From the NCBI RefSeq assembly GCF_001425175.1, contig NZ_LMDV01000014.1, positions 1 to 64,000 on the forward strand: a stretch of 64,000 nt of DNA. The letters are read 5' to 3'. The notes beneath the pieces are model-generated. The model did no database searches and had not been told where the DNA came from. It saw only the letters and a list, made by a program, of their open reading frames with translations. Source of the stretch: Nocardioides sp. Root1257 (GTDB taxonomy: Bacteria; Actinomycetota; Actinomycetes; Propionibacteriales; Nocardioidaceae). Positions 1 through 64,000 of the stretch are shown in pieces (the stretch's first letter is position 1; every line of letters starts with the position of its first letter). The translations under genes were made by a program, and so were the position numbers.

Positions 1-144
1 TGGCGGAGCGGTTCCTAGACAGCTCCACTCCACACCGGGAGGCCTTCACCCATCTACAGCTACGCCGTACCCAATCGCACAACGTGCCTGGGCATCACAG
101 CTAGCGGTCGATCAGATCGCCGCGGTTGCGCCACACTGACGCGC

Positions 145-1107
145 GTGAGCGACGTGCTGCGGACTCCGGACGAGCGGTTCGTCGGCCTGCCGGGCTACGA
201 CTTCGAGCCGCACTACGTGGAGGTCGAGGCCGAGGGCATGCCGCGGCTCCGGATGCACCACCTGGACGAGCGGCCGGCGGACGGGCCGGTGGCCCTGCTG
301 CTGCACGGTCAGCCGACGTGGTCCTACCTCTACCGCCACGTCGTGCCGGTGCTGGTGGCGGCGGGGATCCGGGTGGTCGCGCCGGACAACATCGGGTACG
401 GCCGCTCGGACAAGCCGGCGGTGGCGACCGACTACACGTTCGCGCGGCACATCGAGTGGACCCGGAGCCTCGTCACGCAGCTCGACCTGCGCGACATCAC
501 GCTGGTCGCGCAGGACTGGGGCGGGCCGATCGGGTTCAGCGTGCTGGCCGCGGAGCCGGACCGGTTCGCGCGCGTCGTCGCTGCGAACACGATCCTGCAC
601 ACCGCCGATCCTGACCTGGCGGGCCGGCTCGACTGGGCCGTCCACGGGGTGGGGGAGTCGCGGGTGGTGATCGAGGAGGCGCTGGTCGACTACCTGCTCT
701 ACACCCAGCGCGCACCGGTGCTGCGCCCGAGCGACTTCGTCGGAGCTGCGACGACCACGCCGCCCGCCGCGGACGTGCTGGCGGCGTACGACGCGCCGTA
801 CCCGGACCCGTCGTACACCGCCGGCCTGCGGCAGATGATCGCGCTGCTGCCGCTGACCCGCAACGACGTCGGCGCCCGGATCGGGCGGCGGACGATGCGC
901 GCGCTCGAGGAGTTCGACCGGCCGTTCGTGACGGCGTACTCGGATGGCGACCCGGCGACGCGCGGCTGGGACGCGGTGTTCCAGGAGCGGGTGCCGGGCG
1001 CGCGGGGGAGGGAGCACGTCACGATCGCGGGTGCCGGCCACTTCCTCCAGGAGGACGCCGGCGAGGAGCTCGGCCGTGTGGTGGCCGAGGTCGTCACAGG
1101 ACGATGA
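145..1107 (+). CDS. haloalkane dehalogenase family alpha/beta hydrolase
   Basis: A 320-residue soluble alpha/beta hydrolase that should cleave carbon-halogen bonds hydrolytically, releasing an alcohol and halide. The HGQPTW motif at residues 54-59 is the oxyanion/halide-binding strand turn, QDWGGP at 123-128 carries the nucleophile Asp124 followed by the halide-stabilising Trp125, and GAGHF near 297-301 carries the catalytic His299; an acid is available in the SDGDP stretch near 266-270. Length matches the family (about 300). The GTG start is the first in-frame start after the upstream gap. It converges with the transporter gene, overlapping it by 14 nt. The first 144 bases of the window show no gene. 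The family is secure; the substrate is not readable, and related epoxide or ester hydrolases share the scaffold. Confidence 0.85.
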   Translation: MSDVLRTPDERFVGLPGYDFEPHYVEVEAEGMPRLRMHHLDERPADGPVALLLHGQPTWSYLYRHVVPVLVAAGIRVVAPDNIGYGRSDKPAVATDYTFARHIEWTRSLVTQLDLRDITLVAQDWGGPIGFSVLAAEPDRFARVVAANTILHTADPDLAGRLDWAVHGVGESRVVIEEALVDYLLYTQRAPVLRPSDFVGAATTTPPAADVLAAYDAPYPDPSYTAGLRQMIALLPLTRNDVGARIGRRTMRALEEFDRPFVTAYSDGDPATRGWDAVFQERVPGARGREHVTIAGAGHFLQEDAGEELGRVVAEVVTGR

Positions 1108-1924
1108 GGGCGACCCCGGCGGTGACGACGGCGGCGCCGACGAGCGTCCGGGCCCGGAGCGGCTCCTGGCCGGTGGCGGTCAGCATCAGGACCGCGATCA
1201 CGACGCTGGTCTCGCGAACGGCGGCGACCGGACCGGCCTGCGCCGTACGCAGCGCGAGCAGCACCAGGCCGTAGGCCAGGAAGAAGCCGAGCCCGGCGAG
1301 GACGGTGCGCCACCACTCGTCGCGCGCGAACGCCGCCCTCGTCAGGTCCCCGACGCCGCGGCCGCGTGCCGCGAGCGCGACCTGGGCGACGGCGGTGAGG
1401 CCGAGGACGACCAGGAGGTACGCCGCGACGCTGGCGTGGTCGACACCGTGGGCGTCGACCAGGGTGTAGCCGGCGATGCAGGCGCCGACCCCGAGCGCCA
1501 TCAGCACTCCCCGCGTGGACGCGTGCGACGGGGTGCGGACGAGGAAGATACCGGCGACGACCAGCGCGGCCCCGAGGGCGGCCAGCCACCCGACCTGCAC
1601 CCCCAGGACGACGCCGACGACCAGGACGAGCACCGGAGCGCTGCCGCGGGCGACCGGGTAGACGGTGGACATCGGCGCGACGTGGTACGCCGCCGCGAGC
1701 AGCACGACGTACGCGAGCTCGAACGCGACGGACGCGCCGACGTACGGCCACACGCTCGTGTCCCAGCGCAAGCCGACGAGGGCGATCGGCGCGGTGGCGA
1801 CGGCGCCGACCAGCATGGCGACACCGACCCGGGCCTGCGGGTCGCGGGAGCCGGCGAGCAGCTGGTTCCAGCCGGCGTGGACGACGGCGGCGAGCAGGGT
1901 GAGGACGAGTGCGGTGGTGCCCAC
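1094..1924 (-). CDS. EamA/DMT-family membrane transporter
   Basis: A 276-residue integral membrane protein with about ten closely spaced hydrophobic segments in two similar halves, the usual layout of drug/metabolite transporters. The N-terminal segment begins straight from the start codon and no soluble domain is present. The EamA family moves small metabolites (amino acids, nucleosides, drugs) across the cytoplasmic membrane, but substrate cannot be inferred here. It lies 3 nt from the end of the RidA gene on the same strand and is probably cotranscribed with it. Confidence 0.8.
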   Translation of the reverse strand: MGTTALVLTLLAAVVHAGWNQLLAGSRDPQARVGVAMLVGAVATAPIALVGLRWDTSVWPYVGASVAFELAYVVLLAAAYHVAPMSTVYPVARGSAPVLVLVVGVVLGVQVGWLAALGAALVVAGIFLVRTPSHASTRGVLMALGVGACIAGYTLVDAHGVDHASVAAYLLVVLGLTAVAQVALAARGRGVGDLTRAAFARDEWWRTVLAGLGFFLAYGLVLLALRTAQAGPVAAVRETSVVIAVLMLTATGQEPLRARTLVGAAVVTAGVALIVL

Positions 1925-1927
1925 CGA

Positions 1928-2320
1928 TCAGCCGAGGACGGCGTCGAGCTCCATCTCGACCTTCCAGCGCGGGTCGAGCAGCTCCTTGACGACGACCATC
2001 GTGCTGGCCGGGCGGACCTCGCCGAAGACCTCGCCGTGCACGGCACCGACCGCGTCGCCGTCGGCCGCGTCCACGACGTACTGCCGGGTGCGGATGACGT
2101 CGGCCACCGTGCCGCCGAGCTCCTCCAGCGCGGTCAGCATGATCTCCCAGCAGCGACGCGCCTGGACCGCCGGATCGGGGTCGACCGTGCCGTCGGGCCA
2201 GACCGGCGCCGTGCCGCTCACGGCGACCGTGGTGCCCACGCGCACGGCGCGGCTGAAGCCGATGGAGGCCTCGAACGGGGAGCCGGAGCGGGCGTGCTGG
2301 CGAGGTGCCGGTGTCGTCAC
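1928..2320 (-). CDS. RidA family (YjgF/YER057c/UK114) protein
   Basis: About 130 residues, the usual length for RidA-fold proteins that form trimers and, in the archetype, deaminate reactive enamine/imine intermediates from PLP enzymes. Features seen include the SGSPFE-IGFSRAV N-terminal block, a VSGTAP strand, and an RTRQYV segment carrying the arginine position typical of the family. A second GTG start 18 nt upstream at 2338 is possible, but it would place the start inside the TTTGGTCACCAA repeat, so the GTG at 2320 is preferred. It is transcribed with the downstream EamA gene. Confidence 0.78.
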   Translation of the reverse strand: MTTPAPRQHARSGSPFEASIGFSRAVRVGTTVAVSGTAPVWPDGTVDPDPAVQARRCWEIMLTALEELGGTVADVIRTRQYVVDAADGDAVGAVHGEVFGEVRPASTMVVVKELLDPRWKVEMELDAVLG

Positions 2321-2336
2321 GTCGGCAGCGTAGGGC

Positions 2337-2407
2337 ACGACGTTTGGTCACCAAGCGCAGATCTCGGCCGCAGAATCTGCGGTTTGGTCACCAACCGTGG
2401 AGCCGGA
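2337..2407. repeat. TTTGGTCACCAA repeat element, copy 1
   Basis: A ~70-bp intergenic element: two copies of TTTGGTCACCAA about 40 bp apart, the first followed by GCGCAGAT and the second by CCGTGGAGCCGG. Each core has an odd-centred dyad (TTGGT-C-ACCAA). Between them CGCAGAT and ATCTGCG can pair. The same outer blocks recur twice at 40.7-40.9 kb, while the middle differs, so the conserved ends rather than the interior define the element. It lies between the RidA gene and the ABC exporter operon. Confidence 0.8.
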
Positions 2408-2481
2408 GCCGCCCAAAACGGCGCCAGTCCCACCGATATCCAGGTGAGCGATGTCGGCGGACCTTTGTAGGGTCGTCGATC

Positions 2482-3414
2482 GTGACGACCTCGGACTCCA
2501 TGATCCTGGCCCAGGGCCTGCGCAAGTCGTTCGGCTCGTTCGAGGCGGTCAAGGGGATCGACGTCGACGTACGCCGTGGCGAGGCGTTCGGGTTCCTCGG
2601 ACCCAACGGTGCCGGCAAGTCGAGCACCATGCGGATGGTGGCGGCGGTGTCGCCGGTCAGCGGTGGGACGCTGCGCATCCTCGGGATGGACCCCGCCGAG
2701 GACGGGCCGCAGATCCGATCGCGCATCGGGGTGTGCCCGCAGGAGGACACCCTCGACCTCGAGATCACGGTGCGCGACAACCTCTTCGTCTACGGCCGCT
2801 ACTTCGGGCTGCCGCGCAAGGAGGTCCGCGAGCGGGTCGACGAGCTTCTGGAGTTCGTGCAGCTGACGGAGAAGGCCGACTCGATGGTCGAGGACCTCTC
2901 CGGCGGCATGAAGCGGCGCCTGACGATCGCGCGCAGCCTGATCAACCGCCCGGAGATCCTGCTCCTCGACGAGCCGACCACCGGGCTCGACCCGCAGGCG
3001 CGGCACGTCGTCTGGGACCGGCTCTTCCGCCTCAAGCAGCAGGGCGTCACGCTGGTGCTGACCACGCACTACATGGACGAGGCCGAGCAGCTCACCGACC
3101 GCCTGGTCGTCATGGACAAGGGGCTGATCGTCGCCGAGGGGTCGCCGATGAGCCTGATCGCCGAGCACTCCACGCGCGAGGTCGCCGAGCTGCGGTTCGG
3201 CGTCGGTGACAACGAGGCCGCGGCCGACAAGGTCGCCGACCTCGCCGACCGGGTCGAGGTGCTGCCCGACCGGCTGCTGCTCTACACCGCCGACGGCGAG
3301 GAGACGGTCGCCAAGGTGCACGAGCGTGGCCTGGAGCCGGTCGCGACACTGGTACGCCGCGCCACCCTGGAGGACGTCTTCCTCCGCCTCACCGGCCGGA
3401 CGCTGGTCGACTGA
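2482..3414 (+). CDS. ABC transporter ATP-binding protein, NodI/DrrA-like
   Basis: A 310-residue ATPase subunit of an ABC-2 exporter. Walker A GPNGAGKSS is near residue 40, the signature LSGGMKRRL near 140, Walker B LLLDEPTTGLDP follows, and the H-loop is in TTHYMDEAEQL. The C-terminal ~80 residues form the regulatory extension seen in Drr/NodI-type subunits. GTG at 2482 is chosen because homology begins a few residues after it; ATG at 2500 is an alternative. The stop overlaps the next start by one base. With the two permeases it should export a hydrophobic compound or surface glycolipid precursor; the cargo is unknown. Confidence 0.88.
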   Translation: MTTSDSMILAQGLRKSFGSFEAVKGIDVDVRRGEAFGFLGPNGAGKSSTMRMVAAVSPVSGGTLRILGMDPAEDGPQIRSRIGVCPQEDTLDLEITVRDNLFVYGRYFGLPRKEVRERVDELLEFVQLTEKADSMVEDLSGGMKRRLTIARSLINRPEILLLDEPTTGLDPQARHVVWDRLFRLKQQGVTLVLTTHYMDEAEQLTDRLVVMDKGLIVAEGSPMSLIAEHSTREVAELRFGVGDNEAAADKVADLADRVEVLPDRLLLYTADGEETVAKVHERGLEPVATLVRRATLEDVFLRLTGRTLVD

Positions 3415-4220
3415 TGGCCACGGACAGCAGCGTCCCCACCAACGCGTTCGCCGGCGCCGCCCGGCTCGTCGACTACTGGGTGATCGTCTACAAGCGCACC
3501 TGGAAGGGCTCGGCGATCTCGTCCTTCATCACGCCGCTCTTCTACGTGCTGGCCATGGGCGTACTGCTCGGCGACTACGTCGAGGGCGACCCGGCGCAGC
3601 TCGAGGGCGCGTCGTCGTACCTCGTCTTCATCGCGCCCGGCCTGCTCGCCGCCCAGTCGATGCAGACCGTCTTCGGCGAGGTCACGTACCCGGTGATGGG
3701 CATGATCAAGTGGCACAAGACCTACTTCGGGATGACGGCCTCGCCACTGACCGTGAGCGAGGTGATCCTCGGCCACCTGGGCTTCGTGATGTTCCGGGTC
3801 GGCCTCACCTGCGGCGTCTTCACCCTGGTGATGGCGCCGTTCGGCGTCTTCGCGACGGTGTGGGGAGCGGTCCTCGCCTACCTGGTCCAGTTCCTCCTCG
3901 GGCTGGCGTTCGCCACGCCGATCTATGCCTTCTCGGCGGGCCTCAAGGACGAGAGCCCGTTCGCGCTCGTCTTCCGGCTCGGCATGATCCCGCTCTTCCT
4001 CTTCTCCGGCGCGTTCTTCCCGATCGACAACCTCGATCCCTGGATGGCGGCGCTCGCGAAGGCGACGCCGCTGTGGCACGGCGTCGACCTGACCCGGATG
4101 CTCACCCTGGACACCCTCGACGGCAGCACCGCGCTGGTGCACGTCGCCTACCTGGTCGTGCTCGCGGTGCTCGGCTGGTTCTGGGCGGTCCGCCGGCTGA
4201 CGAGGCGGATGGTCGGCTGA
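3414..4220 (+). CDS. ABC-2 type transporter permease
   Basis: A 268-residue membrane protein with an N-terminal cytoplasmic stretch and about six transmembrane segments. FLFSGAFFPIDNLDPWM in the C-terminal half is the conserved ABC-2 permease loop, as in NodJ. It is translationally coupled to both the ATPase gene upstream and the second permease downstream (one-base overlaps), so the two permeases probably form a heterodimer with an ATPase dimer. Confidence 0.85.
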   Translation: MATDSSVPTNAFAGAARLVDYWVIVYKRTWKGSAISSFITPLFYVLAMGVLLGDYVEGDPAQLEGASSYLVFIAPGLLAAQSMQTVFGEVTYPVMGMIKWHKTYFGMTASPLTVSEVILGHLGFVMFRVGLTCGVFTLVMAPFGVFATVWGAVLAYLVQFLLGLAFATPIYAFSAGLKDESPFALVFRLGMIPLFLFSGAFFPIDNLDPWMAALAKATPLWHGVDLTRMLTLDTLDGSTALVHVAYLVVLAVLGWFWAVRRLTRRMVG

Positions 4221-5032
4221 TGTCCCTCACCGTCAGCGCCGTCGGCCGCTCGGCCGCCCGCCCGCTCTCCGCGAGCGAGGCCACCGGCCTGCTCGTCTAC
4301 CGCAACTACCTCGCCTACCGGCGCGCCTGGTACATCTTCGCCAGCGGGTTCCTCGAGCCGGTCTTCTACCTCTTCTCGATCGGCGTCGGTGTCGGCCAGC
4401 TGGTCACCGGCTTCGAGTTCAACGGGCGGGACATCCCGTACGCCGAGTTCGTCGCGCCGGGGATGCTCGCGGCGTCGGCGATGAACGGCTCGCTGCTCGA
4501 CAGCACCTTCAACTTCTTCTTCAAGCTGAAGTACAACAAGCTCTTCGACCAGATGCTGGCGACGCCGCTGACGACGATGGACATCGCCCGCGGCGAGCTG
4601 ACCTGGTCGCTGCTGCGCGGCGGCATCTACTCCGCCGGCTTCCTGCTCGTGATGGTCGCCATGGACCTGGTGTCGTCCTGGTGGGCGCTGCTGGTCGTCC
4701 CGGCGGCGCTGCTGATCGGGTTGGCGTTCGGCGGAGTCTGCATGGCCCTGACCACCTGGATGCGCTCGTGGCAGGACTTCGAGTGGGTCACCCTGGCGAC
4801 CATCCCGATGTTCCTCTTCTCGGCGACGTTCTTCCCGGTCGAGGCCTACCCGACCGTGGTGCGCTGGGTCGTCGAGCTGACGCCCCTCTACCGTGGCGTC
4901 GTGCTGTGTCGCGAGCTCACCACCGGCGCCCTCTCGTGGGGCTCGGCCGTCTCGGTGGTCTACCTGGTCGCGATGGGCGTCATCGGCCTGCGGATCGTCG
5001 GCAAGCGCCTCGACAAGCTGCTGCTCACGTGA
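4220..5032 (+). CDS. ABC-2 type transporter permease, second subunit
   Basis: A 270-residue polytopic membrane protein of the NodJ/ABC-2 class, with the same FLFSATFFPVEAYP-type loop as its neighbour. The ATG at 4220 overlaps the stop of the first permease by one base, which fixes the start; the open frame extends further upstream but lies over the other genes. It is the third component of the exporter. The stop overlaps the next small gene in a GTGA arrangement. Confidence 0.85.
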   Translation: MSLTVSAVGRSAARPLSASEATGLLVYRNYLAYRRAWYIFASGFLEPVFYLFSIGVGVGQLVTGFEFNGRDIPYAEFVAPGMLAASAMNGSLLDSTFNFFFKLKYNKLFDQMLATPLTTMDIARGELTWSLLRGGIYSAGFLLVMVAMDLVSSWWALLVVPAALLIGLAFGGVCMALTTWMRSWQDFEWVTLATIPMFLFSATFFPVEAYPTVVRWVVELTPLYRGVVLCRELTTGALSWGSAVSVVYLVAMGVIGLRIVGKRLDKLLLT

Positions 5033-5388
5033 GCCGCCACCCGATGCCGCACGGCAACCCGTTGCTGCGCGCGCTCTTCGCCATGCTGCTGCTCTGGCCG
5101 CGCGTCGAGGTGACCGCGAGCTCCTTGGTGGTCGCGCTCGGCTGGTCGTTCCGCGCCACGGTCCCGCGTGCGTCGATCGCCGCCGTGGCCGCGGTCCCGT
5201 GGCGCCGGCTCAGCATCGGCGCGCACGGCTGGCGCGGACGCTGGCTCGTCAACACCGCCTCCGGTCCGCTCGTGCGCATCACCGTCGAGCCGGCTGCCGA
5301 GGGACGGGTGCTCGGCGTACCGGTCCGGCTGCGCGAGCTCACCCTGAGCATCGAGGACGTGGACGCGTTCCTCACGGACCTGCGCTGA
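5029..5388 (+). CDS. hypothetical protein coupled to ABC exporter
   Basis: A 119-residue protein not recognised. A short hydrophobic stretch near residues 12-25 is followed by a beta-rich, arginine-rich region with regularly spaced strands. The GTG start is embedded in the stop codon of the second permease (GTGA), so it is the fourth gene of the exporter operon. The fold is suggestive of a PH-like or small beta-barrel domain, but no motif proves this. The 3' end overlaps the convergent GNAT gene by 17 nt. Confidence 0.6.
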   Translation: MSRHPMPHGNPLLRALFAMLLLWPRVEVTASSLVVALGWSFRATVPRASIAAVAAVPWRRLSIGAHGWRGRWLVNTASGPLVRITVEPAAEGRVLGVPVRLRELTLSIEDVDAFLTDLR

Positions 5389-5884
5389 CCTCGGCGCTGA
5401 GCCGCAGCTCCCACAGCTCCGTGTCGATCCAGCGCTCGAACTTGCGCCCGACGTCGTGCAGCACCCCGGCGCGCTCGAAGCCGCACGCCCGGTGCAGGCC
5501 CTGGCTTCCGCCGTTGGGGAGGGCGATCACCGCGACGACGAGGCGTACGCCGTCGGAGCGCATCAGGCCGAGCAGCTCGTCGTACAGGAGGCGACCGACC
5601 CCGCGGCCCCGGGCGGTCGCAGCGAGGTAGACCGAGGTCTCGCGGGTGTGGGCGTAGGCGGCCCGCGGCCGGTAGCTGCCGGAGTACGCGTAGCCGATGA
5701 CCTCGTCGGCGTCGGTGGCCACGAGCACGTGGTCGCCCGGGTGGGTCGAGTCGAGACGCTCGCGCCAGTAGTCGAGCGTCGACGGCTCGGTCGCGAACGT
5801 CGAGATGCCGTGCAGCACCTCGACGTCGTAGATCGCGGCGATCGCGGGCAGGTCGGCCTCGGTGGCGCGGCGTACGACAACCAT
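5372..5884 (-). CDS. GNAT N-acetyltransferase, phosphinothricin acetyltransferase-like
   Basis: A 170-residue acetyl-CoA-dependent N-acetyltransferase. RRATEADLPAIAAIY begins the GNAT fold, ARGRGVGRLLYDEL is the acetyl-CoA pyrophosphate-binding loop, and HDVGRKFERWIDTELWEL is the C-terminal signature of the Pat/Bar/MnaT subgroup. Members acetylate phosphinothricin, methionine sulfone/sulfoximine or related amino acids. ATG at 5884 is the first residue of the conserved fold. It is transcribed against the exporter operon. Confidence 0.82.
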   Translation of the reverse strand: MVVVRRATEADLPAIAAIYDVEVLHGISTFATEPSTLDYWRERLDSTHPGDHVLVATDADEVIGYAYSGSYRPRAAYAHTRETSVYLAATARGRGVGRLLYDELLGLMRSDGVRLVVAVIALPNGGSQGLHRACGFERAGVLHDVGRKFERWIDTELWELRLSAEVSAGP

Positions 5885-5955
5885 GGCGCCATCTTCGCGG
5901 ACCGTGGCCGGAACTCGCGCGCGGGCCGTCGGACCCGGCTGGAAGGATGGGCGAC

Positions 5956-7092
5956 ATGACGATCGAGCCCGACATCAAGGACTGGACCTGGGTCCTCGAC
6001 CAGCCGTGCCCGGAGTGCGGGTTCGAGGCGTCCGTGCTCACCGTCGACCGGATCCCGGGTGTGATCCGCGACAACGCCACCACCTGGGAGGCGGTCCTGA
6101 CGCTCGACGATGCGGGCACGCGTCCGGAGCCGACGACGTGGTCGCCGCTGGAGTACGCCTGCCACGTCCGCGACGTCCACCGGATCTTCGACCTCCGGGT
6201 CGGGCTGATGCTCGACCAGGACGAGCCGACCTTCGCCAACTGGGACCAGGACGAGACCGCCGTCGCCGAGCGGTACGCCGAGCAGGACCCGGCGACGGTC
6301 GCCGTCGAGCTCCTCGACGCGGCCGAGTCCGCCGCGGAGCGCTACGAGTCCGTGCCGCCCGGCGCGTGGGGCCGGCGCGGGTTCCGCAGCAACGGCAGCG
6401 AGTTCACCGTCGAGAGCATCGGGCTCTACCACCTCCACGACATCGTCCACCACGCCTGGGACGTCCGCGCTGCGACGGTGCGGGCGACCGTCGAGGCGTA
6501 CGACGCGCACGCGGCGGCCTACCGCGCCAACGCGCCCGTCGTCGACGACCTGCTGCGTGAGCAGGCGCTGGCGTTCGCCGAGGCGGTCGGTCCGCGTGGC
6601 CGGGTGCTCGAGGTCGGCAGCGGTCCCGGACGCGACGCTGCCCTCCTCGAGAGCGCCGGGCTCGACGTACGCCGCACCGACATCACCCCGGCCTTCGTCG
6701 ACCTGCTGCGCGCCGACGGCCACCCGGCCGACGTGCTGGACCCCCTCACCGACGACCTCGACGACCCGGCGCGGCCGGGCACGCCGTACGACGGGGTGTG
6801 GGCGAGCGCCTGCCTGCTGCACGTCGACCGGGCCGACCTGCCGGTGCTGCTGTCGCGGCTGGCGGCGGCGACCCGGGACGGGGGTGTGCTGGCCGTGTCG
6901 CTCAAGGAGGGCGACGGCGACGGCTGGTCGACCCACGGGAGCGTCGCCGCGCCGCGCCGGTTCGTCTACTGGCGCGAGGCCGAGCTCCGCGAGGTGCTCG
7001 AGGCCGCCGGCTGGGCCGTCGGCCAGGTGCATCACACCACCAGCGCGCGCAACGGGGAGCCGTGGCTCGACGCGGTGGCGAGGCGCCGATGA
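5956..7092 (+). CDS. DinB-like domain fused to class I SAM methyltransferase
   Basis: A 378-residue two-domain cytoplasmic protein. Residues 1-175 form a DinB/mycothiol-dependent-enzyme-like four-helix bundle with histidines in EYACHVRDVHRIF and YHLHDIVHHAWDV, the spacing expected for a metal site. After a short linker, GRVLEVGSGPGRDAALLE is the SAM-binding motif I of a class I methyltransferase, with LLHVD further on. ATG at 5956 is preferred over 5947 because GGAAGG at 5941-5946 sits at a proper distance only for 5956. The stop overlaps the DUF3046 start (ATGA). The substrate is unknown; the fusion suggests thiol-linked or small-metabolite methylation. Confidence 0.8.
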   Translation: MTIEPDIKDWTWVLDQPCPECGFEASVLTVDRIPGVIRDNATTWEAVLTLDDAGTRPEPTTWSPLEYACHVRDVHRIFDLRVGLMLDQDEPTFANWDQDETAVAERYAEQDPATVAVELLDAAESAAERYESVPPGAWGRRGFRSNGSEFTVESIGLYHLHDIVHHAWDVRAATVRATVEAYDAHAAAYRANAPVVDDLLREQALAFAEAVGPRGRVLEVGSGPGRDAALLESAGLDVRRTDITPAFVDLLRADGHPADVLDPLTDDLDDPARPGTPYDGVWASACLLHVDRADLPVLLSRLAAATRDGGVLAVSLKEGDGDGWSTHGSVAAPRRFVYWREAELREVLEAAGWAVGQVHHTTSARNGEPWLDAVARRR

Positions 7093-7283
7093 GGCACACC
7101 GAGTTCTGGGTGCGGATGGAGCAGGCGCTCGGCCCGTCGTACGCCCGCTCGTGGGCGAGCAGCTTCGTGATGCGCGAGCTCGACGGCCGGACCGCCCAGG
7201 AGGCTCTCGACGCCGGCGTCGCCCCCAAGCAGGTCTGGCTGGCGGTGTGGCGGACCCTCGAGCTGCCGGCCTCCCAGAAGTGA
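7089..7283 (+). CDS. DUF3046 domain protein
   Basis: A 64-residue protein beginning MRHTEFWVRMEQALG and continuing through ARSWASSFVMRELDGRTAQEAL to a VWLAVW segment, the recognisable pattern of the actinobacterial DUF3046 family. Function is not known. In many actinobacteria this small gene sits just before recA; here recA is ten kilobases further on, in the same orientation, so intervening genes have been inserted or moved. The start overlaps the methyltransferase stop and its own stop overlaps the MFS start. Confidence 0.85.
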   Translation: MRHTEFWVRMEQALGPSYARSWASSFVMRELDGRTAQEALDAGVAPKQVWLAVWRTLELPASQK

Positions 7284-8551
7284 GCGGAGCAGACGTCACG
7301 GACCTGGCGGCGGTCCAGCGGCACACGATCCGCACGCTCGTCGTCGTCCAGGCGGTGGGCGCGCTCGGCATCACGATCGGCATCGCGACGGCCTCGCTGC
7401 TGGCCCGTGACCTCTCCGGCTCGGAGAGCCAGGCCGGGTTCGCCCAGACCGCGCAGGTGCTCGGCACGGCGTTCGCGGCGTACCTCCTGGCGCGGTTGAT
7501 GTCCCACCGCGGCCGCCGGATCGGCCTGGTGACCGGCTACCTGCTCGGCGCGACCGGAGCGGTGCTGGCCGTGCTCGCCGGCGTCGTCGGCTCGATGGCG
7601 CTGCTGCTGGTCGGCGCGCTCCTGCTCGGGTCCACGACGGCCGCCAACAACAGTGCGCGTTACGCCGCGACCGACCTCGCCGAGGACGCCCACAAGGGTC
7701 GGGCGCTCTCGACCGTCGTGTGGGCCACGACGATCGGCGCGGTGCTCGGTCCCAACCTCACCGGCCCGGCCGGCTGGCTGGCCGACGTGCTCGGCATCCC
7801 CGAGCTGACCGGCCCGTTCGCGCTCGGGGCGATCGGCATGGTGGTCGCAGCCGTGGTGGTCGGGGTGCTGCTCCGGCCCGACCCGCTGCTCCTCGCCCGT
7901 GAGGTCGCCGGCGTGGTCGAGACGCCGCCGACCGGCACCGCCTGGGCGCGCGCGATCGTGGCCGCCCGCGAGCGGCCGGTGCTCTTCTTCGCGGTGCTCG
8001 GGATGGCCTGCGCGCACGCGGCGATGGTGGGCGTGATGATCATGACCCCGCTCCACATGGAGCACGGGCACGCCGAGCTCGAGGTGATCGGGCTGGTGAT
8101 CAGCCTGCACGTGCTGGGCATGTTCGCGTTCTCGCCCGTCGTCGGCTTCCTGGCGGACCGCTGCGGGCGGCCGGTCACCCTGGTCGCCGGCGCCGTCCTC
8201 CTGCTGGCGGCGATGGTGCTGTGCGCCCGGTCTCCCGAGGGCAGCTCCTGGCAGATCTTTGCCGGCCTGTTCCTGCTCGGCCTCGGCTGGTCGTTCGCGA
8301 CGGTCTCGGCTTCAACCCTGATCGCGCAGCACGCCCCGCTCGAGGCACGCACCGACGTCCAGGGCGCGAGCGACCTGGTGATGGGGCTGACCGCGGCCGC
8401 CGCCGGTGGTCTCGCGGGTCTCGTCGTCGACGCGTGGGGCTACCCGGCGCTCACCATCTGCTCGATCGGCCTGGTCGCCCTGGTGGCCATCGCCGGTTTC
8501 GGCGCCCGCGCCACCACGGAGTTGACCGAGGCTGACAGGGTGAGGCCATGA
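7280..8551 (+). CDS. MFS transporter
   Basis: A 423-residue major-facilitator protein with about twelve hydrophobic segments. The loop after the second segment, RLMSHRGRRIGL, resembles the MFS A motif, and FLADRCGRPVTL is the equivalent after the eighth. The GTG start lies in the stop of DUF3046 (GTGA) and the stop overlaps the MTA phosphorylase start, so it is in a five-gene coupled run from the DinB-methyltransferase to the epimerase. Substrate is unknown; an exporter of small molecules is most likely from family membership. Confidence 0.82.
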   Translation: MSGADVTDLAAVQRHTIRTLVVVQAVGALGITIGIATASLLARDLSGSESQAGFAQTAQVLGTAFAAYLLARLMSHRGRRIGLVTGYLLGATGAVLAVLAGVVGSMALLLVGALLLGSTTAANNSARYAATDLAEDAHKGRALSTVVWATTIGAVLGPNLTGPAGWLADVLGIPELTGPFALGAIGMVVAAVVVGVLLRPDPLLLAREVAGVVETPPTGTAWARAIVAARERPVLFFAVLGMACAHAAMVGVMIMTPLHMEHGHAELEVIGLVISLHVLGMFAFSPVVGFLADRCGRPVTLVAGAVLLLAAMVLCARSPEGSSWQIFAGLFLLGLGWSFATVSASTLIAQHAPLEARTDVQGASDLVMGLTAAAAGGLAGLVVDAWGYPALTICSIGLVALVAIAGFGARATTELTEADRVRP

Positions 8552-9339
8552 CTGTTGCGGACGTTGCCGTCATCGGCGGCACGGGCTTCTACGCCTTCCT
8601 GGACGACTACGACGAGCACGTCGTCGAGACGCCGTACGGCGCACCCTCGGCCCGGATCGCTGTCGGCACGGTCGCCGGCCGCTCCGTGGCGTTCCTGCCC
8701 CGGCACGGCGTCGACCACGCCTACCCGCCGCACGCGATCCCGTACCGCGCCAACCTCTGGGCGCTGCGCTCCCTCGGCGTGCGCCAGGTGCTCGCGCCGT
8801 GCGCGGTCGGCGGTCTGCGGCCCGAGGTCGCGCCCGGCGACATCGTGGTCCCCGACCAGCTCGTCGACCGCACCTACCGCCGGATCCCGTCGTACGTCGA
8901 GACCGGTGCGGTGCACCTGCCCTTCGGCGACCCGTACTGCGACCGCCTCTCCGCCGCCGTCACCGCCGCCGACCCGGTCATCACGTCCGGGGGAGCGATG
9001 GTCGTCATCGAGGGGCCGCGCTTCTCGACCCGCGCGGAGTCGCGCAGCTACGCCGACCAGGGCTGGAGCCTGATCAACATGACCGGCCACCCGGAGGCGG
9101 CGCTGGCCCGCGAGATGCGGCAGTGCTACACCGCCATCGCGCTCGTGACCGACATGGACGCCGGTGCCGAGAGCGGCCAGGGGGTCGGGCAGGAGGAGGT
9201 GTTCGCGCTCTTCAAGGCCAACCTCGAGCGGCTGACCGGGATCCTCACCCGCACCATCGAGACGCTGCCCGACCCCGACGGCTGCTCGTGCTCGACGTGG
9301 GCCGACGGCATCGACCTGACCTATGACGTGCCGTCGTGA
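8548..9339 (+). CDS. mtnP: S-methyl-5'-thioadenosine phosphorylase
   Basis: A 263-residue purine-nucleoside-phosphorylase-fold enzyme that converts methylthioadenosine and phosphate to adenine and methylthioribose-1-phosphate. IGGTGFY is the phosphate-binding start, RHGVDHAYPPHAIPYRANLWAL is the MTAP-specific block, and INMTGHPEAALAREMRQCY followed by TDMDAG contains the base-recognising Asp that separates MTAP/MTIP from PNPs. Length is typical. It could instead prefer methylthioinosine. It is coupled to the MFS gene upstream and the epimerase gene downstream. Confidence 0.88.
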   Translation: MTVADVAVIGGTGFYAFLDDYDEHVVETPYGAPSARIAVGTVAGRSVAFLPRHGVDHAYPPHAIPYRANLWALRSLGVRQVLAPCAVGGLRPEVAPGDIVVPDQLVDRTYRRIPSYVETGAVHLPFGDPYCDRLSAAVTAADPVITSGGAMVVIEGPRFSTRAESRSYADQGWSLINMTGHPEAALAREMRQCYTAIALVTDMDAGAESGQGVGQEEVFALFKANLERLTGILTRTIETLPDPDGCSCSTWADGIDLTYDVPS

Positions 9340-10379
9340 AGGTCCTCCTGACGGGCTCCGCCGGCTTCATCGGTACGGCGATCGGCGCGGCGCTGGAGGC
9401 CGACGGCCACGAGGTGGTCCGGGTCGACCTGATGCTGCCGATGGCGCACGGGTCCGCCACGCCTCCCGACGGCACCCACCAGCTCGACGTGCGCCGCGCC
9501 GACGAGTGGACGCACCTGTTCGACGGGGTCGACGCGGTCTGCCACCAGGCCGCCGTCGTCGGGGCCGGGGTGAAGGTCGGCGACCTGCCCGACTACGCCG
9601 GCCACAACGACCTCGGCACGGCCGTGCTCCTCGCCGCGATGCACGATGCCGGCGTCCGACGCCTGGTGCTCGCGTCGTCGATGGTCGTCTACGGCGAGGG
9701 CCGCTACACGTGCGCCGAGCATGGCGACCAGACCCCGCCGCCGCGCGCCGTGGCCGCCCTCGAGGGTGGCGACTTCGAGAACCACTGCCCGGTCTGCGGC
9801 GGCGTCCTCGGCTGGTCGCTCGTCGACGAGACCGCGCGGCTCGACCCGCGCTCGTCGTACGCCGCCAGCAAGGTCGCGCAGGAGCACTACGCCTCCGCGT
9901 GGGTCCGCCAGGCCGACGCCTCGGCGGTCGCGCTGCGCTACCACAACGTCTACGGCCCCGGCATGCCCCGGAACACGCCGTACTCCGGGGTGGCCGCGAT
10001 GTTCCGCTCCTCGCTGGAGCGCGGCGAGGCGCCGCAGGTCTACGAGGACGGCGGCCAGATGCGCGACTTCGTCCACGTCGCCGACGTCGCCCGCGCCAAC
10101 GTGGCCGCGCTGTCGTCGGTCGTCGCGGCCGGGCCCGGCCGGTACGACGCCTACAACGTCGCCTCGGGCGAGCCGGTCCCGATCCTCGGCGTGGCCGAGA
10201 TGGTGGGCGCGGGCACGGCGTCCGGAGTCGCGCCGGAGGTCACGGGTGGTTACCGCCTCGGCGACGTGCGGCACATCGTGGCGTCGCCCGAGAAGGCCCG
10301 CGCCGAGCTCGGCTTCGCCGCGTCGATCCGCCCCGCCGACGGGCTCCGCGAGTTCGCGACCGCGCCGCTGCGGGCGTGA
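9336..10379 (+). CDS. NAD-dependent epimerase, dTDP-L-rhamnose 4-epimerase-like
   Basis: A 347-residue extended short-chain dehydrogenase. TGSAGFIG binds NAD at the N terminus, SSYAASKVAQEHY holds the catalytic Tyr and Lys, and NVYGPGMPRN follows. An insertion before the Tyr contains TCAEHGDQ and NHCPVCGG, a Cys/His pair pattern also present in dTDP-L-rhamnose 4-epimerase homologues (WbiB type), where it probably binds zinc. The GTG start overlaps the MTAP stop. The product is presumably a nucleotide sugar for the glycosyltransferases just downstream; the exact sugar is inference. Confidence 0.8.
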   Translation: MKVLLTGSAGFIGTAIGAALEADGHEVVRVDLMLPMAHGSATPPDGTHQLDVRRADEWTHLFDGVDAVCHQAAVVGAGVKVGDLPDYAGHNDLGTAVLLAAMHDAGVRRLVLASSMVVYGEGRYTCAEHGDQTPPPRAVAALEGGDFENHCPVCGGVLGWSLVDETARLDPRSSYAASKVAQEHYASAWVRQADASAVALRYHNVYGPGMPRNTPYSGVAAMFRSSLERGEAPQVYEDGGQMRDFVHVADVARANVAALSSVVAAGPGRYDAYNVASGEPVPILGVAEMVGAGTASGVAPEVTGGYRLGDVRHIVASPEKARAELGFAASIRPADGLREFATAPLRA

Positions 10380-11717
10380 TCACCAGCTCGTGTAGAGCAG
10401 CTGCTGCACGAGCAGCGCGCTGATGACCTGCACGAGCACGCCCGCGCGCCGCCACCGCTCCGGCAGCAGGGCCGTCGACAGCAGGAGCCACGGGACGAAC
10501 GGCAGCCAGATCCGCTCCACCTCGGCCTTGCTCATCCGGGACAGGTCGGCCAGCGCGATCGCCGTCGCCGCGGTGCCGACCAGCCACAGCACCACCCGGT
10601 CGGCGCGGCGGCCCAGCGCGACCACCTGCGCGAGCCCGGCGCCCAGCATCGGCCCCGCACAGACGACGAGCGCCGCCAGGTTGCCCCACATCCAGTACGC
10701 CGCGGGCCGGTCCGCGGCGATCCCGTCCCAGTAGCGGTCGTTGAGGACGGGGTACGCAGACCACCACGAGAAGCCGCCGGCAGCGAACGCCAGCACCACC
10801 AGCAGCGCCGACCCCGCGGCGACCGGCAGCGGCACCCAGGAGCGGGCCAGGACCAGCACCGCCACGGCGAGCAGCCCCATCAGGGGCAGGCCGTACGACA
10901 TCATCACGCCCGCGCCGAGCAGCAGCCCGGCCAGCGCCGACCACGCGACCAGGTGGGCTCGCGAGGTCGCGGTCGCGCCGACCGCGAGGCAGGCCAGGCC
11001 CCACGCGGCGACGGCCGCGAAGACCGCGTCCGCCGACACCGCCATGAAGACCGCCGCCGGGGTCAGCACCAGGAACGGCGCCGCCCGGCGTGCCACCGCC
11101 TCGGCTCCCAGCGCTCGCAGCGTCACCAGCACCGCCACCGCGGTCGTGGCGGCGAGGACCGTGACGACGAGGCCGGCCGCGAGGTCGCCGCCGAGGCCGA
11201 CCTTCACCAGGCCCACGAAGAAGAGCAGCGCGCCCGGCGGGTGCCCGGCCGGATGGGTCGGCCAGTTGTCCGGGGCGGAGTAGGGGATCCGGTCGACGTA
11301 CGTCGAGAGCAGGGTGTGGACGCTCGTGACCTCGCGGGCGCTGCGCAAGTACTCGTACTTGTCGCCGAGCACCCGCGAGATGCCGGACGTCCCGTCCACG
11401 AGCGCCAGCGCCAGCAGCCAGGCCAGACCGACGACGTACGACACGGCGAGCAGTCGACGCCAGGACAGCCGCTCGGCCAGGTCGACGGCGTACCGCCACC
11501 CGAGCAGGGCGATCGCGACCGCCGGCAGGGTCCCGGCGCCGAAGAGCTTCGGCTCCCAGTAGCCGTGCAGCGGCGGCAGCTCTCCGGCCGCGATGCTCCG
11601 CGGCGCGCGCGCCCAGACCTCCCAGTCCAGCAGCGGCGGCACCGCGAACGCGACCGCGACGAGCACCACCGCGGTCGAGAGACCCCACCACGGCGCGCGG
11701 GCACGGGTGGTCGGCAT
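10380..11717 (-). CDS. polytopic membrane protein, GT-C glycosyltransferase-like
   Basis: A 445-residue membrane protein with about eleven hydrophobic segments. The first extracytoplasmic loop holds DNWPTHPAGHPPGALLFF, an acidic/histidine-rich loop of the kind seen in GT-C fold, polyprenyl-phosphate-sugar-dependent glycosyltransferases. No enzyme family can be named more closely. ATG at 11717 is the first start that gives a sensible N terminus (basic, then hydrophobic). It is convergent with the epimerase (no gap) and divergent from the GT2 gene. A role in surface glycan assembly is suggested by its neighbours. Confidence 0.7.
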   Translation of the reverse strand: MPTTRARAPWWGLSTAVVLVAVAFAVPPLLDWEVWARAPRSIAAGELPPLHGYWEPKLFGAGTLPAVAIALLGWRYAVDLAERLSWRRLLAVSYVVGLAWLLALALVDGTSGISRVLGDKYEYLRSAREVTSVHTLLSTYVDRIPYSAPDNWPTHPAGHPPGALLFFVGLVKVGLGGDLAAGLVVTVLAATTAVAVLVTLRALGAEAVARRAAPFLVLTPAAVFMAVSADAVFAAVAAWGLACLAVGATATSRAHLVAWSALAGLLLGAGVMMSYGLPLMGLLAVAVLVLARSWVPLPVAAGSALLVVLAFAAGGFSWWSAYPVLNDRYWDGIAADRPAAYWMWGNLAALVVCAGPMLGAGLAQVVALGRRADRVVLWLVGTAATAIALADLSRMSKAEVERIWLPFVPWLLLSTALLPERWRRAGVLVQVISALLVQQLLYTSW

Positions 11718-11801
11718 GGCCACGACCCTAGCCAGGGCGCCGTCATCGCTTCGTAAGTTCTGCCGCGGTTGAGCGAGCCCGGTCCTGGCTACCTTCAGGA
11801 C

Positions 11802-12461
11802 ATGGAGCCCATCTGCGACCTCGTGCTCCCGTGCCGTGACGAGGCTGCCGCGCTCACGCTGCTCCTGCCGACGGTCCCGCCGCAGTTCGCGGTGATCGTG
11901 GCGGACAACGGCTCCGTCGACGGTACGGCGGAGGTCGCGCGCCGCCTGGGCGCCACCGTCGTCTCCGAGAGCGCCCCCGGGTACGGCGCCGCCGTGCACG
12001 CCGGCCTGCTCGCGGCCACCCGTGACTACGTGGCGTTCATGGACGGCGACGACTCGTTCGACCCCGCCGAGCTGCTCCCGATGCTCGAGGACGTGCGCTC
12101 CGGCCGCGCCGACCTCGCCGTCGGGCGCCGCCGCCCCGTCGACCGCGGCGTGTGGCCGTGGCACGCGCGGCTCGGCAACGGCCTGATCGTGTGGTGGCTG
12201 CGCCGCCGGATCGGGATGGCCGCCCACGACATCGCACCCATCCGGATCTGCCGTCGCGACGAACTCCTGGCACTGGACGTCCGCGACCGACGGTTCGGCT
12301 ACCCGGTGGAGCTGCTGCAGAAGGCGACGACCGCGGGGTGGCGGCTCGCCGAGCGCGACGTCTCCTACCGACCGCGAGCGGTCGGCACCCGCTCCAAGGT
12401 CTCCGGATCGGTCCGGGGCACGGTCCGTGCCGCTCGCGACTTCTGGAAGGTGCTGACATGA
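11802..12461 (+). CDS. family 2 glycosyltransferase
   Basis: A 219-residue GT-A glycosyltransferase. CDLVLPCRDE opens the Rossmann-like fold, ADNGSVDGTAEVA binds the nucleotide, and FMDGDDSF carries the metal-binding DxD. No membrane helices are apparent. Such enzymes use UDP/GDP sugars, often with polyprenyl phosphate acceptors. ATG 11802 is chosen over the upstream GTG/ATG frame extension because it directly precedes the conserved fold and has CAGGA upstream. Its stop overlaps the DUF2064 gene (ATGA). Confidence 0.82.
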   Translation: MEPICDLVLPCRDEAAALTLLLPTVPPQFAVIVADNGSVDGTAEVARRLGATVVSESAPGYGAAVHAGLLAATRDYVAFMDGDDSFDPAELLPMLEDVRSGRADLAVGRRRPVDRGVWPWHARLGNGLIVWWLRRRIGMAAHDIAPIRICRRDELLALDVRDRRFGYPVELLQKATTAGWRLAERDVSYRPRAVGTRSKVSGSVRGTVRAARDFWKVLT

Positions 12462-13114
12462 CGGATGCACGGGTGCTGGTCGTCGCGAAGGCGCCGATCG
12501 CCGGCCGGGTGAAGACCCGGCTCGGTGCCGAGATCGGGATGGCGTCGGCCGCCGAGATCGCGGCCGCCGCGCTGCTCGACACGATGGCTGCCTGTCGCGC
12601 CGGCTTCGGGCCGGACGCCTGCCTGCTCTCGATCGAGGGCGACTTCGCCGACGCCGTCCGCGGGGACGAGCTGACGCGCGCGGTCGACGGCTGGTCCGTC
12701 GCCCGCCAGCGGGGGAGCACCTTCGCCCAGCGACTCGCCAACGCCCACCTCGACGTCCCGCCCGGTGGCGCGGTCGTCCAGGTCGGCATGGACACGCCGC
12801 AGGTCACACCCGCGCTGCTGACCGACGTCGCCGACGCGGCCGCTCTGCACGACGCCGTGCTCGGCCCCGCCGAGGACGGCGGCTGGTGGGTCCTCGCGCT
12901 CCGCCGGCCGACCGCGGCACGATCGCTGCACGACGTACCGATGTCGACGCCCACGACGTACGACGACACCCGGGCCGCGCTCGTCCGCGAGGGCCTCGAC
13001 GTGGCGGTGACGGCCACGCTGCGCGACGTCGACACCGTCGCGGACGCGGAGGCGGTCGCGGCCCAGGCGACCGCCGGTGAGTTCGCCCGCGCCTGGCGGG
13101 ACGCTCGGTCATGA
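12458..13114 (+). CDS. DUF2064/TIGR04282-type glycosyltransferase
   Basis: A 218-residue nucleotidyl/glycosyltransferase-like protein. VVAKAPIAGRVKTRLG at the N terminus is the characteristic nucleotide-binding start of this family, and VGMDTPQVTPALL and GPAEDGGWWVLAL are further family blocks. Members occur beside GT2 enzymes in arsenosugar and other unknown glycan clusters. Here it is coupled on both sides by 4-nt overlaps, to the GT2 gene and to a methyltransferase, so the three products very likely act in one pathway. Confidence 0.8.
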   Translation: MTDARVLVVAKAPIAGRVKTRLGAEIGMASAAEIAAAALLDTMAACRAGFGPDACLLSIEGDFADAVRGDELTRAVDGWSVARQRGSTFAQRLANAHLDVPPGGAVVQVGMDTPQVTPALLTDVADAAALHDAVLGPAEDGGWWVLALRRPTAARSLHDVPMSTPTTYDDTRAALVREGLDVAVTATLRDVDTVADAEAVAAQATAGEFARAWRDARS

Positions 13115-13680
13115 CGCTCGACCTGCCGACCGTCCGGCTGCGCCTCGACGAGTGGGACCGGCCCGCGGACGCCGACGACCACGAGATCCTCGCGCGCTGC
13201 ACCGGCCCGACGCTCGACGTCGGGTGCGGCCCCGGCCGACTCACCGCCGCGCTCGCCGAGCGTGGCGGGGTGGTGCTCGGCATCGACGTCGTCAGCGGCG
13301 CCGTCGGCCTGACCCGTGGTCGTGGCGGTGCGGCCCTGCGGCGCGACGTCTTCGACACGCTGCCCGGCGAGGGACGCTGGGAGACCGCCCTGCTGGCCGA
13401 CGGCAACGTCGGGATCGGCGGCGACCCGGTAGCCCTGCTGCGGCGGCTGCGCGAGCTCCTCGACCCCCGTGGCCGTGTCGTCGCCGAGCTGGCGGCGCCG
13501 GGCACGCCGCACACCGACGGCTGGGCCCGGCTGGAGTGCGGGGCCGAGCACCAGGTCATCCGCTGGTCGGTCGTCGGGATCGAGGACATCGAGGACATCG
13601 CGGCGCAGGCGGGCCTCGCCGTCGTCGAGCGGCTGCGGTCCGGCGAACGCTGGTGCGCCGTGCTCGAGGAAGCGGCGTGA
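13111..13680 (+). CDS. class I SAM-dependent methyltransferase
   Basis: A 189-residue methyltransferase. PTLDVGCGPGRLTAAL is motif I binding S-adenosylmethionine; GIDVVSGAV carries the acidic residue for the ribose. The C-terminal region is short and has no acceptor-specific domain. Start and stop each overlap neighbours by four bases, placing it between the DUF2064 glycosyltransferase and the molybdenum enzyme. It probably methylates the small molecule or glycan made by this cluster. Confidence 0.78.
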   Translation: MTLDLPTVRLRLDEWDRPADADDHEILARCTGPTLDVGCGPGRLTAALAERGGVVLGIDVVSGAVGLTRGRGGAALRRDVFDTLPGEGRWETALLADGNVGIGGDPVALLRRLRELLDPRGRVVAELAAPGTPHTDGWARLECGAEHQVIRWSVVGIEDIEDIAAQAGLAVVERLRSGERWCAVLEEAA

Positions 13681-14834
13681 AGGTCCCCGTCCCGGCTCCG
13701 TCGGACTTCCGCTCCCGGCTCCGCAGCGCCGCCGTCACCGCACGGGTCGGCACCTGGCTCGGCATCTGCTTCGGCATCTGCTTCGCGACCGGGCTGATCA
13801 GCCACTACGCCCAGAACGTCTCGCAGCCGATCCCGTTCCCGACCAGCCCGTCGTGGGGATACCGGGTCACCCAGGGCCTGCACGTCATCACCGGTACGGC
13901 GGCCGTCCCGCTGCTGCTGGTCAAGCTCTGGACGGTCTACCCGCGGCTCTTCATCCGGCCGCCGCGCGGCGTGCGCAAGCTCCTGCTCGAGGTGCTCGAG
14001 CGCGGCTCGATCGCCGTCCTCGTCGCCGGCGCGATCTTCCAGCTCGCCTCGGGCCTCGCCAACTCGGCGCAGTGGTACCCGTGGAGCTTCTCCTTCCGCA
14101 CCACGCACTACGCGATCGCATGGATCACGATCGGCGCGCTCGTCGTGCACATCGCGGTCAAGCTGCCGATCATCCGCGGCGCCCTGACCTCCGACGTCGA
14201 GGACACGACGCACGACCGGCCGAGCGCGACCGAGCCGGGATCGCTCTCGCGACGCGGCCTGCTGCGCACCACCTGGCTCGCGGCGGGTGTGGCCGTGCTC
14301 GTCACCGCCGGCAGCACGGTGCCGCTGCTGCGCAGGGTCTCGGTCTTCGGCGTGCGCTCCGGCGACGGCCCCCAGGGGATCCCGATCAACAAGTCGGCCG
14401 CCGCGGCGAAGGTCGCCCCGGCGGCGACCAGCGCGGCGTACCGCTTCACCGTGGCGTACGGCGAGCAGGAGGTCTCGATGACCCGCGACGAGCTGCTCGC
14501 GATGGAGCAGACGACCCAGACGCTGCCGATCGCGTGCGTCGAGGGCTGGAGCGCCAGCGGCACGTGGACCGGGGTGCGGGTGCGCACGCTGCTCGACCTC
14601 GTCGACGCTCCCGCCGACAGCGAGGTGCAGGTGCTGTCCCTCCAGGAGTCCGGGCCCTACAAGCACACGGTGCTGCAGGGGAACTTCGCCGACGACGACC
14701 GCACCCTGCTCGCGCTCGCGCTCGACGGCGAGCCCCTCGCGCTCGACCACGGCTACCCGGCGCGGCTGATCGCACCGAACCGGCCGGGCGTGCTCCAGAC
14801 CAAGTGGGTCGCTCGGTTGGAGGTGTCGGCATGA
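13677..14834 (+). CDS. membrane cytochrome b-like domain fused to SUOX-fold molybdopterin oxidoreductase
   Basis: A 385-residue fusion. Residues ~20-165 hold four hydrophobic segments with histidines placed for haem b (SHYAQN, GLHVITG, THYAIAW, VVHIAVK). Then SRRGLLRTTW precedes a fifth hydrophobic segment (~185-210): a twin-arginine-like motif inside a polytopic protein. The C-terminal ~160 residues are an oxidoreductase molybdopterin-binding domain, with the cofactor-ligand Cys in IACVEGWS and a YPARLIAPN block. The architecture resembles MsrP plus its haem partner MsrQ in one chain, with the molybdenum domain outside the membrane. Actinobacterial five-helix molybdoproteins using Sec then Tat have been described. 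GTG start overlaps the methyltransferase stop. Confidence 0.8.
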   Translation: MKVPVPAPSDFRSRLRSAAVTARVGTWLGICFGICFATGLISHYAQNVSQPIPFPTSPSWGYRVTQGLHVITGTAAVPLLLVKLWTVYPRLFIRPPRGVRKLLLEVLERGSIAVLVAGAIFQLASGLANSAQWYPWSFSFRTTHYAIAWITIGALVVHIAVKLPIIRGALTSDVEDTTHDRPSATEPGSLSRRGLLRTTWLAAGVAVLVTAGSTVPLLRRVSVFGVRSGDGPQGIPINKSAAAAKVAPAATSAAYRFTVAYGEQEVSMTRDELLAMEQTTQTLPIACVEGWSASGTWTGVRVRTLLDLVDAPADSEVQVLSLQESGPYKHTVLQGNFADDDRTLLALALDGEPLALDHGYPARLIAPNRPGVLQTKWVARLEVSA

Positions 14835-15286
14835 GGGTCGTGCGGCTGCTCCTCGGCGCTCTCGGCGTGGTCGTCGGCGCCTTCGGTGCCTGGCTGCTGC
14901 TCAGCCGGCAGGACCTCGACCAGCTCACGAACGCGGCGATCTGGCTCGGGGCCGGGGTCGTCCTGCACGACGGCGTCCTCGCGCTCCTGACGCTCGTGCT
15001 CGCCGCGGTCCTGGTCCCGCTGCTGCCACGGGCGGCGCGGGGGCCGGCGGTCGTCGGCGCGGTGGTGCTCGGCTCCGTGACCCTGCTCGCCGTACCGGTG
15101 CTGGGGCGGTTCGGCGCCCGCCCCGACAATGCGACCCTGCTCGACCGCAGCTACACGGCGGGATGGCTGGTGCTCGCCGCCCTCACCCTCGTGGCCGTGG
15201 TGGTCGCATCGGTCCTACGCTCACGGAGAGAGGGAGGTGCTCGTGGCCCGCGTCCTGGTGGTCGACGACGACCACACCGTGCGTGA
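14831..15286 (+). CDS. small membrane protein
   Basis: A 151-residue hydrophobic protein with about four transmembrane segments and a basic C-terminal tail; not recognised beyond that. It starts inside the stop region of the molybdoprotein gene (4-nt overlap) and runs 44 nt into the response regulator gene in another frame. It could be an accessory membrane subunit of the molybdoenzyme or an input protein for the two-component system; the sequence does not decide. Confidence 0.65.
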   Translation: MRVVRLLLGALGVVVGAFGAWLLLSRQDLDQLTNAAIWLGAGVVLHDGVLALLTLVLAAVLVPLLPRAARGPAVVGAVVLGSVTLLAVPVLGRFGARPDNATLLDRSYTAGWLVLAALTLVAVVVASVLRSRREGGARGPRPGGRRRPHRA

Positions 15287-15920
15287 GGTGGTGGTCTCCT
15301 ACCTGCGCGCCCACGAGCACGAGGTCGTCGAGGCCGCCGACGGCGAGACCGCGCTGGCCTCGATGCGGGAGACCCCCTGCGACCTGGTCGTGCTCGACCT
15401 GATGCTGCCCGGCATCGACGGCCTCGAGGTGTGCCGCCAGCTGCGCGCGACCACCGACGTACCGGTGATCATGCTGACCGCGCTGGGGGAGGAGACCGAC
15501 CGGGTGGTCGGCCTGGAGACCGGTGCCGACGACTACGTCACGAAGCCGTTCAGCCCGCGCGAGCTGGCGCTGCGGGTCGACTCCGTGCTGCGACGCACCG
15601 GCTCGGCGCCGGCGCCGCAGGTGCTGGTCGACGGCGACCTGGTGGTCGACGAGGCGGCCCACGTGGCGAGCCGCGACGGCACCGCGCTCGCGCTGACGGT
15701 GCGCGAGTTCGACCTGCTCCGTTTCCTGCTCGCCCACCCGGGTACGGCGTACTCGCGCGAGGAGCTGCTGCACCAGGTGTGGGGCTGGTCGATCGGTGAC
15801 CACTCGACGGTGACGGTGCACGTCCGACGGCTCCGGGAGAAGGTCGAGCGCGACCCGACGCGACCGGAGCGTCTCCAGACCGTCTGGGGAGTTGGCTACC
15901 GCTGGGAGGCGACCGCATGA
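15243..15920 (+). CDS. OmpR-family response regulator
   Basis: A 225-residue regulator. The receiver domain has the acidic pocket VDDDH at 7-11, phosphoacceptor Asp52 in VLDLMLPG, and the conserved Lys in YVTKPFSPREL. The C terminus is a winged-helix DNA-binding domain ending in HVRRLREKVE and VWGVGYRW. GTG 15243 is chosen because a purine-rich run ending GGGAGG lies six bases upstream; the frame stays open further up. Its stop overlaps the kinase start. It probably controls the preceding glycan/molybdoenzyme block. Confidence 0.9.
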   Translation: MARVLVVDDDHTVREVVVSYLRAHEHEVVEAADGETALASMRETPCDLVVLDLMLPGIDGLEVCRQLRATTDVPVIMLTALGEETDRVVGLETGADDYVTKPFSPRELALRVDSVLRRTGSAPAPQVLVDGDLVVDEAAHVASRDGTALALTVREFDLLRFLLAHPGTAYSREELLHQVWGWSIGDHSTVTVHVRRLREKVERDPTRPERLQTVWGVGYRWEATA

Positions 15921-17056
15921 CGAGTGACCAGGCACAGATCGTGGCGGTGGCCGCGCTGTGCGCGATCGGTGTCGGCGTCATCGGCCTGGTGGGCGCCTGG
16001 CTGGTGCGGCACCTGTCGATCCGCTGGCAGCTCGGCCTGATCGTCGTCGTCTCGATCGGATCGGTGCTGCTCGGCATCGTCGCCGCCGCGCGCCTCATGT
16101 TCATCTCCACCCATGACTGGGGCGTCATCGCCCTGGTCGCGGGTGTCGCCGGCGTCGTGTCGCTCGTGGTGGCCTTCGCCGTCGGCATCGCGATCTCACG
16201 CTGGTCCGAGGCGCTGCGCGAGGACGCGCGCCTGCTGGACGCGCACGGGTCGTACGTCGCGGTGAGCCGCGGCCCCAGCGAGCTCCAGGCGCTGTCGGAG
16301 GAGCTGGCCCGCACCAGCGACCGGCTCGAGGAGTCCCGGCTCCGCGAGGCCAGGCTGGAGGAGTCGCGGCGCGAGCTGATCTCGTGGGTCTCCCACGACC
16401 TGCGCACGCCGCTGGCCGGGATGCTCGCGATGACGGAGGCGCTCGAGGACGGCATGGCTGCGGACCCCGAGCGCTACCACCGCCAGATCCGCGCCGAGGT
16501 GGACCGGATGGTCCGGATGGTCGACGACCTCTTCGAGCTCTCCCGGATCCACGCCGGCGTCCTGCGCATGACCCCCGAGCCGGTGATGCTGCGCGACCTC
16601 GTGAGCGAGGCGATCGCAGGGGCCGACCCGGTCGCCCGAGCCCGCAGCGTGCGACTGGGGGGCAGCGTCGACGACGGTGTCGTCCTCACCGCGGACGCGG
16701 CCGGGATGTCGCGGGTGATGACCAACCTGATCATGAACGCGATCCGGCACACCCCGGCCGACGGCGCCGTCGAGATCCGCGGCCGCGCCCTCCCGGACGC
16801 CGTCGAGCTGAGCGTCAGCGACGAGTGCGGCGGCCTCTCCGAGGAGGACATGGTGCGGGTCTTCGACCTGGCCTGGCGCGGGGAGACGGCGCGGACCCCC
16901 GAGCCCGCGCTCGGCGCGCCCTGGGCGCGCGGCGCCGGCCTCGGGCTGGCGATCGTCAAGGGGATCGTCGAGGCCCACCAGGGCGTCGTCCGGGTCGAGA
17001 ACGTCGGTGAGCCGGTGCCCGCCGGCTGCCGGTTCCTGGTCCGGCTGCCGGCCTGA
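15917..17056 (+). CDS. sensor histidine kinase
   Basis: A 379-residue membrane kinase: three hydrophobic segments in the first ~95 residues, a HAMP-like/coiled-coil linker, H-box WVSHDLRTPLAG, N-box NLIMNAIRH, and a G-box GAGLGLAIVKGI. No separate extracytoplasmic sensor domain is present, so it may sense membrane state or a partner protein. It pairs with the preceding OmpR regulator (ATGA overlap). Confidence 0.88.
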   Translation: MTSDQAQIVAVAALCAIGVGVIGLVGAWLVRHLSIRWQLGLIVVVSIGSVLLGIVAAARLMFISTHDWGVIALVAGVAGVVSLVVAFAVGIAISRWSEALREDARLLDAHGSYVAVSRGPSELQALSEELARTSDRLEESRLREARLEESRRELISWVSHDLRTPLAGMLAMTEALEDGMAADPERYHRQIRAEVDRMVRMVDDLFELSRIHAGVLRMTPEPVMLRDLVSEAIAGADPVARARSVRLGGSVDDGVVLTADAAGMSRVMTNLIMNAIRHTPADGAVEIRGRALPDAVELSVSDECGGLSEEDMVRVFDLAWRGETARTPEPALGAPWARGAGLGLAIVKGIVEAHQGVVRVENVGEPVPAGCRFLVRLPA

Positions 17057-17115
17057 CTCCCCAGCCTGACCCCCGGCCTGACCCCCGCCGCGACACGCCG
17101 GGCGACGTACGGCGG

Positions 17116-17131
17116 TCGAACAGGTGTTCGG
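17116..17131 (+). promoter_or_regulatory. LexA (SOS) box upstream of recA
   Basis: TCGAACAGGTGTTCGG, a 15/16 match in dyad form to the actinobacterial/Bacillus-type SOS box (CGAAC-N4-GTTCG). It lies 134 nt before the recA start, so the transcript probably has a sizeable leader. It implies LexA-controlled induction of recA and possibly recX after DNA damage. Confidence 0.85.
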
Positions 17132-17264
17132 GCTAGGTTGTGTCCACAGGCACGACGCGGACGAGGTTCTCCACAGCGGTGTCAGCGCTGATCAGGCGCT
17201 GTCGGTGGCTCGCTCTAGCGTCGCAGACGTGCCTGACACCCGACGAGAGACAAGGACACACACC

Positions 17265-18314
17265 ATGGCTGGTGGAGACCGCGACAAGGCGCTGGACGCC
17301 GCACTCGCCAACATCGAGCGTCAGTTCGGCAAGGGCTCGGTGATGCGCCTCGGCGACGAGACCCGCGCCCCGCTGGAGATCATCCCGACCGGATCGATCG
17401 CCCTCGACGTCGCGCTGGGCCTCGGTGGCCTGCCGCGCGGCCGGGTGGTCGAGATCTACGGTCCGGAGTCCTCCGGCAAGACGACGGTCGCCCTGCACGC
17501 GGTGGCCAACGCCCAGGCCGCCGGCGGCATCGTGGCGTTCATCGACGCCGAGCACGCGCTGGACCCGGAGTACGCCAAGGCCCTCGGCGTCGACACCGAC
17601 GCCCTGCTGGTCTCCCAGCCCGACTCGGGTGAGCAGGCGCTGGAGATCGCCGACATGCTGGTCCGCTCCGGCGCGCTCGACCTGATCGTCATCGACTCGG
17701 TGGCCGCCCTGGTGCCGCGCGCGGAGATCGAGGGCGAGATGGGCGACAGCCACGTCGGCCTCCAGGCCCGCCTGATGAGCCAGGCGCTGCGCAAGATGAC
17801 CGGTGCCCTCAACAACTCCGGCACCACCGCGATCTTCATCAACCAGCTGCGCGAGAAGATCGGCGTGATGTTCGGCTCGCCCGAGACCACGACCGGTGGT
17901 CGCGCGCTGAAGTTCTACTCCTCGGTCCGCCTCGACGTGCGTCGCATCGAGACGCTCAAGGACGGCACCGACATGGTCGGCAACCGGACCCGCGTCAAGG
18001 TCGTCAAGAACAAGGTCGCCCCGCCGTTCAAGCAGGCCGAGTTCGACATCATGTACGGCAAGGGGATCAGCCGCGAGGGTGGCCTGATCGACGTCGGGGT
18101 CGAGGCGGGCCTCGTCCGCAAGGCCGGTGCCTGGTACACCTACGAGGGCGACCAGCTCGGCCAGGGCAAGGAGAACTCCCGCAAGTTCCTCAAGGACAAC
18201 CCCGACCTGGCCAACGAGCTGGAGAAGAAGATCCTCGAGAAGCTCGGCGTCGGCCCGCAGGTCGACCAGGAGGCCCCGCTCTCCGACGAGCCGATCGGCG
18301 TCGACTCCTTCTAG
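17265..18314 (+). CDS. recA: recombinase RecA
   Basis: A 349-residue RecA, the normal length. It forms ATP-dependent filaments on single-stranded DNA for homologous recombination and stimulates LexA self-cleavage. Walker [10 protein letters not shown], Walker [13 protein letters not shown], loop L1 [12 protein letters not shown] and loop L2 with [21 protein letters not shown] are all intact. ATG 17265 is preferred, with ACAAGGA upstream; the frame is open for 141 nt before it but that part lies over the SOS box. recX follows after a hairpin repeat. The gene is colinear with recX and the DUF3046 gene. Confidence 0.98.
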
Positions 18315-18322
18315 GCGCTGGT

Positions 18323-18408
18323 GGTTTCGAGACAGGCGCCAGGGCGCCTTCCTCAACCACCGTGAGGTCGGTGGTTGAGGAGGTTGCGCCAGCAACCGTC
18401 TCGAAACC
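18323..18408. repeat. inverted pair of REP-like hairpin units between recA and recX
   Basis: Unit A (18323-18361) reads GGTTTCGAGAC, then a 16-nt stem-loop AGGCGCCAGGGCGCCT, then TCCTCAACCACC. Unit B (18370-18408) is the same frame on the other strand with a different stem, GGTTGC-GCCA-GCAACC. The conserved flanks pair across the two units, giving one large cruciform with two small hairpins. I recall similar GGTTTCGAGAC...TCAACCACC elements as dispersed repeats in Nocardioides genomes. It may attenuate recA-to-recX readthrough. Confidence 0.85.
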
Positions 18409-18432
18409 TCCGACCCACCAGGAAGGGATCCG

Positions 18433-19053
18433 ATGACTCTCGAGGAGAACCGACCGGCACCCGACTGGGCCGGCGACGTCTCGGTCGGGGTGGACGCGTG
18501 GACACGGCGCGCGTCCGCCCCGACCGCGGCTCCACCCCCGGAGGACACCAAAGCCCAGGTCCCCGAGGCGGACCCGGAGGCGGTGGCCCGCAAGATCCTG
18601 CTCGACCAGCTGACCGGCCAGGCGCGGACCCGCAAGGAGCTCGCCGACAAGCTGGCGGCCAAGAACGTGCCGACGGAGATCGCGACCCGGCTCCTCGACC
18701 GGTTCGAGGAGGTCGGGCTGATCGACGACGAGGCGTTCGCCCGCGCCTGGATCGCGTCGCGTCAGCCGGGCAAGGGGCTGGCGACGCGGGCGCTGGCGCA
18801 GGAGCTGCGCCGCAAGGGCGTCGACGACGAGATCGCCCGCGAGGCCTTGGCTGAGATCGACCCGGACGACGAGGAGGCCGCGGCCCGCGCGCTGGTGCGC
18901 CGCAAGCTGCGCTCGCTGGCGCGCTTCGACGACACCGTGGCGACCCGGCGGCTGGTCGGGATGCTCGCGCGCAAGGGCTACGGCTCGGGGCTCGCCTTCG
19001 CCGTCGTCCGCGACGAGCTGGCGAACGCCGGGCGCGAGGGACTGGACGACTAG
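18433..19053 (+). CDS. recX: regulatory protein RecX
   Basis: A 206-residue protein that binds RecA filaments and limits their activity. The first ~50 residues are low-complexity; then ARKILLDQLTGQARTRKELADKLAAK is the first three-helix RecX repeat, LIDDEAFARAWIASR the second motif and the two following helical repeats complete the fold. GGAAGGG six bases before ATG 18433 supports the start. Position directly behind recA is the usual one. Confidence 0.93.
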   Translation: MTLEENRPAPDWAGDVSVGVDAWTRRASAPTAAPPPEDTKAQVPEADPEAVARKILLDQLTGQARTRKELADKLAAKNVPTEIATRLLDRFEEVGLIDDEAFARAWIASRQPGKGLATRALAQELRRKGVDDEIAREALAEIDPDDEEAAARALVRRKLRSLARFDDTVATRRLVGMLARKGYGSGLAFAVVRDELANAGREGLDD

Positions 19054-19079
19054 CGGGTCCGACCCGACACAATGCTCCC

Positions 19080-19568
19080 GTGGCGGAGCGCGAGATCCTG
19101 ACGTACGAGATGTTCGGCACCTCGGTGCGTGACCTGGCCCAGCAGGTGGTGGACTCGGGCTACGAGCCCGACCTGATCCTCTCGATCGCGCGCGGCGGTC
19201 TGGGCCTCGGCATGGGCCTGGGCTACGCGCTGGACGTGAAGAACCTCTCCGCCGTCAACGTGGAGTTCTACACCGGCGTCGACCAGCGCCTCGACGTGCC
19301 GATCATGCTGCCGCCCACACCGGCCGCCGTCGACCTGGCGGGGCTGCGGATCCTGATCGCGGACGACGTCGCCGACACCGGCAAGACGCTCGAGGTGGTC
19401 CGCGACTTCGTTGCCGACCAGGTGGCCGAGGCGCGCACGGCGGTGATCTACGAGAAGCCGTGGACGGTGATCAAGCCGGAGTACGTCTGGCGGCACACGG
19501 AGGCCTGGATCGACTTCCCGTGGTCGGCGGCGCCGCCCCTGGTGCAGCGGGCGAAGCCGGGCCCGTGA
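19080..19568 (+). CDS. phosphoribosyltransferase family protein
   Basis: A 162-residue type I phosphoribosyltransferase. LRILIADDVADTGKT (residues ~88-102) is the PRPP-binding loop, and SIARGGLGLG binds pyrophosphate. Such short enzymes include xanthine/guanine phosphoribosyltransferases that salvage purine bases; the hood region here does not reveal the base. GTG 19080 starts 26 nt after recX. The stop overlaps the next gene (GTGA). Confidence 0.8.
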   Translation: MAEREILTYEMFGTSVRDLAQQVVDSGYEPDLILSIARGGLGLGMGLGYALDVKNLSAVNVEFYTGVDQRLDVPIMLPPTPAAVDLAGLRILIADDVADTGKTLEVVRDFVADQVAEARTAVIYEKPWTVIKPEYVWRHTEAWIDFPWSAAPPLVQRAKPGP

Positions 19569-20275
19569 CCGAGGAGCCGGTCCGGGTCGTCGTCCACGAC
19601 CGCGGTCGTGACCTGTCCGGCGTGGTCCGGCCGGGGGAGGCCTGGGCCGCGGCGGCCCGGCGTACCTGTGCCAGCGTCCACGCCGAGCCGGCACCGCGCG
19701 ACCTGTCCGGCGAGGTGAAGGAGTTCGTCGTCGACCACGACGAGCGGGTGACCGTGCGGGCGATGACGCGCGGCGACCTGCCCGACCTGCTGCGCTGGCG
19801 CCGGAGCGACCACGTCCGCCGGTGGTGGGCGGCCGAGGGTGAGCCGACCGAGGACACCGTCGAGGCCCGCTACGGCCCCCGCATCGACGGGATGAGCCCG
19901 ACGCGGATGTGGGTCGCGGAGGTCAACGGGCGCTCGGTGGGGTTCCTGCAGGACTACCGGATCTCCGACTACCCCGACTACGCGCTGCTCGGCCCCGACC
20001 CGGCCGCCATCGGCGTCGACTACGCGCTCGCCGAGGAGTGGAGCGGTCGCGGTCTCGGGCCACGGGTGCTGTGGGCGTGGATGCTGCGCACCCGGCACCG
20101 CCTGCCGGAGGCGCCGACGTACTTCGCCGCCCCCGACCACCGCAACGCCGCGTCGCTGCGGATGCTCGCCAAGGCCGGGTTCGTCGCCGGGCTCTGGTTC
20201 GACGAGCCCCAGGAGGACGGCACCGTCGACACGGTGGTCGGTTGTTCCCTCGATGTGGCGCAGGTGCTGGGATGA
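19565..20275 (+). CDS. GNAT acetyltransferase, AAC(6')-like
   Basis: A 236-residue protein. The N-terminal ~60 residues are extra; the GNAT domain follows, with VTVRAMTRGDLPDLLRWR, then MWVAEVNGRSVGFLQDYRISDYPDYALL, then GVDYALAEEWSGRGLGPRVLW containing the acetyl-CoA loop, and NAASLRMLAKAGF. The pattern is close to aminoglycoside 6'-N-acetyltransferases and to siderophore acylases of the same fold. Antibiotic modification is possible but not shown. The GTG start lies in the phosphoribosyltransferase stop. Confidence 0.75.
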   Translation: MTEEPVRVVVHDRGRDLSGVVRPGEAWAAAARRTCASVHAEPAPRDLSGEVKEFVVDHDERVTVRAMTRGDLPDLLRWRRSDHVRRWWAAEGEPTEDTVEARYGPRIDGMSPTRMWVAEVNGRSVGFLQDYRISDYPDYALLGPDPAAIGVDYALAEEWSGRGLGPRVLWAWMLRTRHRLPEAPTYFAAPDHRNAASLRMLAKAGFVAGLWFDEPQEDGTVDTVVGCSLDVAQVLG

Positions 20276-20282
20276 TCGGCCG

Positions 20283-21128
20283 ATGACCGCCGACCCGCTG
20301 CAGCTGCCGTCCGGACCTGTCGACCTCGACGCCATCGCCACCGACGCCACCCCCGGCTTCTCCGGGGGGAAGCAGGACGGCAAGGCCCGGCTCGCCGCGC
20401 TCGGGCCCGAGCTCGCCGAGCTCCAGGAGCGGCTGTTCGCCGAGGGGCGGGCGACGGGGTCGCACCGCCGGGTGCTGCTGGTGCTGCAGGGGATGGACAC
20501 GTCCGGCAAGGGCGGCACCCTGAAGCACACGGTCGGCCTCGTCGACCCGCAGGGCGTCCGCATCAGCTCCTTCAAGGCGCCGACGAAGGAGGAGCTGGCC
20601 CACGACTTCCTGTGGCGGATCCGCAAGGCGCTGCCGCAGCCGGGGTACGTCGGCGTGTTCGACCGGTCCCACTACGAGGACGTGCTGATCGCGCGGGTCA
20701 ACGAGCTGGCGGCTCCGGAGGAGATCGAGCGCCGCTACGACGCGATCAACGAGTTCGAGCGCGAGCTCGTGGAGGACGGCACGGTCGTCCTCAAATGCAT
20801 GCTGCACATCAGCAAGGAGACGCAGCGCGAGCGGCTGCTCGCCCGCCTGGACAACCCGGAGAAGTACTGGAAGTACGAGCCCGGCGACCTCGACTCACGC
20901 GCGCGCTGGGACGCCTACCGGGCGGCGTACACCACGGCGCTGGAGCGCACCCACACCGAGCACGCCCCCTGGCACGTCGTACCGAGCGATCGCAAGTGGT
21001 TCCGCAACCTCGCGGTCGGGCAGCTGCTGCTGGCTGCGCTGCGCGGGATGGAGCTGGGCTGGCCGGCCGCGGACTTCGACGTGGACGCCGAACGGGCCAG
21101 GCTGCTCGCGGAGGACGCGAGAGCCTGA
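20283..21128 (+). CDS. polyphosphate kinase 2 family protein
   Basis: A 281-residue PPK2-type kinase that transfers phosphate between inorganic polyphosphate and nucleotides. Walker A GMDTSGKGGT is at residues 70-79, the lid GVFDRSHYEDVLIARV follows, and ENPEKYWKYEPGDLDSRARW-like sequence (DNPEKYWKYEPGDLDSR) marks the C-terminal lid. The TSGKGG form of Walker A differs from the AAGKGG form of the second PPK2 at 48.9 kb, so the two are likely different classes with different nucleotide preferences. Confidence 0.88.
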   Translation: MTADPLQLPSGPVDLDAIATDATPGFSGGKQDGKARLAALGPELAELQERLFAEGRATGSHRRVLLVLQGMDTSGKGGTLKHTVGLVDPQGVRISSFKAPTKEELAHDFLWRIRKALPQPGYVGVFDRSHYEDVLIARVNELAAPEEIERRYDAINEFERELVEDGTVVLKCMLHISKETQRERLLARLDNPEKYWKYEPGDLDSRARWDAYRAAYTTALERTHTEHAPWHVVPSDRKWFRNLAVGQLLLAALRGMELGWPAADFDVDAERARLLAEDARA

Positions 21129-21156
21129 CCCGTCGGGTTGCGCAGAGATCGACTGC

Positions 21157-21861
21157 TCAGAGCTTGTAGGTGTTGCCCTGGATGACGCTGGGGGCGAACC
21201 GCTTGTCGCCGGTGAAGACGACCCGCCAGAAGAACTTGCCGCGACGCGGCGCCGGCAGCACGACGGTGAAGCGACCCGACTTGCTGGTCTTGAGGGTCTT
21301 GAACTTCTTGAACTTCTTGCCGTGCTTCTTGAACACCACGATCTTCAGCTTCTTGGCGGGCGAGATCTTGCCCTTGAAGCCGGCGTGCTTGCCGGACAGG
21401 GTCGACGTCGACAGCTTCCGCTGCACGCTCGTGACCGAGTACGACGCCGAGCTCGGCGCGTAGGTGTACTCGGGGTACCCGCCGGTGCCGCCGCCGTAGG
21501 AGACGGTGTAGACGGCCCGGCCATGAGCCGGGACACTGTCGTAGACGTACGCCGAGGTGCTGGAGGCGACTGCCCGTGCGGCGGTGCCCGTCACCTGCTC
21601 GGTGACGGACACCGGGCCGTTGTAGATCTGCTGCCAGGTGCCGTCGATGAGGGCCTCGACATTGACGGAGATCGAGAGCGAGTCGCCGTACGCCGGTGAC
21701 TTGGAGTAGCTGCTGATGACCGGCTTGCCCGAGCTGCCGGAGACGATGCGGGTCTGCACCGTGGTCGCGGCCGACGCCGGAGCGGATGTGACGGCGACCC
21801 CCACCGTCGATGCCGCCACCGCGGTGGCGAGCAGGGAGCCGATGAAGCGGCGTGTACGCAT
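21157..21861 (-). CDS. secreted Ig-like repeat protein
   Basis: A 234-residue exported protein. The N terminus MRTRRFIGSLLATAVAAST leads a signal peptide ending at APASA-ATT. The mature part is beta-rich (alternating short strands, Ser/Thr/Tyr-rich) and the last ~70 residues include a strongly basic patch, HGKKFKKFKTLKTSKSGRF, followed by a strand-rich end resembling bacterial Ig-like domains. GGAGGAC before ATG 21861 fixes the start. No enzyme motif is visible; a cell-surface or polyanion-binding role is possible. Confidence 0.72.
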   Translation of the reverse strand: MRTRRFIGSLLATAVAASTVGVAVTSAPASAATTVQTRIVSGSSGKPVISSYSKSPAYGDSLSISVNVEALIDGTWQQIYNGPVSVTEQVTGTAARAVASSTSAYVYDSVPAHGRAVYTVSYGGGTGGYPEYTYAPSSASYSVTSVQRKLSTSTLSGKHAGFKGKISPAKKLKIVVFKKHGKKFKKFKTLKTSKSGRFTVVLPAPRRGKFFWRVVFTGDKRFAPSVIQGNTYKL

Positions 21862-21974
21862 GTGTTGTCCTCCCGTGATGGGCACCCCCACCGGATGCCC
21901 ATGCACCGACTACCCCACCGGGGTAGCGGTAAACCGCACAATGTCGTCCGTTATCCGTCCCCTAGGGTTTGCAC

Positions 21975-22754
21975 GTGATCCCGACTGTTGCCGTCACCCG
22001 CTACGTGACGCCGCTCCGCGAGGGCGGCAGCCTGCCGGGCATCGTCGAGGGCGACGACCTGGGCACCTACGTCTGCAAGTTCCGCGGCGCCGGGCAGGGC
22101 CTGCGCGTGCTCGTCGCGGAGGTGGTCGTCGGTGAGCTCGCGCGCCGGATCGGGCTGCGCACCCCGCGGCTGGTCGCGCTCGACCTGGACCCCGCGATCG
22201 CGCGCTACGAGGCCGACGAGGAGGTCCAGGACCTGCTCAACGCGAGCGCCGGTCTCAACCTCGGCATCGACTTCCTGCCGGGCTCCTTCGGGTACGACGG
22301 CGAGCTGCCGGCAGGTGCGGAGGTCGCAGCACGGGTGCTCTGGCTGGACGCCTTCACCGCCAACGTGGACCGGTCGTGGCGCAACCCCAACCTGCTGGTC
22401 TGGCACCGCGAGCTCTGGGTCATCGACCACGGAGCGTCGCTCTACTTCCACCACGGCTGGGGTGGCGGGGCGCTGCTGAAGGAGGGCGCCCCGGGGCGGT
22501 TCGCCGCGCAGCCGTGGAGCGTCGACGACCACGTGCTCCGCTCGGCCGCGTCGGGGCTGGGTGCTGCCGACGCCGAGATCACGGCGCTGCTCGACGAGTC
22601 GGTCTTCGCCGACGTGCTGGCCGAGGTGCCCGACGAGTGGCTGGAGCCGGTGCCCGGCGCGGAGACGCCGGAGGCCGTCCGCGCGGCGTACGTGTCGTTC
22701 CTGCTGGCGCGGCTCGGCACCCGCCAGTGGCTGCCGCTGGAGGCCGCGCGATGA
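21975..22754 (+). CDS. HipA-like kinase family protein
   Basis: A 259-residue protein with the C-terminal part of the HipA kinase fold: YVCKFRGAGQG near the N terminus supplies the nucleotide-binding lysine strand, WLDAFTANVDRSWRNPNLLV holds the catalytic Asp and Asn region, and LWVIDHGASLYFHH is the metal-binding DHG. It lacks the N-terminal HipA_N region and no HipB-like antitoxin is adjacent. Instead it overlaps a DUF3037 gene by four bases, an arrangement that recurs in bacteria. Function is unknown; protein or small-molecule phosphorylation is inferred. GTG 21975 is chosen as the start. Confidence 0.75.
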   Translation: MIPTVAVTRYVTPLREGGSLPGIVEGDDLGTYVCKFRGAGQGLRVLVAEVVVGELARRIGLRTPRLVALDLDPAIARYEADEEVQDLLNASAGLNLGIDFLPGSFGYDGELPAGAEVAARVLWLDAFTANVDRSWRNPNLLVWHRELWVIDHGASLYFHHGWGGGALLKEGAPGRFAAQPWSVDDHVLRSAASGLGAADAEITALLDESVFADVLAEVPDEWLEPVPGAETPEAVRAAYVSFLLARLGTRQWLPLEAAR

Positions 22755-23140
22755 CCGCCTCGAGCCGCCTGGCCTACCAGTACGTCGTGCTCCGCTGCGT
22801 CCCGCGCGTGGACCGCGAGGAGTTCGTCAACGTCGGCGTCGTCGTCTACTGCCATGCCACGGACTTCCTCGACGTCGCCTGGCACGTCGACCGCGACCGG
22901 CTGGCCGCGTTCGACCCCGCCCTCGACCTGGACCAGGTCTGCGACGCACTGGCCTTCGTCGAGGGCGTCTGCGCCGGCGACGAGCGCGGCGGAGAGGCGG
23001 GGTCGGCGCCGATCAGCCAGCGCTTCGGCTTCCTCAAGGCACCACGCAGCACCGTCCTCCAGCCCGGGCCGGTGCACGGCGGCACCACCACCGACCCGGC
23101 CCGCCAGCTCGAGCACCTGCTGGAGAAGCTCGTCTCCTAG
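22751..23140 (+). CDS. DUF3037 family protein
   Basis: A 129-residue protein beginning with YQYVVLRCVPRVDREEFVNVGVVV, the DUF3037 hallmark, followed by FDPALDLDQV and a C-terminal LEHLLEKLV helix. Biochemical function is unknown. It is translationally coupled to the HipA-like kinase, so it is a likely partner or substrate. Its end overlaps the end of the convergent response regulator by four bases. Confidence 0.82.
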   Translation: MTASSRLAYQYVVLRCVPRVDREEFVNVGVVVYCHATDFLDVAWHVDRDRLAAFDPALDLDQVCDALAFVEGVCAGDERGGEAGSAPISQRFGFLKAPRSTVLQPGPVHGGTTTDPARQLEHLLEKLVS

Positions 23141-23805
23141 ACCAGGCCGTGCTCGTGCGCGAAGACCACGATCTGCACCCGGTCGCGGAGCCCGAGCTTG
23201 CGCAGGATCGCGCCGACGTGGGTCTTCACGGTGGACTCGCTGGCGAAGATCTGGCCGGCGATCTCGGTGTTGGACCGCCCCTTCGCGACAGCGCCGAACA
23301 CCTCGCGCTCCTTGTCGGTCAGCCCGAGGTACGCCGGCGGGGTGGGCGCCTGGCCCTGGAACTGTCCCTCGAGCAGGGTCGAGAGGTCGGCCGGCGCGAG
23401 CACCGCGTTGCCGGAGTGCACGGTGCGGATCGCGTCCGCCAGCATCACCGGGGTGGTGCCCTTGAGCAGGAAGCCGCTGGCGCCGTAGCGGATCGCGGTC
23501 GCGGCCCGGTCGTCGAGGTTGAAGGTGGTCAGGACGACCACCCGCACCGGCTTCGCACGCCGCGAGGTGCGCTCGGGCAGGAAGATCTGGCGGGTCGCCT
23601 CGACGCCGTCCATCTCGGGCATCCGGATGTCCATCAGCACGACGTCGGGGGAGAGCTCGTCGACCAGGCTCACGGCCTCGAGCCCGTCGGCCGCGGCGCC
23701 GACGACCTCCATGCCCTCCTGGGCGTCCACGATCACCCGCACGCCCTCGCGGAACAGCTCCTGGTCGTCGACCAGCAGGACCTGGATCTTCTCCGGCGTC
23801 GTCAT
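23137..23805 (-). CDS. NarL/LuxR-family response regulator
   Basis: A 222-residue regulator. Receiver pocket LLVDDQELFR, phosphoacceptor Asp59 in VVLMDIRMPEMDG, and Lys in GFLLKGTTP. The C-terminal helix-turn-helix LTDKEREVFGAVAKGRSNTEIA and STVKTHVGAILRKLGLRDR is typical LuxR type. ATG 23805 overlaps the kinase stop. It is the last gene of the six-gene VanX-Alr-Ddl run and probably controls it. Confidence 0.9.
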   Translation of the reverse strand: MTTPEKIQVLLVDDQELFREGVRVIVDAQEGMEVVGAAADGLEAVSLVDELSPDVVLMDIRMPEMDGVEATRQIFLPERTSRRAKPVRVVVLTTFNLDDRAATAIRYGASGFLLKGTTPVMLADAIRTVHSGNAVLAPADLSTLLEGQFQGQAPTPPAYLGLTDKEREVFGAVAKGRSNTEIAGQIFASESTVKTHVGAILRKLGLRDRVQIVVFAHEHGLV

Positions 23806-25037
23806 CGGGCGCGCACCGGCACCCACGCGGTCGCCGTGAAGGTCGGCGGGTCGAGCCGGCGGCGTACGTCGAGGCGCCCGCCCACCGAGTCGAGCCGGCG
23901 CCGCATCCCGTCGATGCCCTGACCTCCCGGCGTCGGCGGGTCGACGACGACTGCGAGCGGCTGGGTCTCGTCGCTCACGGAGTCGAGGGCGTTCTGGACC
24001 TCGATCCGCAGGTCACCTTCCCAGTGCCGCTCCACCCGCACCGGGCGGTCGCGCGGGCCGTGCTTGATCGCGTTGGTGAGCATCTCCTGGAGCACCCGGA
24101 AGGCCACCACCTCGAGCTCGGGCGGCATCGGCTGCGGCACACCCACCTCGGTCGAGACGACCTCGTGCCCGCTGGCGCGCACGCCCTCGACCAGCCCGTC
24201 GAGGTCGACCTTGCCGGCGCGCGGCGCCGCGGTGCCGCTCGTCGACGCGAGCACCTGACGCACGTCGTCGAGCGAGGTGCGGGCCGACGTCGCGATGTTG
24301 TTCATGGTCCGCTTCAGCCCCTGGGTGTCGACCTCGTCGAGGTACTGCGCGGACTCCGCCTGCGCCAGGATCACGGCGAGGGAGTGGCCGACCACGTCGT
24401 GCACGTCGCGGGCCAGGCGCGCCTGGTCCTCGCGCAGCCGGGCGATCTCCTCGGCCTGGTCGCGCTCGGCCTCGGCCTCGACCTGCGAGACCCGGGACTG
24501 TCGGGCGCGGTCGGCGTAGCGGAAGGCCAGCCCGGCGAGCCAGGGCATCGCGAGGATCGCCAGACCGACGAGCCCGGCGCCGATCTGCCAGCTGTCGCCG
24601 TACTGGTAGGCGTCCTCGATGATCCGCGAGACCTCACCGAGCTCGAGGGCCCGCATGGTGTAGCCCTGGTCGAGGAACCAGACGGCGGCGACGGCGGCCA
24701 GCGGGATCGACAGCCCGCTCGCGACCACCGTGGCGGGGCGGCCCCACCGGGCGGTCCCGAAGCCGACGATCACGACGCTGATCTGGGTGAGCATCACCGT
24801 CGTTCCGGTGAGCACCTGCAGCCCGCAGACCAGCCACACCACGGCCAGGGCGGCGGCCGGCGCGTGCCGTGCGCAGGCGGCCGCGACACCCATGCCGACC
24901 GCGATGAAGGCGAGCGCGGTGCGCTCGTCGTCGAAGATGTAGCGAGAGCTGCCCAGCACCTCGGCCAGGCCGAAGAACGCGACCACCGCGCCGAGCGCGA
25001 CGTCCGGGCCCCACTTCTGCCACCAGCTCACGCTCAT
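23802..25037 (-). CDS. sensor histidine kinase, HisKA_3 type
   Basis: A 411-residue kinase with about five to six membrane segments in the first ~180 residues, a coiled-coil, and the HisKA_3 phosphoacceptor in RDVHDVVGHSLAVILAQ. The ATP-binding domain has EMLTNAIKHG and GQGIDGMRRRLDSVGG. This is the NarX/LiaS-like class that pairs with NarL-type regulators, not the VanS class. It overlaps the acyltransferase gene upstream and the regulator downstream by four bases each. Membrane-embedded sensing of cell-envelope stress is a reasonable inference. Confidence 0.88.
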   Translation of the reverse strand: MSVSWWQKWGPDVALGAVVAFFGLAEVLGSSRYIFDDERTALAFIAVGMGVAAACARHAPAAALAVVWLVCGLQVLTGTTVMLTQISVVIVGFGTARWGRPATVVASGLSIPLAAVAAVWFLDQGYTMRALELGEVSRIIEDAYQYGDSWQIGAGLVGLAILAMPWLAGLAFRYADRARQSRVSQVEAEAERDQAEEIARLREDQARLARDVHDVVGHSLAVILAQAESAQYLDEVDTQGLKRTMNNIATSARTSLDDVRQVLASTSGTAAPRAGKVDLDGLVEGVRASGHEVVSTEVGVPQPMPPELEVVAFRVLQEMLTNAIKHGPRDRPVRVERHWEGDLRIEVQNALDSVSDETQPLAVVVDPPTPGGQGIDGMRRRLDSVGGRLDVRRRLDPPTFTATAWVPVRAR

Positions 25038-25978
25038 GCCGGCACCGCCACCCGGCGCCGCTGGAGCGGCGCCTCGACGTAGCGCCACGACAGCGCGGCC
25101 GCGACCAGGGTCAGCACGACGGCGAGCCCGGCGTGCGGGCGCAGCCAGAGCGTGAGCGGGTAGTTCCAGAGGTACGCCGCGTAGGAGACCGTGCCGAGCC
25201 ACACCAGCGCGCGCAGCGCCGGCTGGGAGACGGTGGTCCAGGTGCGCCAGGACAGGACCAGGGCCGCGGTGAGCACAGCGATGGCCGGTCCTCCTGCCAG
25301 GTAGGTGAGGGTGTGACCCCGCAATGGAACCATGCTCAGCACGGCCAGCGCCGTCAGCGCCACGGGTGCCAGCCAACCCGGTGGCCGGAGCCGGTCGCGG
25401 TGCACCCGGGCCGCGGCGCCGACGACGAAGCACAGCGCCCAGCTGGTCGGCAGCGAGTAGGCCAGGTCGGGGTCCTCGGCGAGCCACCAGGTGGTCAGGG
25501 CACACGCCGCCGTCGTCGCGATCGCGGCCAGCACGAGCCCCCGGCGTGGTCCGAGGACCAGCAGCGTCGCCGGCCAGAGCAGGTAGAACTGCTCCTCGAG
25601 CGCCAGCGTCCAGAGGTGGTACGTCGCATCGCTCGCGTGCCCGAACGGCAGGTCCGCGGTCCAGGTGAGCGCCACGACCACCGTCTTCAGCAGCCGGTCG
25701 CGGTCACCGAGCGGGTCGAGCACCAGCGTCACCAGCACCACGCCCGCGACCAGCACCAGCATCGCCGGGACCAGTCGCCAGGCCCGCCGGGCGTAGAAGT
25801 CGCCGAGCCGGGGCCGCCTCTCCAGCACGCCGGTGATCAGGTAGCCCGACAGCGCGAAGAACATCACCACACCGACGACCCCGGCACCCGGGAAAACGTC
25901 CGGGACGGCGTGCCGCAGCATCACCAGCCCGACAGCGATCCCACGGAGCAGGTCGAGGCCGTCGATCCGCCCGGTCAC
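25034..25978 (-). CDS. acyltransferase 3 family membrane protein
   Basis: A 314-residue membrane protein of the OafA/YrhL group. It starts RIDGLDLLRGIAVGLVMLRH, with the conserved Arg and His of the family, then FFALSGYLI, FYARRAWRLVP and LWTLALEEQFYLLWP. About ten transmembrane segments; the C terminus ends with YVEAPLQRR. The same fold forms the N-terminal half of VanT serine racemases. The GTG start lies in the ligase stop. It may O-acylate a cell-wall polymer or move D-amino-acid precursors across the membrane. Confidence 0.82.
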   Translation of the reverse strand: MTGRIDGLDLLRGIAVGLVMLRHAVPDVFPGAGVVGVVMFFALSGYLITGVLERRPRLGDFYARRAWRLVPAMLVLVAGVVLVTLVLDPLGDRDRLLKTVVVALTWTADLPFGHASDATYHLWTLALEEQFYLLWPATLLVLGPRRGLVLAAIATTAACALTTWWLAEDPDLAYSLPTSWALCFVVGAAARVHRDRLRPPGWLAPVALTALAVLSMVPLRGHTLTYLAGGPAIAVLTAALVLSWRTWTTVSQPALRALVWLGTVSYAAYLWNYPLTLWLRPHAGLAVVLTLVAAALSWRYVEAPLQRRRVAVPA

Positions 25979-26928
25979 CGGTGGGCGCCGCGGACGAGCT
26001 CGTCGAGCAGCTCGGCGTACGAGATGCCGGCGGCGGCGAACATCCGCGGCACCTGGGAGTGCTCGGTCATGCCGGGCACGGTGTTGACCTCGTTGAGGAC
26101 CGGGCCGTCGTCGGTCAGGAAGAAGTCGACCCGGGCCACGCCCGCGCAGCCGAGGGCCTCGTACGTGGCCACGGCCGCGTCCTCGAGCGCCTTGGCCTCC
26201 ACCTCGGAGAGCAGGGCGGGGACCCGGAAGTCGGCGTGCCCGCCGTACTTCAGCTCGTGGTCGAAGAGCCCGTCGGCGACGATCTCCAGCGCGGGCGGGA
26301 CCAGGAGCGTCCCGTCGGCCCGGCGGAGCACGGCGACGTCGATCTCGCGCGCGATGACGACGTCCTCGACCAGCACGCGGGTGTCGAGGGCGAGGGCGGC
26401 GTCGAGCGCCGGTCGCAGGTCCTCGGCGCGGGCGACCAGGCTGACGCCCAGGCTGGAGCCGGCGGCGACGGGCTTGACGACGACGGGGTGCGTCCAGCGC
26501 TCGTGCTCGGCGGTCGCGGCGGTGACGAGGTGGCCGGGCGTCGTGGCGATGCCCACCGCGTCGGCGACCAGCTTGGTCGCCCACTTGTCCATCGCGAGGG
26601 CGCCCGGCCGGACCCCGGAGCCGACGTACGGCAGCCCGGCGAGCTCGCAGAGCGCGGCGAGCGTGCCGTCCTCGCCGTGCGGCCCGTGGACCACGGGGAG
26701 GACGACGTCGCAGCCGCGCAGCACCTGCGCCGCGCCGCACAGCCCGATCGGACGGAGTCCGCGGTCGCGCCAGGTGCCGTCGCGGCCGATGGTCAGCGGC
26801 ACGACGTCGTACGACGCGGGGTCGAGCGCCGCGGCGACCGAGGCGGCCGACGCGAGGGAGACGTCGTGCTCGCAGCTCTGCCCGCCGCCGATGACGGCGA
26901 CCCTGGTCCGGGCCGACGCGGTGCTCAC
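25975..26928 (-). CDS. D-alanine--D-X ligase (Ddl/Van family)
   Basis: A 317-residue ATP-grasp ligase joining D-alanine to a second D-amino acid for peptidoglycan precursors. GGGQSCEHDVSLASA begins the fold, VHGPHGEDGTLAALCE binds the first D-Ala, VVKPVAAGSSLGVSLV is the ATP-grasp loop, and FLTDDGPVLNEVNTVPGMT ends with the metal ligands. The omega-loop reads GLFDHELKYGG: it keeps the Lys-Tyr pair of D-Ala-D-Ala/D-Ala-D-Ser ligases and lacks the His segment typical of VanA-type D-lactate ligases. It sits between racemase and acyltransferase with 4-nt overlaps. It may be a second, dedicated ligase rather than the housekeeping one. Confidence 0.85.
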   Translation of the reverse strand: MSTASARTRVAVIGGGQSCEHDVSLASAASVAAALDPASYDVVPLTIGRDGTWRDRGLRPIGLCGAAQVLRGCDVVLPVVHGPHGEDGTLAALCELAGLPYVGSGVRPGALAMDKWATKLVADAVGIATTPGHLVTAATAEHERWTHPVVVKPVAAGSSLGVSLVARAEDLRPALDAALALDTRVLVEDVVIAREIDVAVLRRADGTLLVPPALEIVADGLFDHELKYGGHADFRVPALLSEVEAKALEDAAVATYEALGCAGVARVDFFLTDDGPVLNEVNTVPGMTEHSQVPRMFAAAGISYAELLDELVRGAHR

Positions 26929-28073
26929 GACAGGCTCCGCAGGTGCGGGACGGCGAGGGTGCGGCGCTCGACGCGGGCGCCGATGCCGGTGACGACCTCG
27001 TGCTCGATGGTGCCGGCCCAGGTCGCCCACTCGGCGACGGTCGGCTCGCCGTGGGTGCCCGGCCCGAAGACGGTGACCGTCTCGCCGGGATCCACGCCGC
27101 GCTCGCCCAGGTCGACGACCAGCTGGTCCATGGAGATCCGGCCGACGACGCGGCGCCGGACGCCGCGGACCAGGACCTCGGCGCGGCCGGAGGCGAGCCG
27201 GGGCAGCCCGTCGGCGTACCCCAGCGGCACCAGGCCGAGGTGGGTCGCGGCGGCGGTGCGGTGGCTGTGGCCGTAGCCGACCGGGGTCCCGCCACGGACC
27301 CGGCGCACCTGCGCGACGGGCGCCGTCAGCGTCATCGCGGGGTGCAGCCGGGTCGTGCCGGACGGGTCGATACCGACCAGGCCGGCGCCGACGCGGCTCA
27401 TGGTGTGGTGGCTGCGCGGGTCGGTCAGGGTCGCCGCGGTGGCGGCAAGGTGCCGGTCGCGGGGCCGCAGGCCGGCCGCGCGGGCGGTCTCGAGCGCCCA
27501 GGCGAAGCGGGTCCGCCCCAGCGCGTTGCACTCGTCGTCCGGGTCGTCGGCGCAGCCGAGGTGGCCCATGACGCCCACGACCTCGAGCTCGCCGCGCTGC
27601 TCGGCGCGACGGGCGGCGCGGCACAGGGACCCCCAGGTGGCGGGATCGGCACCGTCGCGGGCCATCCCGGTGTCGAGGTGCAGGTGCACGCGGCTGCGGC
27701 CGGGAGCGGCCGCGACCGCGCTCAGGTGCTGGGCGCTCGGGACGGCGACGTCGACGTCCCGCTCGGCGGCCAGCGCGTAGTCGGCGTCCACCGGGTTGAG
27801 CCAGCTCAGCAGAGGTACGCCGAGCCCCGCGTCGCGCAGCGGCCACGCCTCGTCCAGCGACGTGACGCCGAGCCGCGTGGCGCCGTGGGCAAGCGCGGTG
27901 CGTGCGACGTCGATCGCCCCGTGCCCGAAGCCGTCCGCCTTGACCACGGCCATCACCTCGCCGGCGGCCCGGTCGGTGAGCAGGCGGGTGTTGCGGGCGA
28001 CGGCGTCCAGGTCGATGTCCAGCCGCGGGCCGGCGGCCGTCGTCGTGCGGTCGCGGACGGCGAGGCTGGTCAT
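26925..28073 (-). CDS. alr: alanine racemase family protein
   Basis: A 382-residue PLP enzyme of fold type III that interconverts L- and D-alanine, or serine in VanT. VVKADGFGHG carries the PLP lysine, SRVGAGLVGIDPSG and PVGYGHSHR the catalytic tyrosine region, and RISMDQLVVDLG the second-subunit residues. Soluble, with no membrane domain. ATG 28073 overlaps the VanX-like stop; its own stop overlaps the ligase start. A D-serine-forming specificity cannot be read directly. Confidence 0.88.
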   Translation of the reverse strand: MTSLAVRDRTTTAAGPRLDIDLDAVARNTRLLTDRAAGEVMAVVKADGFGHGAIDVARTALAHGATRLGVTSLDEAWPLRDAGLGVPLLSWLNPVDADYALAAERDVDVAVPSAQHLSAVAAAPGRSRVHLHLDTGMARDGADPATWGSLCRAARRAEQRGELEVVGVMGHLGCADDPDDECNALGRTRFAWALETARAAGLRPRDRHLAATAATLTDPRSHHTMSRVGAGLVGIDPSGTTRLHPAMTLTAPVAQVRRVRGGTPVGYGHSHRTAAATHLGLVPLGYADGLPRLASGRAEVLVRGVRRRVVGRISMDQLVVDLGERGVDPGETVTVFGPGTHGEPTVAEWATWAGTIEHEVVTGIGARVERRTLAVPHLRSLS

Positions 28074-28693
28074 GCCGCCACCGCCGCCGCGACCGGACCG
28101 TAGAGCGCGTGCCGCGCCCCGGTCACCAGCGCCCAGTAGCGGTCGCCGAAGCTCCAGTGCCACCACTCGGTGGGGTAGTTCACCAGCCCCTGACGCGTCA
28201 GCACGGTCGCCAGCAGGTCGCGGTGGGCGTGGGCGTCCGCCCCGATCCCGGCCGCGGAGAAGTAGCAGCGGCCGTCGCTCTGTTCCGGGGTCGCGTCGAT
28301 CGGAGTGCCGAGGTCGAGCTCCTCGCCGCAGACGTCGACGAGCGTCAGGTCGACGGCGGCCGCAGCCACGTGCGGCGCGACGTCGACCGGCGAGACGAAC
28401 CGGCTCGTCAGGCGCGCGAGCTCGACGTCGTCCACCCCGGGGTGGTGGGCGCGCACCTGGGCGGCGTACGACGCGATGATCGCGCGCTGCTCCTCGACCG
28501 GGCGGTAGCCCTCGACCACCCGCAGCCGGATGCCGGGCGGCAGCTGGATGTCGGCGGCCATCAGCCGGTCCGCGAGGCCGGCGCGCACCAGCGCACCGGC
28601 GGGGGAGAGGCTGCGGGGCAGCCGCACCAGCGGCTCGCCCGACTCGAGCACGGGGACCGCGCGGACGCGCTCGTCCGAGAGCAGGATCGTCAT
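28070..28693 (-). CDS. D-alanyl-D-alanine dipeptidase, VanX type (M15D)
   Basis: A 207-residue zinc dipeptidase that hydrolyses free D-Ala-D-Ala. Seen are Arg64 in EGYRP, the zinc ligands His108 and Asp115 in PHVAAAAVDLTLVD, and Glu176 plus His179 in EWWHW, all at VanX spacing. No signal peptide, so it is cytoplasmic like VanX. First gene of the operon. Together with the racemase and ligase it would remove D-Ala-D-Ala while another dipeptide is made. Confidence 0.87.
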   Translation of the reverse strand: MTILLSDERVRAVPVLESGEPLVRLPRSLSPAGALVRAGLADRLMAADIQLPPGIRLRVVEGYRPVEEQRAIIASYAAQVRAHHPGVDDVELARLTSRFVSPVDVAPHVAAAAVDLTLVDVCGEELDLGTPIDATPEQSDGRCYFSAAGIGADAHAHRDLLATVLTRQGLVNYPTEWWHWSFGDRYWALVTGARHALYGPVAAAVAA

Positions 28694-28767
28694 GCCCCCG
28701 ACGCTAGGAAGTCGGAGGCATCACCCGCCTCCACCTGAGGTACAGGCTGGCTGTCCCCAGGTGCCGA

Positions 28768-29511
28768 TCAGACGGGGACGAGCTCCACCGCGCCGACGGC
28801 GTAGCGGGCCAGGATCGTGCGCGCCAGCTCCGGGTGTGCGCCCAGCGGCTCGGAGACCGCGATGGCACCCGCCTCGACGGCGAGCTCGGCGGCCCGGTCC
28901 GGGAGGAACCCGGGTGCCAGGAACAGCGAGGCGACCGCGATGTGACGCCGACCCTCGGCCCGGAACGCGCGGACCGCCTCGCCGGTGGCCGGCGGGGACG
29001 CCGAGGCGAACGCCGCGGTCACGGGCAGCTTGTGGCGGGCGCCCCAGACGCGTGCGAGGCGCGCGACGGCCTGGTTGGCCAGCGGGTCGCTCGACCCGGC
29101 GGCGGCGAGCACCAGCGCGTCGAGCTCACGCACGCGGGAGCTCTTGAGCGCCTCGCGCATCCGGAGGTCGAGCACCTCGAGGAAGTGCGCCTCGAGACCG
29201 AGGATGGACGTCGCGCGGATCTGCACGCCCGGGTGCCGGGTCGTCGCCTCGGCGACGGCGCTCGGGACGTCGACCTTGGCGTGGTAGGCCTCGGTGAGCA
29301 GGAGGGGGACGACGACGATCTCCTCGTGGCCCGCCTTGACCAGGCGGTCGACGACCGTCTGGAAGGAGGGCTTGGACAGCTCGAGGAACGCGGCCTCGAC
29401 CTTGAGGTCGGGGCGCATCGTCTTGACCTCGGCGACGAGGGCCTTGATCGTGGCGGCGGACCGCGGGTCACGGCTTCCGTGAGCCAGGGCCACCAGTGCA
29501 GGTGCAGCCAT
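28768..29511 (-). CDS. sirohydrochlorin chelatase family protein (CbiX/SirB)
   Basis: A 247-residue class II chelatase with two CbiX halves. LVALAHGSRDPRSA near the N terminus carries the metal-binding His, VVVPLLLTEAYHAKVDVP the second His, and a weaker copy follows in the C-terminal half (ASLFLAPGFLPDR). It inserts Fe2+ into sirohydrochlorin to make sirohaem, the cofactor of the sulfite reductase three genes upstream in the same operon, which makes the ferrochelatase role likely over cobalt. Confidence 0.85.
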   Translation of the reverse strand: MAAPALVALAHGSRDPRSAATIKALVAEVKTMRPDLKVEAAFLELSKPSFQTVVDRLVKAGHEEIVVVPLLLTEAYHAKVDVPSAVAEATTRHPGVQIRATSILGLEAHFLEVLDLRMREALKSSRVRELDALVLAAAGSSDPLANQAVARLARVWGARHKLPVTAAFASASPPATGEAVRAFRAEGRRHIAVASLFLAPGFLPDRAAELAVEAGAIAVSEPLGAHPELARTILARYAVGAVELVPV

Positions 29512-29548
29512 CAGGCCTACCTCCGTTCAGTGTTCGAGATGAGCTTCG

Positions 29549-30292
29549 TCATGAGTGGATCCCGCACTCGGTCTTGTTGGTGCCCGCCCAGCGCCCGCTG
29601 CGCGGGTCGTCACCGGGCGCCACGCGCCGGGTGCAGGGCCAGCAGCCGATCGACGGGTAGCCGTCGTAGACCAGTGGGTTGACGAGGACGCCGTTGTCCG
29701 CCATGTACTTCTCGACCTGCTCGTCGGACCACCGAGCGAGCGGAGAGATCTTGACCTTGCCCTTCTTCGCGTCCCAGCCGATGACCGGCGCGATGACGCG
29801 GTTCTTGGTCTCCGCGCGACGCAGGCCGGTCGCCCACGCGTCGTAGTTCGCGAGCCGGTCCGCGAGGGGCTCGACCTTGCGCAGCTTGCAGCACAGGTCG
29901 GGGTCGGTCTTGTAGAGGTCCTTGCCGTACGCCGCGTCCTGCTCGGCGACGCTCTGCACGGGCGTGATGGAGATCAGGTTGACCGGCATCGTCGCCTCGA
30001 CGGCGTCGCGGGTGCCGATCGTCTCGACGAAGTGGTAGCCGGTGTCGAGGAAGAGCACGTCGATCCCGGGCACCACCTTGGAGACGACGTCGGCCAGCAC
30101 GGCGTCACCCATCGAGGACGTCACGCAGAAGCGCTCGCCGAACGTCGCGGCGGCCCACTCGACGATCACCTCGGCCGGGGCCAGCTCGAGCTCGGCGCCC
30201 CAGTGGGACACGAGCTCGCGCAGCTCCTCGGGGGAGCGACCGGCGGTCTCGATACCGCGGTTGTTGCGGGCGGTGGTGGTGGTCAGACTCAT
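29549..30292 (-). CDS. cysH: assimilatory adenylyl-sulfate reductase
   Basis: A 247-residue CysH. It reduces adenylyl sulfate (or PAPS) to sulfite using thioredoxin. The fold has CVTSSMGDAVLADVV for nucleotide binding and IDVLFLDTGYHFVET; DLCCKLRKVEPL and CWPCTRRV hold the paired cysteines for a 4Fe-4S cluster, which marks it as an APS-type enzyme. The C-terminal TECGIH carries the catalytic cysteine. ATG 30292 overlaps the zinc-ribbon gene; an upstream extension to 30361 would be inside that gene. Confidence 0.92.
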   Translation of the reverse strand: MSLTTTTARNNRGIETAGRSPEELRELVSHWGAELELAPAEVIVEWAAATFGERFCVTSSMGDAVLADVVSKVVPGIDVLFLDTGYHFVETIGTRDAVEATMPVNLISITPVQSVAEQDAAYGKDLYKTDPDLCCKLRKVEPLADRLANYDAWATGLRRAETKNRVIAPVIGWDAKKGKVKISPLARWSDEQVEKYMADNGVLVNPLVYDGYPSIGCWPCTRRVAPGDDPRSGRWAGTNKTECGIHS

Positions 30293-30474
30293 GACTGAGC
30301 TCCTGAGGGTCGGATCAAGCCGAGCATCTTCAGGCTGAAGGCGCGCAGGCACCCGCGGCATTCCCAGGTCCCGTGCGGAGAGCTGACCTCGCCAGACTCT
30401 GAGACGACCTCGTGCGGACGCAGGTCCTCCTCCCCGCAGAAGGGGCAGTGGAAGGGGACGGCGCGCTCCGTCAT
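30289..30474 (-). CDS. small zinc-ribbon protein of the sulfur operon
   Basis: A 61-residue protein with CPFCGEE and, 26 residues later, CRGC, a four-cysteine zinc-ribbon. Its frame overlaps sulfite reductase upstream and cysH downstream by four bases each, so all three are translationally coupled. Similar small genes occupy this place in other actinobacterial sulfate assimilation operons. It might carry metal or electrons for one of its neighbours; no function is established. Confidence 0.8.
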   Translation of the reverse strand: MTERAVPFHCPFCGEEDLRPHEVVSESGEVSSPHGTWECRGCLRAFSLKMLGLIRPSGAQS

Positions 30475-32192
30475 GACGCCACTCCCTCCAGTGTCTTGTC
30501 GCCGCGCAGCAGCTCCTCGTCGGCGCGCGCGACCCAGGTCGTGAACGACTCGCCGTCCACGCGGTCGGCCAGGTAGTTGACGACCAGGCTGCTCACGTAG
30601 TCGTCGAGGCCGGCGCTGGTGACCTTGTGCGCACGCAGCTTGCGGCCGAAGTTGGCCTGCAGCCCGGTGGCGCCACCGAGGTGCACCTGGAAGCCCTCGA
30701 CCTGCTCGCCCTCGTGCATGACGAGCTGGCCCTTGAGGCCGATGTCGGCGAGCTGGGTGCGGGCGCAGGCGTTGGGGCAGCCGTTGACGTTGACGGTGAT
30801 CGTGCTGTCGAGCTCCGGGAAGCGCTTCTCGAGCTCGGTGACGAGCGCGCGGGCACGCTCCTTGGTGTCGACGATCGCGAGCTTGCAGAACTCGATGCCG
30901 GTGCAGGCCATCGTGTTGCGGCGCCAGTTCGAGGGCCGTGCGGACAGGCCGATCGCGTCGAGGCGCTCGACCAGGGCCTCGACGACCGCCGGCTCGACGC
31001 CGACCAGCACGATCTTCTGGTACGGCGTGAGGCGGGCGCCGGCGACGCCGTACTCCTCGATCAGGTCTGCGAGCTGCACGAGCAGGGTGCCGGAGATCCG
31101 GCCGGCGGTCGGCGCGATGCCGACGTAGAGCTTGCCGTCCTTCTGCTCATGCACGCCGATGTGGTCGCGGTGCCCGGTCGGGGACGGCGGCGACGCCAGG
31201 GTCACCAGCTGACGTCCGAGGTACTCGTTCTCCAGGACCTCGCGGAACTTCTCGATGCCCCAGTCCGCGACCAGGAACTTCAGCCGGGCGCGCGAGCGGA
31301 GCCGGCGGTAGCCGTAGTCACGGAAGATCGACGCGACGCCCTCCCAGGCGTCGGCGACCTCGTCGAGCGGGATCCAGACGCCCATCTTCTGGGCGAGCAT
31401 CGGGTTGGTCGACAGGCCGCCGCCGACCCAGAGGTCGAAGCCGGGGCCGTGCTCGGGGTGGACGTTGCCGACGAACGCGATGTCGTTGACCTCCGGAGCC
31501 ACGTCGTGGCTCGGGTGCCCGGTGAGCGCGGTCTTGAACTTGCGCGGGAAGTTCGCGAAGTCCGGGTTGCCGATGAAGCGGCGCTTGATCTCCTCGAGTG
31601 CCGCGGTGCCGTCGATGATCTCGTCCTTGGCCACGCCGGCGACGGGGGAGCCGAGGAACGGTCGGGGCGAGTCGCCGCAGGCCTCCATGGTGTCCAGGCC
31701 AGCGGCCTCGAGCCGCTCCCAGATCGCCGGCACGTCCTCGATCCGGATCCAGTGGTACTGGATGTTCTCGCGGTCGGTGACGTCCGCGGTGTCGCGGGCG
31801 AAGTCGACGCCGATGGTGCCGAGGGCCCGGACCGCGTCGTGCGAGAGCAGCGCTCCGTCGGAGCGGACCCGCATCATGAAGAACTCGTCGTCGAGCTCCT
31901 CCTCCTCGAGCATCGCGGTCTTGCCGCCGTCGAAGCCCGGGGCGCGCTGCGTGTAGAGACCCATCCAGCGGAACCGGCCGCGCAGGTCGGCGGGGTCGAT
32001 CGAGGCGAAGCCGCGCTTGGAGTAGGTGTAGAGGATCCGGTCGCGGACGTTGAGCGGGCTGTCGTCCTTCTTGGACTGCTCGTTCTTGTTCAGCGGCTCG
32101 GTGTAGCCGAGCGCCCACTGGCCCTCACCGCGCTTGGGGCGCGGGATCTCGGTGCGCTCGGCGCGCTTGGCGGTGAAGCGGAGGTCAGACAT
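30471..32192 (-). CDS. sir: ferredoxin-dependent sulfite reductase
   Basis: A 573-residue sirohaem/4Fe-4S enzyme of the SirA type that reduces sulfite to sulfide. Two duplicated halves each have a nitrite/sulfite-reductase ferredoxin-like region (RMRSDGALL..., then IGVHEQKDG...). The cluster/sirohaem cysteines are in [13 protein letters not shown] and [17 protein letters not shown]. The N-terminal [11 protein letters not shown] and GENIQ-like DRENIQYHW are actinobacterial signatures. ATG 32192 begins the first conserved helix. First large gene of the sulfate assimilation operon after the leader peptide. Confidence 0.93.
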
Positions 32193-32217
32193 GTCTGTCG
32201 ATTCCTTGACGAGGCGG

Positions 32218-32261
32218 GGCCAGCGACCTCGACCGGCGTCGTTGCCGGGAGGTCAGCGGCC
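32218..32261 (-). promoter_or_regulatory. stem-loop between leader peptide and sulfite reductase
   Basis: GGCC-GCT-GACCTC then CCGGC-AACGAC-GCCGG, then the matching right arm GAGGTC-GCT-GGCC on the minus strand: a long stem with a three-base internal mismatch and a 6-nt loop. It lies after the stop of the leader peptide and about 26 nt before the sir start, where an attenuation or translational-control structure would be placed. No U-run follows, so it is not a simple terminator. Confidence 0.6.
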
Positions 32262-32281
32262 AGAAGCTGGGCTGCTGCTGG

Positions 32282-32368
32282 TCAGGAATGCCAACACATC
32301 ATGCTGCGCGTACGACCGAAGTCCACGTGGCGTCGAACCACGAGGTACGTCGTGACAGCAGTGATCAT
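32282..32368 (-). CDS. sulfur-operon leader peptide
   Basis: A 28-residue reading frame upstream of sir. Its centre, [19 protein letters not shown], matches the actinobacterial putative-leader-peptide pattern (RRHVDL-R-...-C), which is usually found before cysteine, methionine or sulfate-assimilation genes and ends in a cysteine-containing tail. Cysteine near the C terminus would let ribosome stalling report Cys-tRNA supply. ATG 32368 lacks a clear ribosome-binding site, so the start could be a nearby alternative. Confidence 0.72.
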
Positions 32369-32412
32369 GTCAAGGAGTCTCACGGGTCGGACGCCCATCC
32401 GACAAACGCCAA

Positions 32413-32427
32413 TCTCATGGAATGAGA
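32413..32427. promoter_or_regulatory. operator-like palindrome between sir operon and glyA
   Basis: TCTCAT-GGA-ATGAGA, a perfect 6-bp inverted repeat with a 3-nt centre. TGAGAC half-sites recur at 32443-32448 (20 bp away, same strand) and as GTCTCAC at 32377. It lies in the 364-bp divergent region between the sulfur operon and glyA and could be a regulator site for either. The regulator is unknown. Confidence 0.55.
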
Positions 32428-32555
32428 CGAGGATCCATGATGTGAGACACAGGATCGAGGCCGTGAGGCGTGGACCCGGGCGTCGTGCGGCGCACGTCAC
32501 ATCGGGGGCCGCGACCGGAGGCATCGACCACGGGACGACCACTAGAGTTTTCGCC

Positions 32556-34004
32556 ATGAGCGACGCGCAGATCTCCGCCCTGACCAGCAGCGCCTACCAG
32601 CAGGCCCTCGAGGTGATCGCCTCGGTCGAGCCGCGGATCGCCGAGGCCACCCGTCAGGAGCTCACCGACCAGCGAGGTTCGCTCAAGCTGATCGCGAGCG
32701 AGAACTACGCCTCGCCGGCCGTGCTGCTCACCATGGGCACCTGGTTCAGCGACAAGTACGCCGAGGGCACGGTCGGCCACCGCTTCTACGCCGGCTGCCA
32801 GAACGTCGACACCGTCGAGGCGCTCGCCGCGGAGCACGCCCGCGAGCTGTTCGGCGCCGAGTACGCCTACGCCCAGCCGCACTCCGGCATCGACGCCAAC
32901 CTGGTCGCCTTCTGGTCGATCCTCGCCCACCGCGTCGAGGGCCCCTGGCTGGAGAAGTACGGCGCCAAGAACGTCAACGACCTCACCGCCGAGGACTGGG
33001 AGACGCTGCGCCACGAGCTCGGCAACCAGCGCCTGCTCGGCATGGCGCTGGATGCCGGCGGCCACCTCACCCACGGCTTCCGCCCGAACATCAGCGGCAA
33101 GATGTTCCACCAGCAGCAGTACGGCACCGACCCCGAGACCGGTCTGCTCGACTACGACGTCGTGCGCGCCAAGGCGAAGGAGTTCAAGCCGCTGGTGCTG
33201 GTGGCCGGCTACTCGGCGTATCCGCGCCGGGTGAACTTCGCCAAGATGCGCGAGATCGCCGACGAGGTCGGCGCCACGCTCATGGTGGACATGGCGCACT
33301 TCGCCGGCCTGGTCGCGGGCAAGGTCTTCACCGGCGACGAGGACCCGGTGCCGCACGCCCACATCGTCACGACCACCACCCACAAGTCGCTGCGCGGCCC
33401 GCGCGGCGGCATGGTGCTCGCCACGGAGGAGTACGCCCCGAGCGTCGACCGCGGCTGCCCGATGGTGCTCGGCGGGCCGCTCTCGCACGTGATGGCGGCC
33501 AAGGCAGTCGCGCTCGCGGAGGCGCGCCAGCCCGCGTTCCAGACCTACGCCCAGCAGGTCGCCGACAACGCCAAGTCGCTCGCCGACGGCTTCCTGAGCC
33601 GCGGCGCCACGCTGGTGACCGGCGGCACCGACAACCACATCGTGCTGCTCGACGTCTCGTCGTTCGGCCTCACCGGTCGGCAGGCGGAGTCCGCGCTGCT
33701 CGACGCCGGCGTCGTCACCAACCGCAACTCGGTGCCGGCCGACCCGAACGGTGCCTGGTACACCTCGGGCGTCCGTCTCGGTACGCCGGCGCTCACCACC
33801 CGGGGCTTCGGCCACGACGAGTTCGACAACGTCGCGGAGCTGATCGTCCACGTCCTGCAGAACACCCAGCCCGGCACCACCAAGGCGGGTGGCCCGTCGA
33901 AGGCGTCGTACACGCTGGGCGACGGCGTGGCCGACAAGGTCAAGGACGCCTCCGCCGAGATGCTCGACAAGCACCCCCTCTACCCGGGCCTCGAGCTGAG
34001 CTGA
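32556..34004 (+). CDS. glyA: serine hydroxymethyltransferase
   Basis: A 482-residue PLP enzyme interconverting serine and glycine with tetrahydrofolate. [12 protein letters not shown] and [12 protein letters not shown] are family blocks, and [14 protein letters not shown] holds the PLP lysine. It is longer than the ~420-residue form because of an insertion around residues 135-195, as in the long actinobacterial GlyA. ATG 32556 is chosen; the open frame extends nearly 2 kb upstream only as a chance reading across the sulfur operon. Placement beside cysteine-synthesis genes fits shared use of serine. Confidence 0.95.
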
Positions 34005-34015
34005 CGCAGCCTCAG

Positions 34016-34043
34016 CCGCTCCCGGTCACACCGCCGGGAGCGG
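34016..34043. terminator. bidirectional terminator between glyA and M1 peptidase
   Basis: CCGCTCCCGG and CCGGGAGCGG form a 10-bp perfect stem around an 8-nt loop. The stop codon of the convergent M1 peptidase gene falls in the loop, and glyA ends 12 nt to the left, so one structure can serve both genes. There is no long T-run, as is common in high-GC bacteria. Confidence 0.65.
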
Positions 34044-35330
34044 CGGGAGCTCCGTCTGGAAGAGCCACGCGTCGAACAGGTCCGTGAGGTCGCTGCCGGT
34101 CTCGGCCTCGCAGTGGGCGATGAAGTCCTCGGTCGTGACGGACCCGCCGGTGTGCGTCGTCACCCAGCTGCGCAGCAGGTCGAAGAACGCGTCGGTGCCG
34201 ACCTCGGCCCGCAGCGCGTGCAGCGTGAGGGCGCCGCGCTTGTAGACGCGGTCGTCGAACATCAGCTCCGGGCCCGGATCGGCCAGCACCAGGTCCTGGT
34301 GCTTGCCGTCGAGCTTCTTGTGGTGGGTCCGCGCCCACTCCTCGACGCTGTCGCCGCCGGACTCCTCCGACCACAGCCACTCGGCGTAGCACGCGAAGCC
34401 CTCGTGCAGCCAGATGTCCTGCCACCGGCGCAGGGTGACGGCGTTGCCGAACCACTGGTGCGCCATCTCGTGGGCGACCAGCCGGATCGTGTCCCAGGAG
34501 TCGATGCAGAAGTTGCGGCCGAAGGTGGACAGCGACTGCGACTCCAGCGGGATCTCGAGGTCGTCGTCGGTGATCACCGCCGTGTAGGTGTCGAACGGGT
34601 AGGGGCCGAACCGGTCGACGAAGAAGCGCATCATGGCGGGCTGCGGGCCGAAGGCCGCGTCGAAGCCCTCGCCGGCGACGTCCTCGGGGGCGACGACCCG
34701 CATCGGCACCGGCCCGTCCTGCTCGAGGACCGAGTAGCGCCCGATCTGGCAGGTCGCGAGGTAGGTCGCCATCGGCGCGTCCTGGCGGTAGCGCCAGGCC
34801 ACCGCCGAGCTGCGCCGCGAGGAGTCGACCAGGTCGCCGCTCATGGCGACCTCGTAGCCCGCGGGAGCCGCGACGGTGAACGCGTACGTCGCCTTGTCGT
34901 CGGGTCGGTCGTTGCAGGGGAACCAGGTCGGCGCGCCGTGCGGCTGGGCCGCGACGATGACGCCGTCGGTCAGCTCCTCCCAGCCCGCGTCGCCGAGGAG
35001 CTTGCTCTTCATCACGGCGGGCTGCCCGGAGTACTTGATCTTCACCTCGAACTCGCTGCCCGCCGCGATCGGGGAGTCCAGCCAGATCCCGACGGCACCG
35101 TCGCGGTGCGTGTAGCGGGCCGGCGGCCGGCCGTTGACGCTCACCCGGGCGACGCGGAGGTGGTGCAGGTCGACGCGCAGCCGGACGACGTCGTCGACGG
35201 CGACGCAGCTCAGGGTGGCCTCGCCATCGAGGCGGTTGCCCTCGGGGCGGTAGCCGAGGTCGAGGTCGTAGTGGGTGACGGCGTACGACGCGTCTCCGTG
35301 CCCGGGCACGTACGGGTCGGTCCCCGTCAT
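34026..35330 (-). CDS. M1 family zinc metallopeptidase (aminopeptidase)
   Basis: A 434-residue gluzincin. HEMAHQWFGN with a downstream WLHEGFACYAEWLWSEE supplies the zinc ligands His, His, Glu; a LESQS stretch replaces the usual GAMEN exopeptidase motif. The N-terminal ~200 residues are the beta-sandwich. The C-terminal helical domain found in long aminopeptidase N is missing, as in the short actinobacterial M1 proteins. No signal peptide. It overlaps the Pls-like synthetase by four bases, so it may process or degrade that enzyme's product. Confidence 0.85.
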   Translation of the reverse strand: MTGTDPYVPGHGDASYAVTHYDLDLGYRPEGNRLDGEATLSCVAVDDVVRLRVDLHHLRVARVSVNGRPPARYTHRDGAVGIWLDSPIAAGSEFEVKIKYSGQPAVMKSKLLGDAGWEELTDGVIVAAQPHGAPTWFPCNDRPDDKATYAFTVAAPAGYEVAMSGDLVDSSRRSSAVAWRYRQDAPMATYLATCQIGRYSVLEQDGPVPMRVVAPEDVAGEGFDAAFGPQPAMMRFFVDRFGPYPFDTYTAVITDDDLEIPLESQSLSTFGRNFCIDSWDTIRLVAHEMAHQWFGNAVTLRRWQDIWLHEGFACYAEWLWSEESGGDSVEEWARTHHKKLDGKHQDLVLADPGPELMFDDRVYKRGALTLHALRAEVGTDAFFDLLRSWVTTHTGGSVTTEDFIAHCEAETGSDLTDLFDAWLFQTELPPLPAV

Positions 35331-38300
35331 TCGATCTCTTCCCCTTCCCACGGCCCGACCGGGTTCCCGATCCACCGTGTGCGGCTGGGGACACCTTCCC
35401 CGCGCATGACCAACGACGCCGGTCCGACCGTCGCGTGACGGCCGATCGTCGCGGCGGGAAGGATAACGCTGTTGGGTCCCAGGGTCGCACCCGCCTTGAG
35501 CACGACCGTATCCATCGCCAGCACACGGTCGTGGAAGAGGTGGGTCTGCACGACGCAGCCGTGGTTGACCGTGCTGCCGTCGCGCAGCTCGACGAGGTCC
35601 GTCTCGGGCAGCCAGTAGGTGTCGCACCAGACCCCGGTGCCGATCTTCGCGCCGAGCAGCCGCATCCAGACGTTGAGCGCGACGGTGCCCTGGGTGACCG
35701 ACGCGAACCACGGTGCCGCCAGCACCTCGGTGAACGTGTCGGCGAGCTCGTTGCGCCACACGAATCCGCTCCAGAGCGGGTGCTCGGACGGCCGGTGCCG
35801 ACCGACGATCGACCACTTGGCCGCCGCGGTCACCAGCGCGGCGACGATGCCGCCGGCGAGCAGCACCGGGCCGCCGAGGACGACGGCCGCCCACGGCGAC
35901 GCGTCCAGGAGGGCGAGCAGCACGGCGGCGACGCTCGCACCGAGCAGGACGGCGAGCACCAGCGGTACGACGCGGGCGGCCTCGACCAGGCCGCGGTAGG
36001 TCCGCAGGCGGCGGGGCGGGTCGTAGGTCCGGCTGTCGTCCTCCTGGCCGACGGCGCGCCGCAGCTTGGTCGGCGGGCTGCCCAGCCAGGAGGAGCCGGC
36101 CTTCACGACGGCGCGTCGCGGCGCCGCGGACAGCACGGCGACGAGCGACGCCTTCGGCACCTTGCGACCCGCGGCGGCCATGCCCGAGTTGCCGACGAAG
36201 GCACGCTTGCCGATCTTCACGTCGTCGACCCGGACCCAGCCGCCGCCGAGCTCGTAGCAGCCGATGAGGGTGTCGTCGGCGAGGAAGGCGTGGTCGTTGA
36301 CGCTGGCGAACTTCGGCAGCAGCAGCACCGTCGAGGCCTCGACGCCCTCGCCGATCCTGGCCCCGAGCAGCCGCAGCCAGGCCGGGGTCAGGGTGCTGGA
36401 GTAGAGCGGGAACAGCCACGTCCGGGCGTCGTCGAGCACCCGGAAGGTGCCCCAGATGCACAGCCCGGCGCCGGAGCGGACCGGGTGCACGCCGGCGCTC
36501 ATGCCGAGGGAGAGCGCCCGGACCAGCCCGAGCACGAGCAGCGTGAGGACGACGTACCCGACGAGGGCGGCCAGCGGCACCCACGGCAGCGCGGCCGCGA
36601 AGGCGTCGCCGACCGAGTCGGCACCTCGCAGCGGACCGATGACGACGAGCAGCCCGGCCAGCATGCTCAGCCCCGGCAGGGCGCCGATCAGGGCCGCGAC
36701 GCCGGCGTACCCGAGCAGCCAGGAGCGTCCGGGCGGCGGCGCCTGGTCGTGCCAGGGGCCGCGGGCGTGAGCGGACTGGCGCTCGGCGGGGGAGCCCGAC
36801 CAGTACTCGGCGGCCGGCACCTCGCCGATGACCAGCGAGCCGGGGGCGACCTCGGCGTTCGCGCGCACGATCGCGCCCGGGGCGAGGGTGCTGCGCGCCC
36901 CGACCCGCGCGCCGCGGCCGACGTGGACCTCGCCGAGGTGGAAGACGTCGCCGTCGATCCAGTGGCCGGTGAGGTCGACCTCCGGCTCGATCGCCGCGCC
37001 CGCGCCGACGTGCAGGAAGCCGGTCGCCGGCGGCAGCGCGTGCAGGTCGCTGCCCTTGCCGACGGTCGCGCCGAGCAGGCGGGCGTACGCCGTGAACCAC
37101 GGGGCGCCCGCGACCCCTGCTGCGGCGAGCTCCTCCTGGATGCGACCGGCGAGCCAGACCCGGAGGTGGACCTTGCCGCCGCGCGGGTAGGCGCCCGGAC
37201 GGACACCCCGCAGGACGAGCCGGGCGAGACCGGCCGCGAGCGCCATCCGGCCGGGCGGGGTCAGGAAGACGCCGGTGGTCAGGACCAGCACCCACAGGGG
37301 GTACGACGGGAGGTAGTCGAGCTGGTGGGACGCGATCGTCGAGCCGAGCGCGAGCCAGCTCAGCCACCGGGCCGCCGCGAGGGCGCGCAGGCCGACGAGG
37401 GCGGCGAGCTGGCCGGCCTGGGTCTTGCGCGGGATGGGGAAGACCGAGCGGTCGGTGCGCGAGGCGGTGCCGCCGAGCTCCTCGAGCGCCGCGGACAGGG
37501 GCCCGACCCGGGAGTGCGCGTAGAGGTCGCCGACGGCCACCTCGGGGAACCGCTCCCGCAGCCGGCCGACGACCTGGGCGGCGGTCAGCGAGCCACCGCC
37601 GAAGTCGAAGAAGTCGTCGCGCACCGAGGTGACCTCGGCGCCGAGGACGTCGGCCCAGATCTCGGCGATCCAGGTCTGGGTGTCGGTGAGACCGGCTTCG
37701 CGGCCGGGGCCGGAGCGGGGGAGCGGCCAGGGTAGGGCGTCTCGGTCGACCTTCCCGGACGTTCGGGTCGGGAGGTGGTCGACGACGGCCAGGCGCGGCA
37801 CCAGCGCGGCCGGCATCCGCCCGCGGAGCAGCTCGAGGGCACCCACGTCGTCGTACCGCTCGTCGACCGTCAGGTAGCCGACCAGGAGCTGGTTGCCCGA
37901 CTTCGTCGAACGGACGGCGGCCGCCGCGGACACGACACCCGGCAGCCGGAGCAGCTGGCCGTCGATCTCGCCGAGCTCGATGCGCCGGCCGCCGAGCTTG
38001 ATCTGGTCGTCGGCGCGGCCGCCGAAGACCAGGCCCGCCGAGTCGTTGCGGACGACGTCGCCGGACCGGTAGGCGCGGTCCCAGCCGAGCGTCGGCATCG
38101 GGGCGTACTTCTCGGCGTCCTTGGCCGGGTCGAGGTAGCGCGCGAGCCCGACCCCGCCGATGATGAGCTCGCCCGTCTCGCCCTCGGCGACGGGGTGACC
38201 CTCGGCGTCGACGACCGCGAGGTCCCAGCCGTCGAGCGGGAGACCGATGCGCACCGGGTCCGTGCCGTCGAGGATGGTCCCGCAGGCGACCACGGTGGCC

Positions 38301-39205
38301 TCGGTGGGGCCGTAGGTGTTCCAGACCTCGCGGCCGGGCGCCTGGAGGCGGGCCGCCAGCTCGGCCGGGCACGCCTCGCCGCCCATGATCAGCAGCCGCA
38401 CGGTCGCGAGCGACTCGGCCGGCCACAGCGCGACCAGGGTCGGCACGGTCGAGACCACGGTGATGTCGTTGGCCACCAGCCACGGCCCGACGTCCACGCC
38501 GGAGCGCACCAGCGAGCGTGGTGCGGGGACCAGGCAGGCGCCGTACGCCCAGGCCAGCCACATCTCCTCGCAGCTCGCGTCGAAGGCCACCGACAGCCCG
38601 GCCATCACCCGGTCGCCCGGCCCGATGGGGGCGTCCTGGAGGTACCAGCGCGACTCGGCATCGACGAAGGCGGCCGCGTTGCGATGGGTCACCGCGACGC
38701 CCTTCGGCGTGCCCGTCGAGCCGGACGTGAAGATGATCCACGCGTCGTCGGTCAGCTCCGGCAGGGCGCCCTCGGGGTCTGCCGGCTGGTCGGTCGGCGG
38801 GCGGCGACTCGCGATCGCCAGGTCGTTGCCGACCACCGCGGCGACCGCGGCCTCGTCGAACACGGTCCGGGCCCGCTCGTCGGGGTCGTCCGCGTCGACC
38901 GGCACGTAGGCCGCGCCCGTGAGGAGGGTGGCGACGATGGCGACGTACAGGTCCGTGGTGCCCGACTTGACCCGGATCCCGACGCGGTCGCCACGGCGTA
39001 CGCCGGCCTCGCGGAGCCGGGCGCCGAGGTCGCCGGCGGCCTCCTCGAGCTCGGCGTACGTGAGCTGGTCGACGCCACTGTCCAGCGCCACCGCGTTCGG
39101 GTGGTCGGCCGTCGTCGCGGCCAGGATGTCGGCGAGGGTCCGCGGCGCCGGAGCCCGGTCGGAGGCGAGCAGCGCAGGCAGCATCGTCGTGGGGGAGCCG
39201 GTCAC
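35327..39205 (-). CDS. Pls/PosA-like non-ribosomal peptide synthetase with membrane and hexapeptide domains
   Basis: A 1292-residue protein. Residues ~25-490 are an adenylation domain: TSGSTGTPKG (~160), FDASCEEMW (208-216), NTYGPTE (~297), YRSGD (~379), GRRIELGEI (~406) and the catalytic Lys in SGKVDRDAL (485). A carrier domain follows with its Ser539 in FGGGSL. The remaining ~700 residues have about six membrane segments and three hexapeptide (left-handed beta-helix) regions, as in epsilon-poly-L-lysine synthetase; there is no condensation or thioesterase domain. It should activate one amino acid and make a short homopolymer or conjugate at the membrane. GTG 39205 is used; ATG 39184 is an alternative. 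Confidence 0.85.
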   Translation of the reverse strand: MTGSPTTMLPALLASDRAPAPRTLADILAATTADHPNAVALDSGVDQLTYAELEEAAGDLGARLREAGVRRGDRVGIRVKSGTTDLYVAIVATLLTGAAYVPVDADDPDERARTVFDEAAVAAVVGNDLAIASRRPPTDQPADPEGALPELTDDAWIIFTSGSTGTPKGVAVTHRNAAAFVDAESRWYLQDAPIGPGDRVMAGLSVAFDASCEEMWLAWAYGACLVPAPRSLVRSGVDVGPWLVANDITVVSTVPTLVALWPAESLATVRLLIMGGEACPAELAARLQAPGREVWNTYGPTEATVVACGTILDGTDPVRIGLPLDGWDLAVVDAEGHPVAEGETGELIIGGVGLARYLDPAKDAEKYAPMPTLGWDRAYRSGDVVRNDSAGLVFGGRADDQIKLGGRRIELGEIDGQLLRLPGVVSAAAAVRSTKSGNQLLVGYLTVDERYDDVGALELLRGRMPAALVPRLAVVDHLPTRTSGKVDRDALPWPLPRSGPGREAGLTDTQTWIAEIWADVLGAEVTSVRDDFFDFGGGSLTAAQVVGRLRERFPEVAVGDLYAHSRVGPLSAALEELGGTASRTDRSVFPIPRKTQAGQLAALVGLRALAAARWLSWLALGSTIASHQLDYLPSYPLWVLVLTTGVFLTPPGRMALAAGLARLVLRGVRPGAYPRGGKVHLRVWLAGRIQEELAAAGVAGAPWFTAYARLLGATVGKGSDLHALPPATGFLHVGAGAAIEPEVDLTGHWIDGDVFHLGEVHVGRGARVGARSTLAPGAIVRANAEVAPGSLVIGEVPAAEYWSGSPAERQSAHARGPWHDQAPPPGRSWLLGYAGVAALIGALPGLSMLAGLLVVIGPLRGADSVGDAFAAALPWVPLAALVGYVVLTLLVLGLVRALSLGMSAGVHPVRSGAGLCIWGTFRVLDDARTWLFPLYSSTLTPAWLRLLGARIGEGVEASTVLLLPKFASVNDHAFLADDTLIGCYELGGGWVRVDDVKIGKRAFVGNSGMAAAGRKVPKASLVAVLSAAPRRAVVKAGSSWLGSPPTKLRRAVGQEDDSRTYDPPRRLRTYRGLVEAARVVPLVLAVLLGASVAAVLLALLDASPWAAVVLGGPVLLAGGIVAALVTAAAKWSIVGRHRPSEHPLWSGFVWRNELADTFTEVLAAPWFASVTQGTVALNVWMRLLGAKIGTGVWCDTYWLPETDLVELRDGSTVNHGCVVQTHLFHDRVLAMDTVVLKAGATLGPNSVILPAATIGRHATVGPASLVMRGEGVPSRTRWIGNPVGPWEGEEIE

Positions 39206-39298
39206 GTCGCGGATTGTCGCGGGTCGGGGTGAACGGGAGGTGGCGGGTCCACGCAGGCGGTCCTGTTTGCCCGGAGGGGAGTCGGGTACGCGTGACCC

Positions 39299-40687
39299 AT
39301 GCCACAAACCGATGTCGCCACGTCCCCGCCCCCGAAGCAGGCGCCCAAGAACCGCACCCACTGGCTCTACATCGCGGTGATCGTCGCGGTCGGCCTCGGG
39401 ATCGCGGTCGGGCTGCTCTTCCCCGACTTCGCGGTGGAGCTGAAGCCGCTCGGCGACGGGTTCGTCGCCCTGATCACGATGATGATCCAGCCGGTCATCT
39501 TCTGCACGATCATCCTGGGCGTCGGCTCGGTCGCCAGCGCGGCCAAGGTCGGCAAGGTCGGGCTCGGGGCGATCGTCTACTTCCTGATCATGTCGACGTT
39601 CGCCCTCACCATCGGGCTGGTCGTCGGCAACCTGCTGCACCCCGGCGACGGACTGCACCTCGACGACTCGGCGGTCGCCGCCGGGGCCGAGCAGGCCAAG
39701 GAGGGCCACGGCAGCACCACGGACTTCCTGCTCGGGATCATCCCGGACTCGCTGTTCTCGTCGCTGACGTCCGGGGACGTCCTCCAGACGCTGCTGGTCG
39801 CCCTGCTGATCGGCTTCGCGCTCCAGCAGATGGGGCCGGCCGGCAAGCCGATCCTGACCGTCGTCGAGTACGCGCAGAAGCTGGTCTTCCGGGTGCTGGC
39901 GATGATCATGTGGGCCGCACCGATCGGTGCGTTCGGCGCCATGTCGGCCGTGGTCGGCGCCACCGGGGCCGACGCGCTCAAGAGCCTCGCGGTGCTGATG
40001 CTCGGCTTCTACGTGACGTGCGCGCTCTTCGTCTTCGTCGTCCTCGGCACCGTGCTCCGCGTCTTCGCCGGGGTCAGCATCTTCTCGCTCTTCCGCTACC
40101 TGGCCCGCGAGTTCCTGCTGATCCTGGCCACCTCGTCGTCCGAGTCGGCGCTGCCCCGGCTGATCGCCAAGATGGAGCACGCCGGCGTGGACCGGACGAC
40201 CGTCGGCATCGTGGTGCCGACCGGCTACTCGTTCAACCTCGACGGCACCGCGATCTACCTGACGATGGCGACCCTCTTCATCGCTGAGGCCCTCGACGAC
40301 CCGCTGAGCATCGGCGAGCAGATCTCGCTGCTGGTCTTCATGATCATCGCGTCCAAGGGCGCCGCCGGCGTCACCGGCGCCGGCCTCGCCACCCTCGCCG
40401 GTGGCCTCCAGTCGCACCGGCCCGAGCTGGTCGACGGCGTCGGCCTCATCGTCGGCATCGACCGCTTCATGTCGGAGGCCCGGGCCCTGACCAACTTCGC
40501 CGGCAACTCGGTCGCGACCGTGCTGATCGGCAACTGGACCGACGGCCTGGACCGCGAACGCCTCGACCGGGTGCTCGCCGGCGAGCTGCCCTTCGACGAG
40601 CGGACGATGATCGACGACGTACCTGCCCGGGCGTCCGACCCCGACCCCGAGGCCGCCGCCGAGGCCGCCGCCGGCGCGCCGAGGTAG
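39299..40687 (+). CDS. dctA: dicarboxylate/amino acid:cation symporter
   Basis: A 462-residue DAACS transporter taking up C4-dicarboxylates or glutamate/aspartate with H+ or Na+. TSSSESALPRL is the serine-rich re-entrant loop HP1, PTGYSFNLDGTAIY the conserved TM7, SKGAAGVTGAGLATLAG HP2, and GIDRFMSEARALTNFAGN TM8. The C-terminal tail is acidic and Ala-rich. The DctA symbol rests on family likeness only. The two tandem TTTGGTCACCAA elements lie just downstream. Confidence 0.9.
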   Translation: MPQTDVATSPPPKQAPKNRTHWLYIAVIVAVGLGIAVGLLFPDFAVELKPLGDGFVALITMMIQPVIFCTIILGVGSVASAAKVGKVGLGAIVYFLIMSTFALTIGLVVGNLLHPGDGLHLDDSAVAAGAEQAKEGHGSTTDFLLGIIPDSLFSSLTSGDVLQTLLVALLIGFALQQMGPAGKPILTVVEYAQKLVFRVLAMIMWAAPIGAFGAMSAVVGATGADALKSLAVLMLGFYVTCALFVFVVLGTVLRVFAGVSIFSLFRYLAREFLLILATSSSESALPRLIAKMEHAGVDRTTVGIVVPTGYSFNLDGTAIYLTMATLFIAEALDDPLSIGEQISLLVFMIIASKGAAGVTGAGLATLAGGLQSHRPELVDGVGLIVGIDRFMSEARALTNFAGNSVATVLIGNWTDGLDRERLDRVLAGELPFDERTMIDDVPARASDPDPEAAAEAAAGAPR

Positions 40688-40703
40688 GTCCGCTGTCTCC
40701 GGT

Positions 40704-40776
40704 GACGACGTTTGGTCACCAAGCGCAGATCCGGAGCGCTCCCACCTGCCGTTTGGTCACCAACCGTGGAGCCGGG
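40704..40776. repeat. TTTGGTCACCAA repeat element, copy 2
   Basis: Same outer blocks as the copy at 2.3 kb: GACGTTTGGTCACCAAGCG and TTTGGTCACCAACCGTGG. The interior holds the 10-bp palindrome GGAGCGCTCC. It begins 17 nt after the symporter stop. A 19-nt variable flank starting GAGGTAGGTC is shared with copy 3. Confidence 0.82.
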
Positions 40777-40826
40777 GGGGCCGGGGACTGGCCGGGCCGG
40801 CTGAGGTAGGTCCCAGCCTCCGGGGG

Positions 40827-40899
40827 CGACGTTTGGTCACCAAGCGCAGATCCGGAGCGCTCCCACCTGCCGATTGGTCACCAACCGTGGAGCCGGAGG
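40827..40899. repeat. TTTGGTCACCAA repeat element, copy 3
   Basis: Tandem to copy 2, period about 121-122 bp including a repeated GAGGTAGGTC flank. It is identical to copy 2 through the interior palindrome GGAGCGCTCC; the second core has one change (ATTGGTCACC). It ends next to the 3' end of the convergent acyl-CoA dehydrogenase gene. Confidence 0.82.
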
Positions 40900-40900
40900 C

Positions 40901-42544
40901 TCACACGACCGGCGTCGCCCGCTCCACGATGAACCGCAGGTCACCACCGTCGAGGGTGCCGAAGACGCCGTCGTACGACGAGCCGAGGCGGGAGGCGCAG
41001 AAGACGTCGGCGACCTCGGGCGGGGCGAAGCGCACCAGCAGCGAGCCCTGCAGGCACAGCGCCATCCGCGAGGCGAGCCGGCGTGCGTTGACCTCCATCG
41101 ACGCCGGGTCGCCCATCAGCGAGCCCAGCAGCGCGAGGGTCTCCTGGATGGCCCGGTCGAGGCGGGCGTCGCCGCCCTGGGCACGGCCGACCTCGGTGAT
41201 CCAGGCGTCGAGGACCTCGGGCTCGCGGCCGAGGGCGCGCAGCACGTCGAGCGCGTTGACGTTGCCGGAGCCCTCCCAGACCGAGTTCAGCGGCGCCTCG
41301 CGGTAGAGGAGGGGGAGGCCGGACTCCTCGACGTACCCGTTGCCGCCGAGGCACTCGAGCGCCTCGGCGACGGCCATCGGGGTGCGCTTGCAGACCCAGA
41401 ACTTCGACAGCGGCAGCGCGATCCGGCGCAGCGCCGCCTCGTGGGGGTCGTGCAGGTTGTCGACCGCTGCCGCGAGTCGTACGGCGAGCGCGGTCGCCGC
41501 CTCCGCCTCGACCGCCAGGTCGGCCAGCACGTTCTGCATGAGCGGCTTCTCGATCAGCAGCGAGCCGAAGGCGGAGCGGTGTGCGGCGTGCCAGGACGCC
41601 TCGTTCACCGCACGGCGGATCAGCGAGGTCGAGCCGAGCACGCAGTCGAGCCGGGTCGCGGCGACCATCTCGATGATCGTGCGCACACCACGGCCCTCGT
41701 CCCCGAGCCGGTGCGCGACGGTGCCCTCGAACTCCAGCTCCGACGACGCGTTCGACCGGTTGCCGAGCTTGTCCTTGAGCCGCACCACGTCGAGCCGGTT
41801 GCGGGTCCCGTCGGCCAGCACCCGCGGCACCACGAAGCACGTCACCCCGCCCTCGGCCTGCGCGAGCACGAGGAACACGTCGTTCATCGGCGCCGAGGTG
41901 AACCACTTGTGGCCGTGCAGGGTGTACTCGCCCTCGACGGACGTACGGCGCGCCTCGGTGACGTTGGCGCGGACGTCGGAGCCGCCCTGCTTCTCGGTCA
42001 TGCCCATGCCGGCGAGCGCGCCGAGCTTGGTCGACGGCGCCCGGACGCCCGGGTCGTAGGTGAGCGACGCGAGCAGCGGCGTCCACTCCTTCGCGAGGGC
42101 GTCGTCGGCGCGCAGGGCGGGGACGGCGGCGTACGTCATCGAGATCGGGCACCCGTGCCCCGGCTCGGTGTGCGACCACGCCATGAAGCCCGCGGCCCGG
42201 CGGACGTGCGCGTGCGGCGAGTCCGACTCCCAGGGGGCGGCCGCGAGGCCCTGGCCGACCGCGCGCTCCATCAGCCAGTGCCACGAGGGGTGGAACTCGA
42301 CCTCGTCGATCCGGTTCCCGTAGCGGTCGTACGGCGTGAGCCGCGGGTGGTGCTCGTTCGCGAGCATCCCGTGCTCGCGCGCCTCCGCGGTGCCGGCCAG
42401 CGCCCCGATGGCCGCGAGGTCGTCGACCACCTCGGCGGACGCGTGCCGGGTCACCGCCTCGACCAGTGAGGCGTCCGTCGTGACGATGTTGTGACCAACC
42501 AGGGGCGGGGCCTGGTTCGTGGCTACCCGGATGTCGGAGCTCAT
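40901..42544 (-). CDS. acyl-CoA dehydrogenase, AidB-like
   Basis: A 547-residue flavoprotein. GMTEKQGGSDVRANVTEA is the conserved acyl-CoA dehydrogenase FAD-binding block as in AidB, HGHKWFTSAPMNDVFLVLAQ follows, and CLGGNGYVEESGLPLLYREA is the C-terminal signature. The extended N terminus and length match AidB/isovaleryl-like group rather than short fatty-acid enzymes. It probably oxidises an unusual acyl-CoA or, as AidB, binds DNA; neither is shown by the sequence. ATG 42544 starts 17 nt from the divergent BrkB gene. Confidence 0.87.
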   Translation of the reverse strand: MSSDIRVATNQAPPLVGHNIVTTDASLVEAVTRHASAEVVDDLAAIGALAGTAEAREHGMLANEHHPRLTPYDRYGNRIDEVEFHPSWHWLMERAVGQGLAAAPWESDSPHAHVRRAAGFMAWSHTEPGHGCPISMTYAAVPALRADDALAKEWTPLLASLTYDPGVRAPSTKLGALAGMGMTEKQGGSDVRANVTEARRTSVEGEYTLHGHKWFTSAPMNDVFLVLAQAEGGVTCFVVPRVLADGTRNRLDVVRLKDKLGNRSNASSELEFEGTVAHRLGDEGRGVRTIIEMVAATRLDCVLGSTSLIRRAVNEASWHAAHRSAFGSLLIEKPLMQNVLADLAVEAEAATALAVRLAAAVDNLHDPHEAALRRIALPLSKFWVCKRTPMAVAEALECLGGNGYVEESGLPLLYREAPLNSVWEGSGNVNALDVLRALGREPEVLDAWITEVGRAQGGDARLDRAIQETLALLGSLMGDPASMEVNARRLASRMALCLQGSLLVRFAPPEVADVFCASRLGSSYDGVFGTLDGGDLRFIVERATPVV

Positions 42545-42561
42545 GTGTCTACGGTAGTTCC

Positions 42562-43560
42562 ATGTCCGGGGTGGAGCGTGCGGAGGATCGGCCCCGCGCC
42601 GAGACCCCCGCCGACACCTCCGTCTCGGCGTTCGCCGACTGGCTCCGCCGGACCCGCGACCTGGTCTGGCGCCTCGTCGTCACGACCGTCGGCAGCTGCA
42701 TGCGCTACCGGGTGACGGGCCTCGCGGCGGAGGCCGCGTTCTTCGCCGTGCTGTCGGTGCCGCCGCTCATCTTCGCGATGGCGGGCGCGATCGGCTTCGT
42801 CACCGACCAGTTCAGCCCCGCCCAGGTCGCCGACGTACGCCAGGCGGTGCTCGACCTCTCGGAGCAGGCACTCACCCAGGGCGCGGTCCACAAGATCATC
42901 GAGCCGACGATCGACGACGTCCTCGCCGGCGGCCGCTTCGACGTGATCTCGCTCGGCTTCGTGCTCGCGCTGTGGTCGGGATCGCGGGCGCTGCACGTCT
43001 TCGTCGACACCATCACGATCATGCACGGGCTGGGCGGCCACCGGGGGATCGTGAAGACCCGGGCGCTCTCGTTCCTGCTCTACGTGCTCGCCATGGTGCT
43101 CGGCGTCTTCATGGTCCCGCTCGTCGTCGCCGGCCCGGGCCTGGTCCAGGAGTGGCTGCCGCAGCGCCTGGACTTCCTCATCCACTTCTACTGGCCGTTT
43201 GTGGTGCTGATCAGCATCTGCTTCCTCGCGACGCTCTACCACGTGTCGGTGCCGGTGCGGACCAACTGGAGCTTCAACCTCCCGGGCGCGACGTTCGCGC
43301 TCTTCTGCTGGGTGTTCGGCTCCTTCCTGCTGCGCTGGTTCCTCACCGCCACGTCCACGGACTCACGATCGATCTACGGGCCGCTGGCCGCCCCGATCGC
43401 CGTCCTGCTCTGGCTCTACCTGGTCTCGATCGCGGTCCTCATCGGGGCGGCGGTCAACGCCGCCTTCGACACGGTCTTCCCGCAGACGACGACGATGCTG
43501 GCGAGATCGGAGCTGGTCGCCCGGCTGCGTCGGATCGGTTCCCGCCAGGAGACCGACTAG
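42562..43560 (+). CDS. YihY/BrkB family membrane protein
   Basis: A 332-residue polytopic protein with six membrane segments. GLAAEAAFFAVLSVPPLIFAMAG is the start of the YihY domain, and RLDFLIHFYWPFVVLISICF plus WSFNLPGATFALFCWVFGSFLLRWF and GPLAAPIAVLLWLYLVS complete the family pattern. Function of the family is unclear, despite the old ribonuclease BN name. It has a divergent promoter with the acyl-CoA dehydrogenase. Confidence 0.88.
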   Translation: MSGVERAEDRPRAETPADTSVSAFADWLRRTRDLVWRLVVTTVGSCMRYRVTGLAAEAAFFAVLSVPPLIFAMAGAIGFVTDQFSPAQVADVRQAVLDLSEQALTQGAVHKIIEPTIDDVLAGGRFDVISLGFVLALWSGSRALHVFVDTITIMHGLGGHRGIVKTRALSFLLYVLAMVLGVFMVPLVVAGPGLVQEWLPQRLDFLIHFYWPFVVLISICFLATLYHVSVPVRTNWSFNLPGATFALFCWVFGSFLLRWFLTATSTDSRSIYGPLAAPIAVLLWLYLVSIAVLIGAAVNAAFDTVFPQTTTMLARSELVARLRRIGSRQETD

Positions 43561-43570
43561 ATTCATCGCC

Positions 43571-44677
43571 GTGGTGGATGACTCCAGCGAGGTCGGGCGG
43601 GGCAGCCGTCGTACCGTCGGGCTCATCTCGCTCCCCGACCAGGTGCGCTCGCCGTGGTGGGAGCTCAGCCGACGCCTGCTGCTGGCGATGGGGATCCTCG
43701 TCAGCACCGTGCTCATCGTCTACTTCGACCGGCACGCCTACCGCGACGGCAACGACCCGCCCGGGTACGGCGTCAACCTGGTCGACTCGATCTACTACAC
43801 GACGGTCACGCTGAGCACGACCGGGTACGGCGACATCGCGCCCGTCGCCCCGCACGCCCGGCTGATCAACGCCTTCGTCATCACCCCGCTCCGCATCGCC
43901 TTCCTGGTGCTGTTGATCGGGACCACCCTCGAGGTGCTCGCCTCGCAGGGTCGCGAGATTTTCCGCGTCGCCCGTTGGAGGAAGCGCATGGCAGCCCACG
44001 TGGTGGTGATCGGCTACGGCACCAAGGGCCGGGCCGCGGTCGACACGATCGTCAACAACGGCCTGACCCGTGAGTCCATCGTGGTGGTGGACCCGGGCGC
44101 CGAGGCGCTGCAGGAGGCGCACGCCGACGGCCTCGCGGTCGTCACCGGCGACGCGACGCGACGCGACGTGCTGCGACGCGCGGGCGTGAGCGAGGCCGAC
44201 CAGGTCATCATCACCACCAACCGCGACGACTCCAACGTGCTGGCCACCCTCACGGTGCGCCAGCTCAACCCGGACGTCTGGATTGTCGCGGCCGTGCGCG
44301 AGCAGGAGAACGTCGCGCTGATGAAGCAGTCCGGCGCCAACTCGGTCATCACGTCCTCGGACGCGGTCGGCCGCCTGCTCGGCCTCTCGTCCCTCTCGCC
44401 GACGCTCGGCTCGGTCATGGAGGACCTGCTGACGTACGGCGAGGGCCTCGAGGTCGCCGAGCGCGAGCTCATCGTGTCCGAGGTCGGCAAGCAGCCCCAG
44501 CAGCTGCCCGACCAGGTCATCGCCGTCGTGCGCGACGAGAAGGTCTACCGCTACTTCGACCCGGTGGTCACCCAGCTCGCCCGGGGCGACCGACTGATCG
44601 TCGTCCGCCCGGCCCGCGAGCTGCCCTGGGCGCCGCGCCCCGGGACGCACGACGAGGAGTTCGCGACCGACGACTGA
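43571..44677 (+). CDS. potassium channel with TrkA-N/RCK domain
   Basis: A 368-residue two-TM K+ channel subunit. The selectivity filter TTGYGD is at residues 83-88 between two membrane helices. A cytoplasmic Rossmann domain begins VVVIGYGTKGRAAV, binding a nucleotide, and ends near 300, followed by a TrkA-C-like part (LTQLARGDRLIVVRP). Tetramers gate K+ flux with a cytoplasmic ligand. GTG 43571 is 10 nt after the BrkB gene, so the two probably share an operon. Confidence 0.9.
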   Translation: MVDDSSEVGRGSRRTVGLISLPDQVRSPWWELSRRLLLAMGILVSTVLIVYFDRHAYRDGNDPPGYGVNLVDSIYYTTVTLSTTGYGDIAPVAPHARLINAFVITPLRIAFLVLLIGTTLEVLASQGREIFRVARWRKRMAAHVVVIGYGTKGRAAVDTIVNNGLTRESIVVVDPGAEALQEAHADGLAVVTGDATRRDVLRRAGVSEADQVIITTNRDDSNVLATLTVRQLNPDVWIVAAVREQENVALMKQSGANSVITSSDAVGRLLGLSSLSPTLGSVMEDLLTYGEGLEVAERELIVSEVGKQPQQLPDQVIAVVRDEKVYRYFDPVVTQLARGDRLIVVRPARELPWAPRPGTHDEEFATDD

Positions 44678-44822
44678 GCGAACGACCGGAGTGTTGCTGG
44701 TCTGGTCCAGACGGACCTTCTGACCTGCACAGATGGGCGTGCGGGTGGGCCGTTCGGCTGATTAACGGACGAAACCCTCGCGGGTCCACCCGCAGCCTCA
44801 CCGACCCGGCTAGCCTGCACGC

Positions 44823-46868
44823 GTGGGTGGGGGCCCGGTGCGCGGCGCGGTGCCGCATGTCCAGGCGACACCGCGCGAGGGCGCGGGTGTCGGCCTGGGC
44901 TTCAGCGTGCTCGTGGCCGTGGTCTTCGTCGCCAGCTCGACCGTCACCCGGAGGATCGAGCTCTCGGGAGCGGGCTTCTCCGAGCTCTGGCCGGCCGGCG
45001 GCCTGCCGATCCTGTGGCTGCTGGTCCGCAACGGACGCGGCCCGGTGGTCGACTCGGCCCTGGTGCTCGTCGCGGCGTTCCTCGCCAACCTGATCGCAGG
45101 CTCCGGGCCGGCCGTCGCGGCCGCCTTCGCCGCCGCCGGCCTGGTGCAGAGCTGGCTCGCCGTGCTCCTCCTGCAGCGGTGGTGCCCCGACACCTGGGGC
45201 AGCGGTGGCGACCGGGCGCTCGACACTCCTCGCGTGGTGGCCCGCTTCGGTGCCGCCCTCGCCGTCGCGATGGCGGCCGGTACGGCGCTCGCGAGCATCG
45301 GCGCGGTCCTGCTCCCCGGCGCGGGCGACGCCTTCGACCCGGTCGCCAGCGGGCTCTGGTTCGGCCGCAACGTCGGCAGCGCGCTGATCGTGGTCGCGCT
45401 CGGGATCATGATCTGCCAGCGCGTCACCTCGCCGCGACCGTGGCCGCCGCTCCGTGGTGTCGACGGCGGACCGTCCGAGCTGCTCGTCGCGACCGCCTTC
45501 ACGGTCTTCATGTACGGGCTCGCGTTCAGCCTCGACGACCTCCCGCTCGCCTTCCCGCTGCTCGCGGCGACCGTCTGGTACGCCGCCCGCTTCTCGACCC
45601 TGCTGAGCGCCGCGCACTCGTTCGTCGTCGGTCTCGTGACGATGATGCTGACGCTGCAGGGGATCGGGCCGTTCGCCCGCGTCGACGACCCCGACGTCGG
45701 CTTCATGATCGCCCAGTTCTACATCGCGACCATCGCCCTGACCGGCCTCGCGATCGCCACCGGCCGCGACGAGCGGCAGGCACTCGCCGACGACCTGCGC
45801 CGCGCGCAGGAGGACACGGCGTACGAGGGCAGCGTCCGGGCCGCGGTCATCGGCTCGATGACCGAGGGCGTCCTGGTCGTCGACGAGCGTGGTGACCTGC
45901 TGGTCCACAACGAGGCGGCCGCCCGGGTCCTCGGCGTCGGTGACCAGCTGTCGACCGAGACCAGGTTCTCGCTGAGCAGCTGGACGCTCGACGGCACGGA
46001 GATGACGCCCCAGGAGCGACCGACGGCGCGAGCCCTGCGTGGCGAGCGCGTCGAGGGCGAGCTGATGGTCGTCCGCGTCGACGGCGTGGGGGAGCGGGTC
46101 CTCACCGTCTCCGCCATCCCGCTGCCGCGCGACGCGCGCCAGGGACGCACCCGGGCCCTCGTGCTGCTGCGCGACACCACCAACGAACACGCGAGCCGCC
46201 AGGAGCTCGCGGCCTTCGCTGGTGTCGTCGCGCACGACCTGCGCAACCCGCTCGCGGCCATCGACGGCTGGACGGAGATGATCGCCGACGAGCTCGACAA
46301 CGGGGCCCTCGACACCGAGCTCGCACAGGAGTTCGTCTCCCGGGTGCGCTCGTCGTCGCACCGGATGCGCGAGCTGATCCGCGACCTGCTCACGCACGCC
46401 ACCAGCGGCTCGCGCGACCTGGAGGTCGGCCGGGTCGACGTGACGGTCATGGTCGACGAGATCGTCGCCGCCCGCAGCGCCCAGGGCTTCGTCAGCGTCG
46501 GCGCGGTGCCGCCGGTGCTGGCCGACCCGGTGCTGGTCCGTCAGGTGCTCGACAACCTGATCGGCAACGCGCTCAAGTACGTCGAGCCGGGGGAGGAGGC
46601 CAAGATCGTCGTGCACGGCTGCCGCAGCGACGCGCGCTTGGTCACGATCGGGGTGACCGACCACGGCATCGGCATCCCCGAGGAGGAGCGCGAGCGCGTC
46701 TTCGAGGAGTTCCACCGCGCCCACTACCGCGACTACGAGGGCAGCGGCCTCGGCCTCTCGATCGTGCGCCGCATCGTGCACCGGCACGGCGGCACCATCG
46801 AGGCGCTCCCCAACCCGGCCGGCCGCGGCTCTCTCTTCCGCTTCACGCTGCCGGCGTTCGAGGCGTAG
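44823..46868 (+). CDS. MASE1-PAS sensor histidine kinase
   Basis: A 681-residue kinase. Residues ~25-310 have about eight membrane segments resembling the MASE1 sensor domain; 330-450 is a PAS fold (GVLVVDERGDLLVHNEAAARV...). The kinase core has FAGVVAHDLRNPLAAIDGW (H-box), VLDNLIGNALKYVEPGEEA (N-box), DHGIGIPEEERERVFEEF and GSGLGLSIVRRIV. GTG 44823 starts the membrane region. No response regulator gene is adjacent, so its partner lies elsewhere. Confidence 0.88.
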   Translation: MGGGPVRGAVPHVQATPREGAGVGLGFSVLVAVVFVASSTVTRRIELSGAGFSELWPAGGLPILWLLVRNGRGPVVDSALVLVAAFLANLIAGSGPAVAAAFAAAGLVQSWLAVLLLQRWCPDTWGSGGDRALDTPRVVARFGAALAVAMAAGTALASIGAVLLPGAGDAFDPVASGLWFGRNVGSALIVVALGIMICQRVTSPRPWPPLRGVDGGPSELLVATAFTVFMYGLAFSLDDLPLAFPLLAATVWYAARFSTLLSAAHSFVVGLVTMMLTLQGIGPFARVDDPDVGFMIAQFYIATIALTGLAIATGRDERQALADDLRRAQEDTAYEGSVRAAVIGSMTEGVLVVDERGDLLVHNEAAARVLGVGDQLSTETRFSLSSWTLDGTEMTPQERPTARALRGERVEGELMVVRVDGVGERVLTVSAIPLPRDARQGRTRALVLLRDTTNEHASRQELAAFAGVVAHDLRNPLAAIDGWTEMIADELDNGALDTELAQEFVSRVRSSSHRMRELIRDLLTHATSGSRDLEVGRVDVTVMVDEIVAARSAQGFVSVGAVPPVLADPVLVRQVLDNLIGNALKYVEPGEEAKIVVHGCRSDARLVTIGVTDHGIGIPEEERERVFEEFHRAHYRDYEGSGLGLSIVRRIVHRHGGTIEALPNPAGRGSLFRFTLPAFEA

Positions 46869-47015
46869 GCACCGATCGATCACCCGCGCCTTCATCCTCC
46901 CGGGTGAGCCGCGACCGGCCGACCGCGCGCATAGTGATCGAGCCCCGGCGGCACGCACCCGGTCCCGGTACTCGGGGTACGAGGATCGTGCGTGCGAGCC
47001 GCCGGGTGTCCACTC

Positions 47016-47318
47016 TCAGGCTCCCTCGGGCCACCCGTGGTGCTCGGTCAGCCGGGCCTCGACCCGGGCGACGTCCTCGGCGCTCGGCAGCGCGTCGGTC
47101 AGCTTGGTGATGTGGACCCCGATGTCCTCGGTGTCGGGGTGGTCCAGGTTGGCGATCTCCCCGGCGATCTCCCGGACCTCGTCCTCCGTCAGCCGGCGGC
47201 GGAGCAGGGCGAGCAAGGGGATGTAGTCCTTCGGCGGGATGCCGGTCGGATAGCCCTCGCGGAGCCAGTCCAGGACTCCGCGCAGGCGACCGGCGGACGG
47301 TACGGCGTTCTCGCTCAT
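47016..47318 (-). CDS. DUF3349 domain protein
   Basis: A 100-residue protein with the helix pattern of DUF3349: WLREGYPTGIPPKDYIPLLALLRRRLTEDEVREIA and HITKLTDALPSAEDVARVEARL. In mycobacteria the same domain lies downstream of a small membrane protein and the phosphate transporter pitA, exactly the order here. Role unknown; perhaps tied to phosphate uptake. The start overlaps the membrane gene by one base. Confidence 0.85.
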   Translation of the reverse strand: MSENAVPSAGRLRGVLDWLREGYPTGIPPKDYIPLLALLRRRLTEDEVREIAGEIANLDHPDTEDIGVHITKLTDALPSAEDVARVEARLTEHHGWPEGA

Positions 47319-47623
47319 CAGCTCTCCTTGGCGACGATCGTCGGGTATCCGTGCTCGAACGAGACGGCCTTGCCGAAGCCGGTCGCCGCGATGATCGTGA
47401 TCCCGAGCGCGACGCCGGCGAGCACCACGACCAGGCACAGGCCGGCGAGCACCTTGCCGAGCGGGTTCGGGCGGGCGTGGCTGACCTCGGCGTCCCCACC
47501 GGCGCTCCAGGCCAGCGACCGGATGCCGAGGGCGTAGATCACCGGCAGACCGGCGCCGAAGACCAGGCTCGCGAGCAGGACCCGCCATGCGCCGTCGAAT
47601 GCGAAACCCAGGTTGTCGATCAT
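47318..47623 (-). CDS. small membrane protein of the pit operon
   Basis: A 101-residue protein with two hydrophobic segments (residues ~10-30 and ~58-85) joined by a basic-acidic loop. It corresponds by position to the small membrane gene between pitA and the DUF3349 gene in mycobacteria. It overlaps the Pit gene by four bases and the DUF3349 gene by one. Likely an accessory to the transporter. Confidence 0.8.
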   Translation of the reverse strand: MIDNLGFAFDGAWRVLLASLVFGAGLPVIYALGIRSLAWSAGGDAEVSHARPNPLGKVLAGLCLVVVLAGVALGITIIAATGFGKAVSFEHGYPTIVAKES

Positions 47624-48840
47624 GCCGACACCTCCGTCGTGCGTCGGGCCGCGGACGGCGTGCCGTCCCAGGCGTCGTTGACATTGTCGGCCGAGATCGG
47701 CTGCAGCCGCGACCGCAGGTAGATGAAGGCCGCCAGGGCGACGAGGATGACCACCATCGCGATCGGCCCGGCGTACCCGCCGAGGAGGTCGCCGACCCAC
47801 CACACCGCGGCACCCATGACCGCGGCCGCGGGCAGGGTCAGCAGCCAGGCGACGACCATCCGTCCGGCGACGCCCCAGCGCACCTCGGCGCCCGACTTGC
47901 CGACGCCGCTGCCGACGACGGACCCGGTCGTGACCTGGGTGGTGGAGAGCGCGAACCCGAGGTGGCTCGAGGCGAGGATGACGGCGGCGGAGGCGCTCTC
48001 GGCGGCCATGCCCTGCGGCGAGCGGATCTCGACGAGCCCCTTGCCGAGGGTGCGGATGATCCGCCAGCCGCCGAGGTAGGTGCCGAGGGAGATCGCGAGA
48101 GCGCAGCTCAGCTTGACCCAGAAGGGTACCGAGCCGGTGTCGGACCAGTGACCGCTCGCGATCAGGGCGAGGGTGATCACGCCCATGGTCTTCTGGGCGT
48201 CGTTGGTGCCGTGGGCCAGCGAGACCAGCGAGGCGCTGCCGACCTGCCCCCACCGGAAGCCGGTCTCGGTGAACCGCTCGGCGACGCCGACGGTCACCCG
48301 GTAGACGAGCCAGGTGCCGATCCCGGCGACCAGGCCGGCGATGAGCGGTGACGCGATCGCGGGCAGGATGACCTTGCCGACCACCCCGTCGAGCTTGCTG
48401 CCGTCGCCGTTCCAGTTGATGCCGCTGAAGCCGAGGGCGGCGACGGCGCTGCCGATCAGACCGCCGAAGAGCGCGTGCGACGACGAGGACGGCAGCCCGA
48501 GCAACCAGGTCACGAGGTTCCACACGATCCCGCCGACCAGACCCCCGAGGATGATCAGCAGCAGCGCGTAGCCCTGATCGGCGACCAGGTCGGGGTTCGG
48601 TGCCCCGTCCTTGCCCTGGATCTTGATCACCGAGTTCGTGACGGTGAGGGCCACCTCGACCGAGAGGAAGGCGCCGACCAGGTTGAGGACGGCCGACAGG
48701 GCGACCGCGACCTTGGGGCGCAGGGCACCGGTCGCGATGGAGGTGGCCATCGCGTTCGCGGTGTCGTGGAAGCCGTTCGTGAAGTCGAAGGCCAACGCGG
48801 TGACGATGACCAGGACCAGGATGAGGGTTGCGGCAGTCAC
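47620..48840 (-). CDS. pitA: inorganic phosphate transporter, Pit family
   Basis: A 406-residue PiT symporter of metal phosphate with H+. ALAFDFTNGFHDTANAMATSIATGAL near the N terminus and LPSSSSHALFGGLIGSA are the duplicated family signatures; SLAHGTNDAQKTMGVITLAL in the second half is the second copy. About ten membrane segments. GTG 48840 begins the first helix; the frame is open further but without homology. It heads a three-gene operon, next to a polyphosphate kinase. Confidence 0.9.
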   Translation of the reverse strand: MTAATLILVLVIVTALAFDFTNGFHDTANAMATSIATGALRPKVAVALSAVLNLVGAFLSVEVALTVTNSVIKIQGKDGAPNPDLVADQGYALLLIILGGLVGGIVWNLVTWLLGLPSSSSHALFGGLIGSAVAALGFSGINWNGDGSKLDGVVGKVILPAIASPLIAGLVAGIGTWLVYRVTVGVAERFTETGFRWGQVGSASLVSLAHGTNDAQKTMGVITLALIASGHWSDTGSVPFWVKLSCALAISLGTYLGGWRIIRTLGKGLVEIRSPQGMAAESASAAVILASSHLGFALSTTQVTTGSVVGSGVGKSGAEVRWGVAGRMVVAWLLTLPAAAVMGAAVWWVGDLLGGYAGPIAMVVILVALAAFIYLRSRLQPISADNVNDAWDGTPSAARRTTEVSA

Positions 48841-48940
48841 GCCCTCACGGTGCGCGGCGGGCCAGGAGCCGAAACGCGCCGTACGCCGAGTTCGCGAGCC
48901 GTTCACCGGCTCGTTCCCTCGATCGTCGATCAGTCCTCGC

Positions 48941-49831
48941 TCAGTCCTCGATGGCGTCGATCCCACGCTGCACGATCCGCGGGTCCGGCTGTCCGACGAC
49001 CTCGGTGTCCTTGCCGTCGTAGTCGAAGCGGGCGAGGAAGTGGCGCATCGCGTTGACCCGGGCGCGCTTCTTGTCGTTGCTGCGGATCGTGGTCCACGGC
49101 GCCCACTCGGTGTCGGTGCGCCGGATCATCGCCTCCTTGGCGGCCGTGTAGTCCTGCCACTTGTCCAGCGACTCGAGGTCGATGGGGGAGAGCTTCCACT
49201 GCCGCACCGGGTCGACCTGGCGGATGATGAACCGGGTGCGCTGCTCCGAGCGGGTCACGGAGAACCAGAACTTGGTGAGCGAGATGCCGCTGTCGACGAG
49301 CATTCGCTCGAAGAGCGGTGCCTGGGCCATGAACTGCTCGTAGTCGGGCGGCGACGCGAAGCCCATCACGCGCTCCACGCCGGCGCGGTTGTACCAGGAC
49401 CGGTCGAAGAGGACCATCTCGCCGACCGACGGCAGGTGCTTGACGTAGCGCTGGAAGTACCACTGGGTCTGCTCGCGGTCGCTGGGCCTGGTCAGCGCGA
49501 CCGTCCGGGCGTAGCGGGGGTTCAGGTGCTCCATGAACCGCTTGATCGTGCCGCCCTTCCCGGCGGCGTCCCGCCCCTCGAAGAGCAGGACGTGCTTGCT
49601 GCCGGTGTCGGCCGCCCAGTTCTGGAACTTCAGCAGCTCGACCTGGAGCAGGTACTTCGCCTCGTCGTACTCCGCGCGCGGCATCCGCTCGTCGTACGGG
49701 TAGCCCTCGCGCCACGTGTCCACGGCCCGGCCATCGGCGTCGATGAGGACCGGGTCGTCGTCGTGGTCCTCACCGATGGTGTGGCCCTCGATCTGGAGGC
49801 GGTCGATGTACTCACGGACGTCGCGCAGCAT
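48941..49831 (-). CDS. ppk2: polyphosphate kinase 2
   Basis: A 296-residue PPK2 that uses polyphosphate and nucleoside diphosphates. Walker A EGRDAAGKGGTIKRF near residues 85-99, lid MVLFDRSWYNRAGVERVMGF, and the tail RQVDPVRQWKLSPIDLESLDKW are class I features. The extra N-terminal ~70 residues include YDEAKYLLQVELLKFQ. It is on the same strand as and directly upstream of the pit operon, linking phosphate uptake to polyphosphate storage. Confidence 0.92.
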   Translation of the reverse strand: MLRDVREYIDRLQIEGHTIGEDHDDDPVLIDADGRAVDTWREGYPYDERMPRAEYDEAKYLLQVELLKFQNWAADTGSKHVLLFEGRDAAGKGGTIKRFMEHLNPRYARTVALTRPSDREQTQWYFQRYVKHLPSVGEMVLFDRSWYNRAGVERVMGFASPPDYEQFMAQAPLFERMLVDSGISLTKFWFSVTRSEQRTRFIIRQVDPVRQWKLSPIDLESLDKWQDYTAAKEAMIRRTDTEWAPWTTIRSNDKKRARVNAMRHFLARFDYDGKDTEVVGQPDPRIVQRGIDAIED

Positions 49832-49911
49832 GGGGCGAAGGGTAGGGATGCCGCTTGAACGCCAGGTGACCGTCGGCGGGCCTGTTCATCTTCGTGTGGT
49901 CAACTCCCGGC

Positions 49912-50253
49912 GTGGCACGCACTCAGCTGGTCGGCACCAACGGCCGCATCGACTTCACCCTGGACGGCCTGACCTTCCGCCGTACCAAGTCCGAGGCGGA
50001 GGCGCGCGGCGTCGAGCGCCTGCACGACGTCCGCTGGGCCCAGATCGACGGCGCCACGGTCGGGTCGACCAGCACGGGCAAGCCGGTCGTGCTCGTCCGG
50101 GTCGCCGCGGCCCCGACCGACCTCGCCGGCAGGCACGACCCGCACGCGGTGAAGCTCAAGCGCAGCATGACGGACGAGGCGACCGAGTTCGTGGCGTTGG
50201 TCAACGACGAGATCGCAACGCGCCGCCGGTGGGACGAGGCCGCCGAGGCCTGA
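49912..50253 (+). CDS. hypothetical PH-like protein
   Basis: A 113-residue protein rich in short beta strands (GRIDFTLDGLTFRR, RLHDVRWAQIDGATVGS, PVVLVRVA) ending in an acidic helix. The pattern resembles a small PH-like fold but no signature is certain. GTG 49912 is chosen as it leads straight into the strands; an upstream GTG at 49894 is possible. It stands alone between the divergent PPK2 and a minus-strand small gene. Confidence 0.5.
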   Translation: MARTQLVGTNGRIDFTLDGLTFRRTKSEAEARGVERLHDVRWAQIDGATVGSTSTGKPVVLVRVAAAPTDLAGRHDPHAVKLKRSMTDEATEFVALVNDEIATRRRWDEAAEA

Positions 50254-50259
50254 GCCTCG

Positions 50260-50388
50260 CTAGCGGCGTCGGGTCAGGTAGATCGCCAGCAGCACGACGA
50301 CCAGCCCGAGCACCAGGACCCACGTCTGGGCGTGGCTCAGGCCGAAGAGGAAGTGCCCGCCGCCCGGAGGCCGGCGGATGCTCGTCAC
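50260..50388 (-). CDS. 42-residue single-pass membrane protein
   Basis: A short reading frame starting GTG, with a polar-basic N terminus (TSIRRPPGGGHFLFG), then a 17-residue hydrophobic helix WVLVLGLVVVLLAIYL and a TRRR end. The stop overlaps no gene and lies 7 nt from the end of the preceding plus-strand gene. It has the shape of a genuine small membrane protein, but homologues cannot be checked here. It is followed after 8 nt by the zinc-ribbon gene on the same strand, in the same operon. Confidence 0.5.
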   Translation of the reverse strand: MTSIRRPPGGGHFLFGLSHAQTWVLVLGLVVVLLAIYLTRRR

Positions 50389-50395
50389 CGGGGTC

Positions 50396-50596
50396 TCAGG
50401 CGGCTTCCTGCGCGAGGCCCGGCAGCAGGTGGTCGTGGGTGTCGCAGCCGTGCTCGCACTGTCCGTGCGTCGGCAACCACAGCACGACCTCGTCGGGTCC
50501 GGCAGGGTCGGCGAGACCTTCGTAGGTCACCACCATCGAGCGCCGCCCGCAGGCGGGACAACGGGTGACCTCGCAGCTCAGGTATTGGGCGTCCAT
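50396..50596 (-). CDS. hypothetical small zinc-ribbon protein
   Basis: A 66-residue protein with RCPACGRRS and, later, QCEHGCDTH, a Cys4/His-type metal site. No family is recognised. ATG 50596 begins directly before the conserved cysteines. It lies upstream of the 42-residue membrane protein gene on the same strand. Confidence 0.55.
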   Translation of the reverse strand: MDAQYLSCEVTRCPACGRRSMVVTYEGLADPAGPDEVVLWLPTHGQCEHGCDTHDHLLPGLAQEAA

Positions 50597-50778
50597 GCGA
50601 GTGACATACCCCTGCCGGCCGAAACTGACACCTCGGCGCCAACTGGCTCCTGGCCGTTGCCGAGCCATTGGCGACGAGTTCACCGACAGTTCTCCCGGCG
50701 TCGACAGCGTGGCCAGCGTTCGCGTGACCACCCCGTCTGCCGGCTCGGGCCTGCACCTGACCTCGTCGAGGAACTCTC

Positions 50779-53700
50779 TTGCGTTCGTCTCTTCGTGGCC
50801 TCGCCGCCACCGTGTGCACGTCCGTCGTCGCCGTCTCGCTGCCGGTTCTCGCGGTCCTGGCCGCACCTGCCCCTGCGGGTGCCGCAGCCGCGCCCGGCAA
50901 CATCAAGATCACCGAGTGGGCCTACAACGGCTCTGAGTTCTTCGAGCTGACCAACGTCGGGCTCGGGGCCGAGGACCTGACCGGCTGGTCGTACTCCGAC
51001 AGCACGCGTACGCCGGCGCCGGCCGCCACGTCGACCAGCCTGTCCGGCTTCGGGCGGGTCGCCCCCGGCGAGTCCGTGATCGTCTCGGAGGTCTCCGCCG
51101 ATGCGTTCCGCACGGCCTGGGGCCTCGCCGCCACGGTGAAGGTGGTCGGCGGCAACGCGGTCAACCTCGGCCGCAGCGACGAGATCAACATCTACGACGA
51201 GACCGGCGCCCAGGTGGACCGCCTCACCTACAACGACGCCGGCACCGGCGACGTCGCCGGACCGCGCACCGACACCTCGAGCGCCTGGGTCTCCACGGCC
51301 GCGCTCGGTGCCAACACCGCGAGCGCGTGGACTAAGTCGACGCTCGCCGACGCCGAGGGCTCGTGGGCCGGTCCGACGATCTCCGGTGTCGTGTTCTACG
51401 GCTCGCCCGGCTCCAGCAGCCAGGGCGGCTTCGACGCCACCGCGAACCGCTCCGCGAACGGCCTGATCCGGATCACCGAGATGGCCTACAACGGCTCCGA
51501 GTTCTTCGAGTTCACCAACATCGGGTCCGCCCCGGAGGATATGACCGGATGGTCGTACTCCGACAGCACGCGCACGCCGGCGCCGGCCGCGACGTCGACC
51601 AGCCTGTCCGCCTTCGGCAACGTCGCCGCGGGGGAGTCCGTGATCGTCTCGGAGGTGTCCGCCGACGCGTTCCGCACCACCTGGGGCCTCGACCCCTCCG
51701 TCAAGGTCATCGGCGGCAACGCCGTCAACCTCGGCCGCAGCGACGAGGTCAACGTCTACGACGAGACCGGCGCCCTGGTGGACCGCCTCACGTACAACGA
51801 CGCCGGCACCGGCGACGTCGCCGGACCGCGCACCGACACCTCGAGCGCGTGGGTCTCCGCCCGGACGCTGGGCAAGAACAAGGCGAGCGGGTGGACGAAG
51901 TCCACGCTCGCGGACGCCGAGGACTCGTGGGCCGGACCCACGATCTCGGGTGTCGTGTTCTACGGCTCGCCCGGTGTCAGCAACTTCGGGTTCCCGTTCG
52001 ACGCAGTGCCCCCGGAGGAGCCGGCGGAGACCGTCAAGATCAACGAGGTCGAGTCCAACGGCGACGTCGTCGGCGACTGGGTCGAGCTCACCAACACCGG
52101 CGCCTCCGCGGTCGACGTGTCGGGATGGACGCTCGAGGACTCCGGCGACAACCCGGCCGTCGCGATCCCCAGCGGCACGACGATCGCGCCCGGTGCGTTC
52201 TATGCGATCTACACCGAGATCCCCGGCCCCGGGTTCGGCCTCGGCGCGGACGACAGCATCACGCTCTACCGCGGCACCACCGTCGTCGACTCCTACTCGT
52301 GGGCCGGCGGGCACGCGGCGACGACGTACGGCCGCTGCCCCGACGGCACGGGCGAGTTCCGGGTCACGACCGTCGCCACCCGTGGCGCCGCCAACGCCTG
52401 CAGCCCGATCCGGGTCAACGAGGTCCTGACCACCGGGACGCCCGACAAGGTCGAGATCGTCAACCTCTCCGCCTCGCCCGTCGACATCGCGGGCTGGGTG
52501 GTCAAGGACAGCACCGAGGCCAGCCCGACCACGCTGCCGGCACCGAGCGTCGTCCCGGCCCACGGCTACCTCGTCGTCTCGACGAACGCCACGCTCGACG
52601 CCTCCGACTCGGTGCGGCTGTTCGACAGCACGAGCGCGCTGATCGACTCGGCGACCTGGGCGACGGATCCGACGCCCAGCCTCGGCCGCTGCGCCGACGG
52701 CGTCGGGGCGTTCAAGCTGACGGAGTCGGCCACGATCGGGACGGCCAACCAGTGCCCGGGTGTCGTGACCGAGGCCTGGCCCGGCTCGCCGACCGTCACC
52801 CCGTCCGATGACGCGGTGACCTTCAACCAGGACGCGAGCGGTCTCGCCTTCGACCGGTCCGACGCGAACACCCTGTGGGTCGCCCAGAACAAGCTCGGCA
52901 CGCTCTGGAAGATGACCAAGAGCGGCAGCACCTGGGTGCCGGCCACCGGCTGGAGCAGGACGCCGAAGTACAACGACGGCTCCGGTGCGCCCGACAGCGA
53001 GGGCATCATGGTCGGTCCGGACGGCGCCGTCTACCTCGCCACCGAGCGCGACAACTCCAACAGCGGGGTGAGCAAGAACCGGGTGCTCCGGTACGACGCC
53101 AACGCGGCGACCGGCGCGACCCTCAACGCCACCGACGAGTGGGACCTCAACCCGCTGCTGCCGACCCTGGGCGCCAACCTCGGGCTCGAGGGCATCACCT
53201 GGATCCCCGACAGCTTCCTGGTCGCCGGCGGCTTCGTCGACGACAGCACCGACGCGGCGTACCTGCCCTCGCACTACCCCGACCACGGCACCGGCCTGTA
53301 CGTCGTCGCCGTCGAGGGCACCGGGATGCTCTACGTCGTGGCCCTCGACCAGACCGCCGCGGTCCAGGAGACCGCCCACCTGGTCGCGACCGTGGACCCG
53401 AGGCTACTGACGAACGCCGGTCCGCCGAGCGTCATGGACGTCTCGTTCGACCCCGAGCTGGGACGCCTGTGGGCCGTCTGCGACGACAGCTGCAACGGCA
53501 CCACGGTGCAGCTGAAGCTGGCCGGCGGCGCGTTCGTCGTCGATCACGCCTACGACCGCCCGGCAGGCATGCCGAACCTCAACAACGAGGGCTTCGCCCT
53601 GGCTCCGCAGTCCACCTGCGTGGCCGGCAAGAAAGAGGTCGTCTGGTCGGACGACGGCGACACGGACACCCACTCGCTGCGGTCGGGCACCTTCCCGTGC

Positions 53701-54843
53701 CACTCCCTGGCCTCCGCCTCGGGGACTCCCGGCTCGGTCGTCTACGGGCAGGCGACGTCGGTCGCGGTCCAGGTCACGGCCACCGGCGCCACGGCGACCG
53801 GCGGCACAGTCTCCCTGCTCGACTCCGGCACCGTGGTCGGCTCGGCCGAGCTGGCGTCCGGCGCGGCGTCGATCGCGGTGCCCGCCAAGTCGCTCGCCCC
53901 CGGCGTACGCAACCTGTCCATCGCCTACGCGGGTGACAGCAAGGTCGCGCCGGCCACCGGCACCGTGGCCCTGACCGTCGCCAAGTCGACCGGCTCGCTG
54001 ACGGCCGCGGACGCGTCGGTCGCCTACGGGAAGCCGCTGTCACTGCCGGTCCAGGTGGGCTCCAGCGCCAGCGGCGTCGTGCCGACCGGCACGGTGACGG
54101 TGTCCTCCGGGACCAGCATCGTGGGCATCGGGACGCTCGCGGGCGGCACGGCGACGGTCTCGGTCCCGGCGGGCTCGCTCGCCGTGGGCGGCCACGCCCT
54201 GACCGTGGCGTACGCCGGCGACAACCTCGTCGGTCCCGCCGGCGACGAGATCCAGGTGACGGTCGGCAAGGCCGCCGCCACGGTGTCCGCGGACGACGAC
54301 GCCGTCGTCTACGGCAAGGCCGCAGCCGTCCCGGTCCAGGTCAGCGCCGACGGCGCGACGCCGACCGGGACGGTCACCCTCAGGTCCGGCACCACGGTCG
54401 TCGGCACCGGGACCCTCTCCGGTGGCCGGGCCACGGTGGCGATCGCGGCCAAGTCGCTCGACCCCGGCCGGACCACGTTGACCGTCGAGTACGCCGGCGA
54501 CGACACGGTCGACGGCGGATCTGCCACCGCCACGCTCACGGTGACCCAGGCGAGGAGCTCGCTCTCCAAGCCGTCCGTCACCCCCGGCAAGGTGGTCGTC
54601 AAGAAGACGCGTGCTGTCCTCACCGTCAAGGTCGGCGCCGCCGGCGTCAGCCCGACCGGCAAGGTCACGATCACGGGCGGCGGCATCGCCAAGCAGACCG
54701 TCATGGTCCGCGGCGGCAAGGCGGTCGTGAGGCTCCCGGTCTTCCGGACCACCGGTGCCAAGTCCCTGACGGTCACCTACCTCGGCGACCGGTTCGTCTC
54801 GGGTGACACCGCCAAGGTCACCGTCAAGGTCGTCAAGAAGTAG
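50779..54843 (+). CDS. large secreted lamin-tail-domain and Ig-like protein
   Basis: A 1354-residue exported protein. A signal peptide (MRSSLRGLAATVCTSVVAVS... to AGA) precedes four lamin-tail-domain-like units (ITEWAYNGSEFFELTN, ITEMAYNGSEFFEFTN, INEVESNGDVVGDWVELTN, VNEVLTTGTPDKVEIVN). Units 1 and 2 are near-identical at protein and DNA level (period 564 nt). Residues ~660-985 form a beta-propeller resembling SdiA-regulated/phytase-like proteins, with LAFDRSDANTLWVAQN and GIMVGPDGAVYLATERD. The rest is three to four Ig-like domains ending VKVVKK. TTG 50779 with GAGGA upstream starts the gene. No sortase or membrane anchor is present, so it is probably released. Confidence 0.85.
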   Translation: MRSSLRGLAATVCTSVVAVSLPVLAVLAAPAPAGAAAAPGNIKITEWAYNGSEFFELTNVGLGAEDLTGWSYSDSTRTPAPAATSTSLSGFGRVAPGESVIVSEVSADAFRTAWGLAATVKVVGGNAVNLGRSDEINIYDETGAQVDRLTYNDAGTGDVAGPRTDTSSAWVSTAALGANTASAWTKSTLADAEGSWAGPTISGVVFYGSPGSSSQGGFDATANRSANGLIRITEMAYNGSEFFEFTNIGSAPEDMTGWSYSDSTRTPAPAATSTSLSAFGNVAAGESVIVSEVSADAFRTTWGLDPSVKVIGGNAVNLGRSDEVNVYDETGALVDRLTYNDAGTGDVAGPRTDTSSAWVSARTLGKNKASGWTKSTLADAEDSWAGPTISGVVFYGSPGVSNFGFPFDAVPPEEPAETVKINEVESNGDVVGDWVELTNTGASAVDVSGWTLEDSGDNPAVAIPSGTTIAPGAFYAIYTEIPGPGFGLGADDSITLYRGTTVVDSYSWAGGHAATTYGRCPDGTGEFRVTTVATRGAANACSPIRVNEVLTTGTPDKVEIVNLSASPVDIAGWVVKDSTEASPTTLPAPSVVPAHGYLVVSTNATLDASDSVRLFDSTSALIDSATWATDPTPSLGRCADGVGAFKLTESATIGTANQCPGVVTEAWPGSPTVTPSDDAVTFNQDASGLAFDRSDANTLWVAQNKLGTLWKMTKSGSTWVPATGWSRTPKYNDGSGAPDSEGIMVGPDGAVYLATERDNSNSGVSKNRVLRYDANAATGATLNATDEWDLNPLLPTLGANLGLEGITWIPDSFLVAGGFVDDSTDAAYLPSHYPDHGTGLYVVAVEGTGMLYVVALDQTAAVQETAHLVATVDPRLLTNAGPPSVMDVSFDPELGRLWAVCDDSCNGTTVQLKLAGGAFVVDHAYDRPAGMPNLNNEGFALAPQSTCVAGKKEVVWSDDGDTDTHSLRSGTFPCHSLASASGTPGSVVYGQATSVAVQVTATGATATGGTVSLLDSGTVVGSAELASGAASIAVPAKSLAPGVRNLSIAYAGDSKVAPATGTVALTVAKSTGSLTAADASVAYGKPLSLPVQVGSSASGVVPTGTVTVSSGTSIVGIGTLAGGTATVSVPAGSLAVGGHALTVAYAGDNLVGPAGDEIQVTVGKAAATVSADDDAVVYGKAAAVPVQVSADGATPTGTVTLRSGTTVVGTGTLSGGRATVAIAAKSLDPGRTTLTVEYAGDDTVDGGSATATLTVTQARSSLSKPSVTPGKVVVKKTRAVLTVKVGAAGVSPTGKVTITGGGIAKQTVMVRGGKAVVRLPVFRTTGAKSLTVTYLGDRFVSGDTAKVTVKVVKK
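50908..51412 (+). repeat. internal duplication, unit 1 (lamin-tail coding)
   Basis: First of two ~505-nt tandem units in the large secreted protein gene. Synonymous sites are nearly all kept with unit 2 (51472-51976), which implies a recent duplication or gene conversion. Confidence 0.85.
51472..51976 (+). repeat. internal duplication, unit 2 (lamin-tail coding)
   Basis: Second copy, 564 nt after the first. Both end with the block coding GVVFYGSPG. Differences are scattered single bases, mostly silent. Confidence 0.85.
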
Positions 54844-54846
54844 TCG

Positions 54847-55323
54847 CTAGCCGACCTCGGCAGCGTCCAGGTGGGCGAGCAGGTTCTTCGAGAACCGCTC
54901 GCCCATCTGGTCGATCATGCCCTTCATCGCCGCCCGGACCGCGCGCCCCGAGGCGCGGGGGAGCGGCAGGTCGAGCGTGATCTCGAGCGAGGTGACCAGG
55001 CGGGTGCCCGCCTCGACCTCGCTGAGGGCGTACCAGCCCTCGACCCCCGAGCGCTCCGCCTCGCCCTCCGGCGGGTCGTGCCGGAACTCGATCCGCTCCG
55101 GCTCGTCCAGCACCATCAGCTCGGTGAAGCTCGGCGCCACCCCGACCCCCAGCACCTTCAGCCCACTGAGCTCCCAGCGCCAGTGGTCGCCGTCGGCGCT
55201 GATCGACCGCACGAACGGCGTCATCTCGGCGACGAGCGCCGGGTCGGTCAGCACTGCCCAGATCTCGGCGCGCGAGGCGCTCACGACGGCCTCGGCCCGG
55301 GTGTCCGCAGAGAAGCGAGTCAT
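54847..55323 (-). CDS. SRPBCC-fold (polyketide cyclase/START-like) protein
   Basis: A 158-residue protein with a START/SRPBCC fold: SADTRAEAVVSASRAEIWAVLTDPALVAEMTP at the N terminus, central strands, and the long C-terminal helix MKGMIDQMGERFSKNLLAHL. These bind hydrophobic ligands. ATG 55323 is preferred because a G-rich site is 5-8 nt upstream; GTG 55329 is possible. Convergent with the large secreted protein gene. Confidence 0.8.
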   Translation of the reverse strand: MTRFSADTRAEAVVSASRAEIWAVLTDPALVAEMTPFVRSISADGDHWRWELSGLKVLGVGVAPSFTELMVLDEPERIEFRHDPPEGEAERSGVEGWYALSEVEAGTRLVTSLEITLDLPLPRASGRAVRAAMKGMIDQMGERFSKNLLAHLDAAEVG

Positions 55324-55411
55324 GTCCACCCCCTACCCGGCGGGCGACCCGGTGATGCGGCTGGACATGGGAAGCGCCCCTGCCGGCGTACCGGTCAGGG
55401 GCTCTTGCTGG

Positions 55412-55483
55412 TGGGCGATACTGGGTTTGAACCAGTGACCTCTTCCGTGTCAAGGAAGCGCGCTACCGCTGCGCCAATCGCCC
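55412..55483 (-). tRNA. tRNA-Val (GAC)
   Basis: Folds as a cloverleaf. Acceptor GGGCGAT/ATCGCCC, anticodon stem CTTCC-GGAAG around TTGACAC, T-arm GGTTCAAACC. Anticodon GAC reads GUC/GUU valine codons. CCA is not encoded. Near-identical in body to tRNA-Val(CAC) at 57.2 kb. Confidence 0.93.
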
Positions 55484-55510
55484 GGGTCTTGAATTGTTGA
55501 GAGGACTGCA

Positions 55511-55584
55511 TGGAGGTGGGTACGGGATTTGAACCCGTGTACACGGATTTGCAGTCCGTTGCCTCGCCTCTCGGCCAACCCACC
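55511..55584 (-). tRNA. tRNA-Cys (GCA)
   Basis: Acceptor GGTGGGT/ACCCACC, D-arm GGCCGAGAGGCGAGGC, anticodon loop CTGCAAA with GCA, T-arm GGGTTCAAATCCC. The 3' CCA is genome-encoded. It lies between the Val and Gly tRNA genes on the same strand. Confidence 0.93.
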
Positions 55585-55615
55585 ATAGAGGCCAAACCAG
55601 AGAGGGACCTCTCCG

Positions 55616-55688
55616 AGCGGACAACGAGACTCGAACTCGCGACCTCAACCTTGGCAAGGTTGCGCTCTACCAACTGAGCTATGTCCGC
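55616..55688 (-). tRNA. tRNA-Gly (GCC)
   Basis: Acceptor GCGGACA/TGTCCGC, D-arm AGCTCAGTTGGTAGAGC, anticodon stem CAACC-GGTTG around TTGCCAA with anticodon GCC, T-arm GAGTTCGAGTCTC. First gene of the Gly-Cys-Val minus-strand tRNA operon. Confidence 0.94.
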
Positions 55689-55820
55689 CTGCGCCTTCAA
55701 CCGGTGTCCCGGTCTGGGTGCGTGAGAACAGTAGCCCAAGCCCCAGACCATGCAAAATCGGGTCCGCCCCGGCGCGTTGCCTGCCGTTTGCGGGGGTTCG
55801 GCGCGGCCTAGGGTTGCCGC

Positions 55821-56642
55821 ATGCGTGCCTGGATCAACGGTGACCTCCTGCCCGATGCGACCGCTCCGGCGGTCACGGTCGCGGACCACGGGCTAACGGT
55901 CGGGGACGGGGTGTTCGAGGCGATCAAGGTCGTGGGCGGGCTGCCGTTCGCGCTCGACCTGCACCTGGAGCGCCTGCACCGCTCGGCGGCGGGGTTGGGG
56001 CTGGAGGGGCTCGACGAGGCCGGCGTACGGCGCGGCATCGCGGCCGTCCTGGACGGGTTCGACCTGCCGCTGGGCCGGATCCGGGTCACCGTGACGGGCG
56101 GGCCGGCGCCGATGGGGTCGGGTCGCGGGAACGCCGACCCGACGGTGGTCGTGGTGGCGGACGCGATGAAGGCGTGGCCCGAGACGACGGCGGTGGCGAC
56201 CGTGCCGTGGCCGCGCAACGAGCGCGGTGCGCTCGCCGGCCTCAAGACCACGTCGTACGCCGAGAACGTCGTGGCGCTGGCGGCCGCCCAGAAGCAGGGG
56301 GCGAGCGAGGCGATCTTCGCGAACCTGGCCGGCCACCTGTGCGAGGGCACGGGCTCCAACGTCTTCTACGTCGTCGACGGCGAGCTGCGGACGCCGACCC
56401 TGGCCAGCGGTTGCCTGGCCGGCGTCACGCGCGCGCTGATCCTGGAGTGGTACGGCGGCCGCGAGGTCGACGAGCCCATCGAGGTCGTCGAGGGGGCGAG
56501 CGAGGTGTTCCTGGCGTCGACGACCCGCGACGTGCAGGCCGTGGCGTCGTGGAACGGCCTGGACCTGCCCGCACCGGGGCCGGTCACGCGGGAGGCTGCC
56601 GACACCTGGCGCGCACGGGAGCCGGAGCTCCTCGGGCTCTGA
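55821..56642 (+). CDS. class IV aminotransferase (aminodeoxychorismate lyase/BCAT-like)
   Basis: A 273-residue fold type IV PLP enzyme. DHGLTVGDGVFEAIKV at the N terminus, GLKTTSYAENVVALAAA with the PLP lysine, CEGTGSNVFYVVDGEL, and TLASGCLAGVTRALILEW are class IV signatures. The family covers branched-chain aminotransferases, D-amino-acid aminotransferases and PabC; the short length (273) and block order favour aminodeoxychorismate lyase or a D-amino-acid enzyme. It stands alone between tRNA genes. Confidence 0.85.
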   Translation: MRAWINGDLLPDATAPAVTVADHGLTVGDGVFEAIKVVGGLPFALDLHLERLHRSAAGLGLEGLDEAGVRRGIAAVLDGFDLPLGRIRVTVTGGPAPMGSGRGNADPTVVVVADAMKAWPETTAVATVPWPRNERGALAGLKTTSYAENVVALAAAQKQGASEAIFANLAGHLCEGTGSNVFYVVDGELRTPTLASGCLAGVTRALILEWYGGREVDEPIEVVEGASEVFLASTTRDVQAVASWNGLDLPAPGPVTREAADTWRAREPELLGL

Positions 56643-56654
56643 CCCCGCTGGCTC

Positions 56655-57080
56655 CTAGGCCTCGGAGCGGGTCAGCGTCTCGACCAGCAGGTCGAGGTCG
56701 ACCGACTCGGTGCCCTCCGGCACGACGGCGAGCGTGCGGCCGAGGAAGGCTCCCAGGTCGCGGGTCGCCAGCTGGGTGACCAGCCGTCCGTGCGGCGAGC
56801 GGAGCTCGAGCACCACGCAGGCCCGGCCGTACTCGTCGATGCTCGGCGAGAGCTGTACGTCGCCCTCGCCGGCCGGCTCCGTCATGCCCTGGAGCAGCAG
56901 GTCCCGGCCGATCAGCCAGCGCACGGTCTCCGTCGGCTTCCCGAACACCACCTCGACGGCCCACGGATCCGCGGGGTCGTAGCCGAGGACGGCGGGGAGG
57001 TCGATGCTGCGGCCCCGCGCGTCGAGGCACTGGAGTGCGACGGGCTGGGAGAGGGTCCGCGAGGTCGGCTGCTGGTTCAC
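56655..57080 (-). CDS. SsgA family sporulation/cell division regulator
   Basis: A 141-residue actinobacteria-specific protein. LDLP-VLGYDPADPWAVEVVFG, VRWLIGRDLLLQGMTEPAGEGDVQLSPS and VVLELRSPHGRLV follow the SsgA-like (SALP) pattern of a trimeric WhiA-like beta fold that helps place or remodel septa in streptomycetes. GTG 57080 is the start. The C-terminal helix contains EGTESVDLDLLVETLTRSE. Confidence 0.88.
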   Translation of the reverse strand: MNQQPTSRTLSQPVALQCLDARGRSIDLPAVLGYDPADPWAVEVVFGKPTETVRWLIGRDLLLQGMTEPAGEGDVQLSPSIDEYGRACVVLELRSPHGRLVTQLATRDLGAFLGRTLAVVPEGTESVDLDLLVETLTRSEA

Positions 57081-57178
57081 GCAGAGGAGACGGAGGAGCG
57101 TCCGACTCGTGACGCACCTGGCGTGCCCCGAATTCGGGACCGGCCCGTCGGTAGGCTAGAGTCTGCGACCGCTACAGA

Positions 57179-57250
57179 GGGCGATTGGCGCAGTGGTAGC
57201 GCGCTTCGTTCACACCGAAGAGGTCACTGGTTCGAACCCAGTATCGCCCA
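57179..57250 (+). tRNA. tRNA-Val (CAC), likely integration site
   Basis: Acceptor GGGCGAT/ATCGCCC, anticodon stem CTTCG-CGAAG around TTCACAC with anticodon CAC, T-arm GGTTCGAACC. CCA not encoded; the DNA after the discriminator base reads CGCACG. The gene content changes immediately downstream, as at many tRNA attachment sites. Confidence 0.93.
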
Positions 57251-57262
57251 CGCACGTTTACG

Positions 57263-57295
57263 CAGGTCAGGCCCGGTTTTGCCGGGCCTGACCTG
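57263..57295 (+). terminator. strong hairpin after tRNA-Val(CAC)
   Basis: CAGGTCAGGCCCGG and CCGGGCCTGACCTG form a perfect 14-bp stem with a TTTTG loop, 13 nt after the tRNA. No T-run follows the stem. Most likely the transcription terminator of the tRNA; it may also be inside the att region of the element. Confidence 0.75.
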
Positions 57296-57298
57296 TTT

Positions 57299-57370
57299 CC
57301 GGGGAACATACGGGGAACAAGACCCGCCGCTAGTTCCCCGCGTTGTTCCCCGTGCCGAGGCGGGGAACAA
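57299..57370. repeat. cluster of five GGGGAAC repeats near element end
   Basis: GGGGAACA occurs at 57301 and 57312 (direct), as GTTCCCC at 57334 and TGTTCCCC at 57344 (inverted), and GGGGAACA at 57362. The density within 72 bp, in the first non-coding stretch after the tRNA, resembles integrase or excisionase arm-binding sites. The 57251-57430 gap holds only this and the hairpin. Confidence 0.5.
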
Positions 57371-57430
57371 GCAGCGGGTGAGGTCTCTCACGTCCGGCCC
57401 GTTGTCGGTGGTCGGTCATAGCGTCCGGTC

Positions 57431-57670
57431 ATGGCGTCCCGAACCAACACGACACGCGGAATCCAGATCGCCCAACTCGACGGGCGCGCCCGCTACCACC
57501 TCAACAACAAGTCGCCCCACGCGGAGACGATCGCGGCTCTCCTCGACATCGAGGCACCGGTCGACGTGATCCGGGAAGCGGCGGACTCGGCGCGGGCGCA
57601 CTACCTCGCCGACCCCGCGCTCCGGTTTCAATCGGGCGACGTCGCCCGCCTCCTCGACGACCTTCTGTAG
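57431..57670 (+). CDS. small hypothetical protein of the integrated element
   Basis: A 79-residue protein, not recognised. It has a basic N terminus, a short beta-like stretch (IQIAQLDGRARYHL) and two predicted helices (AETIAALLD, VIREAADSARAHYL). ATG 57431 follows a G-rich region with GTCCGGTC. It is the first gene past the tRNA and points away from it. Confidence 0.55.
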   Translation: MASRTNTTRGIQIAQLDGRARYHLNNKSPHAETIAALLDIEAPVDVIREAADSARAHYLADPALRFQSGDVARLLDDLL

Positions 57671-57702
57671 ATACAGGAAGGCGTCGATCGTGTAGATACA
57701 CG
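57665..57702. promoter_or_regulatory. pair of TGTAGATACA dyads
   Basis: CTGTA-GA-TACAG at 57665-57676 and CGTGTA-GA-TACACG at 57689-57702, centres 25 bp apart. The first overlaps the stop codon of the upstream gene. Two-base centres exclude hairpins, so these look like two protein-binding dyads in the convergent gap (57671-57730), or a pair used for an end of the element. Confidence 0.45.
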
Positions 57703-57730
57703 GACCCACTGGTCCGGTTGGCTCGGGACG

Positions 57731-58576
57731 CTACGGCTTCGCCGGATTGCCCCACACGGAGAAGATCGACTGCACGGCAAACCATGTGCTCTGTCGCCAA
57801 CCGTCCACAACGTCGGTCAAGGCCCGATCATCAGGGAATCCGGACTCACGGAGGACGAGCTCGATCTCCCATGTGACCTCAGTATCCGTACTCCCCTCGG
57901 GCGGGTCGTACTGATAGGCGATCACGTCCGCGTCGTCGCCTGACCTTGGCCCAACCATCCGGCGTGCCGTGCCTCCGTCGGAACCCCAGTAGAAGATCGT
58001 GGGCGTCCAAGCGGCCACGAGTAGCCGCCGGTGTTTGTCGACGTTCGATGCGTGCTGAATCAATCGCAGGGTCGAGAACTTGAACTCGTCGTCGAGGGTC
58101 GCAGGGTCTGACGTTCCCGGATATTGCTCCGCCCAGTAGAACGGCTGAACGAAGCGGAGGGCGTCTTGTGCGCGCTGACTGAAAGTGCCCTCGGGCATGT
58201 TCCGTCGGGGGGCGAAGAACTTCTCGAACTCCTGTCCGTTACGCCTCACGGGGAACGCAGGTGCTGCCTCGTGTTGCTCGGTCCACTCCCCGTCGAAGTC
58301 TTGCCGTGCAAGGGCGTAGGCGACCGAGTCCAGAGCGGAACGCAGGTTGTGGGCGACGTCGCCGATCACTGCACTTAGGACGGGCGGTATCGGTTCGGTC
58401 ATGACGAGTCGGACCCGCTGCCAATCGTCTTCGTCGGTTGCCTCGTACCTCACCTCGAACGGGCCGCGATCCTGATACTCGGCGATCCTTGCCTTCAAGT
58501 CGGCGATGTGGGCGTCGGCGCGCTCGATCTTCACGCGCCACGGTTGGTCGGGAAGCCACCAGTCGGGATCGGCCAC
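57731..58576 (-). CDS. hypothetical protein, phage-associated
   Basis: A 281-residue protein not recognised by family. It starts at a GTG giving ADPDWWLPDQPWRVKIER, with an early coiled coil (ADAHIADLKARIAEYQD); the centre has a helix with IGDVAHNLRSALDSVAYALAR and a RLIQHASNVDKHRRLLVAA segment, giving conserved His pairs. Similar orphan proteins occur in prophages and islands, so a defence or moron role is possible. No enzyme motif is certain. Confidence 0.6.
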   Translation of the reverse strand: MADPDWWLPDQPWRVKIERADAHIADLKARIAEYQDRGPFEVRYEATDEDDWQRVRLVMTEPIPPVLSAVIGDVAHNLRSALDSVAYALARQDFDGEWTEQHEAAPAFPVRRNGQEFEKFFAPRRNMPEGTFSQRAQDALRFVQPFYWAEQYPGTSDPATLDDEFKFSTLRLIQHASNVDKHRRLLVAAWTPTIFYWGSDGGTARRMVGPRSGDDADVIAYQYDPPEGSTDTEVTWEIELVLRESGFPDDRALTDVVDGWRQSTWFAVQSIFSVWGNPAKP

Positions 58577-58664
58577 GGCGGAAGCGTACGACCGTTGGGT
58601 CGGGCGACCGCCCCTCCGGCGCGTCGTGCCGTCGCCCATCGGCGGCGGCACGAGGATTGACCGC

Positions 58665-59468
58665 ATGCGAGCGCGACCACCCGACCCCCGTGCCCGCCTT
58701 CTCGCCCGGACGGGAAACAGACGGTCGAGATCTCTGACCGCTCCATCCGCCCCGGAGAAGGCGCGGCCATGGTGGCTCGAACACCTCGGTCTCGTCCTGA
58801 CCGCGTCGTTCTTCGTCCTCCTCGCCTTCCGTGTCCTCGCGATCTCGAGCTTCGACACGACGACCGCTAAGGCAGTAGTGCAGAACGGCGGCACGGCGAC
58901 TCTCGCCTTGGGCATGGCGTTGGGGTCCGCGAGGCTCGTCGCGATGGCGATTGTGTTCGTCCTCGTCGGCTACTACGCCCTGGCGGCGTACGACCGCGAA
59001 CTCGGGCCGATCGGGCTCCATTGGTTGTACCTCTTGATACCGGCGATCCTGCTTGTCCCGTGGTGGACCGTCATCGCCGCGTCCATACTCGTCGGCACAG
59101 GGTGGTTGCTCGGAGGTCGCCGATCTCGCGCCGGGATACTCGCGCCAACCTCGATCGTGTCGTCCGGGGTAGACCGGGCCGTCCTGTGGTCGGCCTGCCT
59201 AACAGTCCTGTTCGTCATCGCATCCGCAGACTCGTGGCTTCCCGCCGAGCGAATCGAAGTAGGCGACCAAGCGGCATTCACGGGCTATGTGCTCGGCGAA
59301 CGCGACGGACGGGATCTAGTCACCCTCGACGCGACGGGTAGTCACGGAGTCCGTGCCTACCCGATCGACGACGTGACTCGCTCCTACTGCGAACCCCAAG
59401 GGGGCCTGTTCTTCGACACGCTCCTGACGGTCTTTCGGGCCGACACGTACGCCTCCTGCCCTGACTGA
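58665..59468 (+). CDS. hypothetical membrane protein of the element
   Basis: A 267-residue protein with about four hydrophobic segments (residues ~38-60, 85-110, 120-145, 170-190) after a basic, Pro-rich start, then a ~75-residue extracytoplasmic-type domain. Not recognised. ATG 58665 is used. It points against the phage-like genes on both sides, like a cargo gene. Confidence 0.55.
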   Translation: MRARPPDPRARLLARTGNRRSRSLTAPSAPEKARPWWLEHLGLVLTASFFVLLAFRVLAISSFDTTTAKAVVQNGGTATLALGMALGSARLVAMAIVFVLVGYYALAAYDRELGPIGLHWLYLLIPAILLVPWWTVIAASILVGTGWLLGGRRSRAGILAPTSIVSSGVDRAVLWSACLTVLFVIASADSWLPAERIEVGDQAAFTGYVLGERDGRDLVTLDATGSHGVRAYPIDDVTRSYCEPQGGLFFDTLLTVFRADTYASCPD

Positions 59469-59477
59469 GCGGGGACG

Positions 59478-60014
59478 TCAGGTCAGGCCGTGCCACCGGA
59501 CCGACGTCAACGCCTGACGGACCGCCCGCCGTGTCGCGACCTCCGTCGGGAATGTCCGAGCCGACCCGTACGCGCCGAGACCGACGACCGCGACATGGTC
59601 GAGGGTCGCCCGCACGACCACCCGCGCCCCGTCGAAACCGGTCGCCGTCTCCGTCGCCCTGAACCCCACCGACAGAGGCAGCGACTCCCGCACGCCCGCA
59701 CGGGCAACCACCCGACCGGCCTCGGTCGCCTCGTCGAACCGGAGACCCGCGACCAGACCGGCGCGCTCCTCGACCAGATACACGACCGACCCGATCACGA
59801 TCGACGGGTCGTGATCGAGCACGACGGGATAGACCCGGTCGGAGGCAGCGTCCGTAGCGAACGCCCCGTATACGAACCGCTCACCCTGCGGGTACTCCGT
59901 CATCCGGGACACCTCGCCGTACGGGACGACGAGACCGACGTAGAACCCCGGCGACGCACGTCGCAGCTCGACGCGGGTCGGGACGGTTGTCGGGATGCTC
60001 AACAGATGAGTCAT
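59478..60014 (-). CDS. HK97-type prohead protease-like protein
   Basis: A 178-residue protein with the prohead serine protease fold: GLVVPYGEVSRMTEYPQGER, FVYGAFATD, VVLDHDPSIVIGSVVYLVEE, the Ser block ESLPLSVGFRATE, and LDHVAVVGLGAYGSARTF. The His (in LDHD) and Ser (in LSVGF) are present, but the third position, usually Glu in an EVSLV-like strand, reads His in LDHVAVV, so activity is uncertain. No capsid or portal gene lies nearby. ATG 60014 begins the fold. Confidence 0.72.
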   Translation of the reverse strand: MTHLLSIPTTVPTRVELRRASPGFYVGLVVPYGEVSRMTEYPQGERFVYGAFATDAASDRVYPVVLDHDPSIVIGSVVYLVEERAGLVAGLRFDEATEAGRVVARAGVRESLPLSVGFRATETATGFDGARVVVRATLDHVAVVGLGAYGSARTFPTEVATRRAVRQALTSVRWHGLT

Positions 60015-60101
60015 GGGTGCGCCTCCTCGGGGCACGGATCACATGGGATCGCGTGACCCCTACCGAGTCGCCGCTCCGACCTGCCCCCTACCGAGGCGCG
60101 G

Positions 60102-60869
60102 TCATGCCCCCATGATCCGCCCCTCGCGCTCGTCGATCCAGACCTTCACCCGCTCCGACCGGGGAACTCCTTCGACAACCTCGGCGGCGTGCATCTCGGC
60201 CCGTGCCCGCCGCCGCTCCTCGATCTCGATCTCGGCGACCGCCATGCATCCGGCACACACCCGAGGCGGTGCCTCGACCGGCGACCCCGACAGGTCGCCG
60301 ACTGCCTGACCGGCGACGTCGGAGCGGACCTCCCCGCAGATCTCGCACCGGTTCAACGCATCGCGGACCGCCTGACCACGACGCGCACCGTCGGCCTTGA
60401 TCCGGGCACGCGCCTCGTACATGGCGAACCAATGGGTCACGAGCTCCGGGTCGCGCCCCGACAACGTCACGGGGAACCCGTCGACCGCCAACACCTCCCC
60501 GTAGACGTCGGAATCCGGAGTCTCGAACCGATCTTCGGGCCACGCCCGCATGACCTCGGCATCCCGCTCCGCCGATCGGAAGTAGTACGGGCGGACGTTG
60601 CGGGGAATGAACAACGGGTTCCGTGCCCCGCCCGCCGTCGGCTCCTTGTTCCAGTCACGCGGCCACAACGACAGATCCCCACCGGTCTCCGCCCACGTCT
60701 CCAGGTCGTCCTCACGGAGACGCCGGTACCTCGCGTCCTCCTCGTCCTTCCGGGCCGTCAGCGTCCCCGTACGCGCCTCTTGCGGCCTCCTGCGGGCAGT
60801 CGGTGGGCTCTCCTCGACCTTCGTCGTCCTCGGCCTCGTCGTCGCCTTCGTCGCCGTCTTCTTCTCCAC
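60102..60869 (-). CDS. hypothetical protein with a Cys4 zinc-finger
   Basis: A 255-residue protein. Basic N terminus (EKKTATKATTRPRTTKV), then an acidic-basic helical region, and a Cys4 site formed by NRCEICGEV and RVCAGCMAV about 30 residues apart. GTG 60869, with GGAGAGG upstream. Not recognised; it is probably a phage or element DNA-processing or packaging accessory. Confidence 0.6.
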   Translation of the reverse strand: MEKKTATKATTRPRTTKVEESPPTARRRPQEARTGTLTARKDEEDARYRRLREDDLETWAETGGDLSLWPRDWNKEPTAGGARNPLFIPRNVRPYYFRSAERDAEVMRAWPEDRFETPDSDVYGEVLAVDGFPVTLSGRDPELVTHWFAMYEARARIKADGARRGQAVRDALNRCEICGEVRSDVAGQAVGDLSGSPVEAPPRVCAGCMAVAEIEIEERRRARAEMHAAEVVEGVPRSERVKVWIDEREGRIMGA

Positions 60870-60884
60870 GATCAGACACCTCTC

Positions 60885-61139
60885 CTAGAAGATGCGCGGT
60901 CGCTCCGACCGCGCCGGAAACACACGCCAACCGACACGGTCACCCGCGCCCGTCAGCGACAACCAGACCCGACGCCGCACCACCGCACCCGGCAACCCGG
61001 ACGCCGCGCACGACTCCCACCGGGCCATGACCTCGCCGGGATCAACCCGCAGGACAAGACCCACGGACACACACCACCGGGCATCCGCCGGCACCGGAGG
61101 AACCCGACGACCAGGACGACGCCGATCAATCCCGACCAC
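60885..61139 (-). CDS. small hypothetical protein of the element
   Basis: An 84-residue frame that starts with GTG immediately after the TAG of the upstream gene on the same strand. It contains RRVWLSLTGAGDRVGWRVFPAR, compatible with a small beta domain. Tight packing between neighbours on the same strand supports it; the Arg/Gly-rich composition leaves doubt. Confidence 0.45.
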   Translation of the reverse strand: MVGIDRRRPGRRVPPVPADARWCVSVGLVLRVDPGEVMARWESCAASGLPGAVVRRRVWLSLTGAGDRVGWRVFPARSERPRIF

Positions 61140-61586
61140 CTACCTCGCCGCCTTCCACGACGGATCATCCGGAGGCGGCACCCGACACGACGGACACACG
61201 AACGCGAACAACGTCGCCATGCCCTCACCCAGCACCACGAGCGCCGACGAGTCACCACGACGACCGCACAGGTCACAACGCTTCCGGTCCGCGACCTGAA
61301 CGACCTTCGGCAACCAACACGCCGCACACCAGATCCGCCCCGGCCTCGCCAACAACCCGTAGACCGGGCGCGGCGACGACCCGACAACATGACGGCACCC
61401 CGTCAACCACCCGCGACCGAACCGCCACACCGACAACGCGGCACGCACCGACTCGACCTCCGACGTGTAGAAGACCGGGATCCCGAGCTCGTCGGCGATC
61501 TCGCGGAGCGTCTCGTCGACCTGATCCGCCGCCGCCTCCGACTGCTCCGTCCGGAACACGTCGCGCAGACCGTCCGCGTCAGACAT
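61140..61586 (-). CDS. hypothetical zinc-ribbon protein of the element
   Basis: A 148-residue protein. The N-terminal 55 residues form an acidic helix (AAADQVDETLREIADELGIPVFYTSEVES) and the C-terminal part holds two Cys pairs, WCAACW/RCDLCGRRG and CPSCRVP. Possible nucleic-acid-binding or helicase-accessory role. ATG 61586 is used rather than an upstream start 15 nt away. Divergent from the small membrane gene at 61.65 kb. Confidence 0.55.
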   Translation of the reverse strand: MSDADGLRDVFRTEQSEAAADQVDETLREIADELGIPVFYTSEVESVRAALSVWRFGRGWLTGCRHVVGSSPRPVYGLLARPGRIWCAACWLPKVVQVADRKRCDLCGRRGDSSALVVLGEGMATLFAFVCPSCRVPPPDDPSWKAAR

Positions 61587-61650
61587 GACGACCCACGCCA
61601 ACTAGACGACCTTCACAGATCGCCCGACACGACGCCCCAACCGAACTACC

Positions 61651-62010
61651 GTGCGAACCGTGATCCTCCCCGACGGGCTCTACCTGATCGCGTTCGTCGC
61701 GATCGTCATCGTCGCGGGATCCTTCGTCCTCTGGTTCGCCGTGACCGGTGCCCTCGTCGCCCTGTCCGAGTGGGCGCTCTCGCCGTTCATCCCCGCCGTC
61801 CGCCGTCGCCGCGACGACAAGCGGGCCAGACGGCAGGCCGAACTCGATCGCGAACAGGAACGACGGCGCGAGGCATGGCGACAGAAGTTCCCCGAGATCT
61901 ACAACCCCCAGACCACGACACGACCCGTCGACCCCGACGAGGCGGAGACCCCAGCCGTTGACGAGTGGTCCGTCATGATCGAACGCCGAGACCGAGACCG
62001 CGACCACTGA
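61651..62010 (+). CDS. small membrane-anchored protein
   Basis: A 119-residue protein: one or two hydrophobic segments (LYLIAFVAIVIVAGSFVLWFAVTG) followed by a long basic coiled-coil-like helix (DDKRARRQAELDREQERRREAWRQ) and a proline/acid tail. Not recognised. Divergent from the zinc-ribbon gene; convergent with the 62.1-kb gene after a 128-nt gap in which nothing is seen. Confidence 0.55.
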   Translation: MRTVILPDGLYLIAFVAIVIVAGSFVLWFAVTGALVALSEWALSPFIPAVRRRRDDKRARRQAELDREQERRREAWRQKFPEIYNPQTTTRPVDPDEAETPAVDEWSVMIERRDRDRDH

Positions 62011-62138
62011 CGGGACGCCGCCGTTTTCTCTACGCCGCCGACGCCGCCAGCACTGCTCGCCCTGCGGCGATACCCCCCCGGTCGAGAATCTCGACGACAA
62101 CAGACCCGAGTCGGTTGAGGTCGTTCGAAGTCGGCGGA

Positions 62139-62456
62139 TCATCGCTGATCACGGGCGGCGCGGTCGACGAGGTCGCTCAGTGTGTTCTTGTTGTCCGCGA
62201 TCTCGGCGTCGAGGAGCGCGATCCGGGCGATCCGGTCCTCGTCTGTCGTCGAGCTGAAGCGGAGTTCGGTGCCGTCCCACGAGATCGCGGCGCGGTCGGC
62301 TTCCCATGTCTGCCAGATCCCGGCACTGACCGCGAGCCGTTCGAGAGCGCCGAGGGCGTCGATCAGGTGCTCTTCTTCGACGCCGTCGGGGCCAGCGGCG
62401 TGGATCAGTTGGGTGACGGCGCGGCGGAAGAGGTGGTCGGGGAGTCCGGGGCTCAT
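62139..62456 (-). CDS. hypothetical protein downstream of RepA-like ATPase
   Basis: A 105-residue mostly helical protein (VTQLIHAAGPDGVEEEHLIDALGALE and IALLDAEIADNKNTLSDLVDRAA). GAAAGG 8 nt before ATG 62456 supports the start. Not recognised; its position after the ATPase suggests a replication accessory. The palindrome-rich region at 62.51-62.69 kb lies between them. Confidence 0.6.
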   Translation of the reverse strand: MSPGLPDHLFRRAVTQLIHAAGPDGVEEEHLIDALGALERLAVSAGIWQTWEADRAAISWDGTELRFSSTTDEDRIARIALLDAEIADNKNTLSDLVDRAARDQR

Positions 62457-62510
62457 GGGCGTTCCTTTCGGTCGGTGCCGTCGGATTCGGGCGGCTGAAA
62501 TCGGGAGCAT

Positions 62511-62559
62511 GGGCACCTGTCCGCATCTATAGAGATGCGGACACTGCGGACAGGTGCCC
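62511..62559. promoter_or_regulatory. nested inverted repeat after the RepA-like gene
   Basis: GGGCACCTGTCCGCA (62511-62525) pairs perfectly with TGCGGACAGGTGCCC (62545-62559). Inside, TCCGCATCT and AGATGCGGA pair around ATAG. It starts two bases after the ATPase gene ends and shares the CCTGTCC/GGACAGG core with the palindromes inside that gene. It may act as terminator, operator or replication origin element. Confidence 0.6.
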
Positions 62560-62560
62560 C

Positions 62561-63760
62561 TCATGTGCTCGGGACCCCCTGTCCTCGACCTGTCCCGGAC
62601 AGGTCGTCAGGCGGTGGGTTGAGGTCGGGGAGGACAGGTGTCCCGGACAGGTTCAGCGGGATCAGATCGTCAGACCTGTCCCGGACAGGTTTCGGGAGGA
62701 TCTTCCGGAGGCGGAGAGCGTCGGCGAGGTCGTTGGTCGAGTAGCCGATTCCGGCGTCGCGGAGGGCGGCGCGGACCTTCGTTCGACCCCAGTCGTCGGG
62801 GATCTCCAATCGGTCGAGGGTGTCGAGGATCGCCGAGACCTTCGCGTCCTGTGCGGCTCGGAACGGGTCGCCTGCCGCCGTGTGACGGAGGCGGGGGTCG
62901 GTGCGGCGGGTCAGGGTCAGCCGGTCCTCGGCGAGCGGGAACCGGTGCGCAGCGCATTCGAGGGTGATCGTCGACTCGTTGACCTTCGAGAGTCGCCACA
63001 CGGCGTCGACGTCGCCCTCCTTCGCCGACCCGCCGCGCATCCCCCGGGTGTGGTCCTTGCCGGTGTGGTCGAGTCGGATCAGCGCGATCCCGGCTTGTTT
63101 GAGGGCGAGGCCGGTACACCGGTAGACGGCGTTCCATGTGTCGTTCGCGTTCTCCTCGCCGCCAACGGCACGGGAGAGGGTGTCGATCACGACGACCTCG
63201 CACCCGTAGTGCTCGACGTGGCGTAGTAGGTCTGCGCCGCCGGTCGGAGTGTCGAGCTTCGCGAGGGTCGGGAACGACAGATAGACGAGGCCGTCCAGGG
63301 CGGCGGGGCTCTGGCCCATGTCGATCAGTCGGGTCCGGACGTCGCCGCGAGGGTCATTCTCGAAGTCGACGTAGAGAACCCGACTCCGCTTCGTCGGGTA
63401 ACCGAACAGGTCGCCGCCTTGAGAGATTGCGACCGCGACCTCTAGCGAGAGAAGGCTCTTCCCGGCTTTCGCGGGACTGAAGATCGCGACGTGTCGCCGA
63501 GCGGGGAGGATCGGGTAGGCGATCCACTCCTCTTCGCTCTCGTCGGCGAACAACTCGAACCAGTCGAGGCGGGGGTTCAGCAACGGCTCGGGGGTGTCGG
63601 TGGACGCGGACTGTCCGTCGTCGTACATGTCGGCGGGCGGTTCGTTAGCCTCCGGATCCGGTGGGAGCGCATCTTCAGGCGGGACGCCGTGGGGATCGAT
63701 CTGCCAGTCGGGGGCGTCGTCGTAGGTGGTGCCCCACGAGAACCCCGCCTCGTCGGTCAC
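62561..63760 (-). CDS. RepA-type AAA+ ATPase (AAA_25 helicase)
   Basis: A 399-residue protein with a RecA/RepA-like hexameric helicase core from ~70: IFSPAKAGKSLLSLEVAV (Walker A), RVLYVDFENDPRGDVRTRL, EVVVIDTLSRAVGGEENAND (Walker B region), and LIRLDHTGKDHTRGMRGGSAK. The N-terminal ~65 residues are acidic and low-complexity. The C-terminal end is proline-rich and is coded by the ACCTGTCCCGGACAGGT palindromes. Family members start replication of plasmids, phages and integrated elements. GTG 63760 overlaps the stop of the upstream gene. Confidence 0.8.
   Translation of the reverse strand: MTDEAGFSWGTTYDDAPDWQIDPHGVPPEDALPPDPEANEPPADMYDDGQSASTDTPEPLLNPRLDWFELFADESEEEWIAYPILPARRHVAIFSPAKAGKSLLSLEVAVAISQGGDLFGYPTKRSRVLYVDFENDPRGDVRTRLIDMGQSPAALDGLVYLSFPTLAKLDTPTGGADLLRHVEHYGCEVVVIDTLSRAVGGEENANDTWNAVYRCTGLALKQAGIALIRLDHTGKDHTRGMRGGSAKEGDVDAVWRLSKVNESTITLECAAHRFPLAEDRLTLTRRTDPRLRHTAAGDPFRAAQDAKVSAILDTLDRLEIPDDWGRTKVRAALRDAGIGYSTNDLADALRLRKILPKPVRDRSDDLIPLNLSGTPVLPDLNPPPDDLSGTGRGQGVPST
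62588..62690. repeat. ACCTGTCCCGGACAGGT palindrome cluster
   Basis: Two perfect copies (62588-62604 and 62674-62690) and a partial copy (CCCGGACAGGT near 62642) in the last ~130 bp of the RepA-like coding sequence. Each is a 17-bp odd-centred dyad. With the related dyad at 62.51 kb they make four clustered sites, an iteron-like arrangement. Confidence 0.65.
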
Positions 63761-64000
63761 AGGGTGTCCTCGGCGGCGACCGCCACGGCTGCCCGTCGTT
63801 CGAGGCGACGGAGTCGGACGATCTCCGGGTCGTGCATCCGGACGACCGACGCGGCGACGTACACCTCGTCGAGATCCGCGTAGATACGTGCCGCCTGACT
63901 CATCGGCACGACGGGAAACCGGTCCTCGGGGTCGAGAGCATCGAGCCGACGGCGTGCGTCCTCTTCACGTCGACGAAAGTTCTCGGCGAGACGACCGACG
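63757..64000 (-). CDS. hypothetical protein, 5' end beyond the window
   Basis: The last ~80 residues of a protein read on the minus strand, running off the right edge. It includes RRREEDARRRLDALDPEDRFPVV, then SQAARIYADLDEVYVAASVV and a basic-leucine-rich helix LRRLERRAAVAV. The stop overlaps the start of the RepA-like gene (GTGA), so the two are cotranscribed. No family is recognised. Confidence 0.6.
   Translation of the reverse strand, partial: VGRLAENFRRREEDARRRLDALDPEDRFPVVPMSQAARIYADLDEVYVAASVVRMHDPEIVRLRRLERRAAVAVAAEDTL

Follow-up and report, generated by a model that had tools for sequence, protein, structure and literature searches.

A candidate replication origin in an integrated element

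In Nocardioides sp. Root1257, a cluster of palindromic repeats followed by a hairpin is located where a helicase gene ends. We read this site as the probable origin from which a small integrated phage-like element replicates, with the helicase as its initiator. We give this reading, which is drawn from sequence comparison, a probability of about 80%. The letters of the array follow the tail of the adjacent replicative-type helicase and the hairpin lies beyond, so the site is best explained as the origin of that helicase. An earlier note on this DNA had suggested an origin that is bound by the ATPase or a partner and overlaid on coding sequence. That idea gains comparative support only: the array tracks the C-terminal domain of the ATPase, whereas binding and replication are inferred.

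The window, by which we mean the whole 64,000-nucleotide stretch that was analysed, contains most of an element of about 8.9 kb that sits at a tRNA-Val gene and runs from 57213 through 64000 and on to contig position 66101. A repeat match identifies the left attachment repeat, 39 bp on the forward strand at 57213-57251, where tRNA-Val(cac) (57179-57251) has its 3' end; the second copy falls beyond the window, at contig position 66063-66101. Within the genus, many matches to this repeat stop at the end of the tRNA and some extend past it. A tyrosine integrase gene (contig position 64584-65903, reverse strand) adjoins the far repeat copy, and a domain match identifies an HK97-type prohead protease at 59478-60035. 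The element also holds open reading frames (ORFs) without known function. We infer that it may be a phage satellite.

Several other functions were not recognised. Among the scanned ORFs, which are part of those in the element, there was no match to a terminase, portal, capsid or ParA/ParB-like protein, nor to a separate gene for a RepC iteron-binding protein or a RepB' primase. No primase was recognised in the element by a scan that did not include every small ORF. A search for RNA families in 57000-64000 returned only the tRNA at 57179 above threshold.

Architecture of the site

The palindrome ACCTGTCCCGGACAGGT is present as perfect copies at 62588-62604 and 62674-62690 and as a copy with two mismatches at 62636-62652, the last of which is overlapped by an extra half-site, GGACAGG, at 62632-62638. 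A lone half-site CCTGTCC is located on the forward strand at 62578-62584. The reading frame ends at 62561, and thus all three palindromes lie within the last 130 bp of the gene, which confirms the positions given previously for a palindrome occurring twice perfectly and once partially at the end of the coding region. The same is true of the CCTGTCC core that had been placed in a 15-bp inverted repeat beyond the gene, whose arms (62511-62525 and 62545-62559) are 100% complementary.

These repeats are neither expected by chance nor dispersed through the genome. With up to three mismatches allowed, ACCTGTCCCGGACAGGT has six matches in the 64-kb window (three places, each counted on both strands) versus 0.37 expected, and this number was reached in none of 100 shuffles. 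When the centre base is left free and up to two mismatches are permitted, the only occurrences in the 5.49-Mb genome are the three places in the window. The half-site CCTGTCC/GGACAGG is found nine times in 62516-62689 and 21 times across the whole window. The two perfect copies are spaced 86 bp apart and are read in different frames, indicating that the repetition belongs to the DNA and not to the protein.

Sequence and folding support a hairpin at 62511-62559 that carries half-sites in its outer arms (62516-62522 and 62548-62554) and an inner palindrome with the tip ATAG. Folded as single-stranded DNA, this strand has a predicted energy of -20.7 kcal/mol (z -6.5), and no run of T nucleotides follows the hairpin. 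The downstream gene (62139-62456, reverse strand) is of unknown function and has no match in Pfam or PHROGs. A start at 62456 is preceded by AAAGGA, and a longer frame begins at 62564; the start at 62456, which we infer to be the one used, would place the hairpin between the genes.

There is no AT-rich stretch near the site, where the AT content in 25-nt steps reaches at most 48%. The DnaA box TTGTCCACA, the only such box sequence used, has no match with one mismatch or fewer near the site, and its two matches in 62001-82000 are both more than 11 kb away.

The helicase-initiator and its C-terminal domain

The gene that enters the array (62561-63760, reverse strand) codes for a protein of 399 amino acids with a RepA/RecA-like AAA_25 core (Pfam, 2.8e-26), a three-helix C-terminal domain and a proline-rich tail whose coding sequence continues through the array. 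The nearest solved relative is RepA, the hexameric helicase of RSF1010, both by profile comparison (1g8y, E 1.8e-14) and by Foldseek (1nlf as the best match), and the Walker lysine K101 is invariant in the 81 aligned rows of the family. Judging from its sequence and structure model, the product is an AAA_25 helicase of the RSF1010 RepA type; 5'-to-3' helicase activity and a hexameric state have not been shown.

The C-terminal domain comprises residues 299-354 (62699-62866, reverse strand) and is proposed to be the iteron reader on the basis of the structure model and its association with the repeat sequence. The model places helices at residues 299-317, 326-335 and 342-354 with a confidence of at least 90 over most of the domain, and the tail that follows is weakly predicted. 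The codon for R326, a residue that becomes important below, occupies 62783-62785. Foldseek returned no match to the fold of this domain at E of 0.001 or less, and the best VIA-align score (Z 5.8, to FurB) is under the level at which the tool advises trust. Without a reliable fold match, a description of the domain as helix-turn-helix-like is a mere guess from the presence of three helices.

The same genome codes for two other AAA_25 proteins above the Pfam cut-off (L153 and L154, located at C10:161159-161608 and C9:523554-524066), and neither matches the family profile. One of them has TCGACGA five times in one stretch, and the other has no heptamer present at least five times.

A family of related loci

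An exact 17-mer search of whole genome and viral collections yielded 13 array loci, of which 11 are distinct (L018 repeats L008, and L025 repeats L007). Five of the 29 genome matches were within arrays (L018, L020, L025, L031 and L041), in records titled Nonomuraea, Streptomyces, Amycolatopsis, Phytohabitans and Labedaea, as were eight of the ten viral matches, the exceptions being L004 and L006. Lone copies of the 17-mer are common and were attributed to chance: L029 has four scattered half-sites, and the remaining 23 genome matches have two or three. Loci without arrays were dropped, apart from the search with the family profile, which covered every locus retrieved. A Pfam scan covering nine of the 11 distinct loci plus phage mu1/6 found AAA_25 in ten of ten proteins. 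The L007 protein matches that of the window, L020 contains only the end of the gene, and the proteins of the array loci have a common C-terminal pattern around GRD.

Protein searches enlarged the set to 92 non-redundant loci, with the viral scan contributing the best 80 of 330. There were 110 loci with profile hits, two of which had fewer than 350 nt behind the domain and four of which lacked the domain end, leaving 104 that were usable and, after removal of 12 duplicates, the final 92. Alignment A4 includes 81 of these as rows, and in 69 of them a heptamer occurs five or more times. Several of the loci are closely related to one another, and counts are therefore also given after thinning to less than 90% or less than 70% identity. 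Genome searches show these helicases to be rare: 5 genomes out of 394 in the taxonomic class have one, as do 4 of 198 in the taxonomic family (both counts including the genome of the window) and 7 of 295 in one other genus. Searches of a plasmid collection gave matches (36, 1 and 17 records), none of which covered 80% of the query.

Relatives differ at their N termini, where 28 of 84 have a Prim-Pol module and 29 of 84 a DnaB N-terminal domain. No nuclease domain was found in the 84 relatives or among the ORFs of the element that were tested.

The array occupies a constant place in the family. In the 450 nt that follow the C-terminal domain, a heptamer array exceeding all 50 shuffles is present in 78 of the 92 loci, and the other 14 have no significant array. 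A heptamer reaches at least five copies in 78 of 92 array windows, whereas elsewhere in the same loci 41 of 1093 windows do so, and the array window surpasses every other window of its own locus in 76 of 92 cases. Arrays are retained in 64 of 76 loci after thinning to below 90% identity, in 43 of 52 below 70%, and in 68 of 81 once the loci found through the repeat itself are excluded. As a control, we examined the 3' ends of the genes for seven phage RepA-like helicases (BFK20 gp43, Hashim76, Dove, Upyo, NBR1, Jflix2 and Coffee, hand-picked from 652 records) that have an AAA_25-type core but do not match the C-terminal profile significantly, and in all seven no heptamer exceeded four copies. 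With neither a profile match nor an array, these proteins were rejected as family members.

Whether the region codes for protein varies among relatives. In 30 of 92 loci the stop codon follows the C-terminal domain by less than 60 nt and in 48 by at least 200 nt, and the arrays persist in either case. This bears on a check that the earlier note had named, whether relatives retain the palindromes as the end of the protein drifts: they retain an array in the same position. The note had not foreseen that the iteron sequence itself differs between elements (the heptamers include CCTGTCC, CCTGCCC, GGGACAC, GGGAACC, ACGTTTC, GATTCCC, CGCGTCC, ATGCCCC and others) or that many relatives carry a further box. 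In L005, L010, L046, L050 and L051 the frame crosses the array into a cysteine-pair (zinc-ribbon-like) tail, and thus the array there encodes a proline-rich linker inside the protein.

Repeat sequence follows the C-terminal domain

The differences among repeats are correlated with differences in the C-terminal domain and not with those in the helicase core. Across 69 loci, repeat similarity is related to C-terminal identity once core identity is controlled for (partial r 0.488, permutation p 0.0005), whereas the value for core identity, controlled for C-terminal identity, is -0.002. For pairs with less than 60% core identity, the relation between repeat and C terminus persists (0.263, p 0.0005). 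Residues 326, 327, 342, 345, 323 and 330 rank highest of 323 columns and are located at or beside the starts of the second and third helices. Residue 326 is the strongest, and is again first in both thinned sets.

This signal can be stated as a simple pairing. At least five copies of CTG(T/C)CC are present in 21 of the 23 loci with Gly-Arg (GR) at residues 325-326 and in 1 of the 58 without it; the corresponding counts are 18 of 20 versus 0 of 32 after thinning to 70%, and 10 of 12 versus 1 of 58 without the loci found through the repeat. Exceptions are L104 and L117, which have GR and few such repeats, and L091, which has PR and carries them. R326 occurs without G325 in four loci, three of which (L093, L101 and L137) carry other repeats. 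A loose pattern for the class with Gly-Asn (GN) does not discriminate, being met by 20 of 20 loci with GN and 47 of 61 without. A further residue/repeat pairing was noticed in L049 and L085, which have GAR at the specificity position and GGGACAC (GTGTCCC) repeats.

Some relatives appear to have swapped their C termini. The L010 core is 81% identical to that of L141, whose repeat is ACGTTTC, whereas the C termini of the two are only 40% identical. The C terminus of L010 is instead 58% identical to those of L005 and L012, whose cores match its own at only 18-19%, and all three loci carry CCTGTCC. Similarly, L070 and L071 have cores that are 95% identical, C termini that are 52% identical and different repeats (GGGACAC and CGGCACA), and L046 and L097 have values of 77% and 38% with the repeats CCTGCCC and ACCTCCC, the L097 array being weak (p 0.04). 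On a tree of the core, which was a quick one with long branches, the paired trait requires nine changes, four of them on well-supported branches. The four independent pairs on these branches agree, which is too few for significance. The comparison shows that the C-terminal domain and the iterons travel as one unit, both in inheritance and in exchange, and this unit is the predicted specificity cassette.

A hairpin and a conserved box in relatives

A hairpin with a TA tip and at least seven net pairs is found in 70 of 92 loci, compared with a mean of 3.05 (range 0-7) in 20 shuffled sets, and in 43 of 52 loci after thinning. In 31 of the 70 loci it lies inside the reading frame. Its shape is kept rather than its sequence, as is a feature of the stem-loop located 3' of the initiator gene in pRN1.

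Many relatives also have the box AAACC(C/G)CAGGTCA, which is present with no more than one mismatch in 42 of 92 loci versus 0 of 460 shuffled regions, and in 14 of 52 loci after thinning. Of the 42 loci, 40 have the box on the same strand as the gene; it precedes the hairpin in 30 of 31 and lies a median of 100 nt behind the C-terminal domain (42 loci). It is missing from the window, where no sequence comes within four mismatches. The box is alike in loci with different repeats, and so the iteron reader is probably not its binder; the partner is unknown. The tests for both features were defined after some of the same loci had been viewed, and the shuffles permute dinucleotide blocks, so the iteron palindromes are also broken in them.

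A model for initiation

Co-variation leads us to infer that the three-helix C-terminal domain of the helicase would bind the palindromic ACCTGTCC half-sites, probably with two C-terminal domains per palindrome. The bound domains could then collect helicase subunits into rings at the origin. The TA-tip hairpin may be exposed and serve as an entry or priming site, by analogy with the ssi hairpins of RSF1010. Priming would be carried out by the N-terminal module where one is present, whether a Prim-Pol or a DnaB-type domain. For the element studied here, in which no priming module was recognised, the host or a helper phage would presumably supply this function. The exchange of cassettes further suggests that each element would start solely its own origin, and this mutual exclusivity, like replication from the site, is an inference.

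Alternative explanations

The palindromes might instead be operators through which the C-terminal domain, or a separate regulator, controls the helicase operon or downstream genes. Dimeric regulators typically use palindromic half-sites, and there is a gene start downstream. We nevertheless regard this explanation as unlikely because the sites occupy the 3' end of the gene, in many loci within a frame that continues for at least 200 nt past the domain, and because they co-vary with a domain that is fused to a helicase. The sites could still be both origin and operator. It is very unlikely, in our judgement, that the helicase protein merely happens to bind a site for partition, packaging or excision. 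The element resembles a phage satellite in its integrase and prohead protease, and such elements carry packaging sites, but the co-variation is with the helicase's own tail, and no terminase or ParA/ParB-like match was present in the part of the ORFs tested.

Repeats and a stem-loop with a conserved tip also resemble the nick sites of rolling-circle origins, and one source relates that another group has proposed rolling-circle replication for pRN1 (PMC4234260). However, the adjacent initiator is a RepA-type helicase, and the lack of a nuclease domain in the 84 relatives and the element ORFs tested leaves no candidate among them for a Rep nuclease that would nick the TA-tip hairpin between its flanking repeats, making this reading extremely unlikely. 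We see next to no room for the view that the DNA has no function of its own, with the repeats reflecting low-complexity coding and the hairpin a transcription terminator. It would suit the proline-rich tail and the GC-rich region, yet the perfect copies are in different frames, no shuffle reached the number of palindrome matches in the window, and the persistence of arrays whether or not the region codes contradicts the part concerning the array. A terminator is likewise disfavoured by the absence of a T-run in the window and by the many relatives whose hairpin is within the frame.

Relationship to known replicons

SaPI Rep belongs to a different class of helicase than RSF1010 RepA. The organisation of the SaPI and PICI rep-ori regions is nonetheless similar to that of the origin proposed here. 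PICI origins are immediately 3' of the initiator gene (PMC6092414), the C-terminal domain of SaPI Rep recognises iterons directly downstream (PMC7581432), and both belong to small, integrated, phage-dependent elements. The location of the iterons is a feature that the site in the window shares. In contrast, the iterons of PICI origins form two sets with an AT-rich region between them (PMC6092414), an arrangement that this site does not have. The SCCmec initiator helicase Cch2 also uses its C-terminal domain to bind repeats, in a putative origin that lies downstream of its operon, where here such binding is inferred; Cch2 is a different, 3'-to-5' helicase and has a separate polymerase-primase pair (PMC7581432).

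RSF1010 divides the work among RepC, which reads the iterons, RepA, which unwinds, and RepB', which carries out priming at stem-loops (PMC4234260). The site in the window resembles this oriV in its RepA-type helicase, its iterons and its nearby stem-loop. Whereas these three proteins of RSF1010 are separate, the iteron reader proposed here and the helicase form one polypeptide, which also includes a Prim-Pol in 28 of 84 relatives. The same source describes an essential stem-loop 3' of the pRN1 initiator gene that is conserved in shape and not in letters. The pRN1 initiator is also a multidomain protein with a C-terminal DNA-binding domain, a role that we only propose for the present protein. 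It differs in being archaeal, in using an SF3 helicase where the core here is RepA/RecA-like, and in the absence of iterons.

Our searches of the open-access literature by motif listed titles that had no connection with phage origins, and those by subject listed no description of the site; an earlier description is not excluded. The site is also not described in the available parts of reports on actinomycete ICEs (PMC3218068) and extrachromosomal mycobacterial prophages (PMC7157519).

We lean, with little more than even confidence, towards a broader proposal in which the reading as an origin extends to a compact family of replicons in actinobacterial genomes, phage mu1/6 and viral contigs. In such replicons, the priming module, RepA helicase and iteron reader that are separate in RSF1010 would be fused in one protein, whose gene would have the protein's own origin located at its 3' end or spanning that end. 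The last conserved residues, about 55 in number, and the DNA behind them would form an exchangeable cassette with a readable code, in which Gly-Arg at 325-326 goes with CTG(T/C)CC and Gly-Asn, mostly from one clade, with TTCC-type repeats. The invariant box and the TA-tip hairpin would mark a shared start machinery. If this is true, a few residues would predict which origin such a helicase starts, and would allow that choice to be changed. Natural pairs whose main difference is the cassette, such as L070/L071 and L010/L141, would allow a direct test of how replicons evolve new, non-interfering origins. There would also be a compact vector replicon, and a probable origin for mu1/6, related actinobacterial prophages and viral contigs.

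Streptomyces phage mu1/6 (NC_007967) offers a close parallel. Its gp21, annotated as a DNA helicase, has the same core and C-terminal domain, behind which the array ACCTGCCCCGGGCAGGT and a CTCTAAAG hairpin follow in a layout like that of the window. The phage protein differs in having a DnaB N-terminal domain, and its half-site contains TGCCC instead of TGTCC.
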